DNA of 64,000 bases, taken from Lachnospiraceae bacterium. Its GTDB lineage: Bacteria > Bacillota > Clostridia > Lachnospirales > Lachnospiraceae. Positions 1-64,000 of this stretch are shown here, piece after piece. Both the position numbers and the translations under genes were made by a program. Numbering within the stretch: position 1 is the stretch's first letter; each line of letters begins with the position of its first letter. The stretch is taken from the NCBI GenBank assembly GCA_018384375.1, contig JAHAYJ010000093.1, positions 1-64,000 of the forward strand, written 5' to 3'. The notes beneath the pieces are model-generated. The model did no database searches. It had not been told where the DNA came from and was given only the letters and a program-made list of their open reading frames with translations.

Positions 1-120
1 ATCGGTCTATTATATCTTTATCATACTCTACTTAGCAATTTTATACAATGAATTTACAGCAGTACCTGTATTTTGCATTTCATGTCTGCTCATCTGCCTC
101 TTATGTCGGAATTTATGACA

Positions 121-160
121 GAAAAAGAATACGCCCACGGCCTCCGGCTGTGAGCGTATT
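121..160 (-). terminator. Intrinsic terminator of glgP
   Basis: On the minus strand, arms AATACGCTCACAGCC and GGCCGTGGGCGTATT pair (15 bp including G-U pairs) around a short loop and are followed by a T-rich run. It lies 25 bp beyond the glgP stop. Confidence 0.8.
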
Positions 161-184
161 TCTTTATCCTTCATTTCATTTTCT

Positions 185-2677
185 TTATCGAATCGTCTTT
201 TTAGGTAAAACCACCTTATCCAGATGCCAGATGTCATCCACATATTCCTGAATGGTTCTGTCAGAGGTGAACTTACCGCAGCATGCCACATTCAAAATAG
301 CACTCCTTGCCCATCTTCTCTCATCACGGTATGCTTCCTCTACCTTCTTCTGCGCTTCTGCATAGGCCTTGAAGTCCTTCAAAATAAAATAGGTATCTGC
401 CTTTGCAGTGCTGATCGTATTCAGCAGCGAATTGTAAAGGGTTCTGAATCTGTCAGGATCATTGGGTGAAAAGGTTCCGTTGATCAGCTGCATCAGAACT
501 CTTCTCACATCAGGATCATTGTTAAAGATCTCAGTAGGATCATATCCGCCATGATTCTCATAATTGATGACTTCGTCAGAGGAAAGGCCGAAAATAAACG
601 CATTTTCTTCTCCTACCTCCTCTACAATCTCCACATTTGCACCATCCATGGTTCCGATGGTAAGTGCACCGTTTAGCATGAACTTCATGTTACCGGTACC
701 GGACGCTTCCTTACTTGCCGTAGAGATCTGCTCTGAGACATCTGCTGCCGCAAAAATCATTTCCGCATTGGAAACTCTGTAGTTCTCAATAAATACCACC
801 TTGATCTTTCCGTTGATTGCAGGGTCATTGTTTACCACATCTGCCACAGAGTTGATCAGTTTAATGGTCATCTTAGCATTATAGTAGCCTGCTGCCGCCT
901 TTGCACCAAAGATGAAGGTTCTGGGATAGAAATCCATCTCCGGATTATCCTTCAGCTGGTTATATAAATGCATCACATGCAGGATGTTAAGCAGCTGACG
1001 CTTATATTCATGCAGTCTCTTAACCTGTACATCAAAGATGGAACGGGGATCCACCTCAATGCCGTTGTGCTCCAGAATATATTCCGCAAGACGTACCTTG
1101 TTCTGGTACTTAATATTCATAAATTCCTGCTGTGCCTTCTCATCATCCGCATATACCTTCAGTTTGTTGATCTTCGGAAGGTCTGTGATCCAGTCACTGC
1201 CCACATGTGCGGTTACCCAGTCTGCAAGAAGCGGGTTCCCATGAAGAAGGAAACGTCGCTGGGTGATGCCGTTTGTCTTATTATTGAACTTCTCAGGCAT
1301 CATCTCATAGAAATCCTTCAGCTCCTGTTTCTTCAGAATTTCTGTATGCAGTCTTGCAACACCGTTTACAGAATAACCGGCTGCAATTGCCAGATGAGCC
1401 ATCTTTACCTGTCCATCATAGATGATTGCCATTTTGCGGATCTTATCCTGGTTGCCGGGATACATTTCCTGTATCTTTATGATAAATCTGCGGTTGATCT
1501 CTTCAATGATCTGATAAATTCTGGGAAGCAGCCTTGAGAACAGCTCGATGGGCCATTTTTCCAGCGCCTCTGCCATAATGGTATGGTTGGTATAAGCACA
1601 GGTCTTTGTCGTAACCTCCCACGCCTCATCCCAGGTGAGATAATACTCATCCATGAGGATTCTCATAAGCTCTGCCACCGCTACCGTCGGATGGGTGTCG
1701 TTGAGCTGGAAGGTAACCTTCTCATAGAACTTTCTGATGTCAGTGTGCTTACGCATATACTTGGCAACTGCCTCCTGAACGGAAGCGGAAATAAAGAAGT
1801 ACTGCTGTTTTAAGCGCAGCTCCTTACCGGCATAATGATTATCATTTGGATACAGAACCTCTACTATATTTCTGGCAAGATTCTCCTGTTCTACTGCCTT
1901 CTGATAATCCCCTTTATCAAAGGAATCCAACTGGAAGCACTCTACCGCCTCTGCATCCCAGATACGAAGCGTGTTAACAATACCGTTGCCATAGCCCACA
2001 ATGGGAAGATCATAGGGAATCGCCCTTACGCTCTGGTATCCCTCCTGAACAAAATGGTTTCTGCCGTTTTCATCTACTCTCACATTTACATAACCGCCAA
2101 ATTTTACTTCCTTGGCATATTCCGGTCTTCTCAGTTCAAAAGGATTTCCATCCGCAAGCCAGTTATCCGGAACCTCTACCTGATAACCGTCCCTGATCTC
2201 CTGTTTGAACATACCGTAACGATAACGAATGCCACAGCCATAAGCAGCATAGCCTAAAGTGGCAAGAGAATCCAGAAAGCACGCTGCAAGACGTCCAAGA
2301 CCACCATTTCCAAGTGCAGCATCCGGCTCCTGGTCTTCAATGACATTTAAATCCAGTCCCAGTTCATCCAAAGCCTCCTTCACAGGCTTATATGCCTGCA
2401 GGTTGATAATGTTGTTGCCGAGCGCACGTCCCATCAAAAACTCCATGGACAGATAATAAACCATCTTGGGATCCTGCTTATCATACTCCTTCTGGGTCGT
2501 TAACCAGTTATCAACCACAACATCCTTGATCGCATACGCAACCGCCTGAAAAATCTGCTGTTGACTGGCTTCCTCCAAAGTCTTTCTATACAAGGTTTTC
2601 ACGTTATAAAGAACGCTTCTTTTGAACAACTCCTTGTCAAAGGTAAGCGATGTGGGTACAGCTGTCTTTTTTGCCAT
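185..2677 (-). CDS. glgP: Glycogen/starch (alpha-glucan) phosphorylase
   Basis: Cytoplasmic GT35 phosphorylase that releases glucose 1-phosphate from the non-reducing ends of glycogen or maltodextrin. The 830-residue length is normal for bacterial GlgP/MalP. The PLP site EASGTGNMKFMLNG is visible, with its Schiff-base lysine near residue 663, and the N-terminal half carries the typical GNGGLGRLAACFLDS and FQLNDTHP stretches. The ATG is preceded by GGAGGAG. It starts 55 bp after the ileS stop, with a TATAAT-like -10 in that gap, so it may be read through from ileS or have its own promoter. No other glycogen genes lie in the window, so this looks like a stand-alone catabolic copy. Substrate preference (glycogen or maltodextrin) cannot be read from sequence. 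Confidence 0.96.
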   Translation of the reverse strand: MAKKTAVPTSLTFDKELFKRSVLYNVKTLYRKTLEEASQQQIFQAVAYAIKDVVVDNWLTTQKEYDKQDPKMVYYLSMEFLMGRALGNNIINLQAYKPVKEALDELGLDLNVIEDQEPDAALGNGGLGRLAACFLDSLATLGYAAYGCGIRYRYGMFKQEIRDGYQVEVPDNWLADGNPFELRRPEYAKEVKFGGYVNVRVDENGRNHFVQEGYQSVRAIPYDLPIVGYGNGIVNTLRIWDAEAVECFQLDSFDKGDYQKAVEQENLARNIVEVLYPNDNHYAGKELRLKQQYFFISASVQEAVAKYMRKHTDIRKFYEKVTFQLNDTHPTVAVAELMRILMDEYYLTWDEAWEVTTKTCAYTNHTIMAEALEKWPIELFSRLLPRIYQIIEEINRRFIIKIQEMYPGNQDKIRKMAIIYDGQVKMAHLAIAAGYSVNGVARLHTEILKKQELKDFYEMMPEKFNNKTNGITQRRFLLHGNPLLADWVTAHVGSDWITDLPKINKLKVYADDEKAQQEFMNIKYQNKVRLAEYILEHNGIEVDPRSIFDVQVKRLHEYKRQLLNILHVMHLYNQLKDNPEMDFYPRTFIFGAKAAAGYYNAKMTIKLINSVADVVNNDPAINGKIKVVFIENYRVSNAEMIFAAADVSEQISTASKEASGTGNMKFMLNGALTIGTMDGANVEIVEEVGEENAFIFGLSSDEVINYENHGGYDPTEIFNNDPDVRRVLMQLINGTFSPNDPDRFRTLYNSLLNTISTAKADTYFILKDFKAYAEAQKKVEEAYRDERRWARSAILNVACCGKFTSDRTIQEYVDDIWHLDKVVLPKKTIR

Positions 2678-2732
2678 AATAATCTCCTCCGCTTCTTATG
2701 CTAAATACCTGCGCATAATTATACAACAAAAT

Positions 2733-5700
2733 TTACCATTTTTCTACACCAATCACAACCTTCTCGCCGTTTACATTCCATTCCTTTTGGATGGAAAGCT
2801 CAGTGTCAATCAAAATTTCATCAGCCAGAACCTTTTCAGAAATAGCTGCCTTATGAGCAGTTACGATTTCTGCAAGCTTTGCATTTCCGTTTACTGCTAC
2901 CCTGATATGATCCATTACTTCAAAATCTGCTTCCTTACGCATGGTCTGGATCTTGCTGATCACTTCATATACAAAGCCTTCCTCAATCAGTTCCGGAGAA
3001 AGATTGGTGTCAAGGACAACCGTCACATAGTTATCGGCTTCTGTCACAAAGCCTGCTTTCTGTGCTACATCAATAAGCAGATCTTCCTCAGTAAGGGAAA
3101 CCGTAGCGCCATCCACATCAAATTTAAGAGCCCCCTCTGCCTTCAGCTGCTTCATGGCTGCCGTGCCGTCAACCTCTTCCAGATATTTCTTGATACCGCC
3201 TAGCTGTTTGCCGTATCTGGGGCCTACAGTACGAAGCTGAGGCTTGAAGCTGTAGCTGGTAAGATCGCTGACATCGTCCTTAAATACAACTTCCTTTACG
3301 TTCAGTTCATCCTCAATAATATCTTTAAAATAATCACTTAAGGTATGAGGTGCCTTTACATACATGGTTCCGATCGGCTGACGGTTCTTAATATTGGCTG
3401 CATTACGTGCCGCACGACCCATAACGACAATACCAAGAACCTCCTCCATGCTCTCCTCCAGCTGCTTATCGATCATTTTCTCATCCGCTACGGGAAAATC
3501 ACAAAGATGAATACTTTCCGGTGCATTCTTGTCATTGGTTCTTACCAGATTCTGATAAATCTCCTCTGTCATAAAAGGAACCATTGGAGCTGCTGCCTTA
3601 CAGATTTCAACCAATGCTGTATAAAGCGTCATATAGGCATTGATCTTATCTTGTTCCATTCCCTTGGCCCAGAAACGCTCACGGCAGCGGCGTACATACC
3701 AGTTACTCATTTCATCCACAAAATTATCAAGTACCCTTGCAGCTTCGGGGATTCTGTAATTATCCAGGTTGTCATCTACTTCCTTTACTGCCGTGTTCAG
3801 CTTGGAAAGCAACCACTTATCCATAACCGGGAGCTGATCATATTTTAAGGTATACTTGGTTGCGTCAAAATCATCAATATTGGCATAAAGAATAAAGAAT
3901 GCATACGTATTCCATAAGGTTCCCAAGAATTTACGCTGTCCTTCCTGCACTGCCTTTCCATGGAATCTGTTGGGAAGCCATGGTGCGGAGTTGATGTAGA
4001 AATACCAGCGGATTGCATCTGCACCGTAGGTTGCCAGCGCATCAAAGGGATCTACGGCATTTCCTTTGGATTTACTCATCTTCTGCCCATTTTCATCCTG
4101 AACATGCCCCAGAACGATAACATTTTCATAAGGAGCCTTATTGAACAGCAGTGTTGACTCTGCCATCAGTGAGTAGAACCAGCCTCTTGTCTGATCCACC
4201 GCCTCAGAGATAAACTGTGCAGGGAACTGTGCTTCAAACAATTCTTTGTTTTCAAACGGATAATGGTGCTGTGCAAACGGCATGGCACCGGAATCAAACC
4301 AGCAGTCAATAACCTCCGGCACTCTCTTCATGGTTTTCCCGCACTTAGGACAGGTGCAGGTGATCTCGTCGATATATGGTCTGTGCAGTTCTACTGTTCT
4401 GGCTGCAGGATTATTGCTAAGCTTCTCTAATTCTTCTCTGGAACCGATTGCCTCCTGATGACCGCATTCCTCACATTCCCAGATATTTAGGGGAGTACCC
4501 CAGTAACGGTTACGGGAAACACCCCAGTCCTGAATATTTTCAAGCCAATTCCCAAAGCGTCCTTCGCCGATGGACTCCGGGATCCAGTTAACCGTCTTAT
4601 TGTTGCGAACCAGATCATCCCTTACTGCCGTCATCTTAATGAACCAGGATTCTCTTGCATAGTAGATAAGCGGTGTATCGCATCTCCAGCAAAAAGGATA
4701 ATCATGCTCAAACTTCGGTGCATCAAACAGCTTTCCTTCCTGATCCAGGTCTTTTAATACGTCAGGGTCAGCATCCTTAACAAATTTACCGGCATAAGGT
4801 GTTTCCTGTGTCATCTCACCCTTTCCGTCAACAAACTGCACAAAGGGAAGATCATACTTGCGTCCCACCTGCGCATCATCCTCACCAAATGCAGGGGCAA
4901 TGTGTACGATACCGGTACCATCCGTCATGGTAACATAGCTGTCACAGGTCACAAAATGACCCTTTTTGTGCTGCTTTGCCGCTGCCTCACCGGTACATGT
5001 AAACAGAGGCTCATATTCCTTGTATTCCAAATCCTTTCCGACATAAGTCTCAAGGATCTCATAGGCAGGCTTCCCATCCTGTGCAAGCTTGCCAAGTACA
5101 TTGTCAAGAAGTGCCTGCGCCATATAGTAAGTATATCCGTCTGCTGCTTTTACCTTCACATAGGTCTCATCCGGGTTTACGCAAAGAGCAACATTGGAAG
5201 GAAGGGTCCAGGGTGTTGTTGTCCATGCAAGGAAATAAGCGTCCTCACCTATCACTTTGAACCGTACTACGGCAGAACGTTCCTTGACTGATTTATATCC
5301 CTGTGCTACTTCGTGGGAAGAAAGCGGGGTTCCGCAGCGAGGGCAGTAAGGTACAATCTTAAAGCCCTTATAAAGAAGCTTTTTGTCCCAGATCTGCTTC
5401 AATGCCCACCATTCGGATTCAATAAAATCATCATGATAGGTCACATAAGGGTCATCCATATCAGCCCAGAAGCCAACCGTACCCGAGAAATCCTCCCACA
5501 TACCCTTATATTTCCATACACTTTCCTTACACTTGGTGATAAAAGGATCTAACCCATACTCCTCAATCTGTTCCTTGCCATCCAGCCCCAACAGCTTTTC
5601 TACTTCCAATTCTACCGGAAGTCCGTGGGTATCCCAGCCTGCCTTTCTCGGAACCATGTATCCCTTCATGGTACGGTATCTGGGAATCATATCCTTGATG

Positions 5701-5888
5701 ACACGGGTCAGCACATGACCGATATGAGGCTTTCCGTTTGCAGTCGGAGGTCCGTCATAAAAAGTATAGGTAGGTCCTTCCTTTCTGTTTTCCATGCTTT
5801 TCTTGAAAATGTCATTTTCGCGCCAGAACTTTTCAACTTCTTTTTCACGGTCTACAAAGTTTAGGTCGGTAGATACTTTTTGATACAT
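2733..5888 (-). CDS. ileS: Isoleucyl-tRNA synthetase, type 2 (long form)
   Basis: Class Ia synthetase that charges tRNA-Ile. The HIGH signature is H55-IGH-58, within PTANGKPHIGH, and KMSKS lies near residue 600. The CP1 editing domain lies between them and a tRNA-binding C-terminal region follows. At 1051 residues, with an N-terminus starting MYQKVSTDLNF, it matches the eukaryote-like type 2 IleS rather than the roughly 920-residue type 1 enzyme of Bacillus. Type 2 enzymes are known as a group to be poorly inhibited by mupirocin; whether this one is resistant is inference. Expression should be controlled by the isoleucine T-box immediately upstream. glgP follows on the same strand. Confidence 0.97.
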   Translation of the reverse strand: MYQKVSTDLNFVDREKEVEKFWRENDIFKKSMENRKEGPTYTFYDGPPTANGKPHIGHVLTRVIKDMIPRYRTMKGYMVPRKAGWDTHGLPVELEVEKLLGLDGKEQIEEYGLDPFITKCKESVWKYKGMWEDFSGTVGFWADMDDPYVTYHDDFIESEWWALKQIWDKKLLYKGFKIVPYCPRCGTPLSSHEVAQGYKSVKERSAVVRFKVIGEDAYFLAWTTTPWTLPSNVALCVNPDETYVKVKAADGYTYYMAQALLDNVLGKLAQDGKPAYEILETYVGKDLEYKEYEPLFTCTGEAAAKQHKKGHFVTCDSYVTMTDGTGIVHIAPAFGEDDAQVGRKYDLPFVQFVDGKGEMTQETPYAGKFVKDADPDVLKDLDQEGKLFDAPKFEHDYPFCWRCDTPLIYYARESWFIKMTAVRDDLVRNNKTVNWIPESIGEGRFGNWLENIQDWGVSRNRYWGTPLNIWECEECGHQEAIGSREELEKLSNNPAARTVELHRPYIDEITCTCPKCGKTMKRVPEVIDCWFDSGAMPFAQHHYPFENKELFEAQFPAQFISEAVDQTRGWFYSLMAESTLLFNKAPYENVIVLGHVQDENGQKMSKSKGNAVDPFDALATYGADAIRWYFYINSAPWLPNRFHGKAVQEGQRKFLGTLWNTYAFFILYANIDDFDATKYTLKYDQLPVMDKWLLSKLNTAVKEVDDNLDNYRIPEAARVLDNFVDEMSNWYVRRCRERFWAKGMEQDKINAYMTLYTALVEICKAAAPMVPFMTEEIYQNLVRTNDKNAPESIHLCDFPVADEKMIDKQLEESMEEVLGIVVMGRAARNAANIKNRQPIGTMYVKAPHTLSDYFKDIIEDELNVKEVVFKDDVSDLTSYSFKPQLRTVGPRYGKQLGGIKKYLEEVDGTAAMKQLKAEGALKFDVDGATVSLTEEDLLIDVAQKAGFVTEADNYVTVVLDTNLSPELIEEGFVYEVISKIQTMRKEADFEVMDHIRVAVNGNAKLAEIVTAHKAAISEKVLADEILIDTELSIQKEWNVNGEKVVIGVEKW

Positions 5889-5969
5889 TGCTTTCTTCCT
5901 TTCTTTGTTGTGTTACATCTACAGTTAAGCAGACTCAAAATGCTTTTGACCTGACTCTTGCTCAACTGC

Positions 5970-6230
5970 GAAAAAAAGCCCCGTCCTGTAAAAAGGACGG
6001 GGCTAAAACTGCCACGTTAACCACCTGTTTACTCATACGCACCGATTCAAACGGCTTAATATGCTTTCCCTTAACGGAGGATTCCGGCAAGACCTACTCT
6101 GCTCACATAACCATTTTCAGTCCGCAGCTCGGAAGTGATTTTCACTGTTTCTCTACTGATACCGGCTTTCACCCAACCCGGTTCGCTGAGATGTTTGAAA
6201 AGCAGCTACTGTCTTCGTCATTGCTTTGAA
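5970..6230 (-). ncRNA. T-box riboswitch leader of ileS (Ile specifier AUC)
   Basis: This leader fills most of the 426-bp gap upstream of ileS. On the minus strand it shows the Stem I elements (GACGAAGACAGTAG, GGGTTGGGTGAAAGCCGG), a specifier-loop stretch GTGAAAATCACTTCCGAG with the Ile codon ATC at 6139-6137, and the T-box sequence AGGTGGTTAACGTGG at 6026-6012. In the latter TGGT is complementary to the ACCA end of tRNA-Ile. A terminator follows: AGCCCCGTCC and GGACGGGGCT arms at 5977-6004, then a T7 run. Uncharged tRNA-Ile would stabilise the antiterminator and switch on ileS. The antisense plus-strand open frame here is not a gene. Confidence 0.95.
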
Positions 6231-6233
6231 TCA

Positions 6234-6263
6234 AAAGTACACCATTTGCGCAGGATTTGTCAA
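6234..6263 (-). promoter_or_regulatory. Sigma-A promoter of the T-box/ileS transcript
   Basis: TTGACA at 6263-6258, an 18-bp spacer, then TACTTT at 6239-6234. This places the transcript start just before the first T-box stem. Confidence 0.7.
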
Positions 6264-6314
6264 GAGGCTGCATGCAGAAAGTTTGCTTAGTTTCCATCAA
6301 ATTAAATGATCAAA

Positions 6315-7130
6315 TCAATTTCCGGAGCTTTTATAAAATTTCAGGCTATATTTCCAAAATCCATATGCCGCCAGATACATAACAATTCCCACAATCGGTG
6401 TAATATACAGGTATAATTGCGGATATTGCGCCATATCCGGCTTGCGGAGCAGATACTGGGCAGGAAAATAATTGACAAAGGCAAATGGAACCACGTAAAT
6501 CATGCACACCTGGATAGCTTTGTGGAAGATACTGATCGGATATCCTGCAAATTTTCTCATATTCCAATAAAACAGTTCTTTCAAGCTGTTTGTTTCCAGC
6601 AGATAAATATTTAAGGCTGCAAGAAGAAGGAAAATTGCCCCCTGTATGAGCACGCCTCCCATCACTGTAAACAGATAATAAAGAATATTGACTGCATTCC
6701 ACTGAATTCCCACCCTGCCGGCTGAAATCAGAAACAGCGCAATGCCCAATCCGCCATGGCCAACTGCAGCAAACCAGTCCGCATTGGTAAAAATCAGTTG
6801 AAAGAGCAGTCCCCGCGGGCGCAGAATAAACCGGTCAAAGCCGCCGTCCCGAACCGTCTTCCCGAAGTCCCTCAGCCCTGTAAAGAAAATAATCATAATA
6901 CCATAGGTCAGAAACAATAAGCTAAACAGAAACAACATTTCATAGATGTTCCATCCTCCCAGTGTCCCGAATTTGAGCAGGGTGAAGTAAATCACAACGA
7001 TTCCCGTTGCCTCCCGCAAGAAAACCGTCAACGAGCTGAGCAGTGCATTTGATCGATATTGAAACCATGCCTTCATGATCGTCTTTGTATAAACCAGCAT
7101 CATATGTAACGTATCGCTTTTCATTCCCAT
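6315..7130 (-). CDS. ABC-2 type permease subunit (COG3694-like)
   Basis: Integral membrane protein of 271 residues with about six hydrophobic segments. It resembles the uncharacterised ABC-2 permeases that pair with COG4587-type permeases and COG4586-type ATPases. The motif region RDGGFDRFILRPRG just after the second membrane segment is typical of this family. Its ATG overlaps the stop of the preceding permease (TGATG), which indicates translational coupling, and GGGAGGC serves as ribosome site. It is the last gene of the LytTR-kinase-ABC operon. The transported substrate is unknown; the family is often proposed to export peptides, lipids or antimicrobial compounds. Confidence 0.85.
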   Translation of the reverse strand: MGMKSDTLHMMLVYTKTIMKAWFQYRSNALLSSLTVFLREATGIVVIYFTLLKFGTLGGWNIYEMLFLFSLLFLTYGIMIIFFTGLRDFGKTVRDGGFDRFILRPRGLLFQLIFTNADWFAAVGHGGLGIALFLISAGRVGIQWNAVNILYYLFTVMGGVLIQGAIFLLLAALNIYLLETNSLKELFYWNMRKFAGYPISIFHKAIQVCMIYVVPFAFVNYFPAQYLLRKPDMAQYPQLYLYITPIVGIVMYLAAYGFWKYSLKFYKSSGN

Positions 7131-7924
7131 CAGCCTCCCTGTACTACCAACTTTTTCTGTCCTTTTTTAAAGAGCAGAGTCCCCAGCAGGTAAATCAAAA
7201 GGATCCAAATCAGCTGCAGCATGCACTGCTGCGCAATCTCCGTATAGGAAAGCTGTCCCAGATAAATCTGCACCGGTGTAAAATAAATGTAGGGAAACGG
7301 TGTGATCTTCAAGGCTTCATAAATCCATTCCGGCATGAACCACAGCGGTATCATGGTGCCCGAAAATATATTGATCAGCACATCCTTCAGGGTAGCAAGA
7401 CTCCAGATATTAATTGCCCAGAAGGCCGCTGCCTGTACCGCAAAGCTGATGGTCCACAAAACGCCATAGCCCAGAATAGTACTAAATAGAAAACAGACGG
7501 TCATTCCTGCACTTTCAGGCGGGCAAATTCCGATCAGGAGCACTGAGATCAGCAATGCCGGAAGAAAATGAAAAATAACATTGAAGATTGCATTTCCGAT
7601 ATTCTCTGCAAGCATCCTTCCGCGAAAGCTGACCGGTCTTAAGAATTCATTTGCAATGCTTCCATCCCATACCTTAGACGGGAGAAAATAATCATCTACA
7701 TAAAAAACTGCCTTTAATCCCATAGAAAGAATAAAGCTTGTGGATACCATTGTCATCGTGATACCATCGACCTCGCTTCTTCCTCCGTAAAGAGCCTGAT
7801 AGATCCCCCAAAAGATGAATATCTGCAGGCAGGTATTGAGAATGCTCATAAAATGGTCGAACCGGTATGCACTACGTCCCAAAAAGCTTTTCTTTGCAAA
7901 AGCAAAATATGGTTTCAGGAACAT
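7130..7924 (-). CDS. ABC-2 type permease subunit (COG4587-like)
   Basis: Membrane protein of 264 residues with about six hydrophobic segments, the partner of the permease that follows. I place the start at the ATG at 7924 (MFLKPYFAF), because GGGGAGG sits about 10 bases upstream and the ATPase stops at 7926, leaving one base between the genes. A longer reading that starts inside the ATPase gene lacks a ribosome site. The sequence LPSKVWDGSIANEFLRPVSF after the second membrane segment corresponds to the LRP motif seen in the other permease, so the pair is probably paralogous and forms a heterodimeric channel. Confidence 0.85.
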   Translation of the reverse strand: MFLKPYFAFAKKSFLGRSAYRFDHFMSILNTCLQIFIFWGIYQALYGGRSEVDGITMTMVSTSFILSMGLKAVFYVDDYFLPSKVWDGSIANEFLRPVSFRGRMLAENIGNAIFNVIFHFLPALLISVLLIGICPPESAGMTVCFLFSTILGYGVLWTISFAVQAAAFWAINIWSLATLKDVLINIFSGTMIPLWFMPEWIYEALKITPFPYIYFTPVQIYLGQLSYTEIAQQCMLQLIWILLIYLLGTLLFKKGQKKLVVQGG

Positions 7925-7925
7925 A

Positions 7926-8921
7926 TCATGATGCCTCCCCATTGTAAATTTTTCTGATGATTCCCTCAATCTCCGGCTCCGAAATGTTGATGTCTCTGAC
8001 ATCATAATGGGCCAGAAGATAATTCATCAATTCGTTGATCTGGACCTCTTTATTTTCAAAAGTAAAACGCTGTCTTCTGCCGGAAAGATCATCCAGCTTG
8101 CGAATCTCAACCTTGTTGATCGGTTCTACCTGACATGGTGAGCCAAATTCCACATCTAATTGACGGGTTGTTCCATATTTTTCACGAATACCAAATAAGG
8201 AACCATCATAGACCTTACTCCCTTCATCAATTATGATCAGACGCTTACAGGTTTTTTCAATATCCTGCATGTCATGCGTAGTAAAGATCATGGTAACGCC
8301 ATCCTCCTCGTTCAGCTCCCGGATAAAGTCTCTGATCGTCTCTTTTCCCACCACATCTACACCAATGGTCGGCTCATCAAAAAATACTATTTCAGGCGAA
8401 TGCAGCAATGCAGCCACAATGTCTGCCCTCATGCGCTGCCCCAGAGAGAGTTGTCTGACAGGCTGATTTAGGAAGCTCTCCATATCGAGCATATCCGTAA
8501 ATCTGCTCAGATTTTTCCTGTAAGTCTCCTCCGGCACTCTGTAAATTGCCTTCAAAAGTTCAAAGCTGTCAATCACAGGAAGATCCCACTGCAGCTGGGA
8601 CTTTTGACCAAACACCACGCCGATGCTTCCCACATATTCCTTTCTCTGCTTATAAGGAATATATCCGTTTACCATCAATCTCCCTTCGTCCGGATACAGA
8701 ATTCCGGAAAGCATCTTGATCGTCGTAGATTTCCCTGCTCCATTTGGTCCGATAAAGCCTACCATTTCCCCTCTCTCGATAGAAAAACTGATATCCTTCA
8801 CTGCCTGCTTTTTCTCATATTTGGGTGCCACAAGATTTGCAACCATCCCCGCAACTCCTGCAGCCCGTTTGTTTACCCGAAAGGTTTTGCTGACATTCCT
8901 TACATCAATAAAACAACCCAT
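7926..8921 (-). CDS. ABC transporter ATP-binding protein (COG4586-like)
   Basis: ATPase of 331 residues. Walker A GPNGAGKST lies near residue 60, the ABC signature LSLGQRMRADI near 158, Walker B IVFFDEPTIGVDV near 178, and the H-loop in TTHDMQDI. An N-terminal stretch before the first beta strand (RAAGVAGMVANLVAPK) and a roughly 90-residue C-terminal extension fit the COG4586 family that works with COG4587 and COG3694 permeases. It is spaced 2 bp from the preceding ATPase gene and 1 bp from the following permease, so all are in one transcript. Substrate unknown. Confidence 0.92.
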   Translation of the reverse strand: MGCFIDVRNVSKTFRVNKRAAGVAGMVANLVAPKYEKKQAVKDISFSIERGEMVGFIGPNGAGKSTTIKMLSGILYPDEGRLMVNGYIPYKQRKEYVGSIGVVFGQKSQLQWDLPVIDSFELLKAIYRVPEETYRKNLSRFTDMLDMESFLNQPVRQLSLGQRMRADIVAALLHSPEIVFFDEPTIGVDVVGKETIRDFIRELNEEDGVTMIFTTHDMQDIEKTCKRLIIIDEGSKVYDGSLFGIREKYGTTRQLDVEFGSPCQVEPINKVEIRKLDDLSGRRQRFTFENKEVQINELMNYLLAHYDVRDINISEPEIEGIIRKIYNGEAS

Positions 8922-8923
8922 TC

Positions 8924-9853
8924 TTATTCCCTTTCCTCATGATCGACCGATAAATTCTCCGCTTTGTCATTCGTCTTCAGCCTCACAATAACATCCGCAA
9001 GTTCCGGCTTTCTGATCTTCATTTTTTTAATCACTGTCTGCTGCACAACCAGCTTTACTATTTCTGCGGCTGTCACACAGTTAGAGTCATACGACAGACT
9101 GAGTCTGTTCTCATCCACCGTATATCTTACAAGGGGCAGATCCTCCAGATCAGGCAGCCTTCCCTCCACCTCAAGCTGCATCGTATCCATGGGCGTAAAT
9201 CGTTTCTTAATCTGTTCCTCTGTTCCGTAATAGAGATGTTTTCCCTGATCCAGCAGAGCAATCCTGCTGCACAGCTTTGAGATCTCTTCCATGTCATGTG
9301 AGGTCAGAATAGTGGTAAGCCCTTCTCTTCTTCTTTCCCTGATCAGTTCATAGAAAGCCTGTTTTGCATTCTCATCAAGTCCTGCTGTTGGCTCATCCAA
9401 TAAAAGGAGGCCGGGGCGATGAATTAGTGCTGCACCGATTTCCACCCGTCGCCTCTGTCCAAGTGACAAATCCCTCACAGGTCTGTCAGACAGAAGGACA
9501 AAGCCAAGTCTATCGGACAGTTCATGATAGTCCTGATCAAATCTGTCCTTATTGATTTGATAAATGCTTCTGAGAAGTTCAAAGTTACCGACAACCGTAT
9601 CCTCCTTTTGCAGCACAGGAATGTCTGCAAAAAGCACGCCCAATCCCCTGCAAAGCTCCTTTTGTTCCAGTGCAGGCTTCAGACCCATTGTGTATATTCT
9701 GCCGTTTGAAGGTTTCAGCAATCCGCATGCCAGTTTTAAAAAGGTAGTTTTCCCGGCCCCGGATGCACCGATCAGACCGACTGTTTCTCCTTGCGGCACA
9801 TGAATGCTGACACTATTAAGTATAAATTTGCTGACATTTTCAAAGATGATCAT
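8924..9853 (-). CDS. ABC transporter ATP-binding protein (second ATPase)
   Basis: ATPase of 309 residues. Walker A GASGAGKTT lies near residue 33, the signature LSLGQRRRVEIG near 131, Walker B LLLLDEPTAGLDE near 152, and the H-loop in TSHDMEEI. A C-terminal region of about 100 residues resembles the DUF4162-type tails of drug and antibiotic exporter ATPases. It is clearly divergent from the next ATPase, so the operon encodes two different NBDs and two different TMDs, enough for one fully asymmetric transporter. The ribosome site AGAGGT precedes the ATG, and about 80 bp separates it from the kinase gene. Confidence 0.9.
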   Translation of the reverse strand: MIIFENVSKFILNSVSIHVPQGETVGLIGASGAGKTTFLKLACGLLKPSNGRIYTMGLKPALEQKELCRGLGVLFADIPVLQKEDTVVGNFELLRSIYQINKDRFDQDYHELSDRLGFVLLSDRPVRDLSLGQRRRVEIGAALIHRPGLLLLDEPTAGLDENAKQAFYELIRERRREGLTTILTSHDMEEISKLCSRIALLDQGKHLYYGTEEQIKKRFTPMDTMQLEVEGRLPDLEDLPLVRYTVDENRLSLSYDSNCVTAAEIVKLVVQQTVIKKMKIRKPELADVIVRLKTNDKAENLSVDHEERE

Positions 9854-9934
9854 CTTAAGGTACCTCTGAGGTTTCCTGTAAAGTAAAAATATCCCCTGCC
9901 GGATAGGAATGCAAGGGATTGGGATAAACAGCAG

Positions 9935-10663
9935 TTATTTAGGGATAAACACACAAGCACAGAAGAAAGAAGCCTCCTCATAAAAATCACACATGCCCTG
10001 ATATTTTTCTGCGATTTCCCTGATCTGGGGAATGCCCATTCCATGTGCTTTGTTCTCATCCTTCGTGGAAGAAAGTCCCGGATTCTTCTGCAGAACGGAG
10101 TTACCGATTCTGTTTTTCACACAGACCGCTTCGTATCCCCGCTTCTGAAAAATACTCACATTGATCTCCGGTCTGACATCTGTCTCTTTTTCTGACGCTT
10201 CAATGGCATTATCCAGAAGGTTGGAAAGCATCGCAGAAAAATCCATGCTCTTCATGTTTGCAAAGGAAAGATTCTCTATTTCCGCTTTTACCAAAATTCC
10301 TTTTTCCCGTGCAGTCTCCAGCTTCTGATTTACAATATGATTGAGCAGCGAATTCCCTGTTTCTATGTAGCTGTGTACCGCATTCAGCTTGTCCAGTATC
10401 TGGGAAGTGTACTCCTTTGCTTCCTCATAGTCCTCGCTGTTGAGATAAGAGCCGATAACCAGAAGATGATTTTTCATATCATGCTTCAAATGTCTGATGC
10501 TCTGATGCAGCGCACGGATCTGTGAATCCTGGAAGCGAATCTGTTCCTCCTCATCCTTCAATGCTCCCAGTTCATACGCAAGCTCGGATTTCTGTGCCAG
10601 AAGAAGTCTGTATTTTTCCTCCAGTGCATCATATTCTTTTTTCAGATTGCGATAGGATCTCAT
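9935..10663 (-). CDS. Soluble GHKL-type sensor histidine kinase
   Basis: Kinase of 242 residues. The N-terminal ~55 residues are charged and heptad-like, suggesting a coiled coil. The phospho-acceptor histidine is in RHLKHDMKNHLL (H61) and the N-box in LLDNAIEASEKE (near 148). A G-box follows in HGMGIPQIREIAEKY. No hydrophobic membrane segment or sensor domain is present, unlike the usual membrane kinases (AgrC, VirS type) that pair with LytTR regulators. Its ATG overlaps the regulator's stop by 4 bp. The input may therefore be cytoplasmic or relayed from the ABC transporter encoded downstream; that is inference. Confidence 0.88.
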   Translation of the reverse strand: MRSYRNLKKEYDALEEKYRLLLAQKSELAYELGALKDEEEQIRFQDSQIRALHQSIRHLKHDMKNHLLVIGSYLNSEDYEEAKEYTSQILDKLNAVHSYIETGNSLLNHIVNQKLETAREKGILVKAEIENLSFANMKSMDFSAMLSNLLDNAIEASEKETDVRPEINVSIFQKRGYEAVCVKNRIGNSVLQKNPGLSSTKDENKAHGMGIPQIREIAEKYQGMCDFYEEASFFCACVFIPK

Positions 10664-11349
10664 TTCCGCATATACCTCATAAGCTGTTTCTTAGCCTCTT
10701 CCGCATAGTTTCTTCCGATGGGAATCCGTTCTCCCGTTGCCAGTTCCGCCTCATCACTGCCGAGGACTTTCACTGCCTGTTGATTTACCAGAAATCCCCG
10801 GTGCAGACGGATAAAGCCCTTTTCGGAAAGTGCCTCCTGTGCTGCTGCTATGGTATCTCTGATACGATATACCTGCCCCTTTGTATACACCTTCAGGTAA
10901 TTTCCTTCACTTTCCAGATAAAAAATTTCCGAAACCTTCAGACGCACATTTTCGCTGCCGCATTTAAAAGTATAAAATTTATCCGGGAAGTCCAATTCTG
11001 TCTCACAATCCCGAAGAACTTTTTTCAGTTCCGTATCAAGACAACTTTTTCTGATAAATCCAAAGGGATGGAACAGCAGACTGTCATAGACCAGTTCGTC
11101 ATGACTTGTCACAAATACGAGCAACGGCTTTTGCCTGAGAAGCTTCAGCTGCCCTGCGATCTCAAGTCCTCCAAGTTGTGGCATGTCAATATCCAGAAGC
11201 AACAGTTCACATTCCTCACTCTTTAAGGCCTCCAGCAAACTTAAGCTGTCCGAAAACTCATTGACCGTACAGTCTGCCAGTATCTCTTTTACTTTTTCAG
11301 AGATGCTTTTTAAAATCCGGGGTTCATCATCACAAATAAATACTTTCAT
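10660..11349 (-). CDS. LytTR family response regulator
   Basis: Regulator of 229 residues. The receiver domain (1-120) has the acidic pocket ICDDEP and the phospho-acceptor D53 in LLLLDIDMP. A LytTR DNA-binding domain (about 132-229) contains the family hallmark FIRLHRGFLVN. It is the first gene of the operon and partners the overlapping kinase gene. LytTR regulators typically bind paired direct repeats upstream of exporter, bacteriocin or virulence operons; I could not identify such a repeat with confidence in the 140-bp gap separating it from the divergent acetyltransferase gene. Autoregulation of the ABC operon is the simplest model. Confidence 0.93.
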   Translation of the reverse strand: MKVFICDDEPRILKSISEKVKEILADCTVNEFSDSLSLLEALKSEECELLLLDIDMPQLGGLEIAGQLKLLRQKPLLVFVTSHDELVYDSLLFHPFGFIRKSCLDTELKKVLRDCETELDFPDKFYTFKCGSENVRLKVSEIFYLESEGNYLKVYTKGQVYRIRDTIAAAQEALSEKGFIRLHRGFLVNQQAVKVLGSDEAELATGERIPIGRNYAEEAKKQLMRYMRK

Positions 11350-11492
11350 CTTTTCCTCATATTGTCATTTCAAGGCTATCCTTTTCATATATAAAAAATT
11401 TTAACACAAATCCTCCCTCAGGGTGTAAAATATTTGTCAGAGAGCAGTCTGTAGCCGTATGCTTCATTCTGCTCAAGGAAAGGCTTGGTTTT

Positions 11493-12740
11493 ATGGGAAA
11501 CAAAGAATCAGAACCTATTTATCTTGAAACAAACGGTGATTTTCGCATGCGGGAGCTTGACAAAGGAGATCTTGAACAGTTCAATGCGCTGCTCCAATAC
11601 GCTTTTCAGGTTACCAGCTATGACCTGTTTCAGACAGGCTGGAAGCAGGATGAGATCAAATATGCAAAGCGTCCTATTCTGGAGGAAGCCTATGTCCTCG
11701 GCTGGTTTTACAAGGAAAAACTGGCATCTATGATTGTTGTCTACTCCATGAAGGTAAATATCCATGATGAGATCATGGATATGGGCGGTGTCACCGGTGT
11801 GGCTACCTACCCCGAGTATACCGGCCGTGGATTGATCCACTCCCTGATGAAGCGTGCGATCGGCTACATGCATGATCAGAAAATGGTGATTTCCTTCCTG
11901 TATCCCTACTCCATCCCCTTTTATCGGAAAATGGGATGGGAAATCTGTTCTGACAAACTATCCTTTACCGTCAAAGACACACAGCTGCCAAAGGCAAGAC
12001 CGGTAGACGGCATGGTAGAACGTGTCAGTCTGGATTCCGAGGATTACCACAATGTCCATTCCTACTTCGCCGTACAACGCCACGGATGCCTGATCCGCGA
12101 CAATCTGTCCTGGGAGGAGTACTGGCGCTGGGACAATGATGACATGATCGCGGCTGTATATTATAATAAAGACCACAAGCCGCTTGGCTATGTAGTCTAC
12201 TATATTGCCAATGAGATTTTTCACATCAAGGAAATGGTCTATCTGAACATTGAAGCCAATTACGGTCTCTGGAACTATATCAGCGCTCACTTTTCCATGA
12301 TCACACAGGTACAGGGAGATAATTACTCCGGTGAACCTATGGCATATCTTTTTGAGGACAGTGAGATTACGGAAACGATTTCTCCCTATATTATGGGAAG
12401 AATCATTCATGTAAAAGATTTTCTGGAGGATTATCCTTATCAGGTGACTCCGGAGGATTTCAAGATCCATTTCCGGGTACACGACGAAATGGCACCCTGG
12501 AATGAGGGGGATTACATGGTCTCCTGGCATGACGGTGAAACCATCTGTGAACCGGTAGAAAACAATCAGTCCATCAACGTTGTGGAGCTTACGATTAACA
12601 CGCTCACCACCATGATGATGGGATATAAAAGACCTTCCTATCTTTATGAACATGAAAAAATTAAAACAGAGTATTATATGCTGACCTGGCTGGAACGTCT
12701 GATTCCGGTCGAAAAACCTTATTTCTCTGACTATTTTTAA
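11493..12740 (+). CDS. Eis-like GNAT acetyltransferase
   Basis: Acetyl-CoA-dependent N-acetyltransferase of 415 residues. It has the Eis architecture of an N-terminal GNAT domain, a second divergent GNAT half and an SCP2-like C-terminal domain. The acetyl-CoA loop is visible in VATYPEYTGRGLIHSLMKR, and the protein ends in an aromatic residue (SDYF), as Eis-type enzymes often do for catalysis by the terminal carboxylate. The ribosome site AAGGAAAGG lies about 10 bases before the ATG. pncB follows after 23 bp, suggesting co-transcription. Substrate unknown: Eis relatives acetylate aminoglycosides or protein lysines, but distant homologues like this usually lack a proven substrate. Confidence 0.85.
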   Translation: MGNKESEPIYLETNGDFRMRELDKGDLEQFNALLQYAFQVTSYDLFQTGWKQDEIKYAKRPILEEAYVLGWFYKEKLASMIVVYSMKVNIHDEIMDMGGVTGVATYPEYTGRGLIHSLMKRAIGYMHDQKMVISFLYPYSIPFYRKMGWEICSDKLSFTVKDTQLPKARPVDGMVERVSLDSEDYHNVHSYFAVQRHGCLIRDNLSWEEYWRWDNDDMIAAVYYNKDHKPLGYVVYYIANEIFHIKEMVYLNIEANYGLWNYISAHFSMITQVQGDNYSGEPMAYLFEDSEITETISPYIMGRIIHVKDFLEDYPYQVTPEDFKIHFRVHDEMAPWNEGDYMVSWHDGETICEPVENNQSINVVELTINTLTTMMMGYKRPSYLYEHEKIKTEYYMLTWLERLIPVEKPYFSDYF

Positions 12741-12763
12741 AAATATAACCAAAGGAGATTCCC

Positions 12764-14218
12764 ATGGACAGACAAAATTTGACTTTGCTCACAGATCTTT
12801 ATGAGCTTACCATGATGCAGGGGTACTTTAAGCACAAGGATCAAAATGAAACTGTGATCTTTGACGCCTTTTACCGAAACAATCCCTGTGATGGCGGTTA
12901 TGCCATTGCAGCAGGCTTAGAGCAGCTGATCAAATATATCAAAGAGCTGCATTTTTCCAAGGAGGATATTGATTATCTTTCCGGTCTTAACATCTTTGAT
13001 GCAGACTTCCTGGATTATCTGGCAAACTTTAAATTCTCCGGTGATATTTATGCAATTCCTGAAGGAACGGTTATCTTCCCAAGAGAACCTCTCATAAAGG
13101 TGATTGCTCCCATCATGGAGGCACAGCTGGTAGAAACTGCCATCCTGAATATCATTAATCATCAGAGTCTGATTGCAACCAAAGCGGCAAGAGTCTGCTA
13201 TGCAGCCAAGGGTGACGGCATTATGGAATTCGGTCTTCGTCGTGCCCAGGGACCTGATGCCGGTATCTACGGAGCCCGTGCTGCCATGATCGGCGGTTGT
13301 ATCGGAACCTCCAATGTACTTTGCGGACAGCTTTTTGATGTTCCGGTAAAGGGGACTCATGCCCACAGCTGGATCATGAGCTTTCCTGATGAATATACCG
13401 CCTTTAAAGCCTATGCCGATATGTATCCTTCTGCCTGCATTCTTCTGGTGGATACCTATGATACTTTAAAATCCGGCGTCCCCAATGCCATCCGTGTTTT
13501 CCGTGAGATGCGTGCTGCGGGCATTCCTCTCACCTTCTACGGAATCCGCCTCGACAGCGGCGATCTTGCCTATCTTTCCAAGAAAGCCCGTCGTATGCTG
13601 GATGATGCCGGTTTTACAGACGCTGTCATCTCTGCATCCAACGATCTGGATGAATATCTGATCGAATCGCTGAAGGCACAGGGAGCTGCCATCACCTCCT
13701 GGGGCGTTGGGACCAATTTGATCACCGCAAAGGATAACCCGGCATTCGGCGGCGTATATAAGCTCGCTGCCATTAGGAATGAGCAGGGAGAGTTTATTCC
13801 CAAGATCAAATTATCCGAAAACTCTGAAAAAGTAACTAATCCGGGCAACAAGACCGTTTACCGCATTTATGAGAAGGAAACCGGCAAGATCAAGGCAGAT
13901 CTCATCTGTCTGGTAGGTGAGCATTTCAGTGAAGAGGAACCTCTTTTACTCTTTGATCCTTTAGAGCCCTGGAAGAAGACGAAGCTCCCTGCCGGAAGCT
14001 TCACCTTGCGGGAGCTTCTCGTCCCGGTATTTCAGAGCGGCGAATGCTGCTATGAGTCCCCCAAGGTCATGGACATCCGGGAATATTGCCTGAAGGAGCA
14101 GGATACCCTCTGGGATGAAACCAAACGCTTTGTTAATCCTCATCAGATTTATGTGGATCTTTCCAAAAAGCTTTACGATACAAAAATCGAATTACTTGAC
14201 CGTATGAGCGAAAAATAA
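12764..14218 (+). CDS. pncB: Nicotinate phosphoribosyltransferase
   Basis: NAD salvage enzyme that converts nicotinate and PRPP to nicotinate mononucleotide with ATP hydrolysis. It is 484 residues long, the size of the Gram-positive NAPRTase subfamily. The N-terminus LLTDLYELTMMQGYF is diagnostic, and the regulatory phospho-histidine region is GTHAHSWIMSF (near residue 198). The PRPP/phosphate-binding GIRLDSGDLAYLS follows. AAAGGAG precedes the ATG. The last 46 bp overlap the 3' end of the convergent helD-like gene, so the two transcripts would be antisense to each other at their tails. Confidence 0.96.
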   Translation: MDRQNLTLLTDLYELTMMQGYFKHKDQNETVIFDAFYRNNPCDGGYAIAAGLEQLIKYIKELHFSKEDIDYLSGLNIFDADFLDYLANFKFSGDIYAIPEGTVIFPREPLIKVIAPIMEAQLVETAILNIINHQSLIATKAARVCYAAKGDGIMEFGLRRAQGPDAGIYGARAAMIGGCIGTSNVLCGQLFDVPVKGTHAHSWIMSFPDEYTAFKAYADMYPSACILLVDTYDTLKSGVPNAIRVFREMRAAGIPLTFYGIRLDSGDLAYLSKKARRMLDDAGFTDAVISASNDLDEYLIESLKAQGAAITSWGVGTNLITAKDNPAFGGVYKLAAIRNEQGEFIPKIKLSENSEKVTNPGNKTVYRIYEKETGKIKADLICLVGEHFSEEEPLLLFDPLEPWKKTKLPAGSFTLRELLVPVFQSGECCYESPKVMDIREYCLKEQDTLWDETKRFVNPHQIYVDLSKKLYDTKIELLDRMSEK

Positions 14219-17200
14219 TAATCCAGCTGTTTCTCTCCTTCTACGGCAAGATAGGAACCATATGCCGGAATATCGCAAAAGATAACCGGTTTGTCCGTTG
14301 CTGCGAAAAGGCAATAGCCCTGATCAGAGACAACGGAAGGCAGTGTTTTTTCGGAAGTGTCCGGCTGAATATAACGGGCACTTCCATTTAATGTAAGCCC
14401 TTCTGCTCCGGCAATCCCAGGCGCATACAGTTTCTCCCCTTTCTGCCATTCAAAGAACACCCATGTCTTTCCCTGTCCTGCCGAATCTATCTGACGGCAA
14501 TCCCGCTTTCTTTCTTCCAAAAGCAGCTTCTTATCCCGATTCCGGTACCTCAATGCTCCCGTCTGTTTATCCACCTCCAGGCAAAGTTCATCTGTCACAA
14601 GCTCTACAATGCTTCCGTTTTCTCTGTACATCCAGAATTTTTCTGTCTCACGCAGTGCAATTTTCCTATGAGCATTCTCTCTCGGCTTCCCTTCTCTGGT
14701 AAAGGTAACGCGTATCACATCGCTCTTTACCGGGCTAAGGCGCAGCACCCCGTATCTGCTTTGCAGATACAGCCCGTCCTCCTTTCTGTATACCCACTTA
14801 ACCGAAAGATCAATCTTCGAATGTCCCGCGGGACGAAGTCTTTCGTTTGAAGGCATGTCTCCAAAGCACATACCTGACTTACCTGTTTGCTCTTCCTGCC
14901 CGGAATGCTTGATGCAGATTGGCTTCACTCCGGTAAGGAGCACGGTTTTGGGCGGTTCCTTGATCGGCTTTGGCGTGCGCAAAACTGCCGAAACCTTCCT
15001 GCGCGCTACAGTCTTAAGCACCCCAGCCTGTTCTTTCTGCTCTGCCTTTTGCTTATCCGGCTTTTCACTGACAGCAGGCATTTCGATCTGTCCTTCCGAT
15101 TTCCGCTCCGGCACAGGATCCGCAATCAGCCCTGTCAGATTTCCCGTATGCAGCACACACAGCTCATGAAGAGCTCTGGTAGCTGCTACATACAAAAGCT
15201 TTGCATGTCCGTCATCCACCGGATAATCATTTCTGTCCGGATTCAGAATCAGTACCGCATCAAATTCAAGACCTTTGGTATAAGCCACCGGCAATACCAT
15301 AATTCCATCCGAAAAGACTGCTCTCTCCAGACTACTCTCCGCAACAGGAATCCATTTTCCAAGCTCCTGTGCGGCTTTCCTGGCACACTGCTCACTGCGG
15401 CATACCACTGCGATTGTACTAAGTCCCTTTTTCTGCCACTTAGCACAAACGGAAGCTGCCTCTCTTATCAGTGTCTCATCGGAAGGAACCTGCTTTACGC
15501 TCACCGGCTCCCCATGACGGATGATCGGCTCTGCCGGATAAGCCGCAAAGCTCCCGTGATGCAGGATTTTCAATGCAAATTCAGAAATCTCTACTGTGTT
15601 TCGATAGCTCTTTTTCAGCACCCCGAAGCTGTCCATTTCATCGGTTAACAGAAGTGTTCTCAGTTCCTCCCAGTCATTTAGTCCATAGCCGAAGTGAATA
15701 TTCTGGGATACATCCCCCATCACCGTATAGGTGCAGTCTTTGATACAGAAATCAAGAACTGCATATGCCATCATCCCAAAATCCTGGGCTTCATCAATAA
15801 CGATATGATGAGCTTCACTGATGACCTCAGTCTCCTTCACTCTCTTATACAGATACGCCAGTGCAGCCAGATCGTACACGTCAAATTCCCGATCCGGAAT
15901 CTTTATCCGGTATCCTTTTTCTTGTTGAAGCATCAGGAAATCCCGATACATATCGAAAACAGAACGTTTCCAGATCCGCTTTCCGAATCTTCCCCGGTAA
16001 GCCTTCAGAATTGCCTTTCGCTCTTTCTCCGTATAACGGATGCCATTTTTCAGAAATTCATCTTTTATTTTATTCAGAAGACGTTCATTGAGCATATTGA
16101 TCTTGCTCTGGATGGACATACCGGGTGTCTGTCTGACATAATCTGCTATCGATTCACCGGATAGAATCTCGATCAGATCCCCGGGACAGACCTTTTTACC
16201 GATGGTTTCATCAAATACTCCTGCCACGCCATCCCGGATTCCCTCCACGAACTGTTTGGGATTCAAATAAACCGTATCCGCTAAAATAGCTTCCCTCTCC
16301 ATGTTAAGGCAGTAATCCTTCAATTCCTCAAACCATCCAAGGGTTCCCCGTACACTGCCACTTAGGTCAGCCTGTGAATTCTCTAAAATGCGGTATTTCT
16401 TCTCATCCCAATCCTCATACAAGAGTCTCATAAACAACTGTTCCATGGTCATCTGCTTGATACCGTACACATCAAGATCCGGCAGGACGCCGGTGATATA
16501 TTTAAGAAGAATTCGGTTGCTTCCCACGATATAAAAGTCATCCGGTCTGAAGCGTTCCTGGTAATTGTAGAGAATGTAGGATATTCTGTGCATTGCCACC
16601 GTCGTTTTCCCGGAGCCCGCCACCCCTTGCACAATCACATTGTGATAGGGTGATTTCCGGATGATCTCGTTCTGTTCCTTCTGGATGGTCGCTATGATCT
16701 CACCGAGTACCGCCTGCTTGTTTCTGGCAAGGTATTTGGTCAGCAGATCATCATTGGCAACCACCTCCGTATCAAAATAGTCAAGTAGCCTTCCTTCTTC
16801 AATCTCGTAGGTACGTTTCAATTGCAGATCAATGGGAAGCTCCTTCCCGTCGGGCGCAGGATAGCTGCATTTTCCCAGCCCGTTTTCATAATAAGCGTTG
16901 GCAATAGGCGCACGCCAGTCAATGACCATCTGGTGTGTTGTGTCTTTTGCAATTCCGCCTCTACCGATATACAGTGATTCCTCTTTCTTCAGGGTTTCAT
17001 CATAAAAGATAATCCTGCCAAAATAGGGTTTATTTACCGCCTTTTGATTTTTGGTAAGTGCATGCTTCATATTGTCCCGCATGGTGACCGTGTTACTCAG
17101 TGCAGTGTAAATTTCATCATCATTGTCATGATAATGATCCAGCATCTCATCAATCTCCTCCTGCATCCGCGCCATTTCACTCTCATAGGTCTCTACATTA

Positions 17201-17289
17201 TGCTTCACTACCTGCAATGTTTTTTGAAGATATGCTTCTTCCGCCTCACGTCCCGTTTCTGCAATTCTTTTTGTGTCTCTTTCTTCCAT
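14173..17289 (-). CDS. HelD-like SF1 helicase/RNAP recycling factor fused to a GH31 N-terminal-like domain
   Basis: Protein of 1038 residues. Residues 1 to about 745 are a UvrD/Rep-type ATPase of the HelD class: an N-terminal coiled coil, Walker A GVAGSGKTT near 226, DEAQDFG near 501 and motif VI VAATRALHEL near 703. HelD proteins release stalled RNA polymerase. After a Lys/Glu/Pro-rich linker (about 745-806), residues ~836-1030 look like the mutarotase-like N-terminal domain of GH31 alpha-glucosidases (RYGVLRLSPVKSDVIRVTF, then GYCLFAATDKPVIFCDIPAY, LDYYF). No GH31 catalytic barrel follows. The last ~12 residues come from sequence antisense to the pncB end. The helicase call is firm; the tail assignment is by pattern recognition and its role is unknown. 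Confidence 0.85.
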   Translation of the reverse strand: MEERDTKRIAETGREAEEAYLQKTLQVVKHNVETYESEMARMQEEIDEMLDHYHDNDDEIYTALSNTVTMRDNMKHALTKNQKAVNKPYFGRIIFYDETLKKEESLYIGRGGIAKDTTHQMVIDWRAPIANAYYENGLGKCSYPAPDGKELPIDLQLKRTYEIEEGRLLDYFDTEVVANDDLLTKYLARNKQAVLGEIIATIQKEQNEIIRKSPYHNVIVQGVAGSGKTTVAMHRISYILYNYQERFRPDDFYIVGSNRILLKYITGVLPDLDVYGIKQMTMEQLFMRLLYEDWDEKKYRILENSQADLSGSVRGTLGWFEELKDYCLNMEREAILADTVYLNPKQFVEGIRDGVAGVFDETIGKKVCPGDLIEILSGESIADYVRQTPGMSIQSKINMLNERLLNKIKDEFLKNGIRYTEKERKAILKAYRGRFGKRIWKRSVFDMYRDFLMLQQEKGYRIKIPDREFDVYDLAALAYLYKRVKETEVISEAHHIVIDEAQDFGMMAYAVLDFCIKDCTYTVMGDVSQNIHFGYGLNDWEELRTLLLTDEMDSFGVLKKSYRNTVEISEFALKILHHGSFAAYPAEPIIRHGEPVSVKQVPSDETLIREAASVCAKWQKKGLSTIAVVCRSEQCARKAAQELGKWIPVAESSLERAVFSDGIMVLPVAYTKGLEFDAVLILNPDRNDYPVDDGHAKLLYVAATRALHELCVLHTGNLTGLIADPVPERKSEGQIEMPAVSEKPDKQKAEQKEQAGVLKTVARRKVSAVLRTPKPIKEPPKTVLLTGVKPICIKHSGQEEQTGKSGMCFGDMPSNERLRPAGHSKIDLSVKWVYRKEDGLYLQSRYGVLRLSPVKSDVIRVTFTREGKPRENAHRKIALRETEKFWMYRENGSIVELVTDELCLEVDKQTGALRYRNRDKKLLLEERKRDCRQIDSAGQGKTWVFFEWQKGEKLYAPGIAGAEGLTLNGSARYIQPDTSEKTLPSVVSDQGYCLFAATDKPVIFCDIPAYGSYLAVEGEKQLDYYFSLIRSSNSIFVS

Positions 17290-17346
17290 AGCTTCCTCCC
17301 CTCATATCACTGTATCTGCAATTGTATCAGAAATAAAAACAATTAC

Positions 17347-17418
17347 TAGACTTTTATTTTCTGTTGTGTTATAGTGGAAACTGAAGTGTGGGCAAAATTT
17401 GATTTTGCCCCTTTTTTT
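17347..17418 (+). other. Promoter-like sequence firing straight into a terminator
   Basis: TAGACT at 17347-17352, a 17-bp spacer, and TATAGT at 17370-17375 form a promoter-like pair on the plus strand. Only about 10 bp beyond the predicted start is a hairpin (GGGCAAAA and TTTTGCCC arms, 17390-17410) followed by CTTTTTTT. No plus-strand gene is near. It could make a ~35-nt RNA, be a remnant regulatory region, or act as a block to antisense transcription. Confidence 0.4.
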
Positions 17419-17425
17419 ATGAAAT

Positions 17426-17521
17426 AAAGAGTCTGCTTGCGGACTCTCGCGCCGAGCGCGGTCGCGAAAGCACGAAAGTCTTTCCTTTCAAGCAAAAAAA
17501 GTCGCCTGACGGCGACTCTTT
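17426..17521. repeat. Complex palindromic intergenic element
   Basis: A 96-bp stretch with nested complementarity. AAAGAGTC (17426-17433) pairs with GACTCTTT (17514-17521), and TGCTTG (17434-17439) with CAAGCA (17489-17494). Inner GC-rich palindromes include GAGTC...GACTC and TCGCG...CGCGA. It is far more GC-rich than flanking intergenic DNA. It looks like a REP/BIME-like or structured RNA element, and its first arm also forms the M20 gene terminator. Copy number elsewhere is unknown. Confidence 0.5.
17494..17517 (-). terminator. Terminator of the peptide-importer/M20 operon
   Basis: Minus strand: AGTCGCC, loop GTCA, GGCGACT, then seven T. It lies 17 bp after the M20 amidohydrolase stop codon. 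Confidence 0.85.
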
Positions 17522-17533
17522 CAAATACATTAT

Positions 17534-18652
17534 CTATTCGCAAAACAGTGCTGCCAGATAGTTCACTGTAGGCAGAATCACCTGCTCGTCTATCTGAAAT
17601 CCCGGCTGATGAATTGTAGGGCCCTTGCCGGTTCCGATCTTAATATAGCAGCCCGGTATCTTTTCTTCAAAAAACGCGAAATCATCTCCACCCAGAGAGC
17701 TTTCCTCCGGCACCACACGAAGTCCCTGTTTCTGCGCCACTCTCATACACTCCTTTGCCATACCTGCGTCATTATAGGTAGCAGGCGGACCGGCGATCCA
17801 TTCAAACTCAGTCTGTGCACCGTAAGCCCGTGCAGTCTGCTCTGCAATTTCTCTCATACGCTTTTCAAAAAGGATTCTGTCCTCTGCGTCCATCGTCCGG
17901 ACGGTCCCCTCAAGCTCCGCTGTTTCCGGAATCACATTCCAGGTATTTCCGGCCTCAATCCTTGTGACACTGATTAGGGACGGATGAAAGGCATTGATAT
18001 TTCTGGTGACAATAGTCTGAAATGCCTGTACCATTGCTGTTGCTGCCGGAATGGGATCTATCCCGTCATCCGGATGTGCGCCATGACAACCCACGCCCTT
18101 AATCCTGATCACAAAACGGTCGACCGCGGCTGTCACATAGCCTTCTCTGATGCCCAGAACACCTGCTTCATTGGTAGGATCTGCATGAATGCCCCATACT
18201 CTGTCTACCTCTGCCATCGCGTCTGTTTCCAATATCTTAAGCGCTCCCAGAGAGCTTTCCTCCGCGGGTTGAAAAATAATTTTAACCGTTCCGGCAAGTT
18301 CTGCTTTTTGCTCCTGTAAGAGAAGGGCACAGCCTATCCCCGCCACAATATGAAAGTCATGTCCGCAGGCATGCATCCTTCCATTATGTTTTGATGCATA
18401 AGAAAGGCCAGTTTCTTCCAAGATCGGCAGGGCATCTATGTCACATCGAAGAGCCTGTACCGGTCCTTCCTTCTTCCCCCGAATGATTGCAACAAGTCCC
18501 GTCTCCAGATCATAGGGAAGGATTTCCACCCCTGCAGACATGAGAATTTCCCGGATCTTTACCGTCGTTTCATATTCCTCATAAGACAGTTCAGGATGTG
18601 CATGAAACCACTCAAAATATTCGATCAATTGCTTTTCAAGCTCTGTCATCAT
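17534..18652 (-). CDS. M20 family metallo-amidohydrolase
   Basis: Cytoplasmic zinc/manganese hydrolase of 372 residues, of the aminoacylase/hippurate hydrolase/N-acetyldiaminopimelate deacetylase group. Visible family motifs are HPELSYEEYET, the metal site CDIDALP, HACGHDFH and the catalytic PAEESSLGA, followed by the dimerisation lid and a final metal histidine in IHQPGF. It starts 12 bp after the dppC stop and ends the importer operon. It therefore probably hydrolyses imported N-acyl or amide-linked amino acids or peptides; the exact substrate cannot be assigned. AAGGGG precedes the start; an adjacent second ATG could be used instead. Confidence 0.9.
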   Translation of the reverse strand: MMTELEKQLIEYFEWFHAHPELSYEEYETTVKIREILMSAGVEILPYDLETGLVAIIRGKKEGPVQALRCDIDALPILEETGLSYASKHNGRMHACGHDFHIVAGIGCALLLQEQKAELAGTVKIIFQPAEESSLGALKILETDAMAEVDRVWGIHADPTNEAGVLGIREGYVTAAVDRFVIRIKGVGCHGAHPDDGIDPIPAATAMVQAFQTIVTRNINAFHPSLISVTRIEAGNTWNVIPETAELEGTVRTMDAEDRILFEKRMREIAEQTARAYGAQTEFEWIAGPPATYNDAGMAKECMRVAQKQGLRVVPEESSLGGDDFAFFEEKIPGCYIKIGTGKGPTIHQPGFQIDEQVILPTVNYLAALFCE

Positions 18653-18664
18653 TTTCCCCTTTGC

Positions 18665-19561
18665 CTATCTGCTGTTGGGATCAAGTGCATCCCGCAGTGC
18701 GTCTCCGATAAAGTTGATTGCCATGACCAGAATCACGATCAAAAGTCCCGCCGGAATCCATAGCCAGGGCTGTTTGGTAAGAACGGTAAGAGACTGGGCA
18801 CCGTTAAGCATATTACCAAGACTTGCAGTGGGAGGCTGTACTCCCAGTCCAAGGAAGCTTAGTGCCGCCTCATCCAGCATGGAAAGTGCCAGCACCGAGG
18901 TTGCATATACCAGAATAGGTGCAACCGTATTCGGCAGAATCTCTGAAAATAAAATATGTCTAAGCGGCATCCCTGCCACAATATTTCCCTTAATAAAATT
19001 TGTTTCCCGAAGGTTCAGCACATTTCCGCGGACCAGCCTTGCAATTCCGGGCCAGTCTACAAATCCCAGAATCAAAATAATGTTCCATAGCCCCGGCTTA
19101 AAAATTGCTGCAGCCACCAGTACCAGCAGGATATAGGGAAAGGACATAACCATATCCGTGAAGCGCATAATGATCATATCTGCCACCCCACCAAAGTATC
19201 CGGCAATCAGTCCCAGAACCACACCCACCACGGTTGAGATCAATGTTGCCATAATTCCCACCAGCAGGGAGATGCGCATTGCATAAAGAAGCCGGCTGAA
19301 CACATCCCTTCCGATCTGATCCGTTCCCAGCCAGAACTCTCTGCTCGGTGCTCCGCTGAAAGGACCTACAATTGCATCCGGTTCATACGGGGCAATGATA
19401 GGAGCAAGAAGAGCTGCTCCTCCCAGAACGATCACAACGATCATACTGATCAGTGCCAGCTTATGCCGGCGAAATCGCCGGAAAACCGTCTGAAAATAGC
19501 TTTCGCTTGCAATATCTTTATTTATTTTCACGTTCTGTTCTGTCTGTTTTACTTTTCCCAT
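18665..19561 (-). CDS. dppC: Dipeptide/oligopeptide ABC permease, DppC type
   Basis: Second membrane subunit of the importer, 298 residues from the chosen start. It has a long cytoplasmic N-terminus, a first membrane helix (LALISMIVVIVLGGAALLAP), the OppC-type motif FWLGTDQIGRDVFSRLLYA, and the inner-membrane EAA-like loop DEAALSFLGLGVQPPTASLG. I use the ATG at 19561 because AGGAGA lies 7 bases upstream; a longer frame would begin with TTG inside the dppB stop region. dppB ends 10 bp upstream and the M20 gene begins 12 bp downstream, so the three are co-transcribed. Confidence 0.93.
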   Translation of the reverse strand: MGKVKQTEQNVKINKDIASESYFQTVFRRFRRHKLALISMIVVIVLGGAALLAPIIAPYEPDAIVGPFSGAPSREFWLGTDQIGRDVFSRLLYAMRISLLVGIMATLISTVVGVVLGLIAGYFGGVADMIIMRFTDMVMSFPYILLVLVAAAIFKPGLWNIILILGFVDWPGIARLVRGNVLNLRETNFIKGNIVAGMPLRHILFSEILPNTVAPILVYATSVLALSMLDEAALSFLGLGVQPPTASLGNMLNGAQSLTVLTKQPWLWIPAGLLIVILVMAINFIGDALRDALDPNSR

Positions 19562-19571
19562 TCCGCTTCTC

Positions 19572-20519
19572 CTAGTCAAGCTGTATCGTAGGATCTACCA
19601 GTGCATACAGAATATCCGTAATCAGATTTGCCGCCAACACTACCACCGCCGACAGAAGGCACACTCCCATGATGACCGGATAGTCTCTGCTGGTAATCGC
19701 ACTCATGGTCATCAGCCCAAGTCCCGGCCAGGAAAACACCTGCTCAATGATCACAGCACCACCAAAAAGTACGGGAATTTCCATCCCGATCACAGTTACG
19801 ATGGGGACCAGTGCATTCCGGAGTGCATGCTTATTGATCACCTTGAAATGTCCGATTCCCTTGGCACGGGCTGTGCGCAGGTAATCCTGTTGCAGAATTT
19901 CAAGCACTGCACTTCGGATATACCTGATGTTGCTTCCTGCCATAGAAGTAGATAGTACAATCACAGGCATGATCATATGCTTCAGTACATCCAGAAAGCC
20001 TCCTCCTGTTCCGAGCGTGGTCATCCCACTTGACGGAAGCCATCCAAGCTTGACGGTAAAAATATAGATCAAAAGCAATGACAGGAAAAAGCCCGGTATA
20101 CTGCTTCCCAAAAATGAAAATGTAACTACTGCATAGTCACCCTTGGTGTACTGATGGATTGCGCTGTAAATTCCTGCCGGAACTGCCATGAGAAGGCTTA
20201 CCAGAAGGGACACTCCCATCAGAAGAAGCGTTGGTCCCAAATGACTGCTGATCATTTCACTCACCGGCTGATAGGACTTGATGGAATAACCCATATTCCC
20301 GTGAAGAAGCTGCCCAAGCCACACAAAATACTGTACATAAAAAGGCTTATCCAACCCTAATGCTATTTTCTTTGCTTCCACTGCTGCCTCGGAAACCCTG
20401 GGCCCCTGCAGCATCTCCAGAGGGCTCCCCGCCATACACATAATCGCGTAATCAATGATCGTAATGCCGATCAGTACAGGAATCGCAATGAGAATCCTTT
20501 TTACGATATACTTACCCAA
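19572..20519 (-). CDS. dppB: Dipeptide/oligopeptide ABC permease, DppB type
   Basis: First membrane subunit of the importer, 315 residues. It has the classic N-terminus MGKYIVKRILIAIPVLIGIT, a periplasmic-side loop containing GLDKPFYVQYFVWLGQLLHG, and the permease loop DYLRTARAKGIGHFKVINKH near residue 215, where it docks with the ATPases. Six membrane segments are expected. The start overlaps the end of the dppF-type ATPase by 8 bp, which points to translational coupling. Confidence 0.94.
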   Translation of the reverse strand: MGKYIVKRILIAIPVLIGITIIDYAIMCMAGSPLEMLQGPRVSEAAVEAKKIALGLDKPFYVQYFVWLGQLLHGNMGYSIKSYQPVSEMISSHLGPTLLLMGVSLLVSLLMAVPAGIYSAIHQYTKGDYAVVTFSFLGSSIPGFFLSLLLIYIFTVKLGWLPSSGMTTLGTGGGFLDVLKHMIMPVIVLSTSMAGSNIRYIRSAVLEILQQDYLRTARAKGIGHFKVINKHALRNALVPIVTVIGMEIPVLFGGAVIIEQVFSWPGLGLMTMSAITSRDYPVIMGVCLLSAVVVLAANLITDILYALVDPTIQLD

Positions 20520-21528
20520 TCTCCTGCACCTCCTTACTTTGCATCACAATCGGACAGGCCGTATAGTGTCCTGAGCCTGCACTTGTCTCTGATAACCCCG
20601 GTTCCTTCTGAGAACAGATGGTTGTCGCATACGGGCATCTCGGATGAAAACGACATCCTGACGGCGGATTGACACTGTTCCCGATTTCTCCCTGAAGAAG
20701 AGTCTTCTCTTTCTGCTTTTCCTCCGGGTCCGGCACCGGTACCGCATTTAGCAATGCTTTGGTATAAGGATGAACCGGATTTCGAAAAATTTCCTTTGCT
20801 TCTCCCATTTCCACAATTTTTCCAAGGTACATTACCGCAATTCGATCACTTACATAATTTACTGCTCCAAGTCCATGCCCGACAAACAGAAGGGTAAGCG
20901 CAAGCTCCTGCTGCAGTTCCTTAAGAAGATTCAATATCTGCGCCTGTATGGACACATCCAGAGCACTTACCGGCTCATCACAGACAATAAACTTCGGGTT
21001 AAGGGAAAGTGCCTTGGCAATTCCGATCCGTTGTCTCTGTCCGCCCGAAAATTCATGTGGGTATCTTCCCAGAACATTTCGGGAAAGTCCTACCATATCC
21101 AGAATTTGTAAGATATCTTTCTCCACCGTTTCTCTTGTAGATATCTTGTGATATAGCATTGGCTGCGCTAAAATTTCATAAATATGCTTTCTGGGATTTA
21201 AGGAAGAATAGGGATCCTGGAACACCATTTGCAGTTGGGTTCTGATATCCCGCAATTCCCTCTTTTTCAGTTTTGAGAGATCCCTTCCGCGATAAGCTAT
21301 CGTTCCTTCCGTGGGATTTTCCAATCCGACCAGCTGTCTGCCGATGGTGGATTTTCCACAGCCGGACTCTCCTACCAGTCCCAGCGTTTCGCCTTCCAAA
21401 ATGGAAAAGCTTACACCGTCAACCGCCTTTACATAGCCCGTCGTGCGGCTGATGATCCCTCCCTTGATAGGATAATATTTTTTCAGATTTTCCACTTGAA
21501 TGAGTGGGGGATTCTGCTGTCTGCTCAT
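20512..21528 (-). CDS. dppF: Oligopeptide ABC importer ATPase, DppF/OppF type
   Basis: ATPase of 338 residues, with the start set at 21528 where ATGA overlaps the dppD stop and GAAGGGGG precedes it. A longer frame into dppD is unsupported. Walker [10 protein letters not shown], the signature FSGGQRQRIGIA and Walker B FIVCDEPVSALD are present. The C-terminal oligo_HPY region CRFHPRCPYATTIC carries the cysteine cluster now known to bind an iron-sulfur centre in some homologues; binding here is inference. The H-loop region reads FVGHGLGAVNYV, with GHG where most family members have SHD; this is a mild deviation worth noting, although the histidine itself is kept. Confidence 0.93.
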   Translation of the reverse strand: MSRQQNPPLIQVENLKKYYPIKGGIISRTTGYVKAVDGVSFSILEGETLGLVGESGCGKSTIGRQLVGLENPTEGTIAYRGRDLSKLKKRELRDIRTQLQMVFQDPYSSLNPRKHIYEILAQPMLYHKISTRETVEKDILQILDMVGLSRNVLGRYPHEFSGGQRQRIGIAKALSLNPKFIVCDEPVSALDVSIQAQILNLLKELQQELALTLLFVGHGLGAVNYVSDRIAVMYLGKIVEMGEAKEIFRNPVHPYTKALLNAVPVPDPEEKQKEKTLLQGEIGNSVNPPSGCRFHPRCPYATTICSQKEPGLSETSAGSGHYTACPIVMQSKEVQEIG

Positions 21529-22505
21529 GACGGAATACCCCCTTCCTTGCTCACAATACATTTGGCAGTATGCGCTTCCGCAAATTGATAGTCCTCCTGG
21601 GGCTGATCGCATTCCGGTCTGCGGAATCTACAGCGATCTGCAAAGCGACAGCCTCTGATATTGTCATAGCTTTCCGGCACAATTCCGGGAATTGACAGAA
21701 GCCTGCGCTCTGCGGAATCCCTGATCGTCGGTACAGTATTGAGAAGTGCCTGTGTGTACGGATGCTTTGGACTGCGAAACAGCTCCATTGCAGGTGCTTC
21801 TTCTATGATCTGTCCCGCATACATGACAAGTACCCGGTCCGCCATATTAGCGACCAGTCCGATATCATGTGTGATCAGGATCATTGCCATACCTGTTTCT
21901 TTTTGAAGCTGTGAAAGGAGCTCCATAATTTGTGCCTGTATTGTCACATCAAGGGCTGTAGTCGGCTCATCCGCAATCAAAAGTCTCGGATTACAGGAAA
22001 GAGCCATGGCAATCATTACTCTCTGACGCATTCCCCCGGAAAGTGTATGCGGATACTTTTTCATCACCCCATGAGCATCCGGCATACCTACTTTTTCAAG
22101 CAGATTTTCCGCACGCTTCTTTGCATCCTCTTTGGATAAATGCATATGAGTCCTGATGCTCTCCGTAATCTGATTCCCCACCGTAAAAACAGGATTTAAG
22201 GAGGTAAGCGGATCCTGAAAAATCATGGTAATCTGATCACCCCGAATCTCATCCAGTTCTTTTTCTGTCATGGAAAGAAGATTCTTATCGTCAAACAGGA
22301 CAGAGCCGTCAACGACGGCCCCGCCCCTTCCTAATAATCCCATTATTGACAGTGATGTCACACTTTTCCCACATCCGGACTCCCCTACCAGACAGACAAC
22401 CTCTCCTTCATCCACATGAAAACTGACGTGATCTACGCTGATTGTCTTTCCGTAATCACCGGTAAAGCCTGTGGTTAATCCTTTCACTTCCAGTAAATGC
22501 GACAT
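21525..22505 (-). CDS. dppD: Oligopeptide ABC importer ATPase, DppD/OppD type
   Basis: ATPase of 326 residues and partner of the next ATPase. Walker [11 protein letters not shown]-loop [12 protein letters not shown], signature [12 protein letters not shown], Walker [13 protein letters not shown] and H-loop LITHDIGL are all intact. The C-terminal oligo_HPY segment [14 protein letters not shown] has the family cysteine pattern. It follows the binding-protein gene by 31 bp and overlaps the dppF start by 4 bp. Both ATPases look catalytically competent at Walker A and B. Confidence 0.94.
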
Positions 22506-22536
22506 AGCTTTTCCTCACTGTTTATTTTAATACTCG

Positions 22537-24225
22537 TTACTGAACGATCTCCCAATTCTGTACATTGTTAAAGAAACCATAAACACTGGGCTTAGCACCA
22601 CTTAAGCGCTTGTTTACTGCCCCCTGTGCACTGATAATGTATACAGAGAACATGGGAACGTCCTCCTGTACCTTTTTGTCTACAACAGAATACAGCTCTT
22701 TGATCTCCTCAACATCACTTGTCTGCTGTGTACCTTCCAGTGCTGCATTAATCTCATCACTGCTGTAACCGGTCCAACTGTCTTCGCCACTAAGGAGCCA
22801 GCTTACATCGGGGTAAGGATCCACCGGTGCATAGGTGTATTGAACTGCCATAATATCATATTCATCTGTCCCTGCTTTGGTCATCAGTGTTGCCAGATCT
22901 ACGGTCTGAACTTCTACGTTGATACCCACCTGTGCCCACAGCGCTACCAGAACCTGTGCACCATTCACAAAGGTCGAGTCACCGGAATTCACAAAAAACT
23001 TAAGGGTCTTGGAACCGTCCCAGCCTGCCTCGGCAAGCAATTCCTTTGCCTTTTCAGGATCATAGGAAAACGGTGTAATACTGTCATCATAGAACGGACT
23101 TGCTGAGGAAAGGAATCCGTCGACCACCTCTCCGTGTCCCTTCAAAAGCTGATCTACCAGTTGCTGTCTGTCAATAGCATACAAAAGTGCCTGACGTACC
23201 CTGGCATCCGGAATGTTTTTGGTCTGGATAAATGCTGACTGATTGGTAATCGGTGAGCCATATACTACCTCTACATTCTCAAGTGCTTCAATACTCTCGT
23301 AATCCTCTTGAGGAATTGCCGTCATGGTATGATGGGTAATATCAATTTCACCTGACTGAAGACCGGAATAAATCTGGCTGGCATCTACAATCTTAAAGTT
23401 CAGCTTTTCAATCTTGGGTGCTCCCTTCCAGTAATCAGCATTCGCCTCATAGGAAATATAGTGATCATTATCATAATCCTTAAGGAAATAAGGTCCACTA
23501 ATGACATCCGGATGATTGAACCAGTCTGCAGTGGTCAGCTCTTCCTCACTGAACTGCTCAATTACATGCTTGGGCATGATGTGCAGATATCTTGCATAGG
23601 TATTCTGGAAAGTAGTCAATGCCATCGGGTATTTGGACGTAAATTGAACAATCTTATCATCAATCACCTGAATACCATCAATCCCGGTTGCACCCTTTTC
23701 CACAAAGCCATCATCACCGACACCTTCAAATGCATAGAGCATTAATGTTGTATTATTGACAACCGGACTTGCAAGACGCAGCACCGTATATGCTACATCC
23801 TCTGCCGTAACCGGTTTGCCGTCTGACCAGGTTGCCTCATCATCAATATGCACCAAAAAGTTAATATTATCCTCAGTGGTAACAGAATCCGCCAGCATTC
23901 CCTGGAAATTAAGATCCTGATCAAGCTCCATCAAAGGTAAAAAGATCAAATCCAGCGCATACTTATTAATCTCCGTCTGGTCAATTGTAAAAGGATTTAC
24001 ACCTCCCAGGGAATCTGTAACTCCAATGTTTACAATGCTCTCGCCTGTACTTTCTGATGCAGATGCATCACTTGCAACAGTGTCACCTGCTGCCGTATCT
24101 GCTGAAGCCACATCTCCCGCTCCGGAAGACTTTTCCTCCGAGTTGCCTGATGAGCATCCGACCATTGCAAATACAAGGGCAGCGGTCAGCACAAGGCTCA
24201 GCATATTTCTTACTGCTTTTTTCAT
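22537..24225 (-). CDS. Extracellular peptide-binding lipoprotein (SBP family 5)
   Basis: Solute-binding protein of 562 residues for the dpp-type importer, anchored outside the membrane. The start at 24225 follows AGGAGGAG; an upstream in-frame ATG overlaps that ribosome site and is unlikely. The signal peptide ends in a lipobox-like MVGC, followed by a Ser/Gly/Ala/Asp-rich tether (~45 residues). The SBP_bac_5 core starts at INIGVTDSLGGVNPFT and includes ATWSDGKPVTAEDVAYT and DARVRQALLYAIDRQQLV. It is the first gene of a six-gene operon: binding protein, dppD, dppF, dppB, dppC, M20 hydrolase. Ligand unknown; peptides are likely from context. Confidence 0.94.
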   Translation of the reverse strand: MKKAVRNMLSLVLTAALVFAMVGCSSGNSEEKSSGAGDVASADTAAGDTVASDASASESTGESIVNIGVTDSLGGVNPFTIDQTEINKYALDLIFLPLMELDQDLNFQGMLADSVTTEDNINFLVHIDDEATWSDGKPVTAEDVAYTVLRLASPVVNNTTLMLYAFEGVGDDGFVEKGATGIDGIQVIDDKIVQFTSKYPMALTTFQNTYARYLHIMPKHVIEQFSEEELTTADWFNHPDVISGPYFLKDYDNDHYISYEANADYWKGAPKIEKLNFKIVDASQIYSGLQSGEIDITHHTMTAIPQEDYESIEALENVEVVYGSPITNQSAFIQTKNIPDARVRQALLYAIDRQQLVDQLLKGHGEVVDGFLSSASPFYDDSITPFSYDPEKAKELLAEAGWDGSKTLKFFVNSGDSTFVNGAQVLVALWAQVGINVEVQTVDLATLMTKAGTDEYDIMAVQYTYAPVDPYPDVSWLLSGEDSWTGYSSDEINAALEGTQQTSDVEEIKELYSVVDKKVQEDVPMFSVYIISAQGAVNKRLSGAKPSVYGFFNNVQNWEIVQ

Positions 24226-24281
24226 AATTCTCCTCCTCATTTAAGAGATATGCGATATTCATTGATATAAATAGTCAGTTA

Positions 24282-24310
24282 ATTGTACTGTTACCGTTTT
24301 AAAATGTCAA
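24282..24310 (-). promoter_or_regulatory. Promoter of the peptide-importer operon
   Basis: TTGACA at 24310-24305, a 17-bp spacer, TACAAT at 24287-24282, about 57 bp before the binding-protein start. It lies between cysK and the operon. Confidence 0.8.
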
Positions 24311-24329
24311 TATTTATCTAAACAAAAAA

Positions 24330-25268
24330 TTAATTATTACTAAACAGAGGTGTTGATAAGTAACGGTCACCGGAATCGGGAAGCAGAGCCACGATCGTCT
24401 TTCCTGCATTCTCCGGTCTCTTAGCCAGAATTGTTGCTGCCTTCAATGCAGCACCTGATGAAATACCTACCAGGATTCCTTCGTTTACCGCAAAAGCCTT
24501 ACCCTCTGCAAAAGCATCTTCATTCTCAATCGCAATGACCTCATCATATACCTTTGTGTTCAGAACGTCTGGAACAAAACCTGCACCGATTCCCTGAATC
24601 TTATGTGCACCTGCAGTTCCCTTAGAAAGTACCGGGCTGGTCGCAGGCTCTACTGCCACAACCTTCACATTGGGATTCTGGGATTTTAAATACTCGCCTA
24701 CACCCGTTACGGTTCCACCGGTACCCACACCGGCTACAAAGATGTCAACCTTTCCGTCTGTCTGTTCCCATATCTCAGGACCGGTTGTACTTCTGTGTGC
24801 CTTCGGATTAGCCGCATTTACAAACTGGCCAAGAATCACTGCACCAGGAATGGAATCCTTCAGTTCCTGAGCCTTCGCAATTGCGCCCTTCATTCCCTTT
24901 GCACCTTCCGTCAGTACCAGTTCTGCACCATAAGCTGCAAGCAGATTTCTTCTTTCAACGCTCATGGTATCAGGAAGTGTAAGAATTGCTCTGTACCCCT
25001 TGGCAGCTGCTACCATTGCAAGCCCGATACCGGTATTTCCGGAAGTTGGCTCAATAATGGTTGCCCCCGGCTTCAGAATTCCTTTTTCCTCTGCATCTTC
25101 AATCATGGAAAGAGCAATACGATCCTTTACAGATCCCGCCGGATTCAGATACTCCAGTTTTGCCAGAATGGTTGCTCCTTCTGCCTGTGCATGCTTTGCA
25201 TAACGGCTTGCCTTTAAAATAGGTGTTCCGCCAATCAGTTCCAATACATTTTCTTTAATCTCGCTCAT
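24330..25268 (-). CDS. cysK: Cysteine synthase (O-acetylserine sulfhydrylase)
   Basis: PLP enzyme of 312 residues that makes cysteine from O-acetylserine and sulfide. The PLP lysine lies in NPAGSVKDRIALSMI, the substrate loop is PTSGNTGIGLAMVAA, and the phosphate-binding loop is GTGGTVTGVGEYL. Length and motifs are standard for CysK. It has its own consensus promoter and the ribosome site TAGGAGG. It lies downstream of malY- and metB-like genes on the same strand, separated from them by 137 bp, so it can be regulated separately within a sulfur amino acid cluster. Confidence 0.97.
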   Translation of the reverse strand: MSEIKENVLELIGGTPILKASRYAKHAQAEGATILAKLEYLNPAGSVKDRIALSMIEDAEEKGILKPGATIIEPTSGNTGIGLAMVAAAKGYRAILTLPDTMSVERRNLLAAYGAELVLTEGAKGMKGAIAKAQELKDSIPGAVILGQFVNAANPKAHRSTTGPEIWEQTDGKVDIFVAGVGTGGTVTGVGEYLKSQNPNVKVVAVEPATSPVLSKGTAGAHKIQGIGAGFVPDVLNTKVYDEVIAIENEDAFAEGKAFAVNEGILVGISSGAALKAATILAKRPENAGKTIVALLPDSGDRYLSTPLFSNN

Positions 25269-25351
25269 TTTCTTTTCCTCCTAATTTTTCATTGTTTTAC
25301 TTTACGGTTTTGTTTAATTCATACTTTTTCAGTAGGTAATGTATGTTTTAT

Positions 25352-25380
25352 ATTATACGTTCCTTTTCTTCTATTGTCAA
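25352..25380 (-). promoter_or_regulatory. Consensus sigma-A promoter of cysK
   Basis: TTGACA at 25380-25375, a 17-bp spacer, TATAAT at 25357-25352. Just downstream the leader holds CATAC...GTATG, a weak dyad around ACCTACTGAAAAA that could be an operator for a cysteine-responsive regulator; this is speculative. Confidence 0.85.
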
Positions 25381-25405
25381 ACACTTTTTATAAATTTGAC
25401 AGCAT

Positions 25406-26590
25406 CTATAGTGAAAGAACTGCCTCTTCCAGTTTATTCAGCGCTTTTTCCAGGATTTCTCTGGGACATGCTGCGTTAATTCTCTGAAATCCTTTTCCGG
25501 CATCCCCGAAAATAGCTCCGCTGTCGAGCCACAACCCTGCCTTTTTAATAATCAGATCCTCCAGAGCTGTATCAGATAAATGAAGTTCTCTGAAATCAAG
25601 CCAGAGTAAATAGGTTCCTTCCGGTTTCAGTAACTTGACACCGGGAATATTCTCCTCCAGATACTTTCCGACATATTCAATGTTTTCCTTAATATAACTG
25701 CATACACCGTCATACCATTCCCTGCCGTCCCGGTAGGCTGCTTCACATGCAACGATTCCCACTGCATTCAACTGGCTGTAGCCGCTGGCGTCCAGCTGTC
25801 TTTTAAACTGATGGCGCAATCTCGTATTCGGGATAAAGATATTTGATACCTGAAGTCCTGCAATATTAAAGGTCTTGCTTGGTGCTGTACAGGTAACAGA
25901 TATTTCCCGGTATTCTTCCTTCAGATCCGCAAATACCTGGTGCTTTCCTTTCCATACAAAATCAGAATGGATTTCGTCGCTGACCACAATGACATTATGG
26001 CGGTAGCAGATATCCCCCAATCTCTCAAGCTCCTCTCTCTCCCATACTCTTCCCACCGGATTGTGAGGATTACAAAGGAAAAACAACTTTACATTCTCAT
26101 TGACTACTTTTTCCTCAAAGTCCTCAAAATCAATATGATATCTTCCATCCTCTCCCAGAGTCAGTGTGTTGTCCACAACCTTCCTCTTATTATCCAGTAT
26201 GACGCCGCTGAATGGATAATAAACCGGCTTTTGAATCAACACTCCATCACCTACATTGGTAAATGCCTTTACCGCCATAGCAAGTGCAAATACAACTCCC
26301 GGTGTCTTTACAAGCCATTGCGGCTGCACAACCCAGCCATGCTGTTGTTTCAGCCAGGAACTGACTGCCTCAAAATAATCCTTTCCCGCTTCACTATAAC
26401 CATAGATTCCATGTCTCACCTGCTTTTCTATCGCATCCTGAATATAGGAAGATATCTGAAAATCCATATCTGCCACCCATAGAGGAAGGATATCCGCCGG
26501 CATTCCTCTTGCAACCCTGAAATCATATTTCAGACAATTTGTATGATCTCTTTCTATCACTTTACTAAAATCAAGATTTCTCTCTGCCAT
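25406..26590 (-). CDS. MalY/PatB family PLP C-S lyase (cystathionine beta-lyase type)
   Basis: Fold-type I PLP enzyme of 394 residues of the MalY/PatB group, which typically cleaves cystathionine or cysteine S-conjugates to homocysteine or a thiol, pyruvate and ammonia. Characteristic stretches are ILPLWVADMDF, FFLCNPHNPVGRVW, VSDEIHSDFVWKG and the PLP-lysine region APSKTFNIAGLQ. It begins 17 bp after the metB-like gene and is co-transcribed with it. Together they can interconvert cysteine and homocysteine. It could alternatively act as a plain aminotransferase, but the PatB hallmarks make a lyase more likely. Confidence 0.9.
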   Translation of the reverse strand: MAERNLDFSKVIERDHTNCLKYDFRVARGMPADILPLWVADMDFQISSYIQDAIEKQVRHGIYGYSEAGKDYFEAVSSWLKQQHGWVVQPQWLVKTPGVVFALAMAVKAFTNVGDGVLIQKPVYYPFSGVILDNKRKVVDNTLTLGEDGRYHIDFEDFEEKVVNENVKLFFLCNPHNPVGRVWEREELERLGDICYRHNVIVVSDEIHSDFVWKGKHQVFADLKEEYREISVTCTAPSKTFNIAGLQVSNIFIPNTRLRHQFKRQLDASGYSQLNAVGIVACEAAYRDGREWYDGVCSYIKENIEYVGKYLEENIPGVKLLKPEGTYLLWLDFRELHLSDTALEDLIIKKAGLWLDSGAIFGDAGKGFQRINAACPREILEKALNKLEEAVLSL

Positions 26591-26607
26591 CTGTTTTTCC
26601 CTTTCCG

Positions 26608-27756
26608 TTAAGCTGTCTCAAATGCCTGCTCTAAATCCTTTAATAAATCCTCTGCTCCCTCAATTCCTGTGGAAATTCGAAGAATTCGATCTGTAATTCC
26701 AATTTTCTCCCGCTCCTCCTGGGGAACATCTGCATGAGTCTGAGTAGCAGGATAGGTGATCAATGTTTCCGTCCCTCCCAGACTCTCCGCAAACTGGATC
26801 AGCTTTACTCTGCTCAGAATTGATCTTGCAAGTGCACTGCTCTCCACCTCAAAAGTAATCATTGCTCCAAAGCCTCTGCTCTGCTTTTTCATCAGTTCAT
26901 GCCCCGGATGACTTGCAAGACCCGGATAAATTACCCTTGTGACCTGCTTTTTCCCTTCCAGCCAGTTTGCAAGTTTCATTGCATTCTCCTGTGCCTTTTC
27001 CATGCGGAGTGCCAATGTCTTAATTCCCCTAAGCACCAGCCAGCTGTCAAAGGGAGCCAGACAGGCGCCGGTGGTCTTAAAGATAAATCTGAGCTTTTCT
27101 GCAAGTTCCTGATCTGCCGTCACGGTAAAGCCTGCAATCACATCATTGTGTCCATTCAGATATTTTGTACCGCTGTGAACAACAATGTCTGCGCCAAGCT
27201 CAAGCGGATTTTGAAAATAAGGTGACATAAAGGTGTTGTCAACGATCAGAAGAAGATGATGTGCTTTGGCAATTTCACTGAGCTTTCTTATATCTGTCAC
27301 ATGCATCATGGGATTGGTAGGGGTTTCTATATAAATCGCTTTTGTATTCTCTGTAAGGTATTGCTGTACATCCTCGCTGCTCAAATCTGCTCGTGAAAAA
27401 GTAATTCCGTTCTTTTCACTGATCTTCTGGAAAAGTCTTACACTTCCGCCATATAGATCCGCATCTGCAATCACATGATCCCCCGGACGAAACAGCTCCA
27501 TCACTGCTGCAATCGCTGACATCCCACTGGAGAAGGCTATCGCGTCAATTCCTTTTTCCAGGGAGGCTACCGTTTTCTCCAGCTGCTCCCTGGTAGGGTT
27601 CTGTAATCTGGAATAATCATAGCCTGTGCTTTCTCCCACTCCCCTGTGTGCAAACGTTGCTGTCTGGTAAATGGGAAAGCTGATTGCCCCATATGCCTTT
27701 TCAATGTTATCGGAAGCCTCCTGATGAAGACATTTCGTCTCAACTGTATATGCCAT
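26608..27756 (-). CDS. Cystathionine gamma-synthase/gamma-lyase family enzyme
   Basis: Trans-sulfuration PLP enzyme of 382 residues (Cys/Met metabolism family). Diagnostic parts are YDYSRLQNPTREQLE, the PLP-stacking tyrosine region DLYGGSVRLF, the PLP lysine in SGTKYLNGHNDVIAG and the C-terminal SLGGTETLITYPATQTHAD. Sequence alone does not separate cystathionine gamma-synthase (MetB/MetI) from gamma-lyase (MccB). The neighbouring beta-lyase-like gene favours the forward route cysteine to homocysteine, while the nearby CysK would also fit cysteine recycling. It is first in a two-gene transcript and has ribosome site AAGGAGGAG. Confidence 0.9.
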   Translation of the reverse strand: MAYTVETKCLHQEASDNIEKAYGAISFPIYQTATFAHRGVGESTGYDYSRLQNPTREQLEKTVASLEKGIDAIAFSSGMSAIAAVMELFRPGDHVIADADLYGGSVRLFQKISEKNGITFSRADLSSEDVQQYLTENTKAIYIETPTNPMMHVTDIRKLSEIAKAHHLLLIVDNTFMSPYFQNPLELGADIVVHSGTKYLNGHNDVIAGFTVTADQELAEKLRFIFKTTGACLAPFDSWLVLRGIKTLALRMEKAQENAMKLANWLEGKKQVTRVIYPGLASHPGHELMKKQSRGFGAMITFEVESSALARSILSRVKLIQFAESLGGTETLITYPATQTHADVPQEEREKIGITDRILRISTGIEGAEDLLKDLEQAFETA

Positions 27757-27828
27757 AGCTTTTTCTCCTCCTTTTTCTTCTGTTATGATCGTCTTTTCTG
27801 CTTATTATTTTCTGTCTCTATGCCCTTA

Positions 27829-27837
27829 AGTATAGCA
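27829..27837 (-). promoter_or_regulatory. Extended -10 promoter for the metB-like gene
   Basis: TGCTATACT on the minus strand (27837-27829) is an extended -10 box with only a weak -35, about 75 bp before the metB-like start. Confidence 0.5.
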
Positions 27838-27918
27838 ATGACTGATCAAAAGGTGTTAATATGAAAAAGATACCACTGGTTATAGACAATTCCTATAGCA
27901 GGCTCTACTTCTACTATC

Positions 27919-27948
27919 TTGACAAATAGCTATGCAGGGGAGTATATT
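27919..27948 (+). promoter_or_regulatory. Promoter of the C39-like gene
   Basis: TTGACA at 27919-27924, an 18-bp spacer and TATATT at 27943-27948. It supports the downstream ATG at 28015 rather than an upstream TTG start that overlaps the promoter itself. Confidence 0.65.
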
Positions 27949-28014
27949 ACAATCACTTTGCATGCTTTCGGCCGCATACACCTGGGGTATTTACACAATG
28001 GGGATGATTACGAA

Positions 28015-28620
28015 ATGAAAAACTTATTAAACTACCAGACATCTGAATATGATTGCGGTCCTGTCACGTTACTGAACGGAATCCGCTACCTGTTTGACCG
28101 GGAAGAAATCTATCCCGATATGGTTAAGTTTATCATGCTTTACTGCATGGACTCTTATAATGAAGCCGGAGAGATCTGCAAACGCGGCACCTCACCGGCC
28201 GCCATGAATTACATTACCAGCTGGCTTAATCACTTTTCCGAAGTCAAAAGGTTTCCTCTTTACTGTGAATTTTTTACAGGTGAAGAGGTCGTTATTGAAC
28301 CTGGAAGCCGGATTACTTCCGCACTTGAAAAGGGTGGTGTCGTACTGCTTCGGCTTTTTCTGGAGGTACCCCATTACGTTCTTCTTACCGGTACTGCAGA
28401 AGACAGAATCCTGCTCTTTGATCCCTATTACGAGGAGGAGGATGATCCGGAATTTGACGAGGAATATCAAACAGACGAGATCCGGTTTCTATATGACTGT
28501 CCTAAAAAGGCAAACCGTTCCGTTACCATGGAACGTCTCAACCGGACTACAAAGGGCTATTACGAAATGGGGTGCTATCCCTGCCGTGAGGCACTGATCA
28601 TGTACAGACGTGAGCGTTAA
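28015..28620 (+). CDS. C39-like cysteine peptidase-fold protein
   Basis: Protein of 201 residues from the ATG at 28015; a longer frame starting with TTG runs through the promoter and is rejected. The sequence NYQTSEYDCGPVTLLNGI resembles the active-site start of C39/C39-like bacteriocin-processing peptidases, giving a candidate triad of C14, H120 (VPHYVLLTG) and D136 (LLFDPYY). There is no signal peptide or membrane segment, and no ABC transporter domain as in bacteriocin exporters, so it appears cytoplasmic and stand-alone. No bacteriocin precursor is adjacent. The function is unknown; peptide cleavage or a non-proteolytic amidohydrolase are both possible. A bidirectional terminator follows. 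Confidence 0.75.
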   Translation: MKNLLNYQTSEYDCGPVTLLNGIRYLFDREEIYPDMVKFIMLYCMDSYNEAGEICKRGTSPAAMNYITSWLNHFSEVKRFPLYCEFFTGEEVVIEPGSRITSALEKGGVVLLRLFLEVPHYVLLTGTAEDRILLFDPYYEEEDDPEFDEEYQTDEIRFLYDCPKKANRSVTMERLNRTTKGYYEMGCYPCREALIMYRRER

Positions 28621-28726
28621 AGCTGCGCAGAATGCCATAAAGAAGTCTTTACACAGCTGTCAAAAGCATGATTCCCTGCACGGTAAGCCTTATAAGGAAT
28701 TTCGCTGAATTTGGCAGAAACAGCCA

Positions 28727-29006
28727 GTACAAATGCTTATTGCACCGGCCGGATGAAACTCAAAGCCGGTGGTGGAATCTATGTGTAAGGAACAATTCGG
28801 AAACGGGGCGTAAAAAATCAACCCGCGCAATGAAAAATAAAGCTCTCAGACTTTACCTGTTCGAAGCGAAGCGAGTTTAAAGTCTGAGAGCTGTTTTTAT
28901 TTTTCATGCGCGGATTAGATTTTTCTTGCCCCGCTTTCCGTGTGACGAGCACATAGATTCCACCACCGCTTTTCAAACAGTCATCCGGACAATGGCATTA
29001 TTGTAC
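28727..29006. repeat. 280-bp imperfect long palindrome between convergent genes
   Basis: Two arms of about 130 bp (28727-28855 and 28876-29006) are imperfect reverse complements. Shared blocks read on both strands include AGTACAA, CCGGATGA, GGTGGTGGAATCTATGTG, a CGGGGC run, CCGCGCA, ATGAAAAATAAA and CTCTCAGACTTTA. The loop is about 20 bp (GTTCGAAGCGAAGCG). The innermost stem is flanked by T-rich runs on both strands and can terminate both the C39-like gene and spoVT. It fills most of the 411-bp gap, and the small open frames within it look non-coding. It could be a MITE-like element or a structured RNA. Confidence 0.8.
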
Positions 29007-29031
29007 TTGTTGTTTATGGAAGGTACTTTAA

Positions 29032-29577
29032 TTACTGCTCCATCTGTCTTCCCAGAAAGCCTGCTGCGGATTGCAGGAGCTTCTGCTCCACCTCTCCCAT
29101 TTTCCCTTTTTCCCCATTATCAATCAAAATCACTCCACCAATCATATCTCCTTCGCAGATAATCGGATAGATCGCCTCCTGTGTAAATTCATCGGTGACG
29201 TCCTGCGCAATCGGTATAAAATTCGCCTCGCCTTTCGAAGCAATGACAATCTCACGCTTACCCAACCGTTCCTCAAGCTCCCTGCTGATAGACTTCCCGA
29301 GAATGCCTTTGTATCCGCCTGATACTGCTATAAACTGGTCTCTATCTGCAATCAATGCTGTTCTACCCGATGCCTGCGCAAGACTTTCCGCATACTGTTT
29401 AGCAAAGGTGCTCATCTCACCGATCGGAGAATATTTCTTCAGGATGATCTCTCCCTCTCTGTCTGTAAATATTTCCAGCGGATCCGACTCTCTGATGCGG
29501 AGCGTCCGCCTGATCTCCTTTGGAATGACAATACGGCCCAAATCATCTATCCTACGCACTATGCCTGTTGCTTTCAT
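29032..29577 (-). CDS. spoVT: Stage V sporulation protein T-like regulator
   Basis: Transcription regulator of 181 residues. An N-terminal AbrB swapped-hairpin DNA-binding domain (MKATGIVRRIDDLGRIVIP, residues 1-50) is followed by a GAF-like sensor domain (about 55-178). This is the SpoVT architecture; in Bacillus it tunes sigma-G dependent forespore genes. CGGAGG precedes the ATG, and a sigma-G-like promoter lies about 75 bp upstream, matching the known forespore control of spoVT. It ends beside the long palindrome, which probably provides its terminator. This is one of the clearest signs that the organism sporulates. Confidence 0.95.
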   Translation of the reverse strand: MKATGIVRRIDDLGRIVIPKEIRRTLRIRESDPLEIFTDREGEIILKKYSPIGEMSTFAKQYAESLAQASGRTALIADRDQFIAVSGGYKGILGKSISRELEERLGKREIVIASKGEANFIPIAQDVTDEFTQEAIYPIICEGDMIGGVILIDNGEKGKMGEVEQKLLQSAAGFLGRQMEQ

Positions 29578-29648
29578 TTTCCTTATTTTTCCTCCGTTAT
29601 CTTATACATGATTTCGATTTATAGATTCCAAATCATTGGATATGGAGT

Positions 29649-29677
29649 TAGTATGTGGAAAATTGGTAATAATATTC
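29649..29677 (-). promoter_or_regulatory. Sigma-G-like promoter of spoVT
   Basis: GAATA at 29677-29673, a 17-bp spacer and CATACTA at 29655-29649. These match the Bacillus sigma-G pattern GnATR / CATnnTA. No good sigma-A box was seen in the same gap. Confidence 0.6.
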
Positions 29678-29788
29678 GCAGTATGTTCACGAAATATCTG
29701 CCCGACTATATTCTGAAAATTCATGTTTATTAAGCGTAGACTCTCCAATCTGCCTTGCCCCTATCATCAGCGTAAGTTTCTTGTAAAA

Positions 29789-31672
29789 CTAATTTTCCTG
29801 AAGCTCTTCCAAATCTGTCTCCGTCTCCAGCATTCTCTCCAATAAGGTTTCCTGCTTATGTTCCTCTTCCTCTATCTGTTTCTGCAGTTCCATCAGCTTC
29901 TGATAATCTGATGCAAGTGCCGGATCCAAAAGCTGCATCTTCAGTGAAGCTGTGTTTTCCTCACTCTCTGCCAGCTGGTTTTCATATTTTTCAAGCTGTT
30001 TTACCAGTCTGGATTTTATTTTCCCCGGATTGTAATAGGTTTTTTTATCAAATACGTCCTGTAAGGTAGGTTCCTGCCGTTCCGGCTTTTTGTCCGGCCG
30101 CTTAACATCTGTCTGATCAAATTCCAGAATTCCGGTAGCCACCTGCTTTACAAAATATCTGTCATGAGAGACAAACAAAACAGTTCCCGGAAAACCGAGC
30201 AGCATCTGCTCCAATGCTTCTTTCCCCGGCAGATCCATATGATTTGTGGGTTCATCCAAGATCAAAAGATTCGGTCTTGTCTGGAACATCTTGCACAGGG
30301 CCAGTCTCACCTTCTCTCCTCCGGAAAGCTGCCCCATTTTCTTCATCACTTCCTCCTGGGAAAACAGAAAGCTTCCCAGGGCGCTCCTTATTTCCTCACG
30401 AAGCAGCTTCGGATATTCTTCCCAAAAATTGTCAAGAACCGTCTGTTCCGGATCTGCATCATTCACCACCGCTTTTTGCTGGTCAAAATATCCCCACTCT
30501 ACATTGGGACCGAATGTGAAGCTTCCGCCTAAGGGTTTTATCATGCCGACCAGCGTTTTCAGCAACGTGGATTTTCCCTTTCCGTTTTCGCCAATAATTG
30601 CAAGCCGATCCCCCTTTTTCAATTCAAAGGATATCTGACTTAATTCTTTATCGTAACCGATTTTTAAATTTCTGACAGACAATACATCCGTATAGCTTTC
30701 TATTCTCGGCGTAAACATGGCATGAAAGGTTTTTGTGTCAAAACGTCTGGGCTTTTCTATTTTAACCATATGTTCAATGGCCATTCTCTTTGAGCGTGTG
30801 GCAGCCACCTTTGTAGGTGTATTTTTCCATTTCTCAATCCAGTCATTCAGACGCTTTATTTCCTTTTGTTGCTCCTCATAGTCCTTTGTCTGTTTGATCA
30901 GATTTTCTTCCTTCTGCTTCAAAAAAGCAGTATAATTGCCGGGATATCTTTTCAGTTGATGATATTCTATCTCATAAGTCACATCAATGACTCTGTCCAG
31001 AAACATCCGGTCATGGGAGACAATGACCACAGCCTTGTCATAATTTTTTAAATACTCCTCCAGCCACTCGATCGTTGGCAGATCCAGATGGTTTGTCGGC
31101 TCATCCAGCAGCATAATATCCGGTCTGCCAAGCAGCAGCTTGATGAATGCCACCTTTGTCTGCTGCCCGCCCGAAAAGCTTCCGATCGGACGTTTCAGAT
31201 CCTCTAACGGGAATCCGAACTGCTGAAACATAATCTCCATATCCCTGCGCCAGGTATAGCCTCTTTGTGCCTCCATCCTTTTTTGCAGATTATCATATTC
31301 GTATAGCAGCTCCGGAGTTTCTTCTCCCCGGTGAAGTGCCTGTTCAATTTCTGCCATTCTTTCCTCACAGGCAAAAACAGATGCAAAGGTCTTCCTGATT
31401 TCTTCCTCCACCGTAATTTCTCCGTCGGTAAAGCTGACCTGCCGCAGATAACCTATTTCCTGCTTTCCCGCCATCACAATTCCGCATTCCTCGTCGCTAT
31501 CCGGATTACTCATTTTGATGTCCCCTGCAATCAGCTTCAATAATGTAGTTTTACCACAACCGTTTCTACCTACTACTGCAATTTTTTCTTTATCATGAAT
31601 TTCAAAATTCACATCCTCCAGTATGGTATCTGCAGCATATTGTACCAACGCATGTTTGATCTGATATCTCAT
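29789..31672 (-). CDS. ABC-F family ribosome-associated ATPase
   Basis: Protein of 627 residues with two ABC domains and no membrane segments. The first domain has GRNGCGKTT, SFSGGQQTK and IMLLDEPTNHLD. An interdomain linker follows with basic/Trp-rich LNDWIEKWKNTPTKVAATR, then a second domain with GENGKGKST, LSGGEKVRL and LLILDEPTNHMD. A C-terminal coiled coil covers about residues 555-625. ABC-F proteins bind the ribosomal E site and either help stalled translation or protect from antibiotics. The gene follows rsgA by 18 bp and shares its attenuated promoter. The housekeeping YdiF-like type is more likely than a dedicated resistance factor, but sequence alone does not decide. Confidence 0.92.
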   Translation of the reverse strand: MRYQIKHALVQYAADTILEDVNFEIHDKEKIAVVGRNGCGKTTLLKLIAGDIKMSNPDSDEECGIVMAGKQEIGYLRQVSFTDGEITVEEEIRKTFASVFACEERMAEIEQALHRGEETPELLYEYDNLQKRMEAQRGYTWRRDMEIMFQQFGFPLEDLKRPIGSFSGGQQTKVAFIKLLLGRPDIMLLDEPTNHLDLPTIEWLEEYLKNYDKAVVIVSHDRMFLDRVIDVTYEIEYHQLKRYPGNYTAFLKQKEENLIKQTKDYEEQQKEIKRLNDWIEKWKNTPTKVAATRSKRMAIEHMVKIEKPRRFDTKTFHAMFTPRIESYTDVLSVRNLKIGYDKELSQISFELKKGDRLAIIGENGKGKSTLLKTLVGMIKPLGGSFTFGPNVEWGYFDQQKAVVNDADPEQTVLDNFWEEYPKLLREEIRSALGSFLFSQEEVMKKMGQLSGGEKVRLALCKMFQTRPNLLILDEPTNHMDLPGKEALEQMLLGFPGTVLFVSHDRYFVKQVATGILEFDQTDVKRPDKKPERQEPTLQDVFDKKTYYNPGKIKSRLVKQLEKYENQLAESEENTASLKMQLLDPALASDYQKLMELQKQIEEEEHKQETLLERMLETETDLEELQEN

Positions 31673-31690
31673 TTTACCGTACTTACCCTT

Positions 31691-32710
31691 CTATCTTTTT
31701 CTTGACATATCTCTTCTTGCTCTGCCAATTTTTTTCATCATGATCTGTTTTCTCTCTTTGGAAAATACTTCCTCCCGCAGCATATCCCGGTAGGTCTTCC
31801 ATCGCTTTGGGGAGAGCGTTCCATTCTCCAGAGCCGCACGGATTGCACAGCCCGGTTCGTTCCCATGACTGCAGTCAGAGAACCTGCAGCGACTTATCAG
31901 CTCTTCTATCTCTTCAAAAGAGATTTGCAGTCCCTGCTCCACATCACTGACAACCAGCCTCCTGATTCCGGGTGTATCAATAATACGCCCGCCACCTGAC
32001 AGCACTGTTCCGTCGGGCAATGTAATTTTTTCCGGAAGAAACATACACTGCTTATAGGTTGTTGTATGGCGCCCCTGTGCATCTGCTTCCCGGATATCGC
32101 CTGTTAACATCTCATTCCTTCCCATCAATGTATTTACAAGAGATGATTTTCCCACCCCGGATGAACCTAATAGAACGATAGTCTTTCCTTTTTCAAAGAA
32201 GCGTGCCATTTCCGCAATTCCCTCTCCCGTAACGGAACTGATGCAAAATACATCAATACCGGGAGCAACTCTGGATATCTGCTGCAGATATTCAGACACA
32301 TCTTCGCACAGATCCACCTTGGTCAAGACAATGACAGGTGTTGCCCCGCTTTGCCAGGCAACCGTCAAATATCTTTCCAGTTTCGAAATGTGAAAATCCC
32401 GATTTAGAGACATGGTAATAAATACAAAATCAAAATTTGCCGCCACCGCAAGATCCGACTGCCCCTGAGTTGCATTCAGACGCATAAATACAGATTTTCT
32501 CGGCCGGACTTCGGTAATCAGGCTATCTCCGTTTTCATTGTAAGTGATCTCCACCTCATCTCCAACTGTGGGAAACGCAATTATCTCATTTGCATGATAG
32601 AAATTTGCTGTCTTTAATCTACCATATAGTTTCTCATTTCCTGCTAATAATTCATATCTTTCCCTGTGCACTGCCATAACAGTTGCAGTTTCATAATTAC
32701 TCTGATTCAT
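31691..32710 (-). CDS. rsgA: Ribosome small subunit-dependent GTPase A
   Basis: Circularly permuted GTPase of 339 residues that matures 30S subunits. It has an N-terminal OB-fold, then G-motifs in permuted order: VLTKVDL (G4), GSSGVGKSSL (G1), a T-rich switch (GRHTTTY) and DTPGIR (G3). A zinc-binding C-terminal region follows (CRFSDCSHGNEPGC). I start at the ATG at 32710 (MNQSNYETATVM); an upstream in-frame extension would read through the leader region just after the attenuator and lacks a ribosome site. The leader upstream carries a small coding sequence and a terminator, so expression should respond to translation status. The ABC-F gene is downstream in the same operon. Confidence 0.94.
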   Translation of the reverse strand: MNQSNYETATVMAVHRERYELLAGNEKLYGRLKTANFYHANEIIAFPTVGDEVEITYNENGDSLITEVRPRKSVFMRLNATQGQSDLAVAANFDFVFITMSLNRDFHISKLERYLTVAWQSGATPVIVLTKVDLCEDVSEYLQQISRVAPGIDVFCISSVTGEGIAEMARFFEKGKTIVLLGSSGVGKSSLVNTLMGRNEMLTGDIREADAQGRHTTTYKQCMFLPEKITLPDGTVLSGGGRIIDTPGIRRLVVSDVEQGLQISFEEIEELISRCRFSDCSHGNEPGCAIRAALENGTLSPKRWKTYRDMLREEVFSKERKQIMMKKIGRARRDMSRKR

Positions 32711-32771
32711 TGTTTTCTCTCTTATCCTCTTCTTTTCTCTTAGTTGCAAGTAAATTTGATCCGCGATTGCA

Positions 32772-32805
32772 TAAAAAAAGCGTGGCATCCTTTTGAATAC
32801 CACGC
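32772..32805 (-). terminator. Attenuator terminator between leader peptide and rsgA
   Basis: Minus strand: GCGTGGTATTC, loop AAAA, GGATGCCACGC (11 bp with two G-U pairs), then seven T. It lies 33 bp after the leader stop and about 60 bp before rsgA. A 9-base pair of complements flanks it: GATTGCATA (32872-32864, in the leader frame) and TATGCAATC (32773-32765). These could form an alternative fold. Confidence 0.85.
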
Positions 32806-32837
32806 AAATCAATCTGTAAATAGAATCATGAGTTTCC

Positions 32838-32912
32838 TTATCTATCCATAAACGAGGTAATCCTATGCAATCTTCTGTTGTTCTTATTCCTATTCTTAAT
32901 CGTCGTCATCAT
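32838..32912 (-). CDS. Leader peptide of the rsgA-ABC-F operon (24 residues)
   Basis: A short frame starting ATG-ATG at 32912 behind an excellent ribosome site (AGAAGGAGG, 7-base spacing) and ending TAA at 32838. The peptide begins MMTTIKNRNK and is rich in Asn, Arg and Lys, with paired Asn-Asn and Arg-Arg. It follows a consensus promoter and precedes a strong terminator, the arrangement of a ribosome-mediated attenuator. Its ribosome-site stretch GAGGTAATTC (32922-32913) is complementary to GGATTACCTC within its own frame, so the unread RNA can hide the start. It is too short to be found by length filters. That it is translated and regulatory is inference, but three independent signals agree. 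Confidence 0.75.
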   Translation of the reverse strand: MMTTIKNRNKNNRRLHRITSFMDR

Positions 32913-32964
32913 GAATTACCTCCTTCTCTCAAAATTTGTTTACAAAAATTTCCTCTACCTGCAC

Positions 32965-32994
32965 ATCATAAGACTGACCCATATCATTTGTCAA
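32965..32994 (-). promoter_or_regulatory. Consensus promoter of the leader-rsgA-ABC-F transcript
   Basis: TTGACA at 32994-32989, an 18-bp spacer, TATGAT at 32970-32965. It lies in the 116-bp gap between the MATE stop and the leader peptide. Confidence 0.8.
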
Positions 32995-33028
32995 CTGTTT
33001 TCTACCCTCTTCCTTTTCGTTCAGTTCC

Positions 33029-34372
33029 TTATGCGTTGAGGCTCTGCATCCATTTTTTTCTTTTTAGCACGATCAGGGATATCCCGAACCGGATACACTC
33101 CTCCAGAGAAAGAATAAAGTAAACATAGGGAATTGACAGCTCAAGCACAAACGCTGCCAAAAGTCCGAGAGGAACACCAAACAGCCAGGTGCCGATCAGA
33201 TCGATCAGCATCACGTATTTGGTCCTTCCACCGCTCCTGATGATTCCGCCGCCTACGATCATATTCTGTACCTTAAACGGTGCAATCACTGCATAGGCGA
33301 TCAAGATTTGTTTCGTCAGGTGCTTTACCGACTCCTCTACCTGATAAAGCGCCACATAGTATGACCTGGTAAGGACAATGAAAACGGAAAGCAGCAATGA
33401 ACCGGCAAAACCGTAAAAAATCAGTTTTTTGGCGTCCTGATAGGCTCTCTCATATTCCGCCTTTCCAAGTGTCTTTCCGATAAGCACACCGGCAGCCTGA
33501 GATAATCCGCACAGAGCGCCGATCATCAGTCCCTGAACGGGATTGATCAGGGTCATAGCCGCGCATGCCTCTGTACCCAGGTGCCCGTAAATCCCGGCAT
33601 AAATATTTTCACCAAGACTCCACATCAATTCACAGACAAGCACAGGCAACAGCATGGATGCATATTGCATCCAGTCAAAACAAGTATGATCTTTCTCTCT
33701 GCCTGTCTCCTTTTGCAGACACTCCCTGTATTTCAATAGTAGCAGAAGCATCAGCAAAAAGTTTGCCGCTTGTGACACTGTCGTTGCAATTGCTGCGCCT
33801 TCCGCTCCCATTGGTGCGATGCCAAGCTTCCCAAAAATCAATATGTAATTTAGCCCTGTGTTTAAAAATGCTGCAAGGATGCTGGCATAAAGAGGAAGAG
33901 AAGCCTTTTCCATGCATCGGAACAAGGTTGACAGCAAGGTTGCACCGGCAATGGGAAGAAAGGTTCCCGCAAGGATCGTAAGATAGCCGGCGGCAGTCAG
34001 CAGCGTTGCCTCATCCTGTGTGTAAAGCCACATAATCTGCCTGGGAAAAGCAATGCACAATACCGTAAAAATACCTGCCAGCCCGATTGCAATGATCAGA
34101 TTTACAAAAAAGCTTCTTCTGACCTCCTGTTTATTTTTTTGTCCCATATATTGTGAGATCATGATTCCTGCAACCGCACCGATTGCAGAAGCCAGCACAG
34201 AAAAAACCGAAGAAAACTTTCCTGCCAGCCCAACACCTGCAACGCTTACGCTGCCGAGCTGTCCGATCATAATCTGATCAATGATACTGAAGGATGCCTG
34301 AAGCATGGATTGCAGTGCTACCGGAACGGCAAGATTACACACTGTCCTGAAAAAGCTCTTTTCTTGTTCCAT
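33029..34372 (-). CDS. MATE family efflux transporter
   Basis: Twelve-helix cation-drug antiporter of 447 residues from the chosen start. MEQEKSFFRTVCNLAVPVAL is the typical cytoplasmic start and first helix, and the internal duplication of six plus six helices is evident (SFSIIDQIMIGQLGSVSVAG in the first half, AGIYGHLGTEACAAMT in the second). The ATG at 34372 follows TAGGAGGT; a longer frame upstream runs through the promoter. It has its own promoter and no good terminator before the next promoter. Substrates are unknown; the family exports cationic drugs, dyes and flavins. Confidence 0.92.
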   Translation of the reverse strand: MEQEKSFFRTVCNLAVPVALQSMLQASFSIIDQIMIGQLGSVSVAGVGLAGKFSSVFSVLASAIGAVAGIMISQYMGQKNKQEVRRSFFVNLIIAIGLAGIFTVLCIAFPRQIMWLYTQDEATLLTAAGYLTILAGTFLPIAGATLLSTLFRCMEKASLPLYASILAAFLNTGLNYILIFGKLGIAPMGAEGAAIATTVSQAANFLLMLLLLLKYRECLQKETGREKDHTCFDWMQYASMLLPVLVCELMWSLGENIYAGIYGHLGTEACAAMTLINPVQGLMIGALCGLSQAAGVLIGKTLGKAEYERAYQDAKKLIFYGFAGSLLLSVFIVLTRSYYVALYQVEESVKHLTKQILIAYAVIAPFKVQNMIVGGGIIRSGGRTKYVMLIDLIGTWLFGVPLGLLAAFVLELSIPYVYFILSLEECIRFGISLIVLKRKKWMQSLNA

Positions 34373-34403
34373 CGTGATACCTCCTAAAAATATCTGCAGC
34401 TTT

Positions 34404-34432
34404 ATTGTATCCCGAACCCTACACAAATTCAA
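34404..34432 (-). promoter_or_regulatory. Promoter of the MATE gene
   Basis: TTGAAT at 34432-34427, a 17-bp spacer, TACAAT at 34409-34404; the ATG at 34372 is about 30 bp further on. Confidence 0.7.
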
Positions 34433-34449
34433 AGGTTAAACGCATAACC

Positions 34450-34500
34450 CATCACAAAAATAAGACGCATTGTTTGTGCATAACTTACAAACAATGCGTC
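34450..34500 (-). terminator. Terminator of the fucose-isomerase/LacI operon
   Basis: Minus strand: GACGCATTGTTTGT, a 9-base loop, ACAAACAATGCGTC (14 bp perfect stem), then TTATTTTTG. It begins 14 bp after the lacI-family stop. Confidence 0.85.
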
Positions 34501-34513
34501 CTCATGATAAATG

Positions 34514-35524
34514 CTAATTTGGAGCAATACCGGTACTCTCACGCTCGATCAATGTTACCGGCAGCATAACGGTCGTTTCAATTTCCTTTTTTTCCTTCAA
34601 TTCCCGCAGCTTTTGAACAGCAATTTCTGCCCTCATGGCAACATCCTGCTTTACTGATGTAAGCGTGGGGGAAATCAGGCTGCACATGGGCGTATCATCA
34701 AATCCCGCGACCGAAATATCGCCGGGAACAGAAATACCCTGCTTCGTCAAAAAGTGGATCATTTCCACTGCATAAAAATCCGAGACAGCAAAAATTGCCG
34801 AATAGCTTCTCAGTCTGCTAAGGTTTTTAAGATAATAATCCTCACGCTCCTGTTTTTGCATGGGAATCAACATAAAATCCGCATATTCCCTGCCAAAGCC
34901 TTCACAAAATCCCTCGAAACGCTCCTTATCCACACAGACCTGATTATCCGAAATACACAAGCCCCGGCGGTGTCCCTTTTGCCTGAAATAGCTTCCTACC
35001 TGATAACCGCCGTCGTAGTTGTTGATCGTTATATTATAAATTCGCTCCGCCTGGTCACAGTAGCCATCATATACGACAAAGGGAATCCGCATATGGCTCC
35101 TCAGATACATATAATCCTGGTCACAGAACCCGATCAGTACCAGTCCATCCATATTCCACATGGAAGCAAATTTGATGATCTCTTCCGGATCGGTGGTTTT
35201 CTTTACCATCATGAACTGGCCATTTTTTTCAAGCTCTGTAGAAAGACTGTTGAGAGAAGAGGCAATAAACACATCCTCTAACGTATGCGATTCATACTTT
35301 TCATGATCATTGACGACAACACCAATAATTCTGGAGGAATTCTGAGCCAGCAGGATTCCCGCCATGCTGGGGATATATTGCCTTTCCTCCAAAAGAACCT
35401 GTACTCTTTTGACCGTTTCATCGGATATCTTCCTGGTTTTCCCATGCAGTACATTTGACACTGTTGCAGTGCTGAGTCCCAGTTCCTGTGCAATGTCAGA
35501 GATCCTAACCCGCTTATCCTCCAT
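34514..35524 (-). CDS. LacI family transcriptional regulator
   Basis: Sugar-responsive DNA-binding protein of 336 residues. The N-terminal helix-turn-helix and hinge are VRISDIAQELGLSTATVSNV and an HGKTRKISDETVKRV stretch. A periplasmic-binding-protein-like effector domain follows (about 60-336), with the dimer/effector hallmark DISVAGFDDTPMC. The ATG at 35524 has GAGAGGT upstream and lies 14 bp after the fucI stop. It is last in the five-gene sugar operon and most probably regulates it in response to a pentose, fucose or ketohexose intermediate. No clear palindromic operator was located by eye. Confidence 0.92.
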   Translation of the reverse strand: MEDKRVRISDIAQELGLSTATVSNVLHGKTRKISDETVKRVQVLLEERQYIPSMAGILLAQNSSRIIGVVVNDHEKYESHTLEDVFIASSLNSLSTELEKNGQFMMVKKTTDPEEIIKFASMWNMDGLVLIGFCDQDYMYLRSHMRIPFVVYDGYCDQAERIYNITINNYDGGYQVGSYFRQKGHRRGLCISDNQVCVDKERFEGFCEGFGREYADFMLIPMQKQEREDYYLKNLSRLRSYSAIFAVSDFYAVEMIHFLTKQGISVPGDISVAGFDDTPMCSLISPTLTSVKQDVAMRAEIAVQKLRELKEKKEIETTVMLPVTLIERESTGIAPN

Positions 35525-35538
35525 CTGGTACCTCTCTG

Positions 35539-37308
35539 CTATCGGTATAGCGGGCCGTATTCCCTGCATGCCGCAAAATCAGCTGCCTCCGCATCCCGCG
35601 TTCCAAAGCTGCCCCATGCATGGGGACGGAAAATTTTAGCTTCCTCCACATTGTGCATTGCTACAGGAATACGAAGCATGGATGCCAGCGTAATCAGATC
35701 GGCACCGATATGTCCGTGAATAAAAGCTCCGTGATTGGCTCCCCAGTTTGCCATCACACTGTATACATCCTGAAATGCTCCTGTCCCGGTTGTTCTGGGG
35801 ACAAACCAGGTAGTCGGCCAGGTGGGATCCGTTCTCTCATCCAGCTTCCTATGAACCTCATCAGGAAGCACAATGCTATAGCCCTCCGCAATCTGCAGAA
35901 CCGGTCCCACGCCCTCTACCAGATTCACTCTCACCATGGTAAGGGGCATCCTTGCATCCGTCTTAAAGTGGGAAGAATAGCCGCCTCCCCGGAACTGACA
36001 AAGCTCTGCCGGACACCAGTCCGTTGCCTGAAGGCAGGCATCAATATCCCTGTCCGTCATTTCCCACCAGGGCTTCATCACAGGATTTCCATTTGCATCA
36101 AGGCTCTTCCCGGTGGCATCCAGACAGGTAGAACCGGAATTGATCAGGTGAATAAATCCGTCCTTTGCATCTCCTTCCGGTCTCCAGCCCGTAACCCTCT
36201 CCACTGCATCCGGGCTCCAGTAACATCTCACATCCGAAAATCCACTGGCTTTTCCTGTAAGCAGATTTCCGAAAACCATCGCAAGACCATTTAAATTGTC
36301 GTTTTCCGTGGCAAATACAAAAGGTGCTCTCTTTCCATTCCAGTCAAAGGTAGAATTGAGAATAGCCTCCGTAAAATCAGCATTTGGCTTATAATCCGTC
36401 CACATACGTTGTCCCTGAAATCCTGCAAACAACGCATTTTTCCCTAGAGCTTCCTCGGCAAATCCCTTCTCGGCAAGCTTTTCATTTCCCTGCATGATAT
36501 CTTTAACGATCATAGTCATCTTAACAACAAACTCCCATTCCGCATCCTTCTGTTGTCTGGTATGGGCACGGGAATCCGAATTGGGATCATGACCTTCTTT
36601 ACATTTTTCCTTAACCCAGGCAAGTGCTCTCTGGAACTCCTCTTCATCATAAATACCCTGATCCATCCTGCGAAGGATTTCCGTCATATCCACCCACTCA
36701 GGACGCATACCAAGATACTGTATGTAAAACAGTGGATCCAGGAAGGAACCCATAATTCCCATGGAAACTGCTCCGATTCCCACATAGGACTTGTTCTTAA
36801 GCTGTCCCACCACCGCCGCGCATCTGGCAAACCGAAGTATTTTCTCCTGCACATCTCCGGGAATCTCATCATCCTCCATGTCCTGTACGTCTCTTCCGTA
36901 AATAGAATAGCAGGGACGCTTCATCTGGTTGTGCGCTGCAAGCGCAGAAGCAAGATATACCGCACCCGGCCGCTCCGTTCCGTTAAATCCCCAGATTGCC
37001 TTGATCGTTACAGGGTTTAGATCAATTGTCTCAAGCGGATAACACCAGCTTGGCGTAACACTTAAGGTCGCTACCACATTCCTTTCTTCAAAATAGGCGG
37101 CACATCTTGCAGCCTCCTCACCACCGGCAATGCTTCCCGGAAAAATCACCACCTTCATGGGTGTTCCATCTGCATAAAATACATTTTCTTCTATCAATTT
37201 TCCGGCGCTTTCCGCCATCTTTGCAACCTTTCCCTCCAATGCATCCCGGATTCCCATTCTTCTGGAATCCACGATAGGTCTGATACCAATTGCAGGATAG
37301 TTCTTCAT
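35539..37308 (-). CDS. fucI: L-fucose (D-arabinose) isomerase
   Basis: Manganese-dependent aldose-ketose isomerase of 589 residues, matching the ~590-residue FucI family. The start is MKNYPAIGIRPIVDSRRMGI, with GGAGG upstream; an earlier TTG sits on that ribosome site. FATENDNLNGLAMVFGNLL and NWGANHGAFIHGHIGAD carry metal-binding and catalytic residues. FucI enzymes convert L-fucose to L-fuculose or D-arabinose to D-ribulose. No fuculokinase or aldolase is present; instead a ketose 3-epimerase is directly upstream, which makes a pathway of rarer sugars plausible. Confidence 0.95.
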   Translation of the reverse strand: MKNYPAIGIRPIVDSRRMGIRDALEGKVAKMAESAGKLIEENVFYADGTPMKVVIFPGSIAGGEEAARCAAYFEERNVVATLSVTPSWCYPLETIDLNPVTIKAIWGFNGTERPGAVYLASALAAHNQMKRPCYSIYGRDVQDMEDDEIPGDVQEKILRFARCAAVVGQLKNKSYVGIGAVSMGIMGSFLDPLFYIQYLGMRPEWVDMTEILRRMDQGIYDEEEFQRALAWVKEKCKEGHDPNSDSRAHTRQQKDAEWEFVVKMTMIVKDIMQGNEKLAEKGFAEEALGKNALFAGFQGQRMWTDYKPNADFTEAILNSTFDWNGKRAPFVFATENDNLNGLAMVFGNLLTGKASGFSDVRCYWSPDAVERVTGWRPEGDAKDGFIHLINSGSTCLDATGKSLDANGNPVMKPWWEMTDRDIDACLQATDWCPAELCQFRGGGYSSHFKTDARMPLTMVRVNLVEGVGPVLQIAEGYSIVLPDEVHRKLDERTDPTWPTTWFVPRTTGTGAFQDVYSVMANWGANHGAFIHGHIGADLITLASMLRIPVAMHNVEEAKIFRPHAWGSFGTRDAEAADFAACREYGPLYR

Positions 37309-37360
37309 CTTTTCCAAGCCTCCATTTCGTCACTGTATAGACTCTCTTTTGTCTGCATCT

Positions 37361-38260
37361 TTATTTGAGTACACTTCCATAATCAGAATTCGGTCCTGAG
37401 AATACATTCTTAAGGAAGGCAACCGAAGCCGCCGCATCCTGGTCCAGCATCTCATCCGTTGCTCCCTTGCTCAGGTCACGCCACACCTTAATATCACTTC
37501 CTACACCGCCGCCATTTCTGACAAAGGGCTCCATGACAATATTTTTATCATAACCGATAGCCCGAAGCGCACTGCCGATCTCATACCACGGCATTCCACC
37601 CTTGCCGGGAAGGCGTCTGTTGTTTTCCCCTACATGAAAATGTCCCAATCTGTCTCCTGCAAGGAGAATTGCTTCCACCATGCTGTCCTCCTCAATATTC
37701 ATATGGAAGGTGTCAAGCATAATTTTTACCGCAGGCACATCCACCTGTTCCACAAAAGCTTTACATTCCGCACAGGTATTGAGCAGATAGCCTTCAAATC
37801 GGTTCAGTACCTCAAGGCAGTAATCCACACCACATTCTCCGGCAATCTTTCCTACGGTTCTGACATTTTTCACACTTCGCTCCCAGTCTCCCGCCTTATC
37901 TATCGGTTTGGTATAGTCCACCGGCCAGTAAGAATAAATCCCGCCACCCAAGGTATGTATATCCAGAATTTCCAGCTTCTTTAAAATGTCGGTATAGAAG
38001 GCAACCGCATTCTTTACAATGTCCTCATTGGCACTCGCCAGATTTTCATTCGCCCCCGGCCCATATCCCGCTGTCAGAGTAATGCCGGCATCCGCAGCCA
38101 TCTTCTTCATTTCCATAAGCTCCTGGGTGCTGATCGCTTTCAGCATGGCACAAGAGATTTCCAGGACATCAAAGCCCAGTTTTTTCACTTTGGATATATA
38201 GCTTTTCTGATCTGCATTCCATTCCTTTTCCCAATAAGCAAAATAAATACCGTATTTCAC
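37361..38260 (-). CDS. D-psicose (allulose)/D-tagatose 3-epimerase family protein
   Basis: TIM-barrel sugar epimerase of 299 residues. The four metal ligands expected from characterised D-psicose 3-epimerases fall at E150 (CLEVLNRFE), D183 (MLDTFHMNIEE), H209 (HFHVGENNRR) and E244 (VMEPFV), the same spacing as in the Clostridium cellulolyticum enzyme. It catalyses C3 epimerisation of ketohexoses such as D-fructose to D-psicose, or related ketoses. It sits between the radical SAM gene and fucI, with gaps of 36 and 52 bp in one operon. The natural substrate is not deducible; D-psicose, D-tagatose or ketopentoses are candidates. Confidence 0.93.
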   Translation of the reverse strand: MKYGIYFAYWEKEWNADQKSYISKVKKLGFDVLEISCAMLKAISTQELMEMKKMAADAGITLTAGYGPGANENLASANEDIVKNAVAFYTDILKKLEILDIHTLGGGIYSYWPVDYTKPIDKAGDWERSVKNVRTVGKIAGECGVDYCLEVLNRFEGYLLNTCAECKAFVEQVDVPAVKIMLDTFHMNIEEDSMVEAILLAGDRLGHFHVGENNRRLPGKGGMPWYEIGSALRAIGYDKNIVMEPFVRNGGGVGSDIKVWRDLSKGATDEMLDQDAAASVAFLKNVFSGPNSDYGSVLK

Positions 38261-38296
38261 TGCTATTCCCTCCTTGTTTACCTCTTTTCATTCCTG

Positions 38297-39214
38297 TTAA
38301 ATCCCTTCATAATCAAATGCAGGGATAAAGCTCTCCTTCGCCACATCTCCCTCCTGAATGTAAGCATTCCTTACACCAAGAGAAAGCGCATAATCAACTA
38401 CCGTCTCATATTCCCGCCTTGTGATCTTTCTGCAAAGCTCCCGGTAATCCGAATTTTCTTTTAATCTTTCAAAGGGGGTATACTGGTTCATCAGACTTAA
38501 ATAAACCCTGTCCCCGTAGGTCTCATAGACATATCGGATCACGTCTTTCGCATTCCTTTTATGTCCCGGAAGAAGAAGATGACGTACAATCACGCCCCTT
38601 GTCATCATTCCTTTCTCATCAAAGACAGGCTCCCCCACAAGCTTCACCATTTGTGCAAGCGCTTTCTTTGCCACTTCAGGATAATCCGGTGCAAAAGAAT
38701 ATTTCTGTGCCGCTTTTTCATCCATATATTTAAAATCTGTCAGAAAAATATCCACAATTCCTGACAGATTTTCAATGATCCCTTCCTTTTCATAGCCACT
38801 TCCGTTATAAACAACAGGCAGACGCAGGCCTTTCTCCTTTGCAAGCAATACTGCCTCGGCAATTTTGATAATAAAGTGATCCGGTGTCACCAGATTAATG
38901 TTGGCAGCTCCCTTATCCTGAAGTTCCAAAAAAATCTGTGAAAGTCGCTCTACCGATACCTGCCTGCCCTTTCTTCCGCCAGCAATTTCATGATTCTGAC
39001 AATACACACACCGAAGGTTGCAACCGGAGAAGAACACTGCCCCCGATCCGCTTTCTCCGGAAATACAGGGTTCCTCCCACATATGGAGTGCTGCCCTTGC
39101 CAGATAAATTCCATCCTCCATCATGCAGTACCCCATCTGCCCTTCCTCTCGGTTGACTCTGCACTCTCTCGGACACAGATTGCAGGGACTGCTGCTGAAT
39201 CCTTTCCCTTTCAT
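38297..39214 (-). CDS. Radical SAM protein, PflX-like (PFL-activase homologue)
   Basis: Protein of 305 residues in the COG1313/PflX group. The radical SAM cluster motif is CNLRCVYC (FFSGCNLRCVYCQNHEI). An additional N-terminal cysteine cluster CNLCPRECRVNREEGQMGYC, as in PflX relatives, suggests a further metal or Fe-S site. PflA-type proteins activate glycyl radical enzymes, but no glycyl radical enzyme is encoded in the window, and the role of PflX is not established. The ATG at 39214 is preceded by a weak GGAAGGG; a TTG two codons upstream is possible. It lies 11 bp after the DUF6056 gene and is co-transcribed with the sugar genes. Confidence 0.88.
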   Translation of the reverse strand: MKGKGFSSSPCNLCPRECRVNREEGQMGYCMMEDGIYLARAALHMWEEPCISGESGSGAVFFSGCNLRCVYCQNHEIAGGRKGRQVSVERLSQIFLELQDKGAANINLVTPDHFIIKIAEAVLLAKEKGLRLPVVYNGSGYEKEGIIENLSGIVDIFLTDFKYMDEKAAQKYSFAPDYPEVAKKALAQMVKLVGEPVFDEKGMMTRGVIVRHLLLPGHKRNAKDVIRYVYETYGDRVYLSLMNQYTPFERLKENSDYRELCRKITRREYETVVDYALSLGVRNAYIQEGDVAKESFIPAFDYEGI

Positions 39215-39225
39215 GACCAATTTAT

Positions 39226-40638
39226 TTATTCATTCCCTTCCGGCTCTTCTCCGTACAGCTCATCCCATTCCTCCCGGGGAATTGCCGTAATATTGCCCAC
39301 ATCATAATATATTTCATAAAAATGATTGATCCAGTAATCCTTATCATCCTCAAGATCGGAAAGATACATATTGCTGTAAGGATTTTCAAATGCCTCCCGA
39401 AGCTTCGGAACCACCACAATGCCATCTCCGTTGGGATCTGCTTTGTCTGCCTGTATCATGGCAATTCTCTCATTTTCCTCCCTGCAGATCCTTGCCAGAT
39501 TGACCAGGTTGTCCAGATAGGTAAAGCAAAGCCACAGGCATAAAACACTTACCAGACTGTACTTTGCTGCCCGCAGTGTAAGTTCCTCCTCTTTCACATC
39601 TACGATTCCCTGGATGCAGGCAATAAACAGAAAAACACCTGCACCAAAATATGCTCTGTTAGCGGGAGTCGGTGCCATTGCAAGGGCATAGCAGGTAGCC
39701 ACTGCCGCTACAAGGAATAAGACGGTCTCATGATTTCTGATCAGGTTAAAGCTGCTCAGCCTTTTTTGTAATACCAAAAGCACCACAACGATCACTGTAA
39801 TTACAAGTACGGCAAAAAACAGTTCCCTGATCGATATGGTGATTTTGTAAATTCTGGAGAGTAGCCCTACCAGTCCGGTATAGTCTCCCTCAGACATTAC
39901 CTGACTGCGGCTTCTCACGCCCGGCGCGGAAATCATTCCCAGAAAGCCTGCACACATTCCAACAAGACCTGTTATCATGAACGGGAAAATGGATTTCTTT
40001 CCATCCTTTCTTCTGTCCCACCAGAAGTTCAGTGAAAACAGAAGTACAAGCAAAATTCCACCGCCGGAGGTATTTTCATTACACCATCCGGCTGCTATAC
40101 CGTAGAGAAAAGTACCCAAGGCTGCCCACAAAGGATGCCTTAAACTTTCCGCTCTGTTAAGCAGATATCTGAAAAAAGTAATATATCCCAGAATGATCAC
40201 ACTGCCCCACAAATAGTTGCAGGAACCGCAGATCCAAAGCATCGTCTGCCCAAAATCCACCGTAAACTTCCACAGGAACGTAAGTATCAAAAGCAGCACA
40301 AAAATGTCATACTTTTTCTTTCTTTTAATATTCGCATACATGAAAAGCAAAAGTGCCGTAAACATCACACTGTTGATCACATTGAACACCGGCTTGCCAA
40401 GAGAAAGGGAAAGGCGCACATTGAATTGTCCGATTACACGTCCGCTGTTCGATAAATATTCCCCGTACTGCTGCCTGATCAGATCAAAGAGGCCATCCGC
40501 CTCCCGAACATCAAGCAGATAAGCATAATCATCCGACATATAGGGAGTCAGTAAATTATAGGCAAATATAGCACAAAAAGCTGCTGCCACAATCACCCGG
40601 AAAATTGTTTTTCTATGTTTTTCCACAAAAGCTGTCAT
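39226..40638 (-). CDS. DUF6056-type polytopic membrane protein
   Basis: Membrane protein of 470 residues with about ten hydrophobic segments. The N-terminal loop YMSDDYAYLLDVREADGLFD, with adjacent aspartates just after the first membrane helix, resembles the DUF6056/GT-C-like glycosyltransferase topology, where such acidic residues are catalytic. A long soluble C-terminal tail of about 70 residues follows the last helix. It is the first gene of the sugar operon behind a good promoter, with the ATG about 30 bp downstream of the -10. A transferase or transporter role in surface glycan assembly is plausible but unproven; I cannot assign a function. Confidence 0.75.
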   Translation of the reverse strand: MTAFVEKHRKTIFRVIVAAAFCAIFAYNLLTPYMSDDYAYLLDVREADGLFDLIRQQYGEYLSNSGRVIGQFNVRLSLSLGKPVFNVINSVMFTALLLFMYANIKRKKKYDIFVLLLILTFLWKFTVDFGQTMLWICGSCNYLWGSVIILGYITFFRYLLNRAESLRHPLWAALGTFLYGIAAGWCNENTSGGGILLVLLFSLNFWWDRRKDGKKSIFPFMITGLVGMCAGFLGMISAPGVRSRSQVMSEGDYTGLVGLLSRIYKITISIRELFFAVLVITVIVVVLLVLQKRLSSFNLIRNHETVLFLVAAVATCYALAMAPTPANRAYFGAGVFLFIACIQGIVDVKEEELTLRAAKYSLVSVLCLWLCFTYLDNLVNLARICREENERIAMIQADKADPNGDGIVVVPKLREAFENPYSNMYLSDLEDDKDYWINHFYEIYYDVGNITAIPREEWDELYGEEPEGNE

Positions 40639-40670
40639 GCTGTTTTCCTTTCTATCGCAATCTGATATTT

Positions 40671-40699
40671 ATTGTAACAAACCGGGACAGGGATTGCAA
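40671..40699 (-). promoter_or_regulatory. Promoter of the DUF6056-radical SAM-epimerase-fucI-lacI operon
   Basis: TTGCAA at 40699-40694, a 17-bp spacer, TACAAT at 40676-40671. No internal terminator was found before 34500, so one transcript can cover five genes. Confidence 0.7.
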
Positions 40700-40763
40700 C
40701 GCTCATCCCCAATTCCACTGCCCTGTTTTCTACTTTTGCAGTGTAGTTTTTCCCACAAAAATA

Positions 40764-40772
40764 TGCTATACT
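40764..40772 (+). promoter_or_regulatory. Extended -10 promoter of mutS2
   Basis: TGCTATACT on the plus strand, about 45 bp before mutS2; the -35 (TAGTTT at 17 bp) is poor. Confidence 0.55.
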
Positions 40773-40817
40773 ATTACAGTCTCATTTATCCCGAATCAAT
40801 AAGTCAAACAGGACAAA

Positions 40818-43217
40818 ATGGTAAAAACAATGAATGAAAAAGTTTTACGAACCTTAGAATACACAAAAATCATTGATAAGCTTACAGAAAAGGCATCCTC
40901 TGAGCCCGGAAAACGGCTTTGCAGAGAGCTTGTCCCCATGACGGATTTAGAGCAGATCCGGCTTGCACAGGTGCAGACCCGGGATGCCCTTTCCATGCTC
41001 TTTGCCAAGGGCTCAACCTCCTTTGGCGGCAATAAGGATGTCTCCATGTCGCTCCGTTCCCTGGAAATCGGCAGTACCTTGTCCATACCGGAGCTTCTTA
41101 AAATTGCAGGTCTGCTTGACAATGTTAACCGGATCAAGGCTTACGGGCGAACTGTCCGGGATGATGAAAAAGAGACCTCCCTGACGGATTATTTCGAGCG
41201 CCTGGAACCTCTGACTCCCCTTGCAAACGAGATAAACAGATGCATTCTTTCCGAGGAGGAGATTGCCGATGATGCCAGCCCGGGGCTTAAACATGTGCGC
41301 CGCTCCATTGCACTGATCGGCGAAAAGATACATTCCCAGCTTACCAGCATGGTAAATGGTTCCTACAGAAGTTATCTTCAGGATGCCGTTATCACCATGC
41401 GGGACAACCGCTACTGCATTCCGGTCAAATCCGAATACAAGAGTCAGGTTCCCGGTATGGTTCACGATCAGTCCTCAACCGGCTCCACCTTTTTTATCGA
41501 GCCCGCCGCTATTGTGAATCTGAACAACCAGCTGAAAGAGCTTACTATTAAGGAAAAAGAAGAAATCGAAGCTGTACTCGCCTCGTTAAGCAGCCAGGCT
41601 GCCGAATCGATATCAGAAATTTCAGAAGATCAGAAAATCATGACCTTCCTGGATTTCGTTTTTGCCAAAGCATCTCTTGCCATGGAAGAAAATGCAACCA
41701 TGCCGCTTTTCAATCAAGAGCATTACATCAATATCCGCAAGGGGCGTCATCCCCTGCTTTCCCCTAAGAAGGTGGTTCCTATTGACATTCACCTGGGAAA
41801 GGACTTTGATCTCCTGGTGGTGACCGGTCCTAACACCGGTGGAAAGACGGTTTCCCTGAAAACAGTGGGACTCTTTACCCTGATGGGGCAGGCCGGGCTT
41901 CACATTCCCGCTCTGGACCGTTCCGAGCTCTCCATCTTTACGGAGGTTTTTGCGGACATCGGGGATGAACAGAGCATTGAGCAGAGTCTGAGTACCTTTT
42001 CCTCTCATATGACCAGTATTGTTTCTATCCTTCAGAAGGCAGATGAAAACTCTTTATGCCTATTTGACGAATTAGGTGCCGGAACGGATCCCACCGAGGG
42101 GGCTGCCCTGGCAATTGCCATTTTGGATCATATTCATACCAGAGGTATCCGCACTATGGCAACCACACATTACAGTGAGCTGAAGGTCTACGCCCTGTCC
42201 ACAGATTTTGTGGAAAATGCCTGCTGTGAATTCAATGTGGAAACACTGGCACCCACCTATCGGCTTTTAATCGGTATTCCCGGAAAGAGTAATGCTTTTG
42301 CAATTTCCCAAAAGCTGGGGCTGCCGGATTATATTATTCAGGCTGCAAAGGAACAGATCAACGCCGAGGATAAAAGCTTCGAGGATCTGCTTACCGACCT
42401 GGAAAACAGTCGTCTCACCATTGAAAAAGAACGGCTGGAGATTGCTTCCTACAAGGAAGAAATCAAAACCTTAAAGGAACGGCTTCAGACAAAGAACGAA
42501 AAGATAGACAGTGCAAAAGAAAAAATTCTCCGGGAAGCCAATGAAAAAGCACGGGAAATCCTTCAGGATGCCAAGAATGTAGCGGATGAGACCATCCGTG
42601 TATACCAGAAGGCCGGCCCCAACGCTTCTTTAAAGGATCTGGAAAAGACCAGAGACCGTCTCCGCGGGGAAATCGGAAAGAAAAACGAAAAACTGGCCCT
42701 CAAAACCCAGGAGCCTAAGAAAGGACGCCAGATTAAGCCGGAACAGTTGAAAATCGGTGACAGCGTTAAAATTTTGTCCATGGGACTTAACGGCACTGTC
42801 AGCAGTCTCCCCGATCACAAGGGAAATCTGTTTGTGCAATGCGGTATCATGCGCTCCCAGGCAAATGTAAAGGATCTGGTCTATGCAGACGCCGAAGCTG
42901 CTCCCGCCGCCTCAGTCCTGCAGCGCAAGCCAAGCTCTGCAGGTAAGGTAAAAATGTCCAAATCCTTCAGTATTTCCCCGGAGATCAATCTTCTCGGGAA
43001 AACGGTGGATGAGGCACTTGCTGAACTGGACAAATATCTGGATGATGCCTATCTGGCACACCTTTCAACTGTCCGTGTGGTTCACGGCAAAGGAACCGGA
43101 GCTTTGAGAAGCGCCGTACAAAGCCATCTGAAGCGCGTAAAATACGTGAAATCCTACCGTCTCGGCGAGTATGGGGAAGGTGACGCAGGTGTCACAATTG
43201 TAACCTTTAAAGACTGA
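40818..43217 (+). CDS. mutS2: MutS2 endonuclease/ribosome-splitting ATPase
   Basis: Protein of 799 residues. MutS-type core and clamp domains are followed by the ATPase, with Walker A GPNTGGKTVSLK and the Walker B region LCLFDELGAGTDPTEGAALA. A long charged coiled coil (about 515-620), a KOW-like segment (LKIGDSVKILSMGLNGTV) and a C-terminal Smr nuclease domain (RVVHGKGTGALRSAVQSHL) complete it. It lacks the mismatch-recognition domain of MutS1. MutS2 suppresses homologous recombination and, in Bacillus, rescues collided ribosomes. AGGA sits 4 bases before the ATG; a second ATG 12 bp downstream is possible. It heads the plus-strand mutS2-regulator-kinase-trmL cluster. Confidence 0.95.
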   Translation: MVKTMNEKVLRTLEYTKIIDKLTEKASSEPGKRLCRELVPMTDLEQIRLAQVQTRDALSMLFAKGSTSFGGNKDVSMSLRSLEIGSTLSIPELLKIAGLLDNVNRIKAYGRTVRDDEKETSLTDYFERLEPLTPLANEINRCILSEEEIADDASPGLKHVRRSIALIGEKIHSQLTSMVNGSYRSYLQDAVITMRDNRYCIPVKSEYKSQVPGMVHDQSSTGSTFFIEPAAIVNLNNQLKELTIKEKEEIEAVLASLSSQAAESISEISEDQKIMTFLDFVFAKASLAMEENATMPLFNQEHYINIRKGRHPLLSPKKVVPIDIHLGKDFDLLVVTGPNTGGKTVSLKTVGLFTLMGQAGLHIPALDRSELSIFTEVFADIGDEQSIEQSLSTFSSHMTSIVSILQKADENSLCLFDELGAGTDPTEGAALAIAILDHIHTRGIRTMATTHYSELKVYALSTDFVENACCEFNVETLAPTYRLLIGIPGKSNAFAISQKLGLPDYIIQAAKEQINAEDKSFEDLLTDLENSRLTIEKERLEIASYKEEIKTLKERLQTKNEKIDSAKEKILREANEKAREILQDAKNVADETIRVYQKAGPNASLKDLEKTRDRLRGEIGKKNEKLALKTQEPKKGRQIKPEQLKIGDSVKILSMGLNGTVSSLPDHKGNLFVQCGIMRSQANVKDLVYADAEAAPAASVLQRKPSSAGKVKMSKSFSISPEINLLGKTVDEALAELDKYLDDAYLAHLSTVRVVHGKGTGALRSAVQSHLKRVKYVKSYRLGEYGEGDAGVTIVTFKD

Positions 43218-43229
43218 CAGGAGGTAACT

Positions 43230-43931
43230 ATGGTAACCAAGCAGAAAATTCTGATTGTAGACGATGACAGCAATATTGCGGAATTAATTTCTCTTTATCT
43301 GACAAAAGAATGCTTTGAAACGATGATTGCCGGTGACGGAGAGACGGCTCTGCTTCTTGCAGACTCCTTTGCCCCCAATCTTATTCTCCTGGATCTGATG
43401 CTCCCCGGTATAGATGGCTATCAGGTCTGTCGGGAGATTCGTGCCAAGTCTTCCACACCGATTATCATGCTCTCTGCCAAGGGAGAGATATTTGACAAGG
43501 TGCTGGGACTTGAGCTTGGCGCAGATGACTACATGGAAAAGCCCTTTGACTCTAAGGAACTGGTGGCCCGCGTAAAAGCAGTGCTTCGCAGGTATAAGCC
43601 TGCCCCTGCCATCTCCCAGTCACCCGATATCAAATGTGTGGAGTACCCCGATTTGATCATTAATCAGACCAACTATTCCGTGGTCTATATGGGTAAGACG
43701 GTGGATATGCCTCCTAAAGAACTGGAGCTTTTATACTTTCTTGCCTCCTCACCGAATCATGTTTTCACCAGAGAGCAGCTGCTTGACCAGATCTGGGGCT
43801 ATGAATATATCGGTGACACCAGAACGGTGGACGTACATATCAAGCGTCTGCGCGAAAAAATAAGCGATCATGCCAACTGGAAGATTGCTACGATCTGGGG
43901 AATCGGCTATAAATTTGAGGTACGACAATGA
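43230..43931 (+). CDS. OmpR/PhoB family response regulator
   Basis: Regulator of 233 residues. The receiver domain (1-120) has the acidic pocket IVDDDSN, the phospho-acceptor D55 in LILLDLMLPG, and the switch/lysine region GADDYMEKPF. A C-terminal winged-helix domain (about 130-231) contains DQIWGYEYIGDTRTVDVHIK. CAGGAGG precedes the ATG, 12 bp after mutS2. It overlaps the kinase gene by 4 bp, so the two form a classic pair. The target genes and signal are unknown. No membrane transport or cell wall gene lies next to the pair to suggest a role. Confidence 0.94.
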   Translation: MVTKQKILIVDDDSNIAELISLYLTKECFETMIAGDGETALLLADSFAPNLILLDLMLPGIDGYQVCREIRAKSSTPIIMLSAKGEIFDKVLGLELGADDYMEKPFDSKELVARVKAVLRRYKPAPAISQSPDIKCVEYPDLIINQTNYSVVYMGKTVDMPPKELELLYFLASSPNHVFTREQLLDQIWGYEYIGDTRTVDVHIKRLREKISDHANWKIATIWGIGYKFEVRQ

Positions 43932-45349
43932 GAAAAACTCTCTACCTGAAATTCATACTGGCATACTTTATCTTTGGTTTCTTCGGCTTTGTCGTGGTTG
44001 CCACTTTTGTGAACAGTATGACGATGGAACACCTAAAAAGAGAAAAAGCGGATGCTTTATATCGTGAGGCAACTTTGATTGCCAACACCTATGCTTCCGA
44101 CCTATACAACAATGAAACATCCCTGGACACCGTAAAAAAGCAATTGGATGCCCTGGATACCTATTTATCTGCCAATCTCTGGATCATCAACCCCTCCGGC
44201 AGAATGGTTCTGGATTCCCAGGCACCGGTAGATCTGGAAAACGAAACTGTCATATCCGATTTCGATCCTACCATTACCGGGAATTCCTACTATACGGTGG
44301 GCAATTTCTTCGGCAGCTTTTCAGAGGAACAGCTCAGTGTTTTCGCCCCTATCACATCCGACTACAAGGTAAGGGGCTATGTAGTCATTCACTATCCCAT
44401 GAGTAATCTCGTTGCTTCCTGCAACAGCCTGCTTAATATTTCGTACCTGATGCTGATCATTCTGTTCCTGCTTTCCATGATCATTCTGATCTTTTTTACA
44501 GAGATGGTTTATCTGCCCCTTCGAAAGATTACAGAGGCCACAGAACAATATGCTGCCGGAAATATGCATTATGAATTTCAAATTGACAGTGAGGATGAGA
44601 TCGGCTATCTTGGTGCCACCATTTCCTATATGGCAAGTGAAATTGCCCGTTCTGAGGATGATCAGAAGAAATTTGTAGCAAATGTCTCTCATGATTTCCG
44701 ATCACCTCTTACCTCCATTAAGGGATATCTGGAAGCTATGCTGGACGGCACCATTCCTCCTGAGCTTTATGAGAAATATCTCACCATCGTCTTAAACGAA
44801 ACCGAGAGGCTGACCAAGCTCACAAACAGCCTTCTCACCCTGAACAACCTGAATACCAAGGGCATGCTGCTAGACAAGAGTATTTTTGATATTAACAAGG
44901 TCATCCGCAACACAGCCGCATCCTTTGAGGGTACCTGCAAGAGCAAGGCTATTGCCATAGAACTGATATTAACCGGTGACGAGCTGTTCGTCACTGCTGA
45001 TGTAGGAAAGATCCAGCAGGTTCTCTACAACCTACTGGATAATGCCATCAAATTCAGCCACCCGGATTCCATCATCAAAATTGAAACAAACGAAAAACAC
45101 AACAAGGTATTTGTTTCCGTAAAAGACAGTGGCATCGGTATACCTAAGGATGACCAGAAGCTGATCTGGGATCGCTTTTATAAATCGGATTTGTCACGAG
45201 GCAAGGACAAAAAAGGAACCGGTCTCGGACTCTCTATCACCAAGGAGATCATTCAGGCCCACGGCGAACACATTAACGTCATCAGTACTGAGGGAGTCGG
45301 CTCGGAATTTATCTTTTCCCTGCCGGTAGCCGATGATGAAGAAGATTAA
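43928..45349 (+). CDS. Membrane sensor histidine kinase
   Basis: Kinase of 473 residues. An N-terminal membrane helix, an extracytoplasmic sensor loop of about 135 residues and a second helix (LMLIILFLLSMIILIFF) are followed by a HAMP linker. HisKA has the phospho-acceptor H254 in SHDFRSPLTS, and HATPase_c has the N-box NLLDNAIKFSHPD plus G-boxes DSGIGIPKDDQ and GTGLGLSI. The sensor loop appears PAS/Cache-like in length, but I cannot assign a ligand. It overlaps the regulator gene by 4 bp and is followed by trmL after 15 bp. Confidence 0.94.
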   Translation: MRKTLYLKFILAYFIFGFFGFVVVATFVNSMTMEHLKREKADALYREATLIANTYASDLYNNETSLDTVKKQLDALDTYLSANLWIINPSGRMVLDSQAPVDLENETVISDFDPTITGNSYYTVGNFFGSFSEEQLSVFAPITSDYKVRGYVVIHYPMSNLVASCNSLLNISYLMLIILFLLSMIILIFFTEMVYLPLRKITEATEQYAAGNMHYEFQIDSEDEIGYLGATISYMASEIARSEDDQKKFVANVSHDFRSPLTSIKGYLEAMLDGTIPPELYEKYLTIVLNETERLTKLTNSLLTLNNLNTKGMLLDKSIFDINKVIRNTAASFEGTCKSKAIAIELILTGDELFVTADVGKIQQVLYNLLDNAIKFSHPDSIIKIETNEKHNKVFVSVKDSGIGIPKDDQKLIWDRFYKSDLSRGKDKKGTGLGLSITKEIIQAHGEHINVISTEGVGSEFIFSLPVADDEED

Positions 45350-45364
45350 CAAAGGAGTGGTCAT

Positions 45365-45859
45365 ATGCATATCATTTTACACCAGCCGGAAATTCCCGCA
45401 AACACAGGAAACATTGGAAGAACCTGTGTTGCCACCGGCACCAGCCTTCATCTGATCGAGCCTCTCGGTTTTCGACTGAACGAAAAAGAGATCAAACGTG
45501 CCGGAATGGATTACTGGGAGCACCTTGATGTAACCAGATATATGAATTTTACGGAATTCAAAGAAAAGCACCCCTCTGCTAAGATCTGGATGGCAACCAC
45601 TAAGGCAAAGCATATCTACACAGATGTTTCCTTTTCCCCTGATGATTTTATCATGTTCGGAAAGGAGAGCGCCGGCATTCCGGAAGAAATCCTTGTAGAC
45701 TATGAGGAAACCTGCATCCGCATTCCCATGCTTCCCCAGATCCGCTCCCTCAACCTCTCCAACTCCGTTGCTATTGTCCTCTATGAGGCTTTGCGCCAAC
45801 AGGGCTTTGCCGATATGCAGCTTGAAGGTGAACTGCATCGGCTGCACTGGAAAGAATAA
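45365..45859 (+). CDS. trmL: tRNA (cytidine/uridine-34-2'-O)-methyltransferase
   Basis: SPOUT-family methyltransferase of 164 residues that 2'-O-methylates the wobble base of tRNA-Leu isoacceptors. It is a minimal SPOUT domain without extra RNA-binding parts, as in E. coli TrmL. Hallmarks are the start MHIILHQPEIPANTGNIGRT, the GKESAGIPEE loop and the knot region IRSLNLSNSVAIVLYEALRQ that binds SAM. AAAGGAG precedes the ATG. It ends the plus-strand cluster. A hairpin with U-run just downstream can terminate this transcript and also overlaps the next gene's ribosome site. Confidence 0.95.
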   Translation: MHIILHQPEIPANTGNIGRTCVATGTSLHLIEPLGFRLNEKEIKRAGMDYWEHLDVTRYMNFTEFKEKHPSAKIWMATTKAKHIYTDVSFSPDDFIMFGKESAGIPEEILVDYEETCIRIPMLPQIRSLNLSNSVAIVLYEALRQQGFADMQLEGELHRLHWKE

Positions 45860-45885
45860 GTAGAAATACTTCCATAAAATCTTCC

Positions 45886-45931
45886 ATCCTCCTTCGTATC
45901 TTCATTACAAGTACAAAAGGAGGATCTTTTT
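45886..45931 (+). promoter_or_regulatory. Hairpin covering the ribosome site of the SIMPL-domain gene
   Basis: ATCCTCCTT (45886-45894) and AAGGAGGAT (45917-45925) form a perfect 9-bp stem with a 22-base loop, followed by CTTTTTAT. The 3' arm contains the AGGAGG ribosome site of the lipoprotein gene starting at 45932. It can act as the trmL terminator, as a translational lock, or both. Confidence 0.6.
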
Positions 45932-46714
45932 ATGAATAAAAAAGCTTTATTACCAGTTCTTTTAACCGCCGTTACCGCATGTATTTTTGCTGCCTGTCAG
46001 AAACCTTCCGGATCAGAGGAAGAAATTGTTTTTGATCCCGGTAATCAGATTTCCTATTACAAAGGCAATGCGATTACAGTCAATAGCAGTGAAAAGGTGA
46101 CCATCGTTCCCGATATTGCAGAAATTGTCTATTCTGTCCGCACACAGGCAAAGAATGCCGCTTCCTGCCAGCAGGAAAACACCGCTTCCGTCAATCAGGT
46201 TATTGATCTTCTGAAAGACCTGAATGTTGCAGAAGCCTCTATTCAGACATCGGATTATTATATGAATCCGGTTTATGATTATAGTGAGAATACGGCACGT
46301 ATTACAGGCTATGAAGCCACAACCACCTTGACCGTTTCAGATCTGCCGATCGATGAACTTGATGAAATTTTAGCAAAATCAGTGGATGGCGGAATCAATA
46401 CAATCCAATCCATTACTTACATGGCAAGCAGGTACGATGAGAGCTACCATCAGGCATTGACAAACGCAGTTTCTGCCGCTTATGAAAAGGCGTCTGTCCT
46501 GGCACAGGCGGCTGGCTGTACTGTGGGTAATGTAATCAGCATACAGGAAACCAGTGGATACTCAGAGGCCCGCTATACAGATACTGCACTGACGAATATG
46601 TCCCGCTCCATGAAGAAGGAAGCAGAATATTCGCTTGCGGATACTGCCGGTATCATGCCCGGAGAAATTCAGATAGAAGCCAGTATTGTTGCTGAATATC
46701 AATTGAATGAATAG
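45932..46714 (+). CDS. SIMPL-domain (DUF541) lipoprotein
   Basis: Exported protein of 260 residues. The N-terminal signal peptide ends in the lipobox FAAC (C21), so it should be anchored to the outer face of the membrane. The rest is a SIMPL/DUF541 domain (about 45-255), recognised from ITVNSSEKVTIVPDIAEIVY and from the internal repeats typical of this oligomeric family. Related proteins (BP26, OprB-like, YggE) are linked to oxidative stress but have no firm molecular function. It follows trmL by about 72 bp behind the hairpin described above. It is convergent with the following aminotransferase gene. Confidence 0.88.
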   Translation: MNKKALLPVLLTAVTACIFAACQKPSGSEEEIVFDPGNQISYYKGNAITVNSSEKVTIVPDIAEIVYSVRTQAKNAASCQQENTASVNQVIDLLKDLNVAEASIQTSDYYMNPVYDYSENTARITGYEATTTLTVSDLPIDELDEILAKSVDGGINTIQSITYMASRYDESYHQALTNAVSAAYEKASVLAQAAGCTVGNVISIQETSGYSEARYTDTALTNMSRSMKKEAEYSLADTAGIMPGEIQIEASIVAEYQLNE

Positions 46715-46737
46715 TATCATTTTTATACTAAACTGCA

Positions 46738-46769
46738 GCAGGCGGTGGACAATTCTGTCCACCGCCTGC
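46738..46769. terminator. Strong bidirectional-type hairpin between convergent genes
   Basis: GCAGGCGGTGGACA, loop ATTC, TGTCCACCGCCTGC: a perfect 14-bp GC-rich stem in the 83-bp gap. No classic T-run follows on either strand, so termination would be weak or factor-assisted. Confidence 0.6.
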
Positions 46770-46797
46770 ATCCGCATATCCTATTTCATGTCTTATC

Positions 46798-47970
46798 TTA
46801 TTTCTTCTCTTCCCTTAACCGGCTGATGAAATGCCCGATTTTCTCCATTGCAATCTTCAGATTATCCAATGAATATGCATAGGATATTCGAAGGAATCCC
46901 TCGCCACAATCTCCAAAAGCTGTTCCCGGTACGACAGCAACCTTCTCTTCCCGAAGCAGTCTCTCTGCAAACTCCTCACTGGTCATACCAAATTCTTTGA
47001 TGCAAGGGAACACGTAAAATGCACCGTAAGGCTCAAAGCATTTCAACCCCATTTCCTGAAAGGCATGCATCAGATATCTTCTTCTCTGGTTGTAGGATTC
47101 CCTCATCTGTGCCACATCATCATCACCATTTTTCAATGCCTCCACAGCTGCATACTGACTGGTGGTAGGCGCGCACATAATAGCAAACTGATGAATTTTT
47201 ATCATCTGCTCCATGATCACGGCAGGTGCACAGGCATACCCGAGTCTCCACCCTGTCATAGCATAAGCCTTGGAAAAACCGTTGATAAGAATGGTTCTCT
47301 CCTTCATGCCCGGAAGACTTGCAATGGACACATGCTTCTCCTTATAGGTAAGCTCTGCATAGATTTCATCGGAAATCACAAAAAGATCCTTTTCTTTCAC
47401 AACCTCTGCAATCTCCTCCAGATCCCGTTTCTCCATAATTGCTCCCGTGGGATTGTTCGGAAAAGGAAGCACCAGTATCTTTGTTTTATCCGTGATCGCA
47501 TCCTGAAGCTCCCTGGCTGTTAAACGAAATTCATTCTCTTCCTTCAATTCTATGATGACCGGAACCGCATCTGCCAGGATCGCACAGGGCTCATAGGATA
47601 CATAGCTGGGCTGCGGAATCAGGACCTCATCTCCCGGATTGACCATGGCGCGAAGTGCCAGATCAATTGCCTCAGAGCCCCCAACCGTTACCAGAACCTC
47701 CTTCATGGGGTCATAGGAGACACCCTGGGTTCTTTGTATGTATCTTACTATTTCTGTTCGCAGTTCCTTTAAGCCTGCATTGGAGGTGTAAAAGGTTCTT
47801 CCCTTCTCCAGGGAATAAATCCCCTCATCCCTGATATGCCAGGGCGTATCAAAATCCGGTTCGCCCACACCCAGGGAAATGGCATCCTCCATCTCATTTA
47901 CAATATCAAAGAATTTGCGGATACCGGAGGGCTTAATCGTAGTAATCTTATCTGATAACGGATTTCTCAT
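46798..47970 (-). CDS. Class I/II PLP-dependent aminotransferase
   Basis: Aminotransferase of 390 residues, fold type I. It has the substrate-binding loop AISLGVGEPDFDTPWHIRD, the PLP-contacting NNPTGAIMEK and ISDEIYAEL, and the Schiff-base lysine region INGFSKAYAMTGWRLGYA. It resembles the aspartate/aromatic aminotransferase AspC/PatA subgroup; the donor amino acid cannot be fixed. Its start overlaps the stop of the Lrp-type regulator by 4 bp, so the pair is translationally coupled. This makes it likely that the regulator responds to an amino acid that this enzyme makes or uses. Confidence 0.92.
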   Translation of the reverse strand: MRNPLSDKITTIKPSGIRKFFDIVNEMEDAISLGVGEPDFDTPWHIRDEGIYSLEKGRTFYTSNAGLKELRTEIVRYIQRTQGVSYDPMKEVLVTVGGSEAIDLALRAMVNPGDEVLIPQPSYVSYEPCAILADAVPVIIELKEENEFRLTARELQDAITDKTKILVLPFPNNPTGAIMEKRDLEEIAEVVKEKDLFVISDEIYAELTYKEKHVSIASLPGMKERTILINGFSKAYAMTGWRLGYACAPAVIMEQMIKIHQFAIMCAPTTSQYAAVEALKNGDDDVAQMRESYNQRRRYLMHAFQEMGLKCFEPYGAFYVFPCIKEFGMTSEEFAERLLREEKVAVVPGTAFGDCGEGFLRISYAYSLDNLKIAMEKIGHFISRLREEKK

Positions 47971-48449
47971 GGCGTAACCTTCTCTCTTGTATCTTCATAT
48001 TTCTTGGTCAGAATCGTTCCGTGATCCTTATACTTTTTGAGAATAAAGTGGGTTGCCGTGCTGAGCACGCCATCCAATGTGGAAAGCTTATCTGAAACAA
48101 AGCTGGAAACAGCCTTCAGCGATTTCCCTTCCAATGTAACCAGAAGATCATAGCCACCTGAAATCAGATAGACACTGTTTACCTCAGGGTATTTATAGAT
48201 TCTCTCTGCAATATTGTCATAGCCCTGACCACGCTGAGGTGTGATTCTTACCTCGATCAGCGCTGTTACCTTCTCGATGGATGTCTTTTCCCAATCGATC
48301 ATAGTATGATAACCGCAGATAACTCCTTCCTCTTCCAGAGCCTTCAATTCATTGGCAACATCAATTTCCTCAATTCCCAAAATGACAGCCAACTCCTTGA
48401 TATCAATTCTGCTGTTCTTTTCTATGATTGATAGAATCTGTTCTCTCAT
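47967..48449 (-). CDS. Lrp/AsnC family transcriptional regulator
   Basis: Regulator of 160 residues. The N-terminal winged helix-turn-helix is ILSIIEKNSRIDIKELAVIL and the C-terminal RAM ligand-binding domain covers about residues 62-140 (VNSVYLISGGYDLLVTLEG). It belongs to the feast/famine family, which binds amino acids as octamers or dimers. It is sandwiched in an operon: 2 bp after the HypE-like gene and overlapping the aminotransferase by 4 bp. Autoregulation and control of the aminotransferase are likely from the arrangement, not seen directly. Confidence 0.92.
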   Translation of the reverse strand: MREQILSIIEKNSRIDIKELAVILGIEEIDVANELKALEEEGVICGYHTMIDWEKTSIEKVTALIEVRITPQRGQGYDNIAERIYKYPEVNSVYLISGGYDLLVTLEGKSLKAVSSFVSDKLSTLDGVLSTATHFILKKYKDHGTILTKKYEDTREKVTP

Positions 48450-48451
48450 TG

Positions 48452-49471
48452 TTAATCCTCCTTAACAAAATCAATTTTCCATATTTCATCCGGTACGGTA
48501 GGCTCCAGGTATCTTGTCTCGTCCTGATTCCTGATGATTTTATCATTTCCGCCGGTGGTCATCCCAATTACCGCTGCAGATATCCCTTCCTGCATAAGTG
48601 CTTCCACCAACGCATCTCCGTTTTCCGTCACCATCAAAAGAGCGCCTCCAGACAGAAATTCATAAGGATTCAGATCATAAAATTCACAGACTTCAATGGT
48701 TTCCTGCCGAACCGGTATCTTTTTCAAATCTATGTTCAGTCCAACGCCTATTTTTCGGGATAATTCCCACAATGCACCGAAGATGCCACCGTTTCTTATA
48801 TCATGCATTGCATAAACGCCGGACTTAAGCGCTATGGCCGCCTCCGGGGCAATCGACAGACATTTCCCGCATTCCTTTGCCGCCTGAATCAGACCGATCG
48901 GATATCGCTTTGTAAGCTCTTCCTCCTTCTCATCCGCAAGAATTGCCGTTCCTTCCAGCCCGATCCATTTACTCATCACAATATCCATTTGCACAGCATT
49001 TCTTTCTGTGTGATCGTTCCTGCCTGCAGCAATACCTATCGCCGTTGCCGATATGACCGGAACATTCACGGCATTGCTGACCTCCGTATGTCCGCCGGCA
49101 ATCTGAATATTTAGCTCTTTGCAGCAGCTTTCTGCCTGCTTAACGATCTCCTTCAGCTGTTCCTCCCTTGCATCTGTCGGTAACGTTAATGCCAGTGTTA
49201 CAGCAAAAGGCTCTGCACCTGATGCTGCCAGATTATTTGCAGCTGCCATAACCGCCAAATACCCGGCCTTTCTAATTGGAAACGTAACTGTCTGGGTTGA
49301 TGCTGCAAGCATCTCATGTCCGTTTTCCTGCGTGATATCAACGCCACTCCATGCGAAAAAGGCGCAGTCTTCTCCCACTCCTGCACCTTTTCTTACTTCA
49401 TCTCTATGATAATTAATCTGTCGCAATACCGAGCGCTTCAAAATGCTCTCCGATATTTTCCCTGTTTTCAT
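48452..49471 (-). CDS. AIR synthase-related protein (HypE/ThiL-like ATP-binding fold)
   Basis: Protein of 339 residues with the two-domain PurM/HypE/SelD fold. The N-terminal ATP-grasp-like part has GAGVGEDCAFFAW, then VMAAANNLAASGAEPFAVTL, and the C-terminal half has MHDIRNGGIFGALWELS. It most resembles the hydrogenase-maturation-factor-like subgroup found in Clostridia, but it lacks the C-terminal cysteine motif PRIC of true HypE and no hydrogenase or hyp gene is near. Its function is unknown. It heads the operon with the Lrp regulator and the aminotransferase, so a role in amino acid or cofactor metabolism is a reasonable guess. Confidence 0.8.
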   Translation of the reverse strand: MKTGKISESILKRSVLRQINYHRDEVRKGAGVGEDCAFFAWSGVDITQENGHEMLAASTQTVTFPIRKAGYLAVMAAANNLAASGAEPFAVTLALTLPTDAREEQLKEIVKQAESCCKELNIQIAGGHTEVSNAVNVPVISATAIGIAAGRNDHTERNAVQMDIVMSKWIGLEGTAILADEKEEELTKRYPIGLIQAAKECGKCLSIAPEAAIALKSGVYAMHDIRNGGIFGALWELSRKIGVGLNIDLKKIPVRQETIEVCEFYDLNPYEFLSGGALLMVTENGDALVEALMQEGISAAVIGMTTGGNDKIIRNQDETRYLEPTVPDEIWKIDFVKED

Positions 49472-49533
49472 AGCTGTCCCTTTTCTGACACGGGTATCCC
49501 CTCTATACTGTATCCTCTAAGCTCCTCCGGTGA

Positions 49534-51081
49534 CTATTCCGCCGGTGGTGCCGGCTGCTCTTCTGTCATCGGTGCCGGTTGTTCTGCCGCCGGCTGCTGT
49601 TCCGGTATAGACTGCGCAGGTGCCTCTGTCGCAGGTGCAGCAGTTGCTGCAAGGGCCGCAGCAACACTCTTTACATGGTCAATATCATTGGTAGCCACTG
49701 CTGCCATGATTTCATTATATGCATTGGGATCTGCCGTTGCAACACCTACCGTTGCATAGCGCGGAACCATCTTATAGGTACTGGAATTCACCATTTCCCT
49801 ACTGATTTCCTGCCCGTTTTCTGTAACTATCTTCCAGAGATTTGCTTTATAACCCACATGCGCAGACTGAACTGAAATGGAGCCAATCGGCGCCGCAGGA
49901 TCTGTATAGATTACTTCCGTATCCGGATAGGTTTTGCTGATCACTTCACTTTCATAGCTGACCTTACGGGAGCTGTCCCTTGTCTCCATGCCATAGATTG
50001 TAAAGAAGATCTGCTTGTCATCCGTTGTATATCCTTCAATATAAATCGGTGCATCCGTATTATTTACAAACTTAAAGTCCTTTCCGGAAGACTCTGCAAT
50101 CGCTGCATCCGCAGAAGGATTCACATAGCTTACGATCATGGAGTGGTTATGTCTTTCCGTAACCTCCAGTTCTGCAAGCAGCACTGCATTATAAAGAGTT
50201 GTAGAAACCTGACAAATACCGCCGCCAAGGCTGTCAACCACCTGCCCGTTCAGATAAGAACCCGCCATGTAGTAACCATTTGCCGTACTGAACGGAGAAA
50301 CAGTCTCGTAAGTGGAAAACTCGTCACCGGGATATAGTGTTGTTCCGTTAATTAGAGAACAGCCGTTACGTACATTGGCACTTCTTGATGAACCTGAAGT
50401 CTTAAAGCTCGTAGAGAAAGTTCCAAGCACATCCTTGACCTTCATAAGCTCTTCCTGTGTACCTCTGGATTCATCCACTACAATCGCAAGTTCCACAGAC
50501 GCATTTTCTCCATCCCATGTTCCATGAAAGAAATCGTAGAGAAGCTCTGTTGACGCTGCTTTGTCCACTACCTGTCCGGTCTGGCCGGGGAGAACCACAA
50601 ACTCATCATCCTGCCTTGTAAGCGTTGCATCCATTGCTTCCAGATTGTATACAGCGCATTGCTCCTCCAGAATATGTGCAGTCAGTTCTCTGTCTATATC
50701 AAATTCAAGGTCATATACAATATTCTTATTTTCCAGATCCTTGGCCGCTTTATACCGCTGAACCACATTTCCGCTTTGTCCAATCTGCGCTGCTTCATCC
50801 ACAATTTCCTGATTACTCCAGGCAAAACCGATATCCGTAGGTGTAATTGTTACCCCATTTCCCCCTACAGCAACAAGAGTGATCTCCTTATTGCAAAGCT
50901 CTGCTACATAGTCCTCCAGCATTTTTCTGGCTTCCTGCGCAGTCTTCCCCTCCAGGGACATATCTTCTACATAAATACCCGGAAGAATCCGGTTTTCTTC
51001 TGCGCTTACATGCATCCCCGCTGCTACAAAAATCACACATCCCAGGCAAACACCAAGCATCCCCCTAAATAATTTTAACAT
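49534..51081 (-). CDS. Secreted VanW-family protein with peptidoglycan-binding domain
   Basis: Extracytoplasmic protein of 515 residues. A signal peptide (MLKLFRGMLGVCLGCVIFVA) is followed by a PG_binding_4-type region (about 30-180) and a VanW domain (about 225-345; NVRNGCSLINGTTLYPGDEF and GGGICQVSTTLYNAVL). A G5-like region comes next, then an Ala/Pro/Glu/Gln-rich tail (roughly the last 60 residues) probably spanning or associating with the cell wall. VanW is named after a glycopeptide resistance cluster, but its biochemical role is unknown; there are no van resistance genes here. It is preceded on the same strand by a small membrane peptide gene 19 bp away, so the two may be co-expressed. 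Confidence 0.9.
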   Translation of the reverse strand: MLKLFRGMLGVCLGCVIFVAAGMHVSAEENRILPGIYVEDMSLEGKTAQEARKMLEDYVAELCNKEITLVAVGGNGVTITPTDIGFAWSNQEIVDEAAQIGQSGNVVQRYKAAKDLENKNIVYDLEFDIDRELTAHILEEQCAVYNLEAMDATLTRQDDEFVVLPGQTGQVVDKAASTELLYDFFHGTWDGENASVELAIVVDESRGTQEELMKVKDVLGTFSTSFKTSGSSRSANVRNGCSLINGTTLYPGDEFSTYETVSPFSTANGYYMAGSYLNGQVVDSLGGGICQVSTTLYNAVLLAELEVTERHNHSMIVSYVNPSADAAIAESSGKDFKFVNNTDAPIYIEGYTTDDKQIFFTIYGMETRDSSRKVSYESEVISKTYPDTEVIYTDPAAPIGSISVQSAHVGYKANLWKIVTENGQEISREMVNSSTYKMVPRYATVGVATADPNAYNEIMAAVATNDIDHVKSVAAALAATAAPATEAPAQSIPEQQPAAEQPAPMTEEQPAPPAE

Positions 51082-51100
51082 AATATTCTCCCCGATTGCC

Positions 51101-51208
51101 TTAATAGAAAAAAGATGCTATAGTTGGAATTATCATGGCAAGCACCAATAATATTACTATGGTTGCCGATACGATTTTTTTTGTTTTTTTATTATAAGGA
51201 TTAAACAT
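51101..51208 (-). CDS. Small single-pass membrane protein (35 residues)
   Basis: A short frame, too small for length-filtered gene lists, with ribosome site GGAGG 5 bases before the ATG at 51208 and TAA at 51101. The peptide starts MFNPYNKKTKKIV (basic, cytoplasmic) and continues into a hydrophobic segment (ATIVILLVLAMIIPTIA) ending SFFY. The positive-inside pattern and good ribosome site argue that it is real. It precedes the VanW gene by 19 bp on the same strand. I do not recognise its family; a stress or cell-envelope small protein is possible. Confidence 0.7.
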   Translation of the reverse strand: MFNPYNKKTKKIVSATIVILLVLAMIIPTIASFFY

Positions 51209-51248
51209 TTTGTTCCTCCGATGATACATCTTTGAAAGGATATTATAT

Positions 51249-51854
51249 ATGAAGATTTCTTTTTTTGCAAGTTTTATCATCTTTTGCCTCTGGCTCGGAT
51301 ATGAGATTCATAAACACAGAAATCTGGAAGCAAAAGCAAATGAAGATTTCTGGGAAAAGGAGGCTGCTGCCAATGCAACCAGGCGCAAATCTCTGGATTC
51401 CCTCAACTACATCAAAATTCCCTTTGAGAGTCTTCCAATGGATACTTTGCCTGATGACCCCAAGGTATCCGAATACCATGAAACGTTACATGAGCTTGCC
51501 CAAAATCCTATTGTAAATCTGACAGGAATCAGCAATACAGAGCTCAAACTAACGTATGGTGCTCCCAACATAGATCTTCTCTCCCATTATGATCAGAGCT
51601 ATACCATTCTGGTTCGTACTCTTCAGGGCTGGGCTGAAACACTCTACGATAATGGCTACACAGATGAAGCACAAAAGGTATTAGAATTTGCTGTGGAAAC
51701 ACACACAGATTTAAGCAGCTCGTATCGGCTCCTTTCTTCAATTTATCAACAAAAGGGGGAACCCGATAAGATCAGACAGCTCATCCCTGTTGCGGAGGAA
51801 CTGAATTCTGCCTTGAAAGGACGAATTATCGATATGCTGAAGGAACGTTGTTAA
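51249..51854 (+). CDS. Membrane-anchored protein with TPR-like C-terminus, unknown function
   Basis: Protein of 201 residues. One N-terminal membrane helix (FASFIIFCLWLGYEI) is followed by a charged stretch and then helical repeat-like sequence. In the C-terminal part, WAETLYDNGYTDEAQKVLEF and SSYRLLSSIYQQKGEPDKI look like two TPR units. AAAGGAT precedes the ATG at 51249. It is monocistronic and sits between the divergent small membrane peptide gene and the convergent exonuclease gene. I recognise no family; a scaffold or assembly role at the membrane is a guess based on the TPR pattern. Confidence 0.75.
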   Translation: MKISFFASFIIFCLWLGYEIHKHRNLEAKANEDFWEKEAAANATRRKSLDSLNYIKIPFESLPMDTLPDDPKVSEYHETLHELAQNPIVNLTGISNTELKLTYGAPNIDLLSHYDQSYTILVRTLQGWAETLYDNGYTDEAQKVLEFAVETHTDLSSSYRLLSSIYQQKGEPDKIRQLIPVAEELNSALKGRIIDMLKERC

Positions 51855-51876
51855 AAAGCGATCCTCAGCCAACTGG

Positions 51877-52590
51877 TTATCCTTTTCCATACTTCAAAAT
51901 AATTTTATCAATCAATCTGCTCGCTTCATTTCTGGTAAGCCTGTCTATTTCATAGTCTATTACCAGTTTATGCTTTTGAACAAGCAGATATAACCTCTCT
52001 TTTTGTGCCTTATTGGCAAGCGCCTCTCTTTTTATTTGATAAATCAACTCGACAGGCATAAATATACTGCTATTCTCCGGATTTCTAAATTCCTCTTCCA
52101 GCTTCCCATAGAGGATTGCCGCTGCCTCCGCATCATTTACTGCACGATGGGCTCTATGAGGAATTTCATAATATTTACAAAGATATGGCAGACTTCTGCT
52201 CTCCAATTCCCTTAAGCAGCACCTTGCAATCCGTAAAGTGTCTATTCCATACCTGTTATCCTTACTTTTTACAAGTCCCATATTAACTGCCGCACGTTTT
52301 AAAAAGGAATAATCAAACATAATGCTGTGTCCAAGCAGTATATCCTCCCCGATAAAGTCAAAAAACTCCGGAAGCACCTTTTCCGGAAGCGGTGCATCCG
52401 CAAGCATCCCGTCTGTAATACCTGTGAGTTCTGTGATTCTCTCTTCCAATTTTCTACCGGGATTTATCAGGCTATCATATTTTGCAACTATCTTTCCGTC
52501 TCTTATCTTGACAGCTCCGATCTCAATCATCTTTTCCGTTTTCGGGTTCAGACCCGTTGTTTCCACATCAATTGCTGTAAAATCCTGCAT
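51877..52590 (-). CDS. DEDDh 3'-5' exonuclease (DnaQ/PolC-like)
   Basis: Exonuclease of 237 residues. The DEDDh motifs are present: AIDVETTGLNP (ExoI), LLGHSIMFDYSFLK (ExoII) and HRAVNDAEAA (ExoIII, with catalytic histidine). Length and motifs match stand-alone epsilon-like proofreading or RNA-processing exonucleases, which are distinct from the PolC polymerase. The C-terminal ~70 residues are basic and lack a recognisable domain. It is transcribed away from the small TPR-like gene and towards that gene's tail. It may assist DNA proofreading or tRNA end processing; sequence does not choose. Confidence 0.9.
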   Translation of the reverse strand: MQDFTAIDVETTGLNPKTEKMIEIGAVKIRDGKIVAKYDSLINPGRKLEERITELTGITDGMLADAPLPEKVLPEFFDFIGEDILLGHSIMFDYSFLKRAAVNMGLVKSKDNRYGIDTLRIARCCLRELESRSLPYLCKYYEIPHRAHRAVNDAEAAAILYGKLEEEFRNPENSSIFMPVELIYQIKREALANKAQKERLYLLVQKHKLVIDYEIDRLTRNEASRLIDKIILKYGKG

Positions 52591-52650
52591 ATTTCAATCC
52601 ATTCTGTATGAAATTTCGCCGCTTTGGCACGTTTTCCCATGACGCAGGAA

Positions 52651-52675
52651 AAGAACAGCATGGCATGCTGTTCTT
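52651..52675. terminator. Terminator of the heat-shock operon
   Basis: AAGAACAGCATG and CATGCTGTTCTT pair in a near-perfect 25-bp palindrome, with T-rich sequence on both sides. It lies 20 bp after the dnaJ stop and before the exonuclease gene. Confidence 0.75.
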
Positions 52676-52695
52676 TTTCTTTCCGCATTTACTCG

Positions 52696-53856
52696 TTATT
52701 TCCAAAATTTCTTTTTCTTGGCATCTTTTGAATCATTCTTTTCCACTTGCACATTTTTTGCCGCATTCAAGCTGTCACCCGTTGCCGCATCAAACTGGCG
52801 CAAGAGCTCCTTTGCCTCATGAGAAAGCTTCTCAGGCGTCTGTACTACCAGTGTCACATAATGATCTCCACGCACTTCCTTATTCCGAAGCGTCGGAACG
52901 CCCTTACCTTTCAGGCGCACCTTAGTGTCAGTTTGCGTTCCTGCCTTAACCTCATAGGCCACTTTACCATCCACGGTATCGATAATGACCTCCCCACCGA
53001 GTGCAGCTACTGCAAAGGAGATCGGCACCGTTGAATAAATATTATAATCCTGTCTCTGGAAAATCGGATGACGGCCTACGATCACTTCGACAAGAAGATC
53101 CCCTCTGGGTCCTCCGTTTACGCCGGGTTCACCCTTATCCCGGATGCGGACACTCTGTCCGTTATCAATGCCGGCAGGAATGGTTACCTGTATCTTTTTG
53201 CGGTTTGCCATATAGCCTGATCCATGACAGTCAGCACATTTTTCTTTAATAACCTTACCGGTACCGTTACACTCCGGACAAGTCTGTACATTTCTGACAG
53301 TGCCAAAGAAGGACTGCTGGGTAAATACCACCTGTCCTTTTCCTCCACATTTAGAGCAGGTTTCCGGACTTGTTCCCGGTTTTGCTCCGCTTCCGTGGCA
53401 AGTCTTACATTCATCCTTCAGAGTCAGTTCAATTTCCTTATCAACACCAAACACAGCTTCTTCAAAAGTAATTCTGACACTGGTTCTGATGTTAGCCCCC
53501 TTCATCGGGCCATTATTACCCCTGCTTCTTCGGCCACCGCCAAAGAAGTCACCGAAAATATCGCCAAAAATATCGCTGAAATCGGCACTGTTAAAATCAA
53601 AGCCGCCGTATCCGCCACCGCCGCCTTCAAATGCAGCATGACCAAACTGATCATACTGCTTCCTTTTTTCCGGATCACTTAAGATAGCATAGGCTTCAGA
53701 TGCTTCCTTAAATTTCTTCTCAGCCTCAGCATCACCCGGATTCATATCCGGGTGATACTTTTTGGCAAGAACTCTATATGCTTTTTTGATTGTGGCATCG
53801 TCTGCGCTCTTATCAATTCCAAGAACCTCATAATAGTCACGTTTCTGCTCTGCCAT
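52696..53856 (-). CDS. dnaJ: Chaperone DnaJ
   Basis: Type I Hsp40 of 386 residues that delivers substrates to DnaK and stimulates its ATPase. The J domain (1-70) carries HPD at residues 35-37, and a Gly/Phe-rich linker (about 75-105) follows. The zinc domain has four CxxCxGxG repeats ([32 protein letters not shown]), and substrate-binding beta domains complete it. It is the last gene of the hrcA-grpE-dnaK-dnaJ operon, 42 bp after dnaK. A terminator follows. Confidence 0.98.
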
Positions 53857-53898
53857 CTTACTCCCTCCTGCATGTTATAAAAGATTGTCGCATGCGGC

Positions 53899-55773
53899 TT
53901 AAATCTCTTTGTAGTCTCCGTCAACTACATCATCTGCAGGTTCTGAAGCAGAACTCATATCCGGGCCTGCTGCCCCGGCGCCCATATCAGGGCCAGCTCC
54001 GCCAGCCTGCTGCATGTTCTCATACATCTTGGTAAACAGAGCCTGTGCGCTGGTTGTCAGCTTCTCCTTCGCTGCCTTCAAAGCGTCCAGATCAGCATCT
54101 GACATCTCCTGGTCCTTGGTTCTTTCCAGAATATCCTTTACTGCCTGCATATCTGCTTCTACAGCACTCTTCTGGGAAGCATCGATCTTATCACCTACTT
54201 CATTCAGTGCCTTTTCTGTCTGGAATACAAAGGAATCTGCCTCATTTCGTGTATCAATAGCTTCCTTTCTCTTCTTATCCTGTGCTTCGAATTCAGCAGC
54301 TTCCTTTACTGCCTTATCGATTTCATCATCAGACATGTTGGAGCTTGCCGTAATGGTAATATGCTGTTCCTTGCCGGTACCAAGATCCTTTGCAGATACG
54401 TTAACGATACCATTTGCATCAATATCAAAGGTAACCTCAATCTGAGGAACGCCACGCATTGCCGGAGGAATTCCGTCCAGTCTGAACTGTCCGAGAGACT
54501 TGTTGTCCCTTGCGAACTGTCTTTCACCCTGTAATACATTGATATCTACTGCCGTCTGATTATCTGCTGCTGTGGAGAAAATCTGACTCTTCTTAGTAGG
54601 AATTGTTGTGTTTCTTTCAATCAATCTGGTTGCAATACCACCCATTGTTTCAATAGAAAGTGAAAGGGGTGTAACGTCCAGAAGAAGGATTTCGCCTGCA
54701 CCGGCATCACCTGCCAGCTTACCTCCCTGAATAGAAGCACCCAGTGCTACACATTCATCAGGGTTAAGGCTCTTGCTGGGTTCATGTCCTGTCAGCTGCT
54801 TTACCTTATCCTGTACGGCGGGAATACGGGTAGAACCACCTACCAGCAATACCTGGCCAAGATCAGCATTGGTAAGTCCGGCATCCTTCATTGCATTCTG
54901 AACAGGTACTGCTGTTCTTTCAACCAGATCATGGGTAAGCTCATCAAATTTTGCTCTTGTCAGATTCATGTCAAAGTGTTTAGGGCCTTCTGCTGTTGCT
55001 GTGATGAAAGGAAGGTTAATGTTGGTCGTGGTAGCAGAAGATAATTCCTTCTTCGCCTTCTCAGCAGCTTCCTTTAATCTCTGAAGTGCCATCTTATCAC
55101 CTGACAAATCAACACCTTCAGCCTTCTTAAACTCGTCAATCATCCACTGTGTCAATCTGTTATCAAAATCATCACCACCAAGGTGTGTATCACCGTTAGT
55201 TGCAAGAACCTCTATTACGCCGTCACCGATTTCAATGATGGAAACATCAAATGTACCACCACCCAAATCGTATACCATAATCTTCTGTTCCTTTTCGTTA
55301 TCAAGTCCATAAGCAAGCGCTGCTGCTGTAGGCTCGTTGATAATACGCTTTACATCAAGTCCTGCAATCTTACCTGCATCCTTTGTTGCCTGACGCTGTG
55401 CATCGTTGAAATATGCGGGAACCGTGATAACTGCTTCTGTTACCTTTTCGCCTAAATAGCTCTCAGCATCCGCTTTCAGTTTCTGAAGAATCATTGCGGA
55501 AATCTGCTGCGGAGAATATTTCTTTCCATCAATCGTACGACCTCTGTCTGTACCCATATCTCTCTTGATAGAGGAAATGGTCTTCTCTGCATTGGTAACA
55601 GCCTGACGTTTTGCAGGCTCACCGATCAGCCTTTCTCCTGTTTTTGTAAATGCGACTACAGAGGGTGTTGTTCTTGCGCCTTCTGCATTTGCAATGACAG
55701 TGGGTTTACCACCTTCCATAACTGCTACGCAGCTGTTTGTTGTACCTAAGTCAATACCAATTATTTTGCTCAT
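53899..55773 (-). CDS. dnaK: Chaperone DnaK (Hsp70)
   Basis: ATP-dependent Hsp70 of 624 residues. The nucleotide-binding domain opens with [13 protein letters not shown] and includes [17 protein letters not shown] and [17 protein letters not shown]. The substrate-binding domain follows after the linker [13 protein letters not shown]-type segment (here [17 protein letters not shown]). A C-terminal lid ends with a Gly/Ala/Met-rich tail and DGDYKEI. Length is standard for Firmicutes (~610-625). It is part of the operon under HrcA/CIRCE control. Confidence 0.99.
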
Positions 55774-55845
55774 AATGATCTCCTCCTGAATTTTGATTTC
55801 TATTTACTATTGGTTGTTTATTGTTTATTACCTGCTTTGTTCATG

Positions 55846-56511
55846 CTAGCTGACCACAGCTACCATGCTGTGCCTTACCACGCTATCCCTGTAGGTGTAA
55901 CCCTTCAATAGCTCCTGTGCAACAACACCGGACTCATATTCCTCACTTTCCACCTGCATTACCGCATTATGGAAATCCGGATTAAATTCTTCTCCTACGG
56001 CCTGGATCGGCTTTACATCCATTTTTTCAAGCTCACCCAGAAGCTGTTTGTAGATCATTTCCATTCCTTCCGCGAAAGCACTGCCTTTCTCTTCCTCAGG
56101 GATCGTTGCAAGCCCTCTTTCAAAATTGTCAACAACCGGAAGAATTTTTTCAATCACGCTTTTGGCTCCTGTTTCAAACATGGCTGCCTTTTCTTTTTCC
56201 GTCCGCTTTCTGAAATTTTCGAACTCTGCCATCTGACGCTTTACCCGGTCTTCCAGCTCATCGATCTTTTCTTTCATTGCGTCCTGTTTTTTATCAAACT
56301 TGAGTTTCTTCTTCCCAGACTTTTTATCTTCCTTGTTCTCAGCGTCTGCATCTCCCTTCTCATCTGCCTCCGCCCTGTCATGTTCCTCCTGGATTTCCTC
56401 GGCATCTGCTTCCTGTCCAGCTGCTGCATCCGCTTTTACATCTTCAATGCTTTCTTCTGTTTCCTGATCCTGCATTTCTTCCTGCAGATCCTTTTTTATT
56501 TCATCACTCAT
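55846..56511 (-). CDS. grpE: Nucleotide exchange factor GrpE
   Basis: GrpE of 221 residues that releases ADP from DnaK. A long acidic N-terminal tail (residues 1-70, Glu/Asp/Lys-rich) is followed by the coiled coil (about 75-140, with AEFENFRKRTEKEKA) and the C-terminal beta-wing domain (VQAVGEEFNPDFH-like region, EGYTYRDSVVRHSMV-like end). It is 72 bp upstream of dnaK and 21 bp after hrcA. Confidence 0.97.
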   Translation of the reverse strand: MSDEIKKDLQEEMQDQETEESIEDVKADAAAGQEADAEEIQEEHDRAEADEKGDADAENKEDKKSGKKKLKFDKKQDAMKEKIDELEDRVKRQMAEFENFRKRTEKEKAAMFETGAKSVIEKILPVVDNFERGLATIPEEEKGSAFAEGMEMIYKQLLGELEKMDVKPIQAVGEEFNPDFHNAVMQVESEEYESGVVAQELLKGYTYRDSVVRHSMVAVVS

Positions 56512-56532
56512 TCCTTCTCATCCCTTTCAATT

Positions 56533-57564
56533 CTATGTCTTTTTCTTATATAATTCATCCAGCTGATGAGTAATTGTTTTCAAGGTTCCTACAACCTTAT
56601 CATAGTCCATTCTTTTCGGTCCGATAATTCCTATGGTCCCCCTCATTCCTTCTCCCAATTCGTAGGTTGCCGTTACAACGCTGCAATCCTTCATAGTCTG
56701 TATAGGGGTTTCATTACCAATATAAACCTGAATACCTGTATTGTTCTCGTCTGCAAGTGTATCCTGAACCAGCTCCGTGAGCATCTGTTTTTCTTCAAAG
56801 GTATTGATGATTTCACTTGCCTTCTGCTGATCTGCAAGCTCGGGATACTTAAAAATATTGTTGGCACCACTGGTATAAATCTCCAGATCTTCATCTGCCC
56901 GAATGGACTCTGCAATGGCGTCTATCACATCCGCCACAATTGCACTGTGTATTCCTGCCTGCTGCTTCATAGCAGTGATCATGCTCAAATTAATTTCCTC
57001 AAGTGCCAACCCGTTCAGATTCGTATTCAGAAGAATGTTCAGCTTTAAAAGCGTTTCATCATCCAATTTCTCTGATACCGGAATGATGTTATTCTTGATC
57101 ACATTTCCTTCTACAACCACAACTGCCAGAAGCTGATTGACATCCACTCTCGAAAGCTGAATGAATTTCAGTTTATTAGTGTGGATCGTGGGAGCTGATA
57201 TCATGGTGGCATAGTTGGTGTTCACTGCCAGAAGCTTCGCAACCTGCTTCAGCAGGTGATCCATCTTATCCTCACGCTCCAGCATCATTTCCTTCAGTTC
57301 TTCCAGCTCTTTATCCTTCTCCTCCATCATGGTGTCTACGTACAGTCGGTATCCCTTATCAGAGGGAATCCTCCCTGCAGAGGTATGGGGCTGAAGGATA
57401 TATCCCATTTCCTCTAGATCAGACATCTCGTTCCGGATCGTTGCCGAACTCAAATTTAAATCAGTATATTTGGAAATGGTCCTGCTTCCCACCGGTTCTC
57501 CGGTTTCCAGATAGTTCCGGATGATGGCCTGCATAATTTTAATTTTTCTTTCGCTCAGCTGCAT
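56533..57564 (-). CDS. hrcA: Heat-inducible transcription repressor HrcA
   Basis: Repressor of 343 residues from the chosen start. An N-terminal winged helix (MQLSERKIKIMQAIIRNYL, SSATIRNEMSDLEEMGYI) is followed by the GAF-like and dimerisation/inserted domains (TIGIIGPKRMDYDKVVGTL). The ATG at 57564 has AAGGGGTGA upstream; an earlier TTG is less likely. HrcA binds the CIRCE element directly upstream of its own gene and needs GroE to fold actively, so the operon senses chaperone supply. It is the first gene of the operon. Confidence 0.97.
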   Translation of the reverse strand: MQLSERKIKIMQAIIRNYLETGEPVGSRTISKYTDLNLSSATIRNEMSDLEEMGYILQPHTSAGRIPSDKGYRLYVDTMMEEKDKELEELKEMMLEREDKMDHLLKQVAKLLAVNTNYATMISAPTIHTNKLKFIQLSRVDVNQLLAVVVVEGNVIKNNIIPVSEKLDDETLLKLNILLNTNLNGLALEEINLSMITAMKQQAGIHSAIVADVIDAIAESIRADEDLEIYTSGANNIFKYPELADQQKASEIINTFEEKQMLTELVQDTLADENNTGIQVYIGNETPIQTMKDCSVVTATYELGEGMRGTIGIIGPKRMDYDKVVGTLKTITHQLDELYKKKT

Positions 57565-57609
57565 CTCCGTCACCCCTTTCAACCAAATGACATATGCTCT
57601 TGGGCTTTG

Positions 57610-57636
57610 TTAGCACTCGATTGATTAGAGTGCTAA
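57610..57636 (-). promoter_or_regulatory. CIRCE operator (HrcA binding site)
   Basis: TTAGCACTC, nine bases GATTGATTA, GAGTGCTAA: identical to the CIRCE consensus inverted repeat. It lies about 45 bp before hrcA, just downstream of the promoter, where bound HrcA would block transcription. Confidence 0.98.
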
Positions 57637-57650
57637 CATCTTCTTACCAT

Positions 57651-57679
57651 AAAATATCACTTACCCTATTCATTGTCAA
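57651..57679 (-). promoter_or_regulatory. Promoter of the hrcA operon
   Basis: TTGACA at 57679-57674, a 17-bp spacer, TATTTT at 57656-57651. CIRCE begins 14 bp downstream, near the start of transcription. Confidence 0.85.
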
Positions 57680-57712
57680 CAGATATCTCGCAAAATAATT
57701 ATTAAAAAAATA

Positions 57713-57749
57713 TAAAAAAGGTACCACCTTTCTATCAGGGTGATACCTT
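57713..57749 (-). terminator. Terminator of the DUF6465-type gene
   Basis: Minus strand: AAGGTATCACC, loop of about 10, GGTGGTACCTT (11 bp with one G-U pair), then six T. Confidence 0.85.
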
Positions 57750-57791
57750 CTCTTTGCTATGTACTTACATGCTGTTAACTGTAAACCCGGT

Positions 57792-58256
57792 TTAAATAAA
57801 GAAGCTTCCTGTAATATTTCCGTTGATTACATAGTAGGTTGTATTCTCCTCAGGTTTTACATAAAGCTCAACGCTCTTGAAATCTTCTTCCTTGCCGTTC
57901 AAGTCATATTTCCAAACATCCTTGCAGATATTTAACAGATCTTCAGGCGTATAGGATTTTCCTCTGAACTGGAAATTTACGGTTTCTTTGATAACTGCTT
58001 TCTTTGCAGGTGCTTTCTTAACTGCTGTTTCCTTCTTTACAGGTGCTTTCTTTGCAGGTGCCTTCTTTGCTGCTGCTTCCTTCTTAGCAGGTGCCTTCTT
58101 TACAGGTGCTTTCTTAACTGCTGCTTCCTTTGCAGGTGCTTTCACCTCTGCCTTGGGAGCTTCCTTAACTTCTGCTTTTACCTCAACTGCCTTTTCCTCT
58201 TTTACCGGTGCTACCTTGGCAATTACTTTTGCGGTTGCTTTCTTAACTTCTGCCAT
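57792..58256 (-). CDS. Lys/Ala/Pro repeat protein, DUF6465-type
   Basis: Protein of 154 residues. The N-terminal ~90 residues are extremely Lys/Ala/Pro/Val-rich, with repeated units such as APAKKAPVKK and KKEAAVKKAPAKK, like histone H1 tails. The C-terminal ~65 residues (VNFQFRGKSYTPEDLLNICK, then YVINGNITGSFFI) form a probable folded beta-rich domain of the DUF6465 type. AAAGGAG precedes the ATG at 58256; an earlier ATG overlaps that site. DNA or RNA binding by the basic tail is inference. The gene is monocistronic with its own promoter and terminator. Tandem DNA repeats underlie the protein repeats, so length may vary between strains. Confidence 0.85.
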   Translation of the reverse strand: MAEVKKATAKVIAKVAPVKEEKAVEVKAEVKEAPKAEVKAPAKEAAVKKAPVKKAPAKKEAAAKKAPAKKAPVKKETAVKKAPAKKAVIKETVNFQFRGKSYTPEDLLNICKDVWKYDLNGKEEDFKSVELYVKPEENTTYYVINGNITGSFFI

Positions 58257-58363
58257 AATCTTAACTCCTTTCATGTGAAGAATCGTACTTTTTCACATTT
58301 TGTCTATTCGTGTCATTTATTTTTTGTCATATAACCGCATAAAAACGCGATTCCTTGGGAAAC

Positions 58364-58392
58364 AGTGTACCCTATTATTCGTCTGTTGTCAA
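58364..58392 (-). promoter_or_regulatory. Promoter of the DUF6465-type gene
   Basis: TTGACA at 58392-58387, a 17-bp spacer, TACACT at 58369-58364, about 108 bp before the start codon. Confidence 0.8.
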
Positions 58393-58414
58393 CTAAAGCG
58401 ACTTTTTTTGTATT

Positions 58415-59266
58415 TTATGCCGCCAATCCAAAATATAACAGCACAACAATTCCAAGAATAATCCTGTACCAGCCGAACACCTTGAAATCATGCTTTTTGA
58501 TATATCCCATCAGAAATTTGATAACGACTATAGAAACCAAAAATGCTGTTACCATACCGGTTATGAGAATCATCAATTCGCTTCCGGTAAAAGAAAAGCC
58601 AAACTTTAATATTTTAAGGAGACTTGCTCCAAGCATTACCGGAATTGCAAGGAAGAAGGTAAATTCTGCTGCCACTGTCCTGGAAACTCCGATCAAAAGT
58701 GCACCCAGTATGGTTGCGCCGGAACGCGAGGTTCCGGGAAAAATTGCCGCGATCAGCTGAAACAACCCAATAATCAAGGCGGTCTGATAACTGATCTCCG
58801 AAAGGGAAGTCACCTTGACTTGTGTATTTTTGTTTCTGTTCTCAATAATGATAAATCCAATACCAAATACAATCAATGCAATCGATACACATACGCCGTT
58901 ATAAAACAGACTTTCAAAAAAGTCATCCAGAAAAATACCTACTACTGCAGCCGGCAGACAGGCAGCAATAATCTTAAACCAGAGTGTCCAGATATCCTTT
59001 TTAAAATAGGAAAATATTCCCTTTTCCTTAACAGGATGTTGATTCCCTTTTTTCCCAAAAGGCCAGATCTGCGGGAAAAATAAAATCACTACCGCCAGAA
59101 TTGCTCCCAGCTGGATCACCACTAAAAACATCTCCCAGAATTCCGGCGATACTTTAAGCTCGATAAACTCATCCAGCAGAATCATATGTCCTGTGCTGCT
59201 GATAGGAAGCCACTCCGTAATTCCTTCTACAATACCAAATAATACTGCTTTTAAAAATTCAACCAT
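58415..59266 (-). CDS. uppP: Undecaprenyl-diphosphatase (UppP/BacA)
   Basis: Membrane enzyme of 283 residues that dephosphorylates undecaprenyl pyrophosphate to recycle the lipid carrier of cell wall synthesis. It also confers bacitracin resistance when abundant. Hallmarks are the E14-x3-E18 region GIVEGITEWLPISSTGH with H27, and the second signature FPGTSRSGATI. About eight membrane helices are expected. I use the ATG at 59266, with GGAGG upstream; a TTG two codons earlier overlaps the patatin gene stop. The patatin-like gene ends 2 bp before this start, so the two are co-transcribed. Confidence 0.95.
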   Translation of the reverse strand: MVEFLKAVLFGIVEGITEWLPISSTGHMILLDEFIELKVSPEFWEMFLVVIQLGAILAVVILFFPQIWPFGKKGNQHPVKEKGIFSYFKKDIWTLWFKIIAACLPAAVVGIFLDDFFESLFYNGVCVSIALIVFGIGFIIIENRNKNTQVKVTSLSEISYQTALIIGLFQLIAAIFPGTSRSGATILGALLIGVSRTVAAEFTFFLAIPVMLGASLLKILKFGFSFTGSELMILITGMVTAFLVSIVVIKFLMGYIKKHDFKVFGWYRIILGIVVLLYFGLAA

Positions 59267-59268
59267 AA

Positions 59269-60117
59269 TCAATCCTCCAAGTAGCGAATCAGCTCTTCAT
59301 AGCAGTCCAAAGCATCCCGATATCCTTGCTCATAGAGAGCTGTCAGTTTTTCCTTATTCTTCTCAATTCTTCCTACGTCACTTTTGGTTTTGGGACGAAT
59401 CAGAAACACATTCCCAGCCTTTACCTGCTCTTCAATAAAATCCAAAGTATCATTATAGGTATCATGTCGGTTCTTCATCAGCTCATACACTCTGGGATAT
59501 TTTTTGTAGCGCAGCTTTGTCAGCGTCAGCATGGACGAGGGCTTACGCCGGTACCCAATCTCCTTCGTCATAACTACCACATTTTTTTTGTTACCATCCT
59601 GTATGGATTTTTTAAGCGGAATAGAATCGGAGATACCTCCGTCCAAATAAAGTTTGCCTCCGATCTCAACATTTCGAGACACTAAAGGTAACGAAGCAGA
59701 AGCCCGGATTGCTTCAATATCCGTTTTCATATCCTTAATAGGAATATATTCAGGCTGTCCTGTTTCTATGTTTGTAACTACACTGTAAAAATTACCCTGA
59801 TAACGATGAAAGGCCTCATAGTCATAGGGATTCAGGGTTTCCGGTATCTGATAGTAGCACATATCCACACCGAACAAATCCCCTGTCTTTAAAAGGCTGT
59901 ACAGGCTGCAATAGTTTTTATCCTCCAGATAATCTACATTCGTATGAAAGGCTCTGCCTCTTTGCTTTGACAAAAAGCTGCAAAGCGAACATGCTCCCGC
60001 CGAAACACCATAGCAGGAAGAAAACTCGATTCCTTTATCAAGAAAGAAATCCAGAACGCCTGACGTATAAACGCCCTTCATTCCACCGCCCTCTAATACC
60101 AGACCTGTCTGATACAT
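59269..60117 (-). CDS. Patatin-like phospholipase family protein
   Basis: Patatin-fold lipid acyl hydrolase of 282 residues. The oxyanion loop is LEGGGMKGVYTSG, the nucleophile elbow is GVSAG with S39, and the catalytic aspartate sits in YLDGGISDSIP (near residue 171). There is no signal peptide, so it acts in the cytoplasm. Family members hydrolyse phospholipids or lysophospholipids, and bacterial homologues (YjjU/RssA-like) are often of unknown physiological role. Its stop lies 2 bp before uppP, hinting at a membrane or lipid-carrier connection. Confidence 0.92.
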   Translation of the reverse strand: MYQTGLVLEGGGMKGVYTSGVLDFFLDKGIEFSSCYGVSAGACSLCSFLSKQRGRAFHTNVDYLEDKNYCSLYSLLKTGDLFGVDMCYYQIPETLNPYDYEAFHRYQGNFYSVVTNIETGQPEYIPIKDMKTDIEAIRASASLPLVSRNVEIGGKLYLDGGISDSIPLKKSIQDGNKKNVVVMTKEIGYRRKPSSMLTLTKLRYKKYPRVYELMKNRHDTYNDTLDFIEEQVKAGNVFLIRPKTKSDVGRIEKNKEKLTALYEQGYRDALDCYEELIRYLED

Positions 60118-60147
60118 AAAATCCCTTCTTTCTTAATTCATAAACAA

Positions 60148-61332
60148 TCAATAGCATTCCTTAACGAACCTGCGAAATGCTGTTAAGGATCGCTCCACCT
60201 TCTCGGTGTCAATACAGTATGCCATACGGAAGTATCCCTGCACCCCAAAACTGTCTGACGGAACAAGCACCAGATCATACTTCAGTGCCTTCTGGCAAAA
60301 TGCCACTGCATCCTCCTCAAGTGCTTTCGGGAAAATGTAAAAGGTTCCGCCGGGCTTCACGCAGGAAAAACCAAGGGATGTCAGTTCATTATATAAAAGA
60401 TTCATATTCGTCTCATAAACAGACATATCCGAAGTAATATCAAGCACTTCAGCAACCGCCAGCTGGATAATGGAAGGCGGACAGTTATGCCCGGTTCCTC
60501 TTGAAATCTGCCCGCACATTGCACTGATCAATTCAGCATCCGTACACCTGGGGTTAACTGCCACATAACCGATTCTTTCTCCGGGAAGGGAAAGGGATTT
60601 TGAAAAGGAATAGCATGACAGCGAATTGTCATAGAACTTAGAAACGTAAGGTGCCTCTACCCCTTCAAACACAATTTCCCTGTAAGGCTCATCGGAAATG
60701 ATGAAAATGTCATGTCCGTATTCCTCCTGCTTTCTCTTAAGAAGTGCTGCAAGCTGCTCCAGAGTCTTTGTACTGTAAACTGCACCGGAGGGATTATTAG
60801 GGGTATTGATGAGCAGTGCCGCCGTCTTCTCATTCAGCATCTCCTCCAGCTTTTCAAAGTTGATCTGGAAGTTTTCTGTATTTGCAGGCACCACCTTGAG
60901 AATTGCACCTGACATATTAATATATGGATTGTACTCCGGGAAGTAGGGGGCAAAGGTAAGAACTTCATCCCCAGGCTTTGTCACGCAACGCACTGCATGC
61001 GCCACCGCACCGGCCGCTCCGGTTGTGGGAAAAATGTGATTTCCCGTATAATCCATGTCAAACCTTTTGTTTAAGGATGCTGCAATTTTTTCCTTGACGG
61101 ATGGAATGCCAAGGCTGGGACTGTAGCCGTGAAGTTCCATGGAGGTTTTCGTTTTCAAAAGATCAATCATCACCTCTGTAAATTTCTCCGGTACCGGAAC
61201 GGAAGGGTTCCCAAGACTGTAATCAAACACATTCTCATAGCCGATTTCCTTTCCCCGTGCTGTTGCAAACTCAGACAGCTGACGAATGACAGATTTCCCT
61301 TCCAGCATCTTCTTATATTGTTCGTTGATCAT
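60148..61332 (-). CDS. PLP-dependent aminotransferase (class I/II)
   Basis: Aminotransferase of 394 residues from the ATG at 61332, with GAGGAGG upstream; the longer TTG-initiated reading overlaps that site. Visible are the start of the fold in NVFDYSLGNPSVPVPEKF, NTPNNPSGAVY, IISDEPYREIVF and the PLP lysine in YSFSKSLSLPGERIGYV. It belongs to the aspartate aminotransferase superfamily; the amino acid substrate is not predictable from sequence. The C-terminal LRMAYCIDTEKVERSL-like segment (here FRMAYCIDTEKVERSL) is normal for the family. It has its own promoter and lies upstream of the patatin-like gene on the same strand, 30 bp away. Confidence 0.92.
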   Translation of the reverse strand: MINEQYKKMLEGKSVIRQLSEFATARGKEIGYENVFDYSLGNPSVPVPEKFTEVMIDLLKTKTSMELHGYSPSLGIPSVKEKIAASLNKRFDMDYTGNHIFPTTGAAGAVAHAVRCVTKPGDEVLTFAPYFPEYNPYINMSGAILKVVPANTENFQINFEKLEEMLNEKTAALLINTPNNPSGAVYSTKTLEQLAALLKRKQEEYGHDIFIISDEPYREIVFEGVEAPYVSKFYDNSLSCYSFSKSLSLPGERIGYVAVNPRCTDAELISAMCGQISRGTGHNCPPSIIQLAVAEVLDITSDMSVYETNMNLLYNELTSLGFSCVKPGGTFYIFPKALEEDAVAFCQKALKYDLVLVPSDSFGVQGYFRMAYCIDTEKVERSLTAFRRFVKECY

Positions 61333-61396
61333 TTCAACAACCTCCTCATATATTCTCAAATATCAATTCATTTCTATGTAAACACACATCGAAAAA

Positions 61397-61425
61397 ATTG
61401 TATCACAAACATGCAAAAATCACAA
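61397..61425 (-). promoter_or_regulatory. Promoter of the aminotransferase-patatin-uppP unit
   Basis: TTGTGA at 61425-61420, a 17-bp spacer, TACAAT at 61402-61397, directly after the terminator of the upstream GH1-ManA gene. Confidence 0.6.
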
Positions 61426-61436
61426 GAAAACAAGAA

Positions 61437-61487
61437 AGCATCCCCAATCCGGCTGTCGCAAATTGCTTCCTTAGGATTAGGGATGCT
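61437..61487 (-). terminator. Terminator of the GH1-ManA fusion gene
   Basis: Minus strand: AGCATCCCTAATCC, a 23-base loop, GGATTGGGGATGCT (14 bp, one mismatch), then TTCTTGTTTTC. It lies 15 bp after the stop codon. Confidence 0.75.
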
Positions 61488-61502
61488 TATATCTATATCT
61501 AT

Positions 61503-63809
61503 TTATTTCACAGAAGAAGCAATAATCTTCATATTTCCTCTCAAATGCACCTCTCCGATGCCGGCAGGAAGAATAAAGTGATCACCCTTCTTAATCATCT
61601 GACCATTCACCAGGCCTTCCCCTTCAATGACGCTCATATTCATGAAAGGTTGATCCTGCTTGATATACACCGGTTCTGTCACGTCCAGCTTCCATACCGT
61701 GTAGTAATCGCAGGAAATCAATTCATTCATTACATTCTCCGGCAGATCATCCACATATTTCACACTATCTTCCGCAGAAGGAGCCGGAACCGTAATTACA
61801 TCAATGCTCTGCTTCACATGAAGCTGGCGTGGCTTGCCATCGGTCAGTCTGTCATAATCATAAACACGATAGGTAATATCACTGTTCTGCTGAGTTTCCA
61901 GAATCATCAATCCACCTTTGATCGCATGAACTGTTCCGGGATCAATCTGAATAAAGTCTCCCTTCTTAACCGGAATCTCACGAATCAGTTCTCCCCACTT
62001 GCCCTGTTCAATCATGTCCTTTAGTTCTTCTCTGGTCTTTGCATTATGTCCGACTACCAGAGCTGCTCCTTCCGGACAATCCAACACGTACCAGCACTCA
62101 GTCTTTCCAAGAGAGCCATTCTCATGCTCGGCTGCATAGGCGTCGTCCGGATGAACCTGGATACTCAGATCATCCTTTGCATCAATGATCTTAATGAGCA
62201 ACGGGAATCTGTCTAAAGCAAGATTTCCGAATAACTCCGGCTGTTCCTTCCAAAGCTCTGAAAGCGTCTTCCCTTTATAGATGCCTTCCCTCACCACACA
62301 ATCGCCATTTGGATGTGCACTGATTGCCCAGCATTCGCCGGTCTTTTCACCAGGGATCTCATATCCAAATTCAGTTTCCAGGCGGCTTCCGCCCCAGATC
62401 ATCTGCTTGAATACCGGTTCCAGGAACAGAATCGGTCTTTGCTTCTTGTTAATAGTAAGCTCCGCGCCGTTTGTCTCAATGATCTTCTGATACCAGTACG
62501 CAGAGTCCTTCACGATCCTCTTCTGGGTTGCAAAGTCTACATGCACAATTCCAAAGCGCTCTGTATAACCCTTATCCCACTCAAAGTTGTCAAGAAATGT
62601 CCAGAGGAAATAACCCCTTACATCCACACCTTCATCATTTGCCTTCTGAAGTGCGGAGATGTACAAATCAAGGAAATTCTGCCTGTTTGGATCATGTACC
62701 ATGCCATCCAGTGAGACATCATCATGGCAGGATATTCCATTCTCTGTGATATATAAAGGCAGTTTATATCTGTCATAAAGGAACTTCACACCCCAATAAA
62801 AACAGTCCGGAGTTACAGGCCAGTTTGCACCGGTCTTAGGGAATCCTGCCGGACGATCTACAAATTCAATTTCTCCGTCTTTCCCCTGTGCAACCATATA
62901 TCCATTGTAAATATTCTGCCCCATGAAATCCAAAGGCTGGGAAATCAGCTTCATATCCTCTTCCGTAATCTCAGGCAGATATTCAGCAAACTTCTTAAGG
63001 CCTTCCTCCGGATATTTCCCAAGAAATACAGGGTCGTTGAACCATGCCACATTCCAGGTCCAGTTATCCATAGGCTGATAAAAGCCGAACAGAACCTTCC
63101 TTGCAGCCTCAATATCCTCCGGCCTGTTCGTTGCCGGATATGCCATACCACAGGTAGGTGCATAACCTACCTTGATCGGACGGCATGCATACTTTCTTAA
63201 ATTGATAACAGCCTGTCCATGCGCACGGAGTGCATTATGTGCAATCTGGAACACATCCTTTTGAGGGAGCTTCAGTCCCGGGGCATGAATGCCGGAGAGA
63301 TGTCCGATACCAACAAAGCATTCCGGCTCATTTAAGGTGATAAAGTGCTCACAAATATCGGAAAAGTTCTCTGCTACCACCTTTGCATAGTAGCCAAACC
63401 ACTGGATGACCTCCTCGTTCAGCCAGCCTCCTCTGTCCTGTAGAGCCTGGGGGAACTCCCAATGATACATAGTGATATATGGTTCGATTCCATTCTTTTT
63501 CATCTCCAGAATCATATCCCTGTAAAGGGCTACTGCCTTCTGATTCACCTCCCCTGTTCCATCGGGGATCAGTCTTGCCCAACTCATGGAAAAGCGATAT
63601 GCCTGGATGCCAAGCATCCTCATCAATGCATAATCTTCCTTATAACGGTGCATATGGTCACTTGCCACCGCTGCCGTATGTCCATCCAGAATACGACCCT
63701 GTTCTGTGAAGGTATCCCAGATATTTTTTCCACATCCGTCCCCTTCTTCTCTTCCCTCTATCTGGTAAGCACTGCTTGCCACTCCCCAGACAAAATCATC
63801 ACGAAACAT
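61503..63809 (-). CDS. GH1 beta-glucosidase fused in frame to type I mannose-6-phosphate isomerase
   Basis: One open frame of 768 residues. Residues 1 to about 452 are a complete GH1 beta-glycosidase: start FVWGVASSAYQIEG, acid/base E161 (ITLNEPE) and nucleophile E356 (YITENG). Residues ~457-768 are a complete type I phosphomannose isomerase (ManA): FLEPVFKQMIWGG, then zinc ligands in SIQVHPDD, the Glu in KTECWYVL and the His in GTVHAIKGG. The joint is a short linker (NGAELTINKK). Both halves keep their catalytic residues. It starts directly after the stop of an upstream partial gene (TAA-ATG), with AAGGAGG. A bifunctional enzyme that frees and then isomerises sugars is the simplest reading; the GH1 substrate (beta-glucoside, 6-phospho-glycoside or mannoside) is open. 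Confidence 0.9.
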   Translation of the reverse strand: MFRDDFVWGVASSAYQIEGREEGDGCGKNIWDTFTEQGRILDGHTAAVASDHMHRYKEDYALMRMLGIQAYRFSMSWARLIPDGTGEVNQKAVALYRDMILEMKKNGIEPYITMYHWEFPQALQDRGGWLNEEVIQWFGYYAKVVAENFSDICEHFITLNEPECFVGIGHLSGIHAPGLKLPQKDVFQIAHNALRAHGQAVINLRKYACRPIKVGYAPTCGMAYPATNRPEDIEAARKVLFGFYQPMDNWTWNVAWFNDPVFLGKYPEEGLKKFAEYLPEITEEDMKLISQPLDFMGQNIYNGYMVAQGKDGEIEFVDRPAGFPKTGANWPVTPDCFYWGVKFLYDRYKLPLYITENGISCHDDVSLDGMVHDPNRQNFLDLYISALQKANDEGVDVRGYFLWTFLDNFEWDKGYTERFGIVHVDFATQKRIVKDSAYWYQKIIETNGAELTINKKQRPILFLEPVFKQMIWGGSRLETEFGYEIPGEKTGECWAISAHPNGDCVVREGIYKGKTLSELWKEQPELFGNLALDRFPLLIKIIDAKDDLSIQVHPDDAYAAEHENGSLGKTECWYVLDCPEGAALVVGHNAKTREELKDMIEQGKWGELIREIPVKKGDFIQIDPGTVHAIKGGLMILETQQNSDITYRVYDYDRLTDGKPRQLHVKQSIDVITVPAPSAEDSVKYVDDLPENVMNELISCDYYTVWKLDVTEPVYIKQDQPFMNMSVIEGEGLVNGQMIKKGDHFILPAGIGEVHLRGNMKIIASSVK

Positions 63810-64000
63810 TTATTTCTCCTCCTTATTGCTGATTTTCTTAAATTGAAACCAATGGAAGTCAAAGCAGCTTCCCGGAAGGAAAATGAATTCCAGTTTTCCT
63901 TTTCCTGTCAGCGTTTCGATCCGGAAAGTCTGCTCTCCATAGTCCTCTCGCAAATCCGCTTCCACCACCTGAATGCTTCCCATTCCCTCTCCGGTAAAGC
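63810..64000 (-). CDS. C-terminus of a probable carbohydrate-active protein (partial, runs off the window)
   Basis: Only the last 63 codons are visible, ending in TAA at 63810, immediately before the GH1-ManA start. The sequence has the pattern of a beta-sandwich ending, with GKGKLEFIFLPGSCFDFHWF near the end and a short basic tail KKISNKEEK. It resembles the C-terminal strands of CBM6-like carbohydrate-binding modules of GH3/GH43-type enzymes. Too little is seen to name the protein. Direct adjacency to the fusion gene suggests translational coupling in a glycan-degrading operon. Confidence 0.5.
   Translation of the reverse strand, partial: FTGEGMGSIQVVEADLREDYGEQTFRIETLTGKGKLEFIFLPGSCFDFHWFQFKKISNKEEK

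Follow-up and report, generated by a model that had tools for sequence, protein, structure and literature searches.

In Bacillus subtilis, the leader of bmrB-bmrCD is reported to be induced by chloramphenicol, erythromycin and lincomycin, a response for which translation is needed; the bmrB ORF has 53 codons, the terminator lies inside it, and the target is a multidrug ABC transporter (PMC4191407). The account of the hflXr/rli80 locus of Listeria describes an accessory paralogue of a ribosome-associated GTPase, from the HflX family of ribosome-splitting factors, behind a small ORF of 14 codons with an RLR motif and a terminator; induction was lost when the start codon of the leader was altered (PMC6310831). 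In the WblC/WhiB7 regulon of Streptomyces, the RsgA paralogue pair SCO6149 and SCO5211 is reported among the WblC-activated genes and the paralogues of these genes, together with acetyltransferases, ABC transporters and HflX (PMC7157823). The leader attenuators of ARE ABC-F genes, as described for msrD, provide drug-dependent control of an ABC-F gene (PMC10314930).

The locus described here lies in the window, by which we mean the whole 64,000-nucleotide stretch of Lachnospiraceae DNA that was analysed. Like bmrB-bmrCD, as reported, it combines a leader ORF with a terminator and alternative folds, and in the bacterial family 15 of the 42 matches to its leader are followed by ABC exporters. Unlike bmrB, the leaders ahead of RsgA2, an accessory RsgA-family GTPase, mostly have 20-29 codons with the terminator downstream (in the window it starts 32 nt past the stop of the leader ORF), the proposed switch strand is a stretch of the ORF complementary to the leader's own ribosome-binding site (SD), i.e., an anti-SD, and the other large target group is RsgA2. 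With hflXr/rli80 it shares an accessory GTPase paralogue behind a small ORF and a terminator, while the RLR arrest motif of HflXr and macrolide leaders is absent from the window leader. The kinds of genes are much like those reported for the WblC regulon, which is controlled by a transcription factor, whereas RsgA2 is predicted to be controlled by a leader peptide. In contrast to msrD, the first gene is rsgA2, and an ABC-F gene follows in few loci. With bmrB-bmrCD and hflXr as experimentally tested precedents, the class of mechanism is known; the target, the breadth and the logic of an anti-SD with two partners are, as far as our searches go, new. Among the matches listed from open-access PubMed Central, which leaves subscription journals mostly uncovered, no leader or attenuator ahead of rsgA was recognised, and no described role for RsgA2 was found.

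The leader and its conservation

All parts of the locus are on the minus strand, and the order given in the initial annotation (promoter, ribosome site, 24-codon ORF, terminator, rsgA and ABC-F gene) was recovered in full. The promoter, TTGACA-18-TATGAT (32965..32994), agrees with the consensus at 11 of 12 positions and is kept in the aligned leaders. It is followed by the SD GGAGGTAAT (32915..32923), whose GGAGGTA columns are invariant (n=11 sequences), and by the leader ORF (32838..32912), which has 24 codons and a stop, specifies the peptide MMTTIKNRNKNNRRLHRITSFMDR, and is conserved in frame and stop position. Within this ORF, the anti-SD ATTACCTC (32854..32861) codes for Ile-Thr-Ser and has two partners: the SD at 32922-32915, and the 5' arm of the terminator (T5; 32795..32805), which is thus also the proposed antiterminator partner. 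The intrinsic terminator (32773..32805) consists of a stem at 32805-32780 with 11 pairs (6 G-C) and a 4-nt loop, followed by seven T at 32779-32773. A short ORF with a ribosome site therefore stands between promoter and terminator, and the terminator is conserved before the target. Downstream are rsgA2 (PF03193; 31691..32710) and, starting 18 nt after its stop, the ABC-F ATPase gene (29789..31672). The same strand carries spoVT (29032-29577) about 210 nt behind the ABC-F gene, and a MATE exporter gene (33029-34432) that ends 34 nt before the promoter.

Scans of the window alone were barely above shuffles, the promoter scan being at chance level (4 sites vs 5.5 expected) and the terminator scan weak (3 vs 1.7 expected), so that relatives were needed to decide; both elements are counted as real because they are conserved there. 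Every one of the nine RsgA2 loci at 58% identity or above (the window, L003-L008, L015 and L044) has promoter, SD, ORF and terminator. These nine were aligned with the RsgA2 locus L137 and with L228, an acetyltransferase gene of a genus mate, and in all 11 leaders an exact TTGACA, 17-18 nt from a -10-like hexamer, precedes the ribosome site, as judged by eye. In this alignment 98.4% of the cells of the SD:anti-SD and terminator helices are paired. Covariation of the stems, a check proposed in the initial annotation, is seen: changes on both sides occur in 6 of 17 leader pairs, compared with a shuffle mean of 2.0, and 0 of 500 shuffles were as high. The covariation is mostly in the terminator helix, with 100% of cells paired and both-sided changes in 5 of 9 counted pairs, the SD:anti-SD helix contributing one such pair.

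Two alternative folds had been suggested for the window. The pairing of the leader ribosome site with an inner stretch of its own ORF is confirmed, and it is conserved in the relatives. The other, a 9-base pair flanking the terminator, which we take to be GATTGCATA/TATGCAATC (32872-32864 with 32773-32765), exists in the window and is absent from the aligned relatives; moreover, transcription must already have passed the U tract before its 3' half exists. It was rejected as the antiterminator, which is most likely formed by the anti-SD of the ORF with the terminator 5' arm.

A covariance model of the leader, R1, was run on the loci of 161 RsgA2 genes and 28 canonical rsgA genes. It was accepted at 44 of the RsgA2 loci, 10 being seeds, and matched none of the 28 canonical loci at E<=0.01 or up to E 0.1. 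The cut-off of E<=0.01 also gives 44 RsgA2 loci; the accepted set omits L153, whose leader looks unlike the others, and includes L173 (E 0.012), and weaker matches up to E 0.1 (L087, L047, L074, L141 and L143) were left uncounted. By peptide, L141 and L146 resemble further R1 members. In a tree on which the R1 label of these two loci was set by eye, the R1 leaders are split between two RsgA2 groups that a different leader type keeps apart, a pattern that needs at least four gains or losses. The covariance model was used in place of a degenerate pattern, GGAGGTA-N38-68-TTACCTC, which was rejected since its matches (in 98 of 397 genomes, mostly chance by sight) were comparable to the control counts. 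A small-ORF search was kept out of the counts, its ribosome-site rule having been so strict that many leaders were missed.

A second class of leader, with peptides of about 10 codons such as MTVYREVIET and MKKLEMVICN, precedes other RsgA2 genes (L045, L046, L048, L049, L053-L055, L059, L063, L065, L082, L131 and others). A CCTTTCGTGAA-like motif was found in 14 of 117 loci without an R1 leader, and its CCTTTC could pair with the SD of the second-class leader.

The leader ORFs were compared in 45 RsgA2 rows, including the doubtful L153. The anti-SD is in codon frame 0 in 44 of them (43 of 44 without L153), a count somewhat inflated because the script favoured start codons with T-S in frame. The stop codon lies exactly 13 nt after the anti-SD in 38 (37 of 44 without L153), T-S or T-P occurs after residue 8 in 41 of the peptides, and the SD:anti-SD pairing beats composition shuffles (p<0.05) in 44. 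An ACCTC core is present in the anti-SD of most leaders. Conservation extends to the ribosome site, the start, the T-S codons and the position of the stop, and the N-terminal residues vary. Of the features that the initial annotation proposed to check in relatives, frame and stems are conserved and the N-terminal peptide codons are not; the Asn/Arg/Lys-rich N-terminus of the window leader is not a conserved trait. The codon test is weak, with a mild synonymous excess (224 vs 152.6 expected, of 795 changes, from related pairs and with most changes at position 2). With variable N-termini and a weak codon test, it is the SD, start, frame and stop, not conservation of the peptide, that suggest translation of the leader ORF.

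Pairing of the anti-SD and predicted folds

The pairing with T5 and the folds were analysed in 44 RsgA2 rows, with L153 in and with L192 left out because its peptide has no T-S. In 43 of the 44, the anti-SD outranks the other leader windows tested as a partner of T5, and it beats shuffled anti-SD windows (p<=0.05) in only 29. Of 29 R1 matches ahead of other genes, L255 and L263 (no SD) and L262 (no start) had been dropped from the comparison of leader ORFs. Of the 27 other rows in that comparison, the 16 that entered the T5 pairing were those with T-S, L261 and L265 being lost as they have no terminator. These leaders ahead of other genes fit less well, the anti-SD ranking first for T5 in 10 of 16.

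The duplexes reveal one core whose extension differs between groups: the window group has UACC:GGUA, the distant group CGGU:ACCG. The anti-SD of the distant group pairs with T5 of the close group at a mean of -10.3 kcal/mol, compared with -9.4 and -10.9 for the cognate pairs, whereas the window-group anti-SD pairs poorly with distant-group T5 (mean -5.3 kcal/mol); cross-pairing between the groups is not specific in one direction. Minority letters number 4 in T5 vs 18 in its stem partner (seven columns, 11 sequences), as expected if T5 serves two partners. In the same 11 sequences the anti-SD:T5 pairing has 0 compensatory double changes, 126 of 500 shuffles are as good on cells paired, and the pairing fails in L007.

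Folds were predicted for three ribosome states on nascent RNA up to the terminator loop, with a mark of at least 4 expected pairs. In the window without a ribosome, SD:anti-SD has 10.8 expected pairs and anti-SD:T5 0.0; the latter rises to 7.3 with a ribosome on the start and is 0.0 with a ribosome at the stop. Among the 44 RsgA2 leaders, SD:anti-SD is predicted in 41 without a ribosome, and anti-SD:T5 in 38 with a ribosome on the start and in 0 with a ribosome at the stop, the six that miss the mark being L005, L007, L135, L137, L151 and L209. The corresponding numbers for the 16 other leaders are 13, 10 and 1. When the letters of T5 were shuffled (43 leaders, without L153 and L192), 168 of 860 sequences (20%) reached 4 pairs vs 37 of the 43 real leaders; taken leader by leader, at most 1 of 20 T5 shuffles was as good in only 26 of 43. 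By prediction, then, the leader has a mutually exclusive antiterminator. At equilibrium, the finished terminator of the window wins in every state (with a ribosome on the start, T5:T3 11.0 and anti-SD:T5 0.0). Thus the switch must be kinetic, with antitermination occurring before the terminator 3' arm is made.

Proposed mechanism and alternative explanations

We propose, with a probability of roughly 0.75, that the window leader is a ribosome-mediated transcription attenuator in which the anti-SD of the ORF acts as the switch strand. The proposal builds on the parts observed, their conservation, the covariation of the terminator, the best-partner relations and the folds predicted for three states. 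Very probably, a conserved attenuator senses how ribosomes behave on a decoy ORF, and it is an accessory RsgA that it controls; the suggestion, made from the window alone, of a translation-sensing leader and attenuator before an RsgA-family GTPase is supported, with conservation across many species.

In the proposed mechanism, the anti-SD could take as partner either the leader's own SD or the terminator 5' arm. With no ribosome on the leader, the SD would hold the anti-SD, the terminator would form, and rsgA2 would be off. During normal translation, a ribosome at the stop 13 nt downstream would cover the anti-SD, and the terminator would again form. A ribosome held at the start or first codons, where drugs that block initiation or early elongation could hold it, would hide the SD and leave the anti-SD bare. 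The bare anti-SD would capture the emerging T5, and RNA polymerase would read into rsgA2 and, in the window, the ABC-F gene. This would be a compact switch logic, in which a single strand reports whether the leader is empty, is being translated normally or carries a ribosome held at the start. Transcription presumably does end at the leader terminator, and the inducing signal may be a ribosome-stalling drug. The start-codon result reported for hflXr agrees with the prediction of this model (PMC6310831).

Alternatively, the C-terminal T-S(-V) codons might be a drug-sensing arrest site, so that a stall there, rather than an early one, gives read-through. The recurrence of T-S or T-P and of a single frame (41 and 44 of 45 leaders) is in keeping with such a site, and known arrest peptides for other drugs are sequence-specific, as reported for the RLR motif of hflXr (PMC6310831). 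However, we regard this as unlikely, given that a ribosome occupying the nearby stop is predicted to mask the anti-SD while the terminator can still form (anti-SD:T5 in 0 of 44 folds), that the need to pair with the SD already dictates ACC-TC, and that three leaders ahead of PF09818 genes read the anti-SD in another frame. Sensing of a shortage of amino acids or charged tRNA instead of drugs, in the manner of trp and his leaders, is more doubtful still: the general anatomy is the same and several leader N-termini are rich in Lys, Asn or Arg, but no single-codon run is conserved among the leader peptides, most of the annotated targets encode exporters or RsgA2 and some encode acetyltransferases, biosynthesis genes not being seen among them, and the window gave 0 matches to Rfam leaders or riboswitches (e.g. 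T-box) at the gathering score.

Leaders of the erm and cat type work by translational attenuation (see also PMC4191407), and the leader might likewise gate the ribosome site of rsgA2, with the hairpin secondary. To this we give marginally less credence again, since a U tract follows the conserved hairpin, which is situated about 70 to 400 nt before rsgA2 in 7 of the 9 close loci (the script missed L005 and L015), with an intervening sequence that differs in length. The idea of chance, in which the hairpin would terminate transcription of the upstream MATE gene and the ORF would be accidental, can draw on the near-shuffle level of the pattern scans and on the short distance from that gene to the promoter, yet is highly improbable, since promoter, SD, frame, distance to the stop and the two helices are all conserved across many species.

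If the leader is an attenuator switched by its anti-SD, its recurrence before RsgA2 relatives and ABC exporters suggests that these genes are turned on when ribosomes are blocked, e.g., by antibiotics. The control region of RsgA2, a widespread paralogue, gives the protein a testable role in resembling those of drug-response genes, and the leader is shared with ABC exporters in the same bacterial family, the Lachnospiraceae. RsgA2 may be a ribosome-protecting or ribosome-rescuing GTPase. We tentatively suggest, at a little under even odds for the whole, that antibiotic-induced RsgA2 protects or rescues ribosomes on the 30S side as a counterpart of HflXr, and that Lachnospiraceae have an undescribed translation-stress regulon, with the anti-SD leader as its common switch, comprising RsgA2, acetyltransferase-RsgA2 fusions, acetyltransferases and ABC drug exporters. 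If drug-induced, the system would amount to a stress response common to gut commensals and involving a gene likely to be annotated as a housekeeping GTPase.

RsgA2, the ABC-F gene and other genes behind the leader

The product of the window rsgA gene matches PF03193 (146.7 bits; cut-off 30) and TIGR00157 (153.6 bits; cut-off 100), and is below the cut-off of PRK12288 (170 vs 360). A canonical rsgA, 34% identical to the window copy over residues 46-322, is located on another contig of the source genome. Judged by its sequence, the window gene is an accessory paralogue (RsgA2); the view of rsgA as first target thus holds for an RsgA-family GTPase, but not for the housekeeping copy. A quick tree built from 80 sampled proteins separates 12 canonical (rsgA1) from 68 RsgA2 sequences (SH-aLRT 100), and the window protein does not group with the rsgA1 of the same genus. 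RsgA2 was found in 3 of 37 genus genomes (E below 1e-80), and in 55 of 397 family genomes and 94 of 392 order genomes (E<=1e-50). The records of six named relatives with 62-73% identity are Roseburia or Lachnospiraceae metagenome assemblies. In some RsgA2 proteins, which are about 530 residues long, a fused acetyltransferase (GNAT) domain precedes the RsgA part: Pfam found PF13508 and PF00583 in the L132 fusion, and in L192 only the GTPase part and generic NTPase matches (E<=0.001). Stand-alone GNAT genes (L228 and L245) likewise carry the leader. The only PADLOC matches were of the ATPase/GTPase kind and have no bearing on the leader question. RsgA2-like proteins with 38% identity occur in L010, L011 and L013 (records: Gammaproteobacteria, Vibrio and Cohaesibacter), where R1 had no match up to E 0.1.

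The ABC-F protein of the window is above the cut-off of NF000355, ribosomal-protection-like ABC-F (458 vs 380 bits), any resistance being putative, and far below that of OptrA (NF000514; 563 vs 1450 bits); its best-scoring solved structures are YheS and EttA. Where at least 900 nt were available behind rsgA2 and matches of at least 100 bits were required, an ABC-F gene followed in 4 of 158 loci, the window included; a weaker match of 70.9 bits at the end of L057 is under this threshold. Close relatives of the window ABC-F were found in 4 of 37 genus genomes (E<=1e-120), and the gene also occurs without RsgA2. Being rare behind RsgA2 and patchy in the genus, ABC-F was rejected as a conserved co-target and rides on the switch only locally, so that the initial pairing of rsgA and ABC-F as the target does not extend beyond a few loci. 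In a sister genome (L286; G023:C19) compared with window positions 28901-34600, the ABC-F gene is present (97% identical protein), the MATE gene is in parts, the promoter, the leader and most of rsgA2 are missing, and two aligned pieces overlap by 14 nt. Because neighbouring genes also show gaps, these losses suggest decay or an assembly error.

In 397 family genomes, R1 gave 42 matches in 36 genomes, and in 295 order genomes 19 matches in 16. Of the 42 family matches, 13 are ahead of RsgA2, in one case (L135, genome G325) with a 142-codon ORF between leader and gene, and the 15 ABC exporters have PF00664, one of these genes being cut short (L241). The remaining next genes are an ABC ATPase of exporter size (L261), four PF09818 ATPases, an acetyltransferase (L245), an NFACT-type gene (L233), an IS605 TnpB gene (L239) and a small ORF (L232); among the 29 non-RsgA2 matches, L254 and L259 are cut by contig ends and L255, L262 and L263 are spurious. 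The leaders of the PF09818 ABC-ATPase genes (L235, L238, L247 and L249) are related, with the anti-SD in another frame in three of the four (LPR, not T-S), while L249 reads A-S. In L233 (genome G180), the R1 leader is 437 nt upstream of an NFACT_N gene, which we take to belong to the family of the ribosome quality-control factor RqcH. In L239 (genome G148), an R1-type leader with MKTSV precedes the IS605 TnpB gene, perhaps through an insertion behind a leader.
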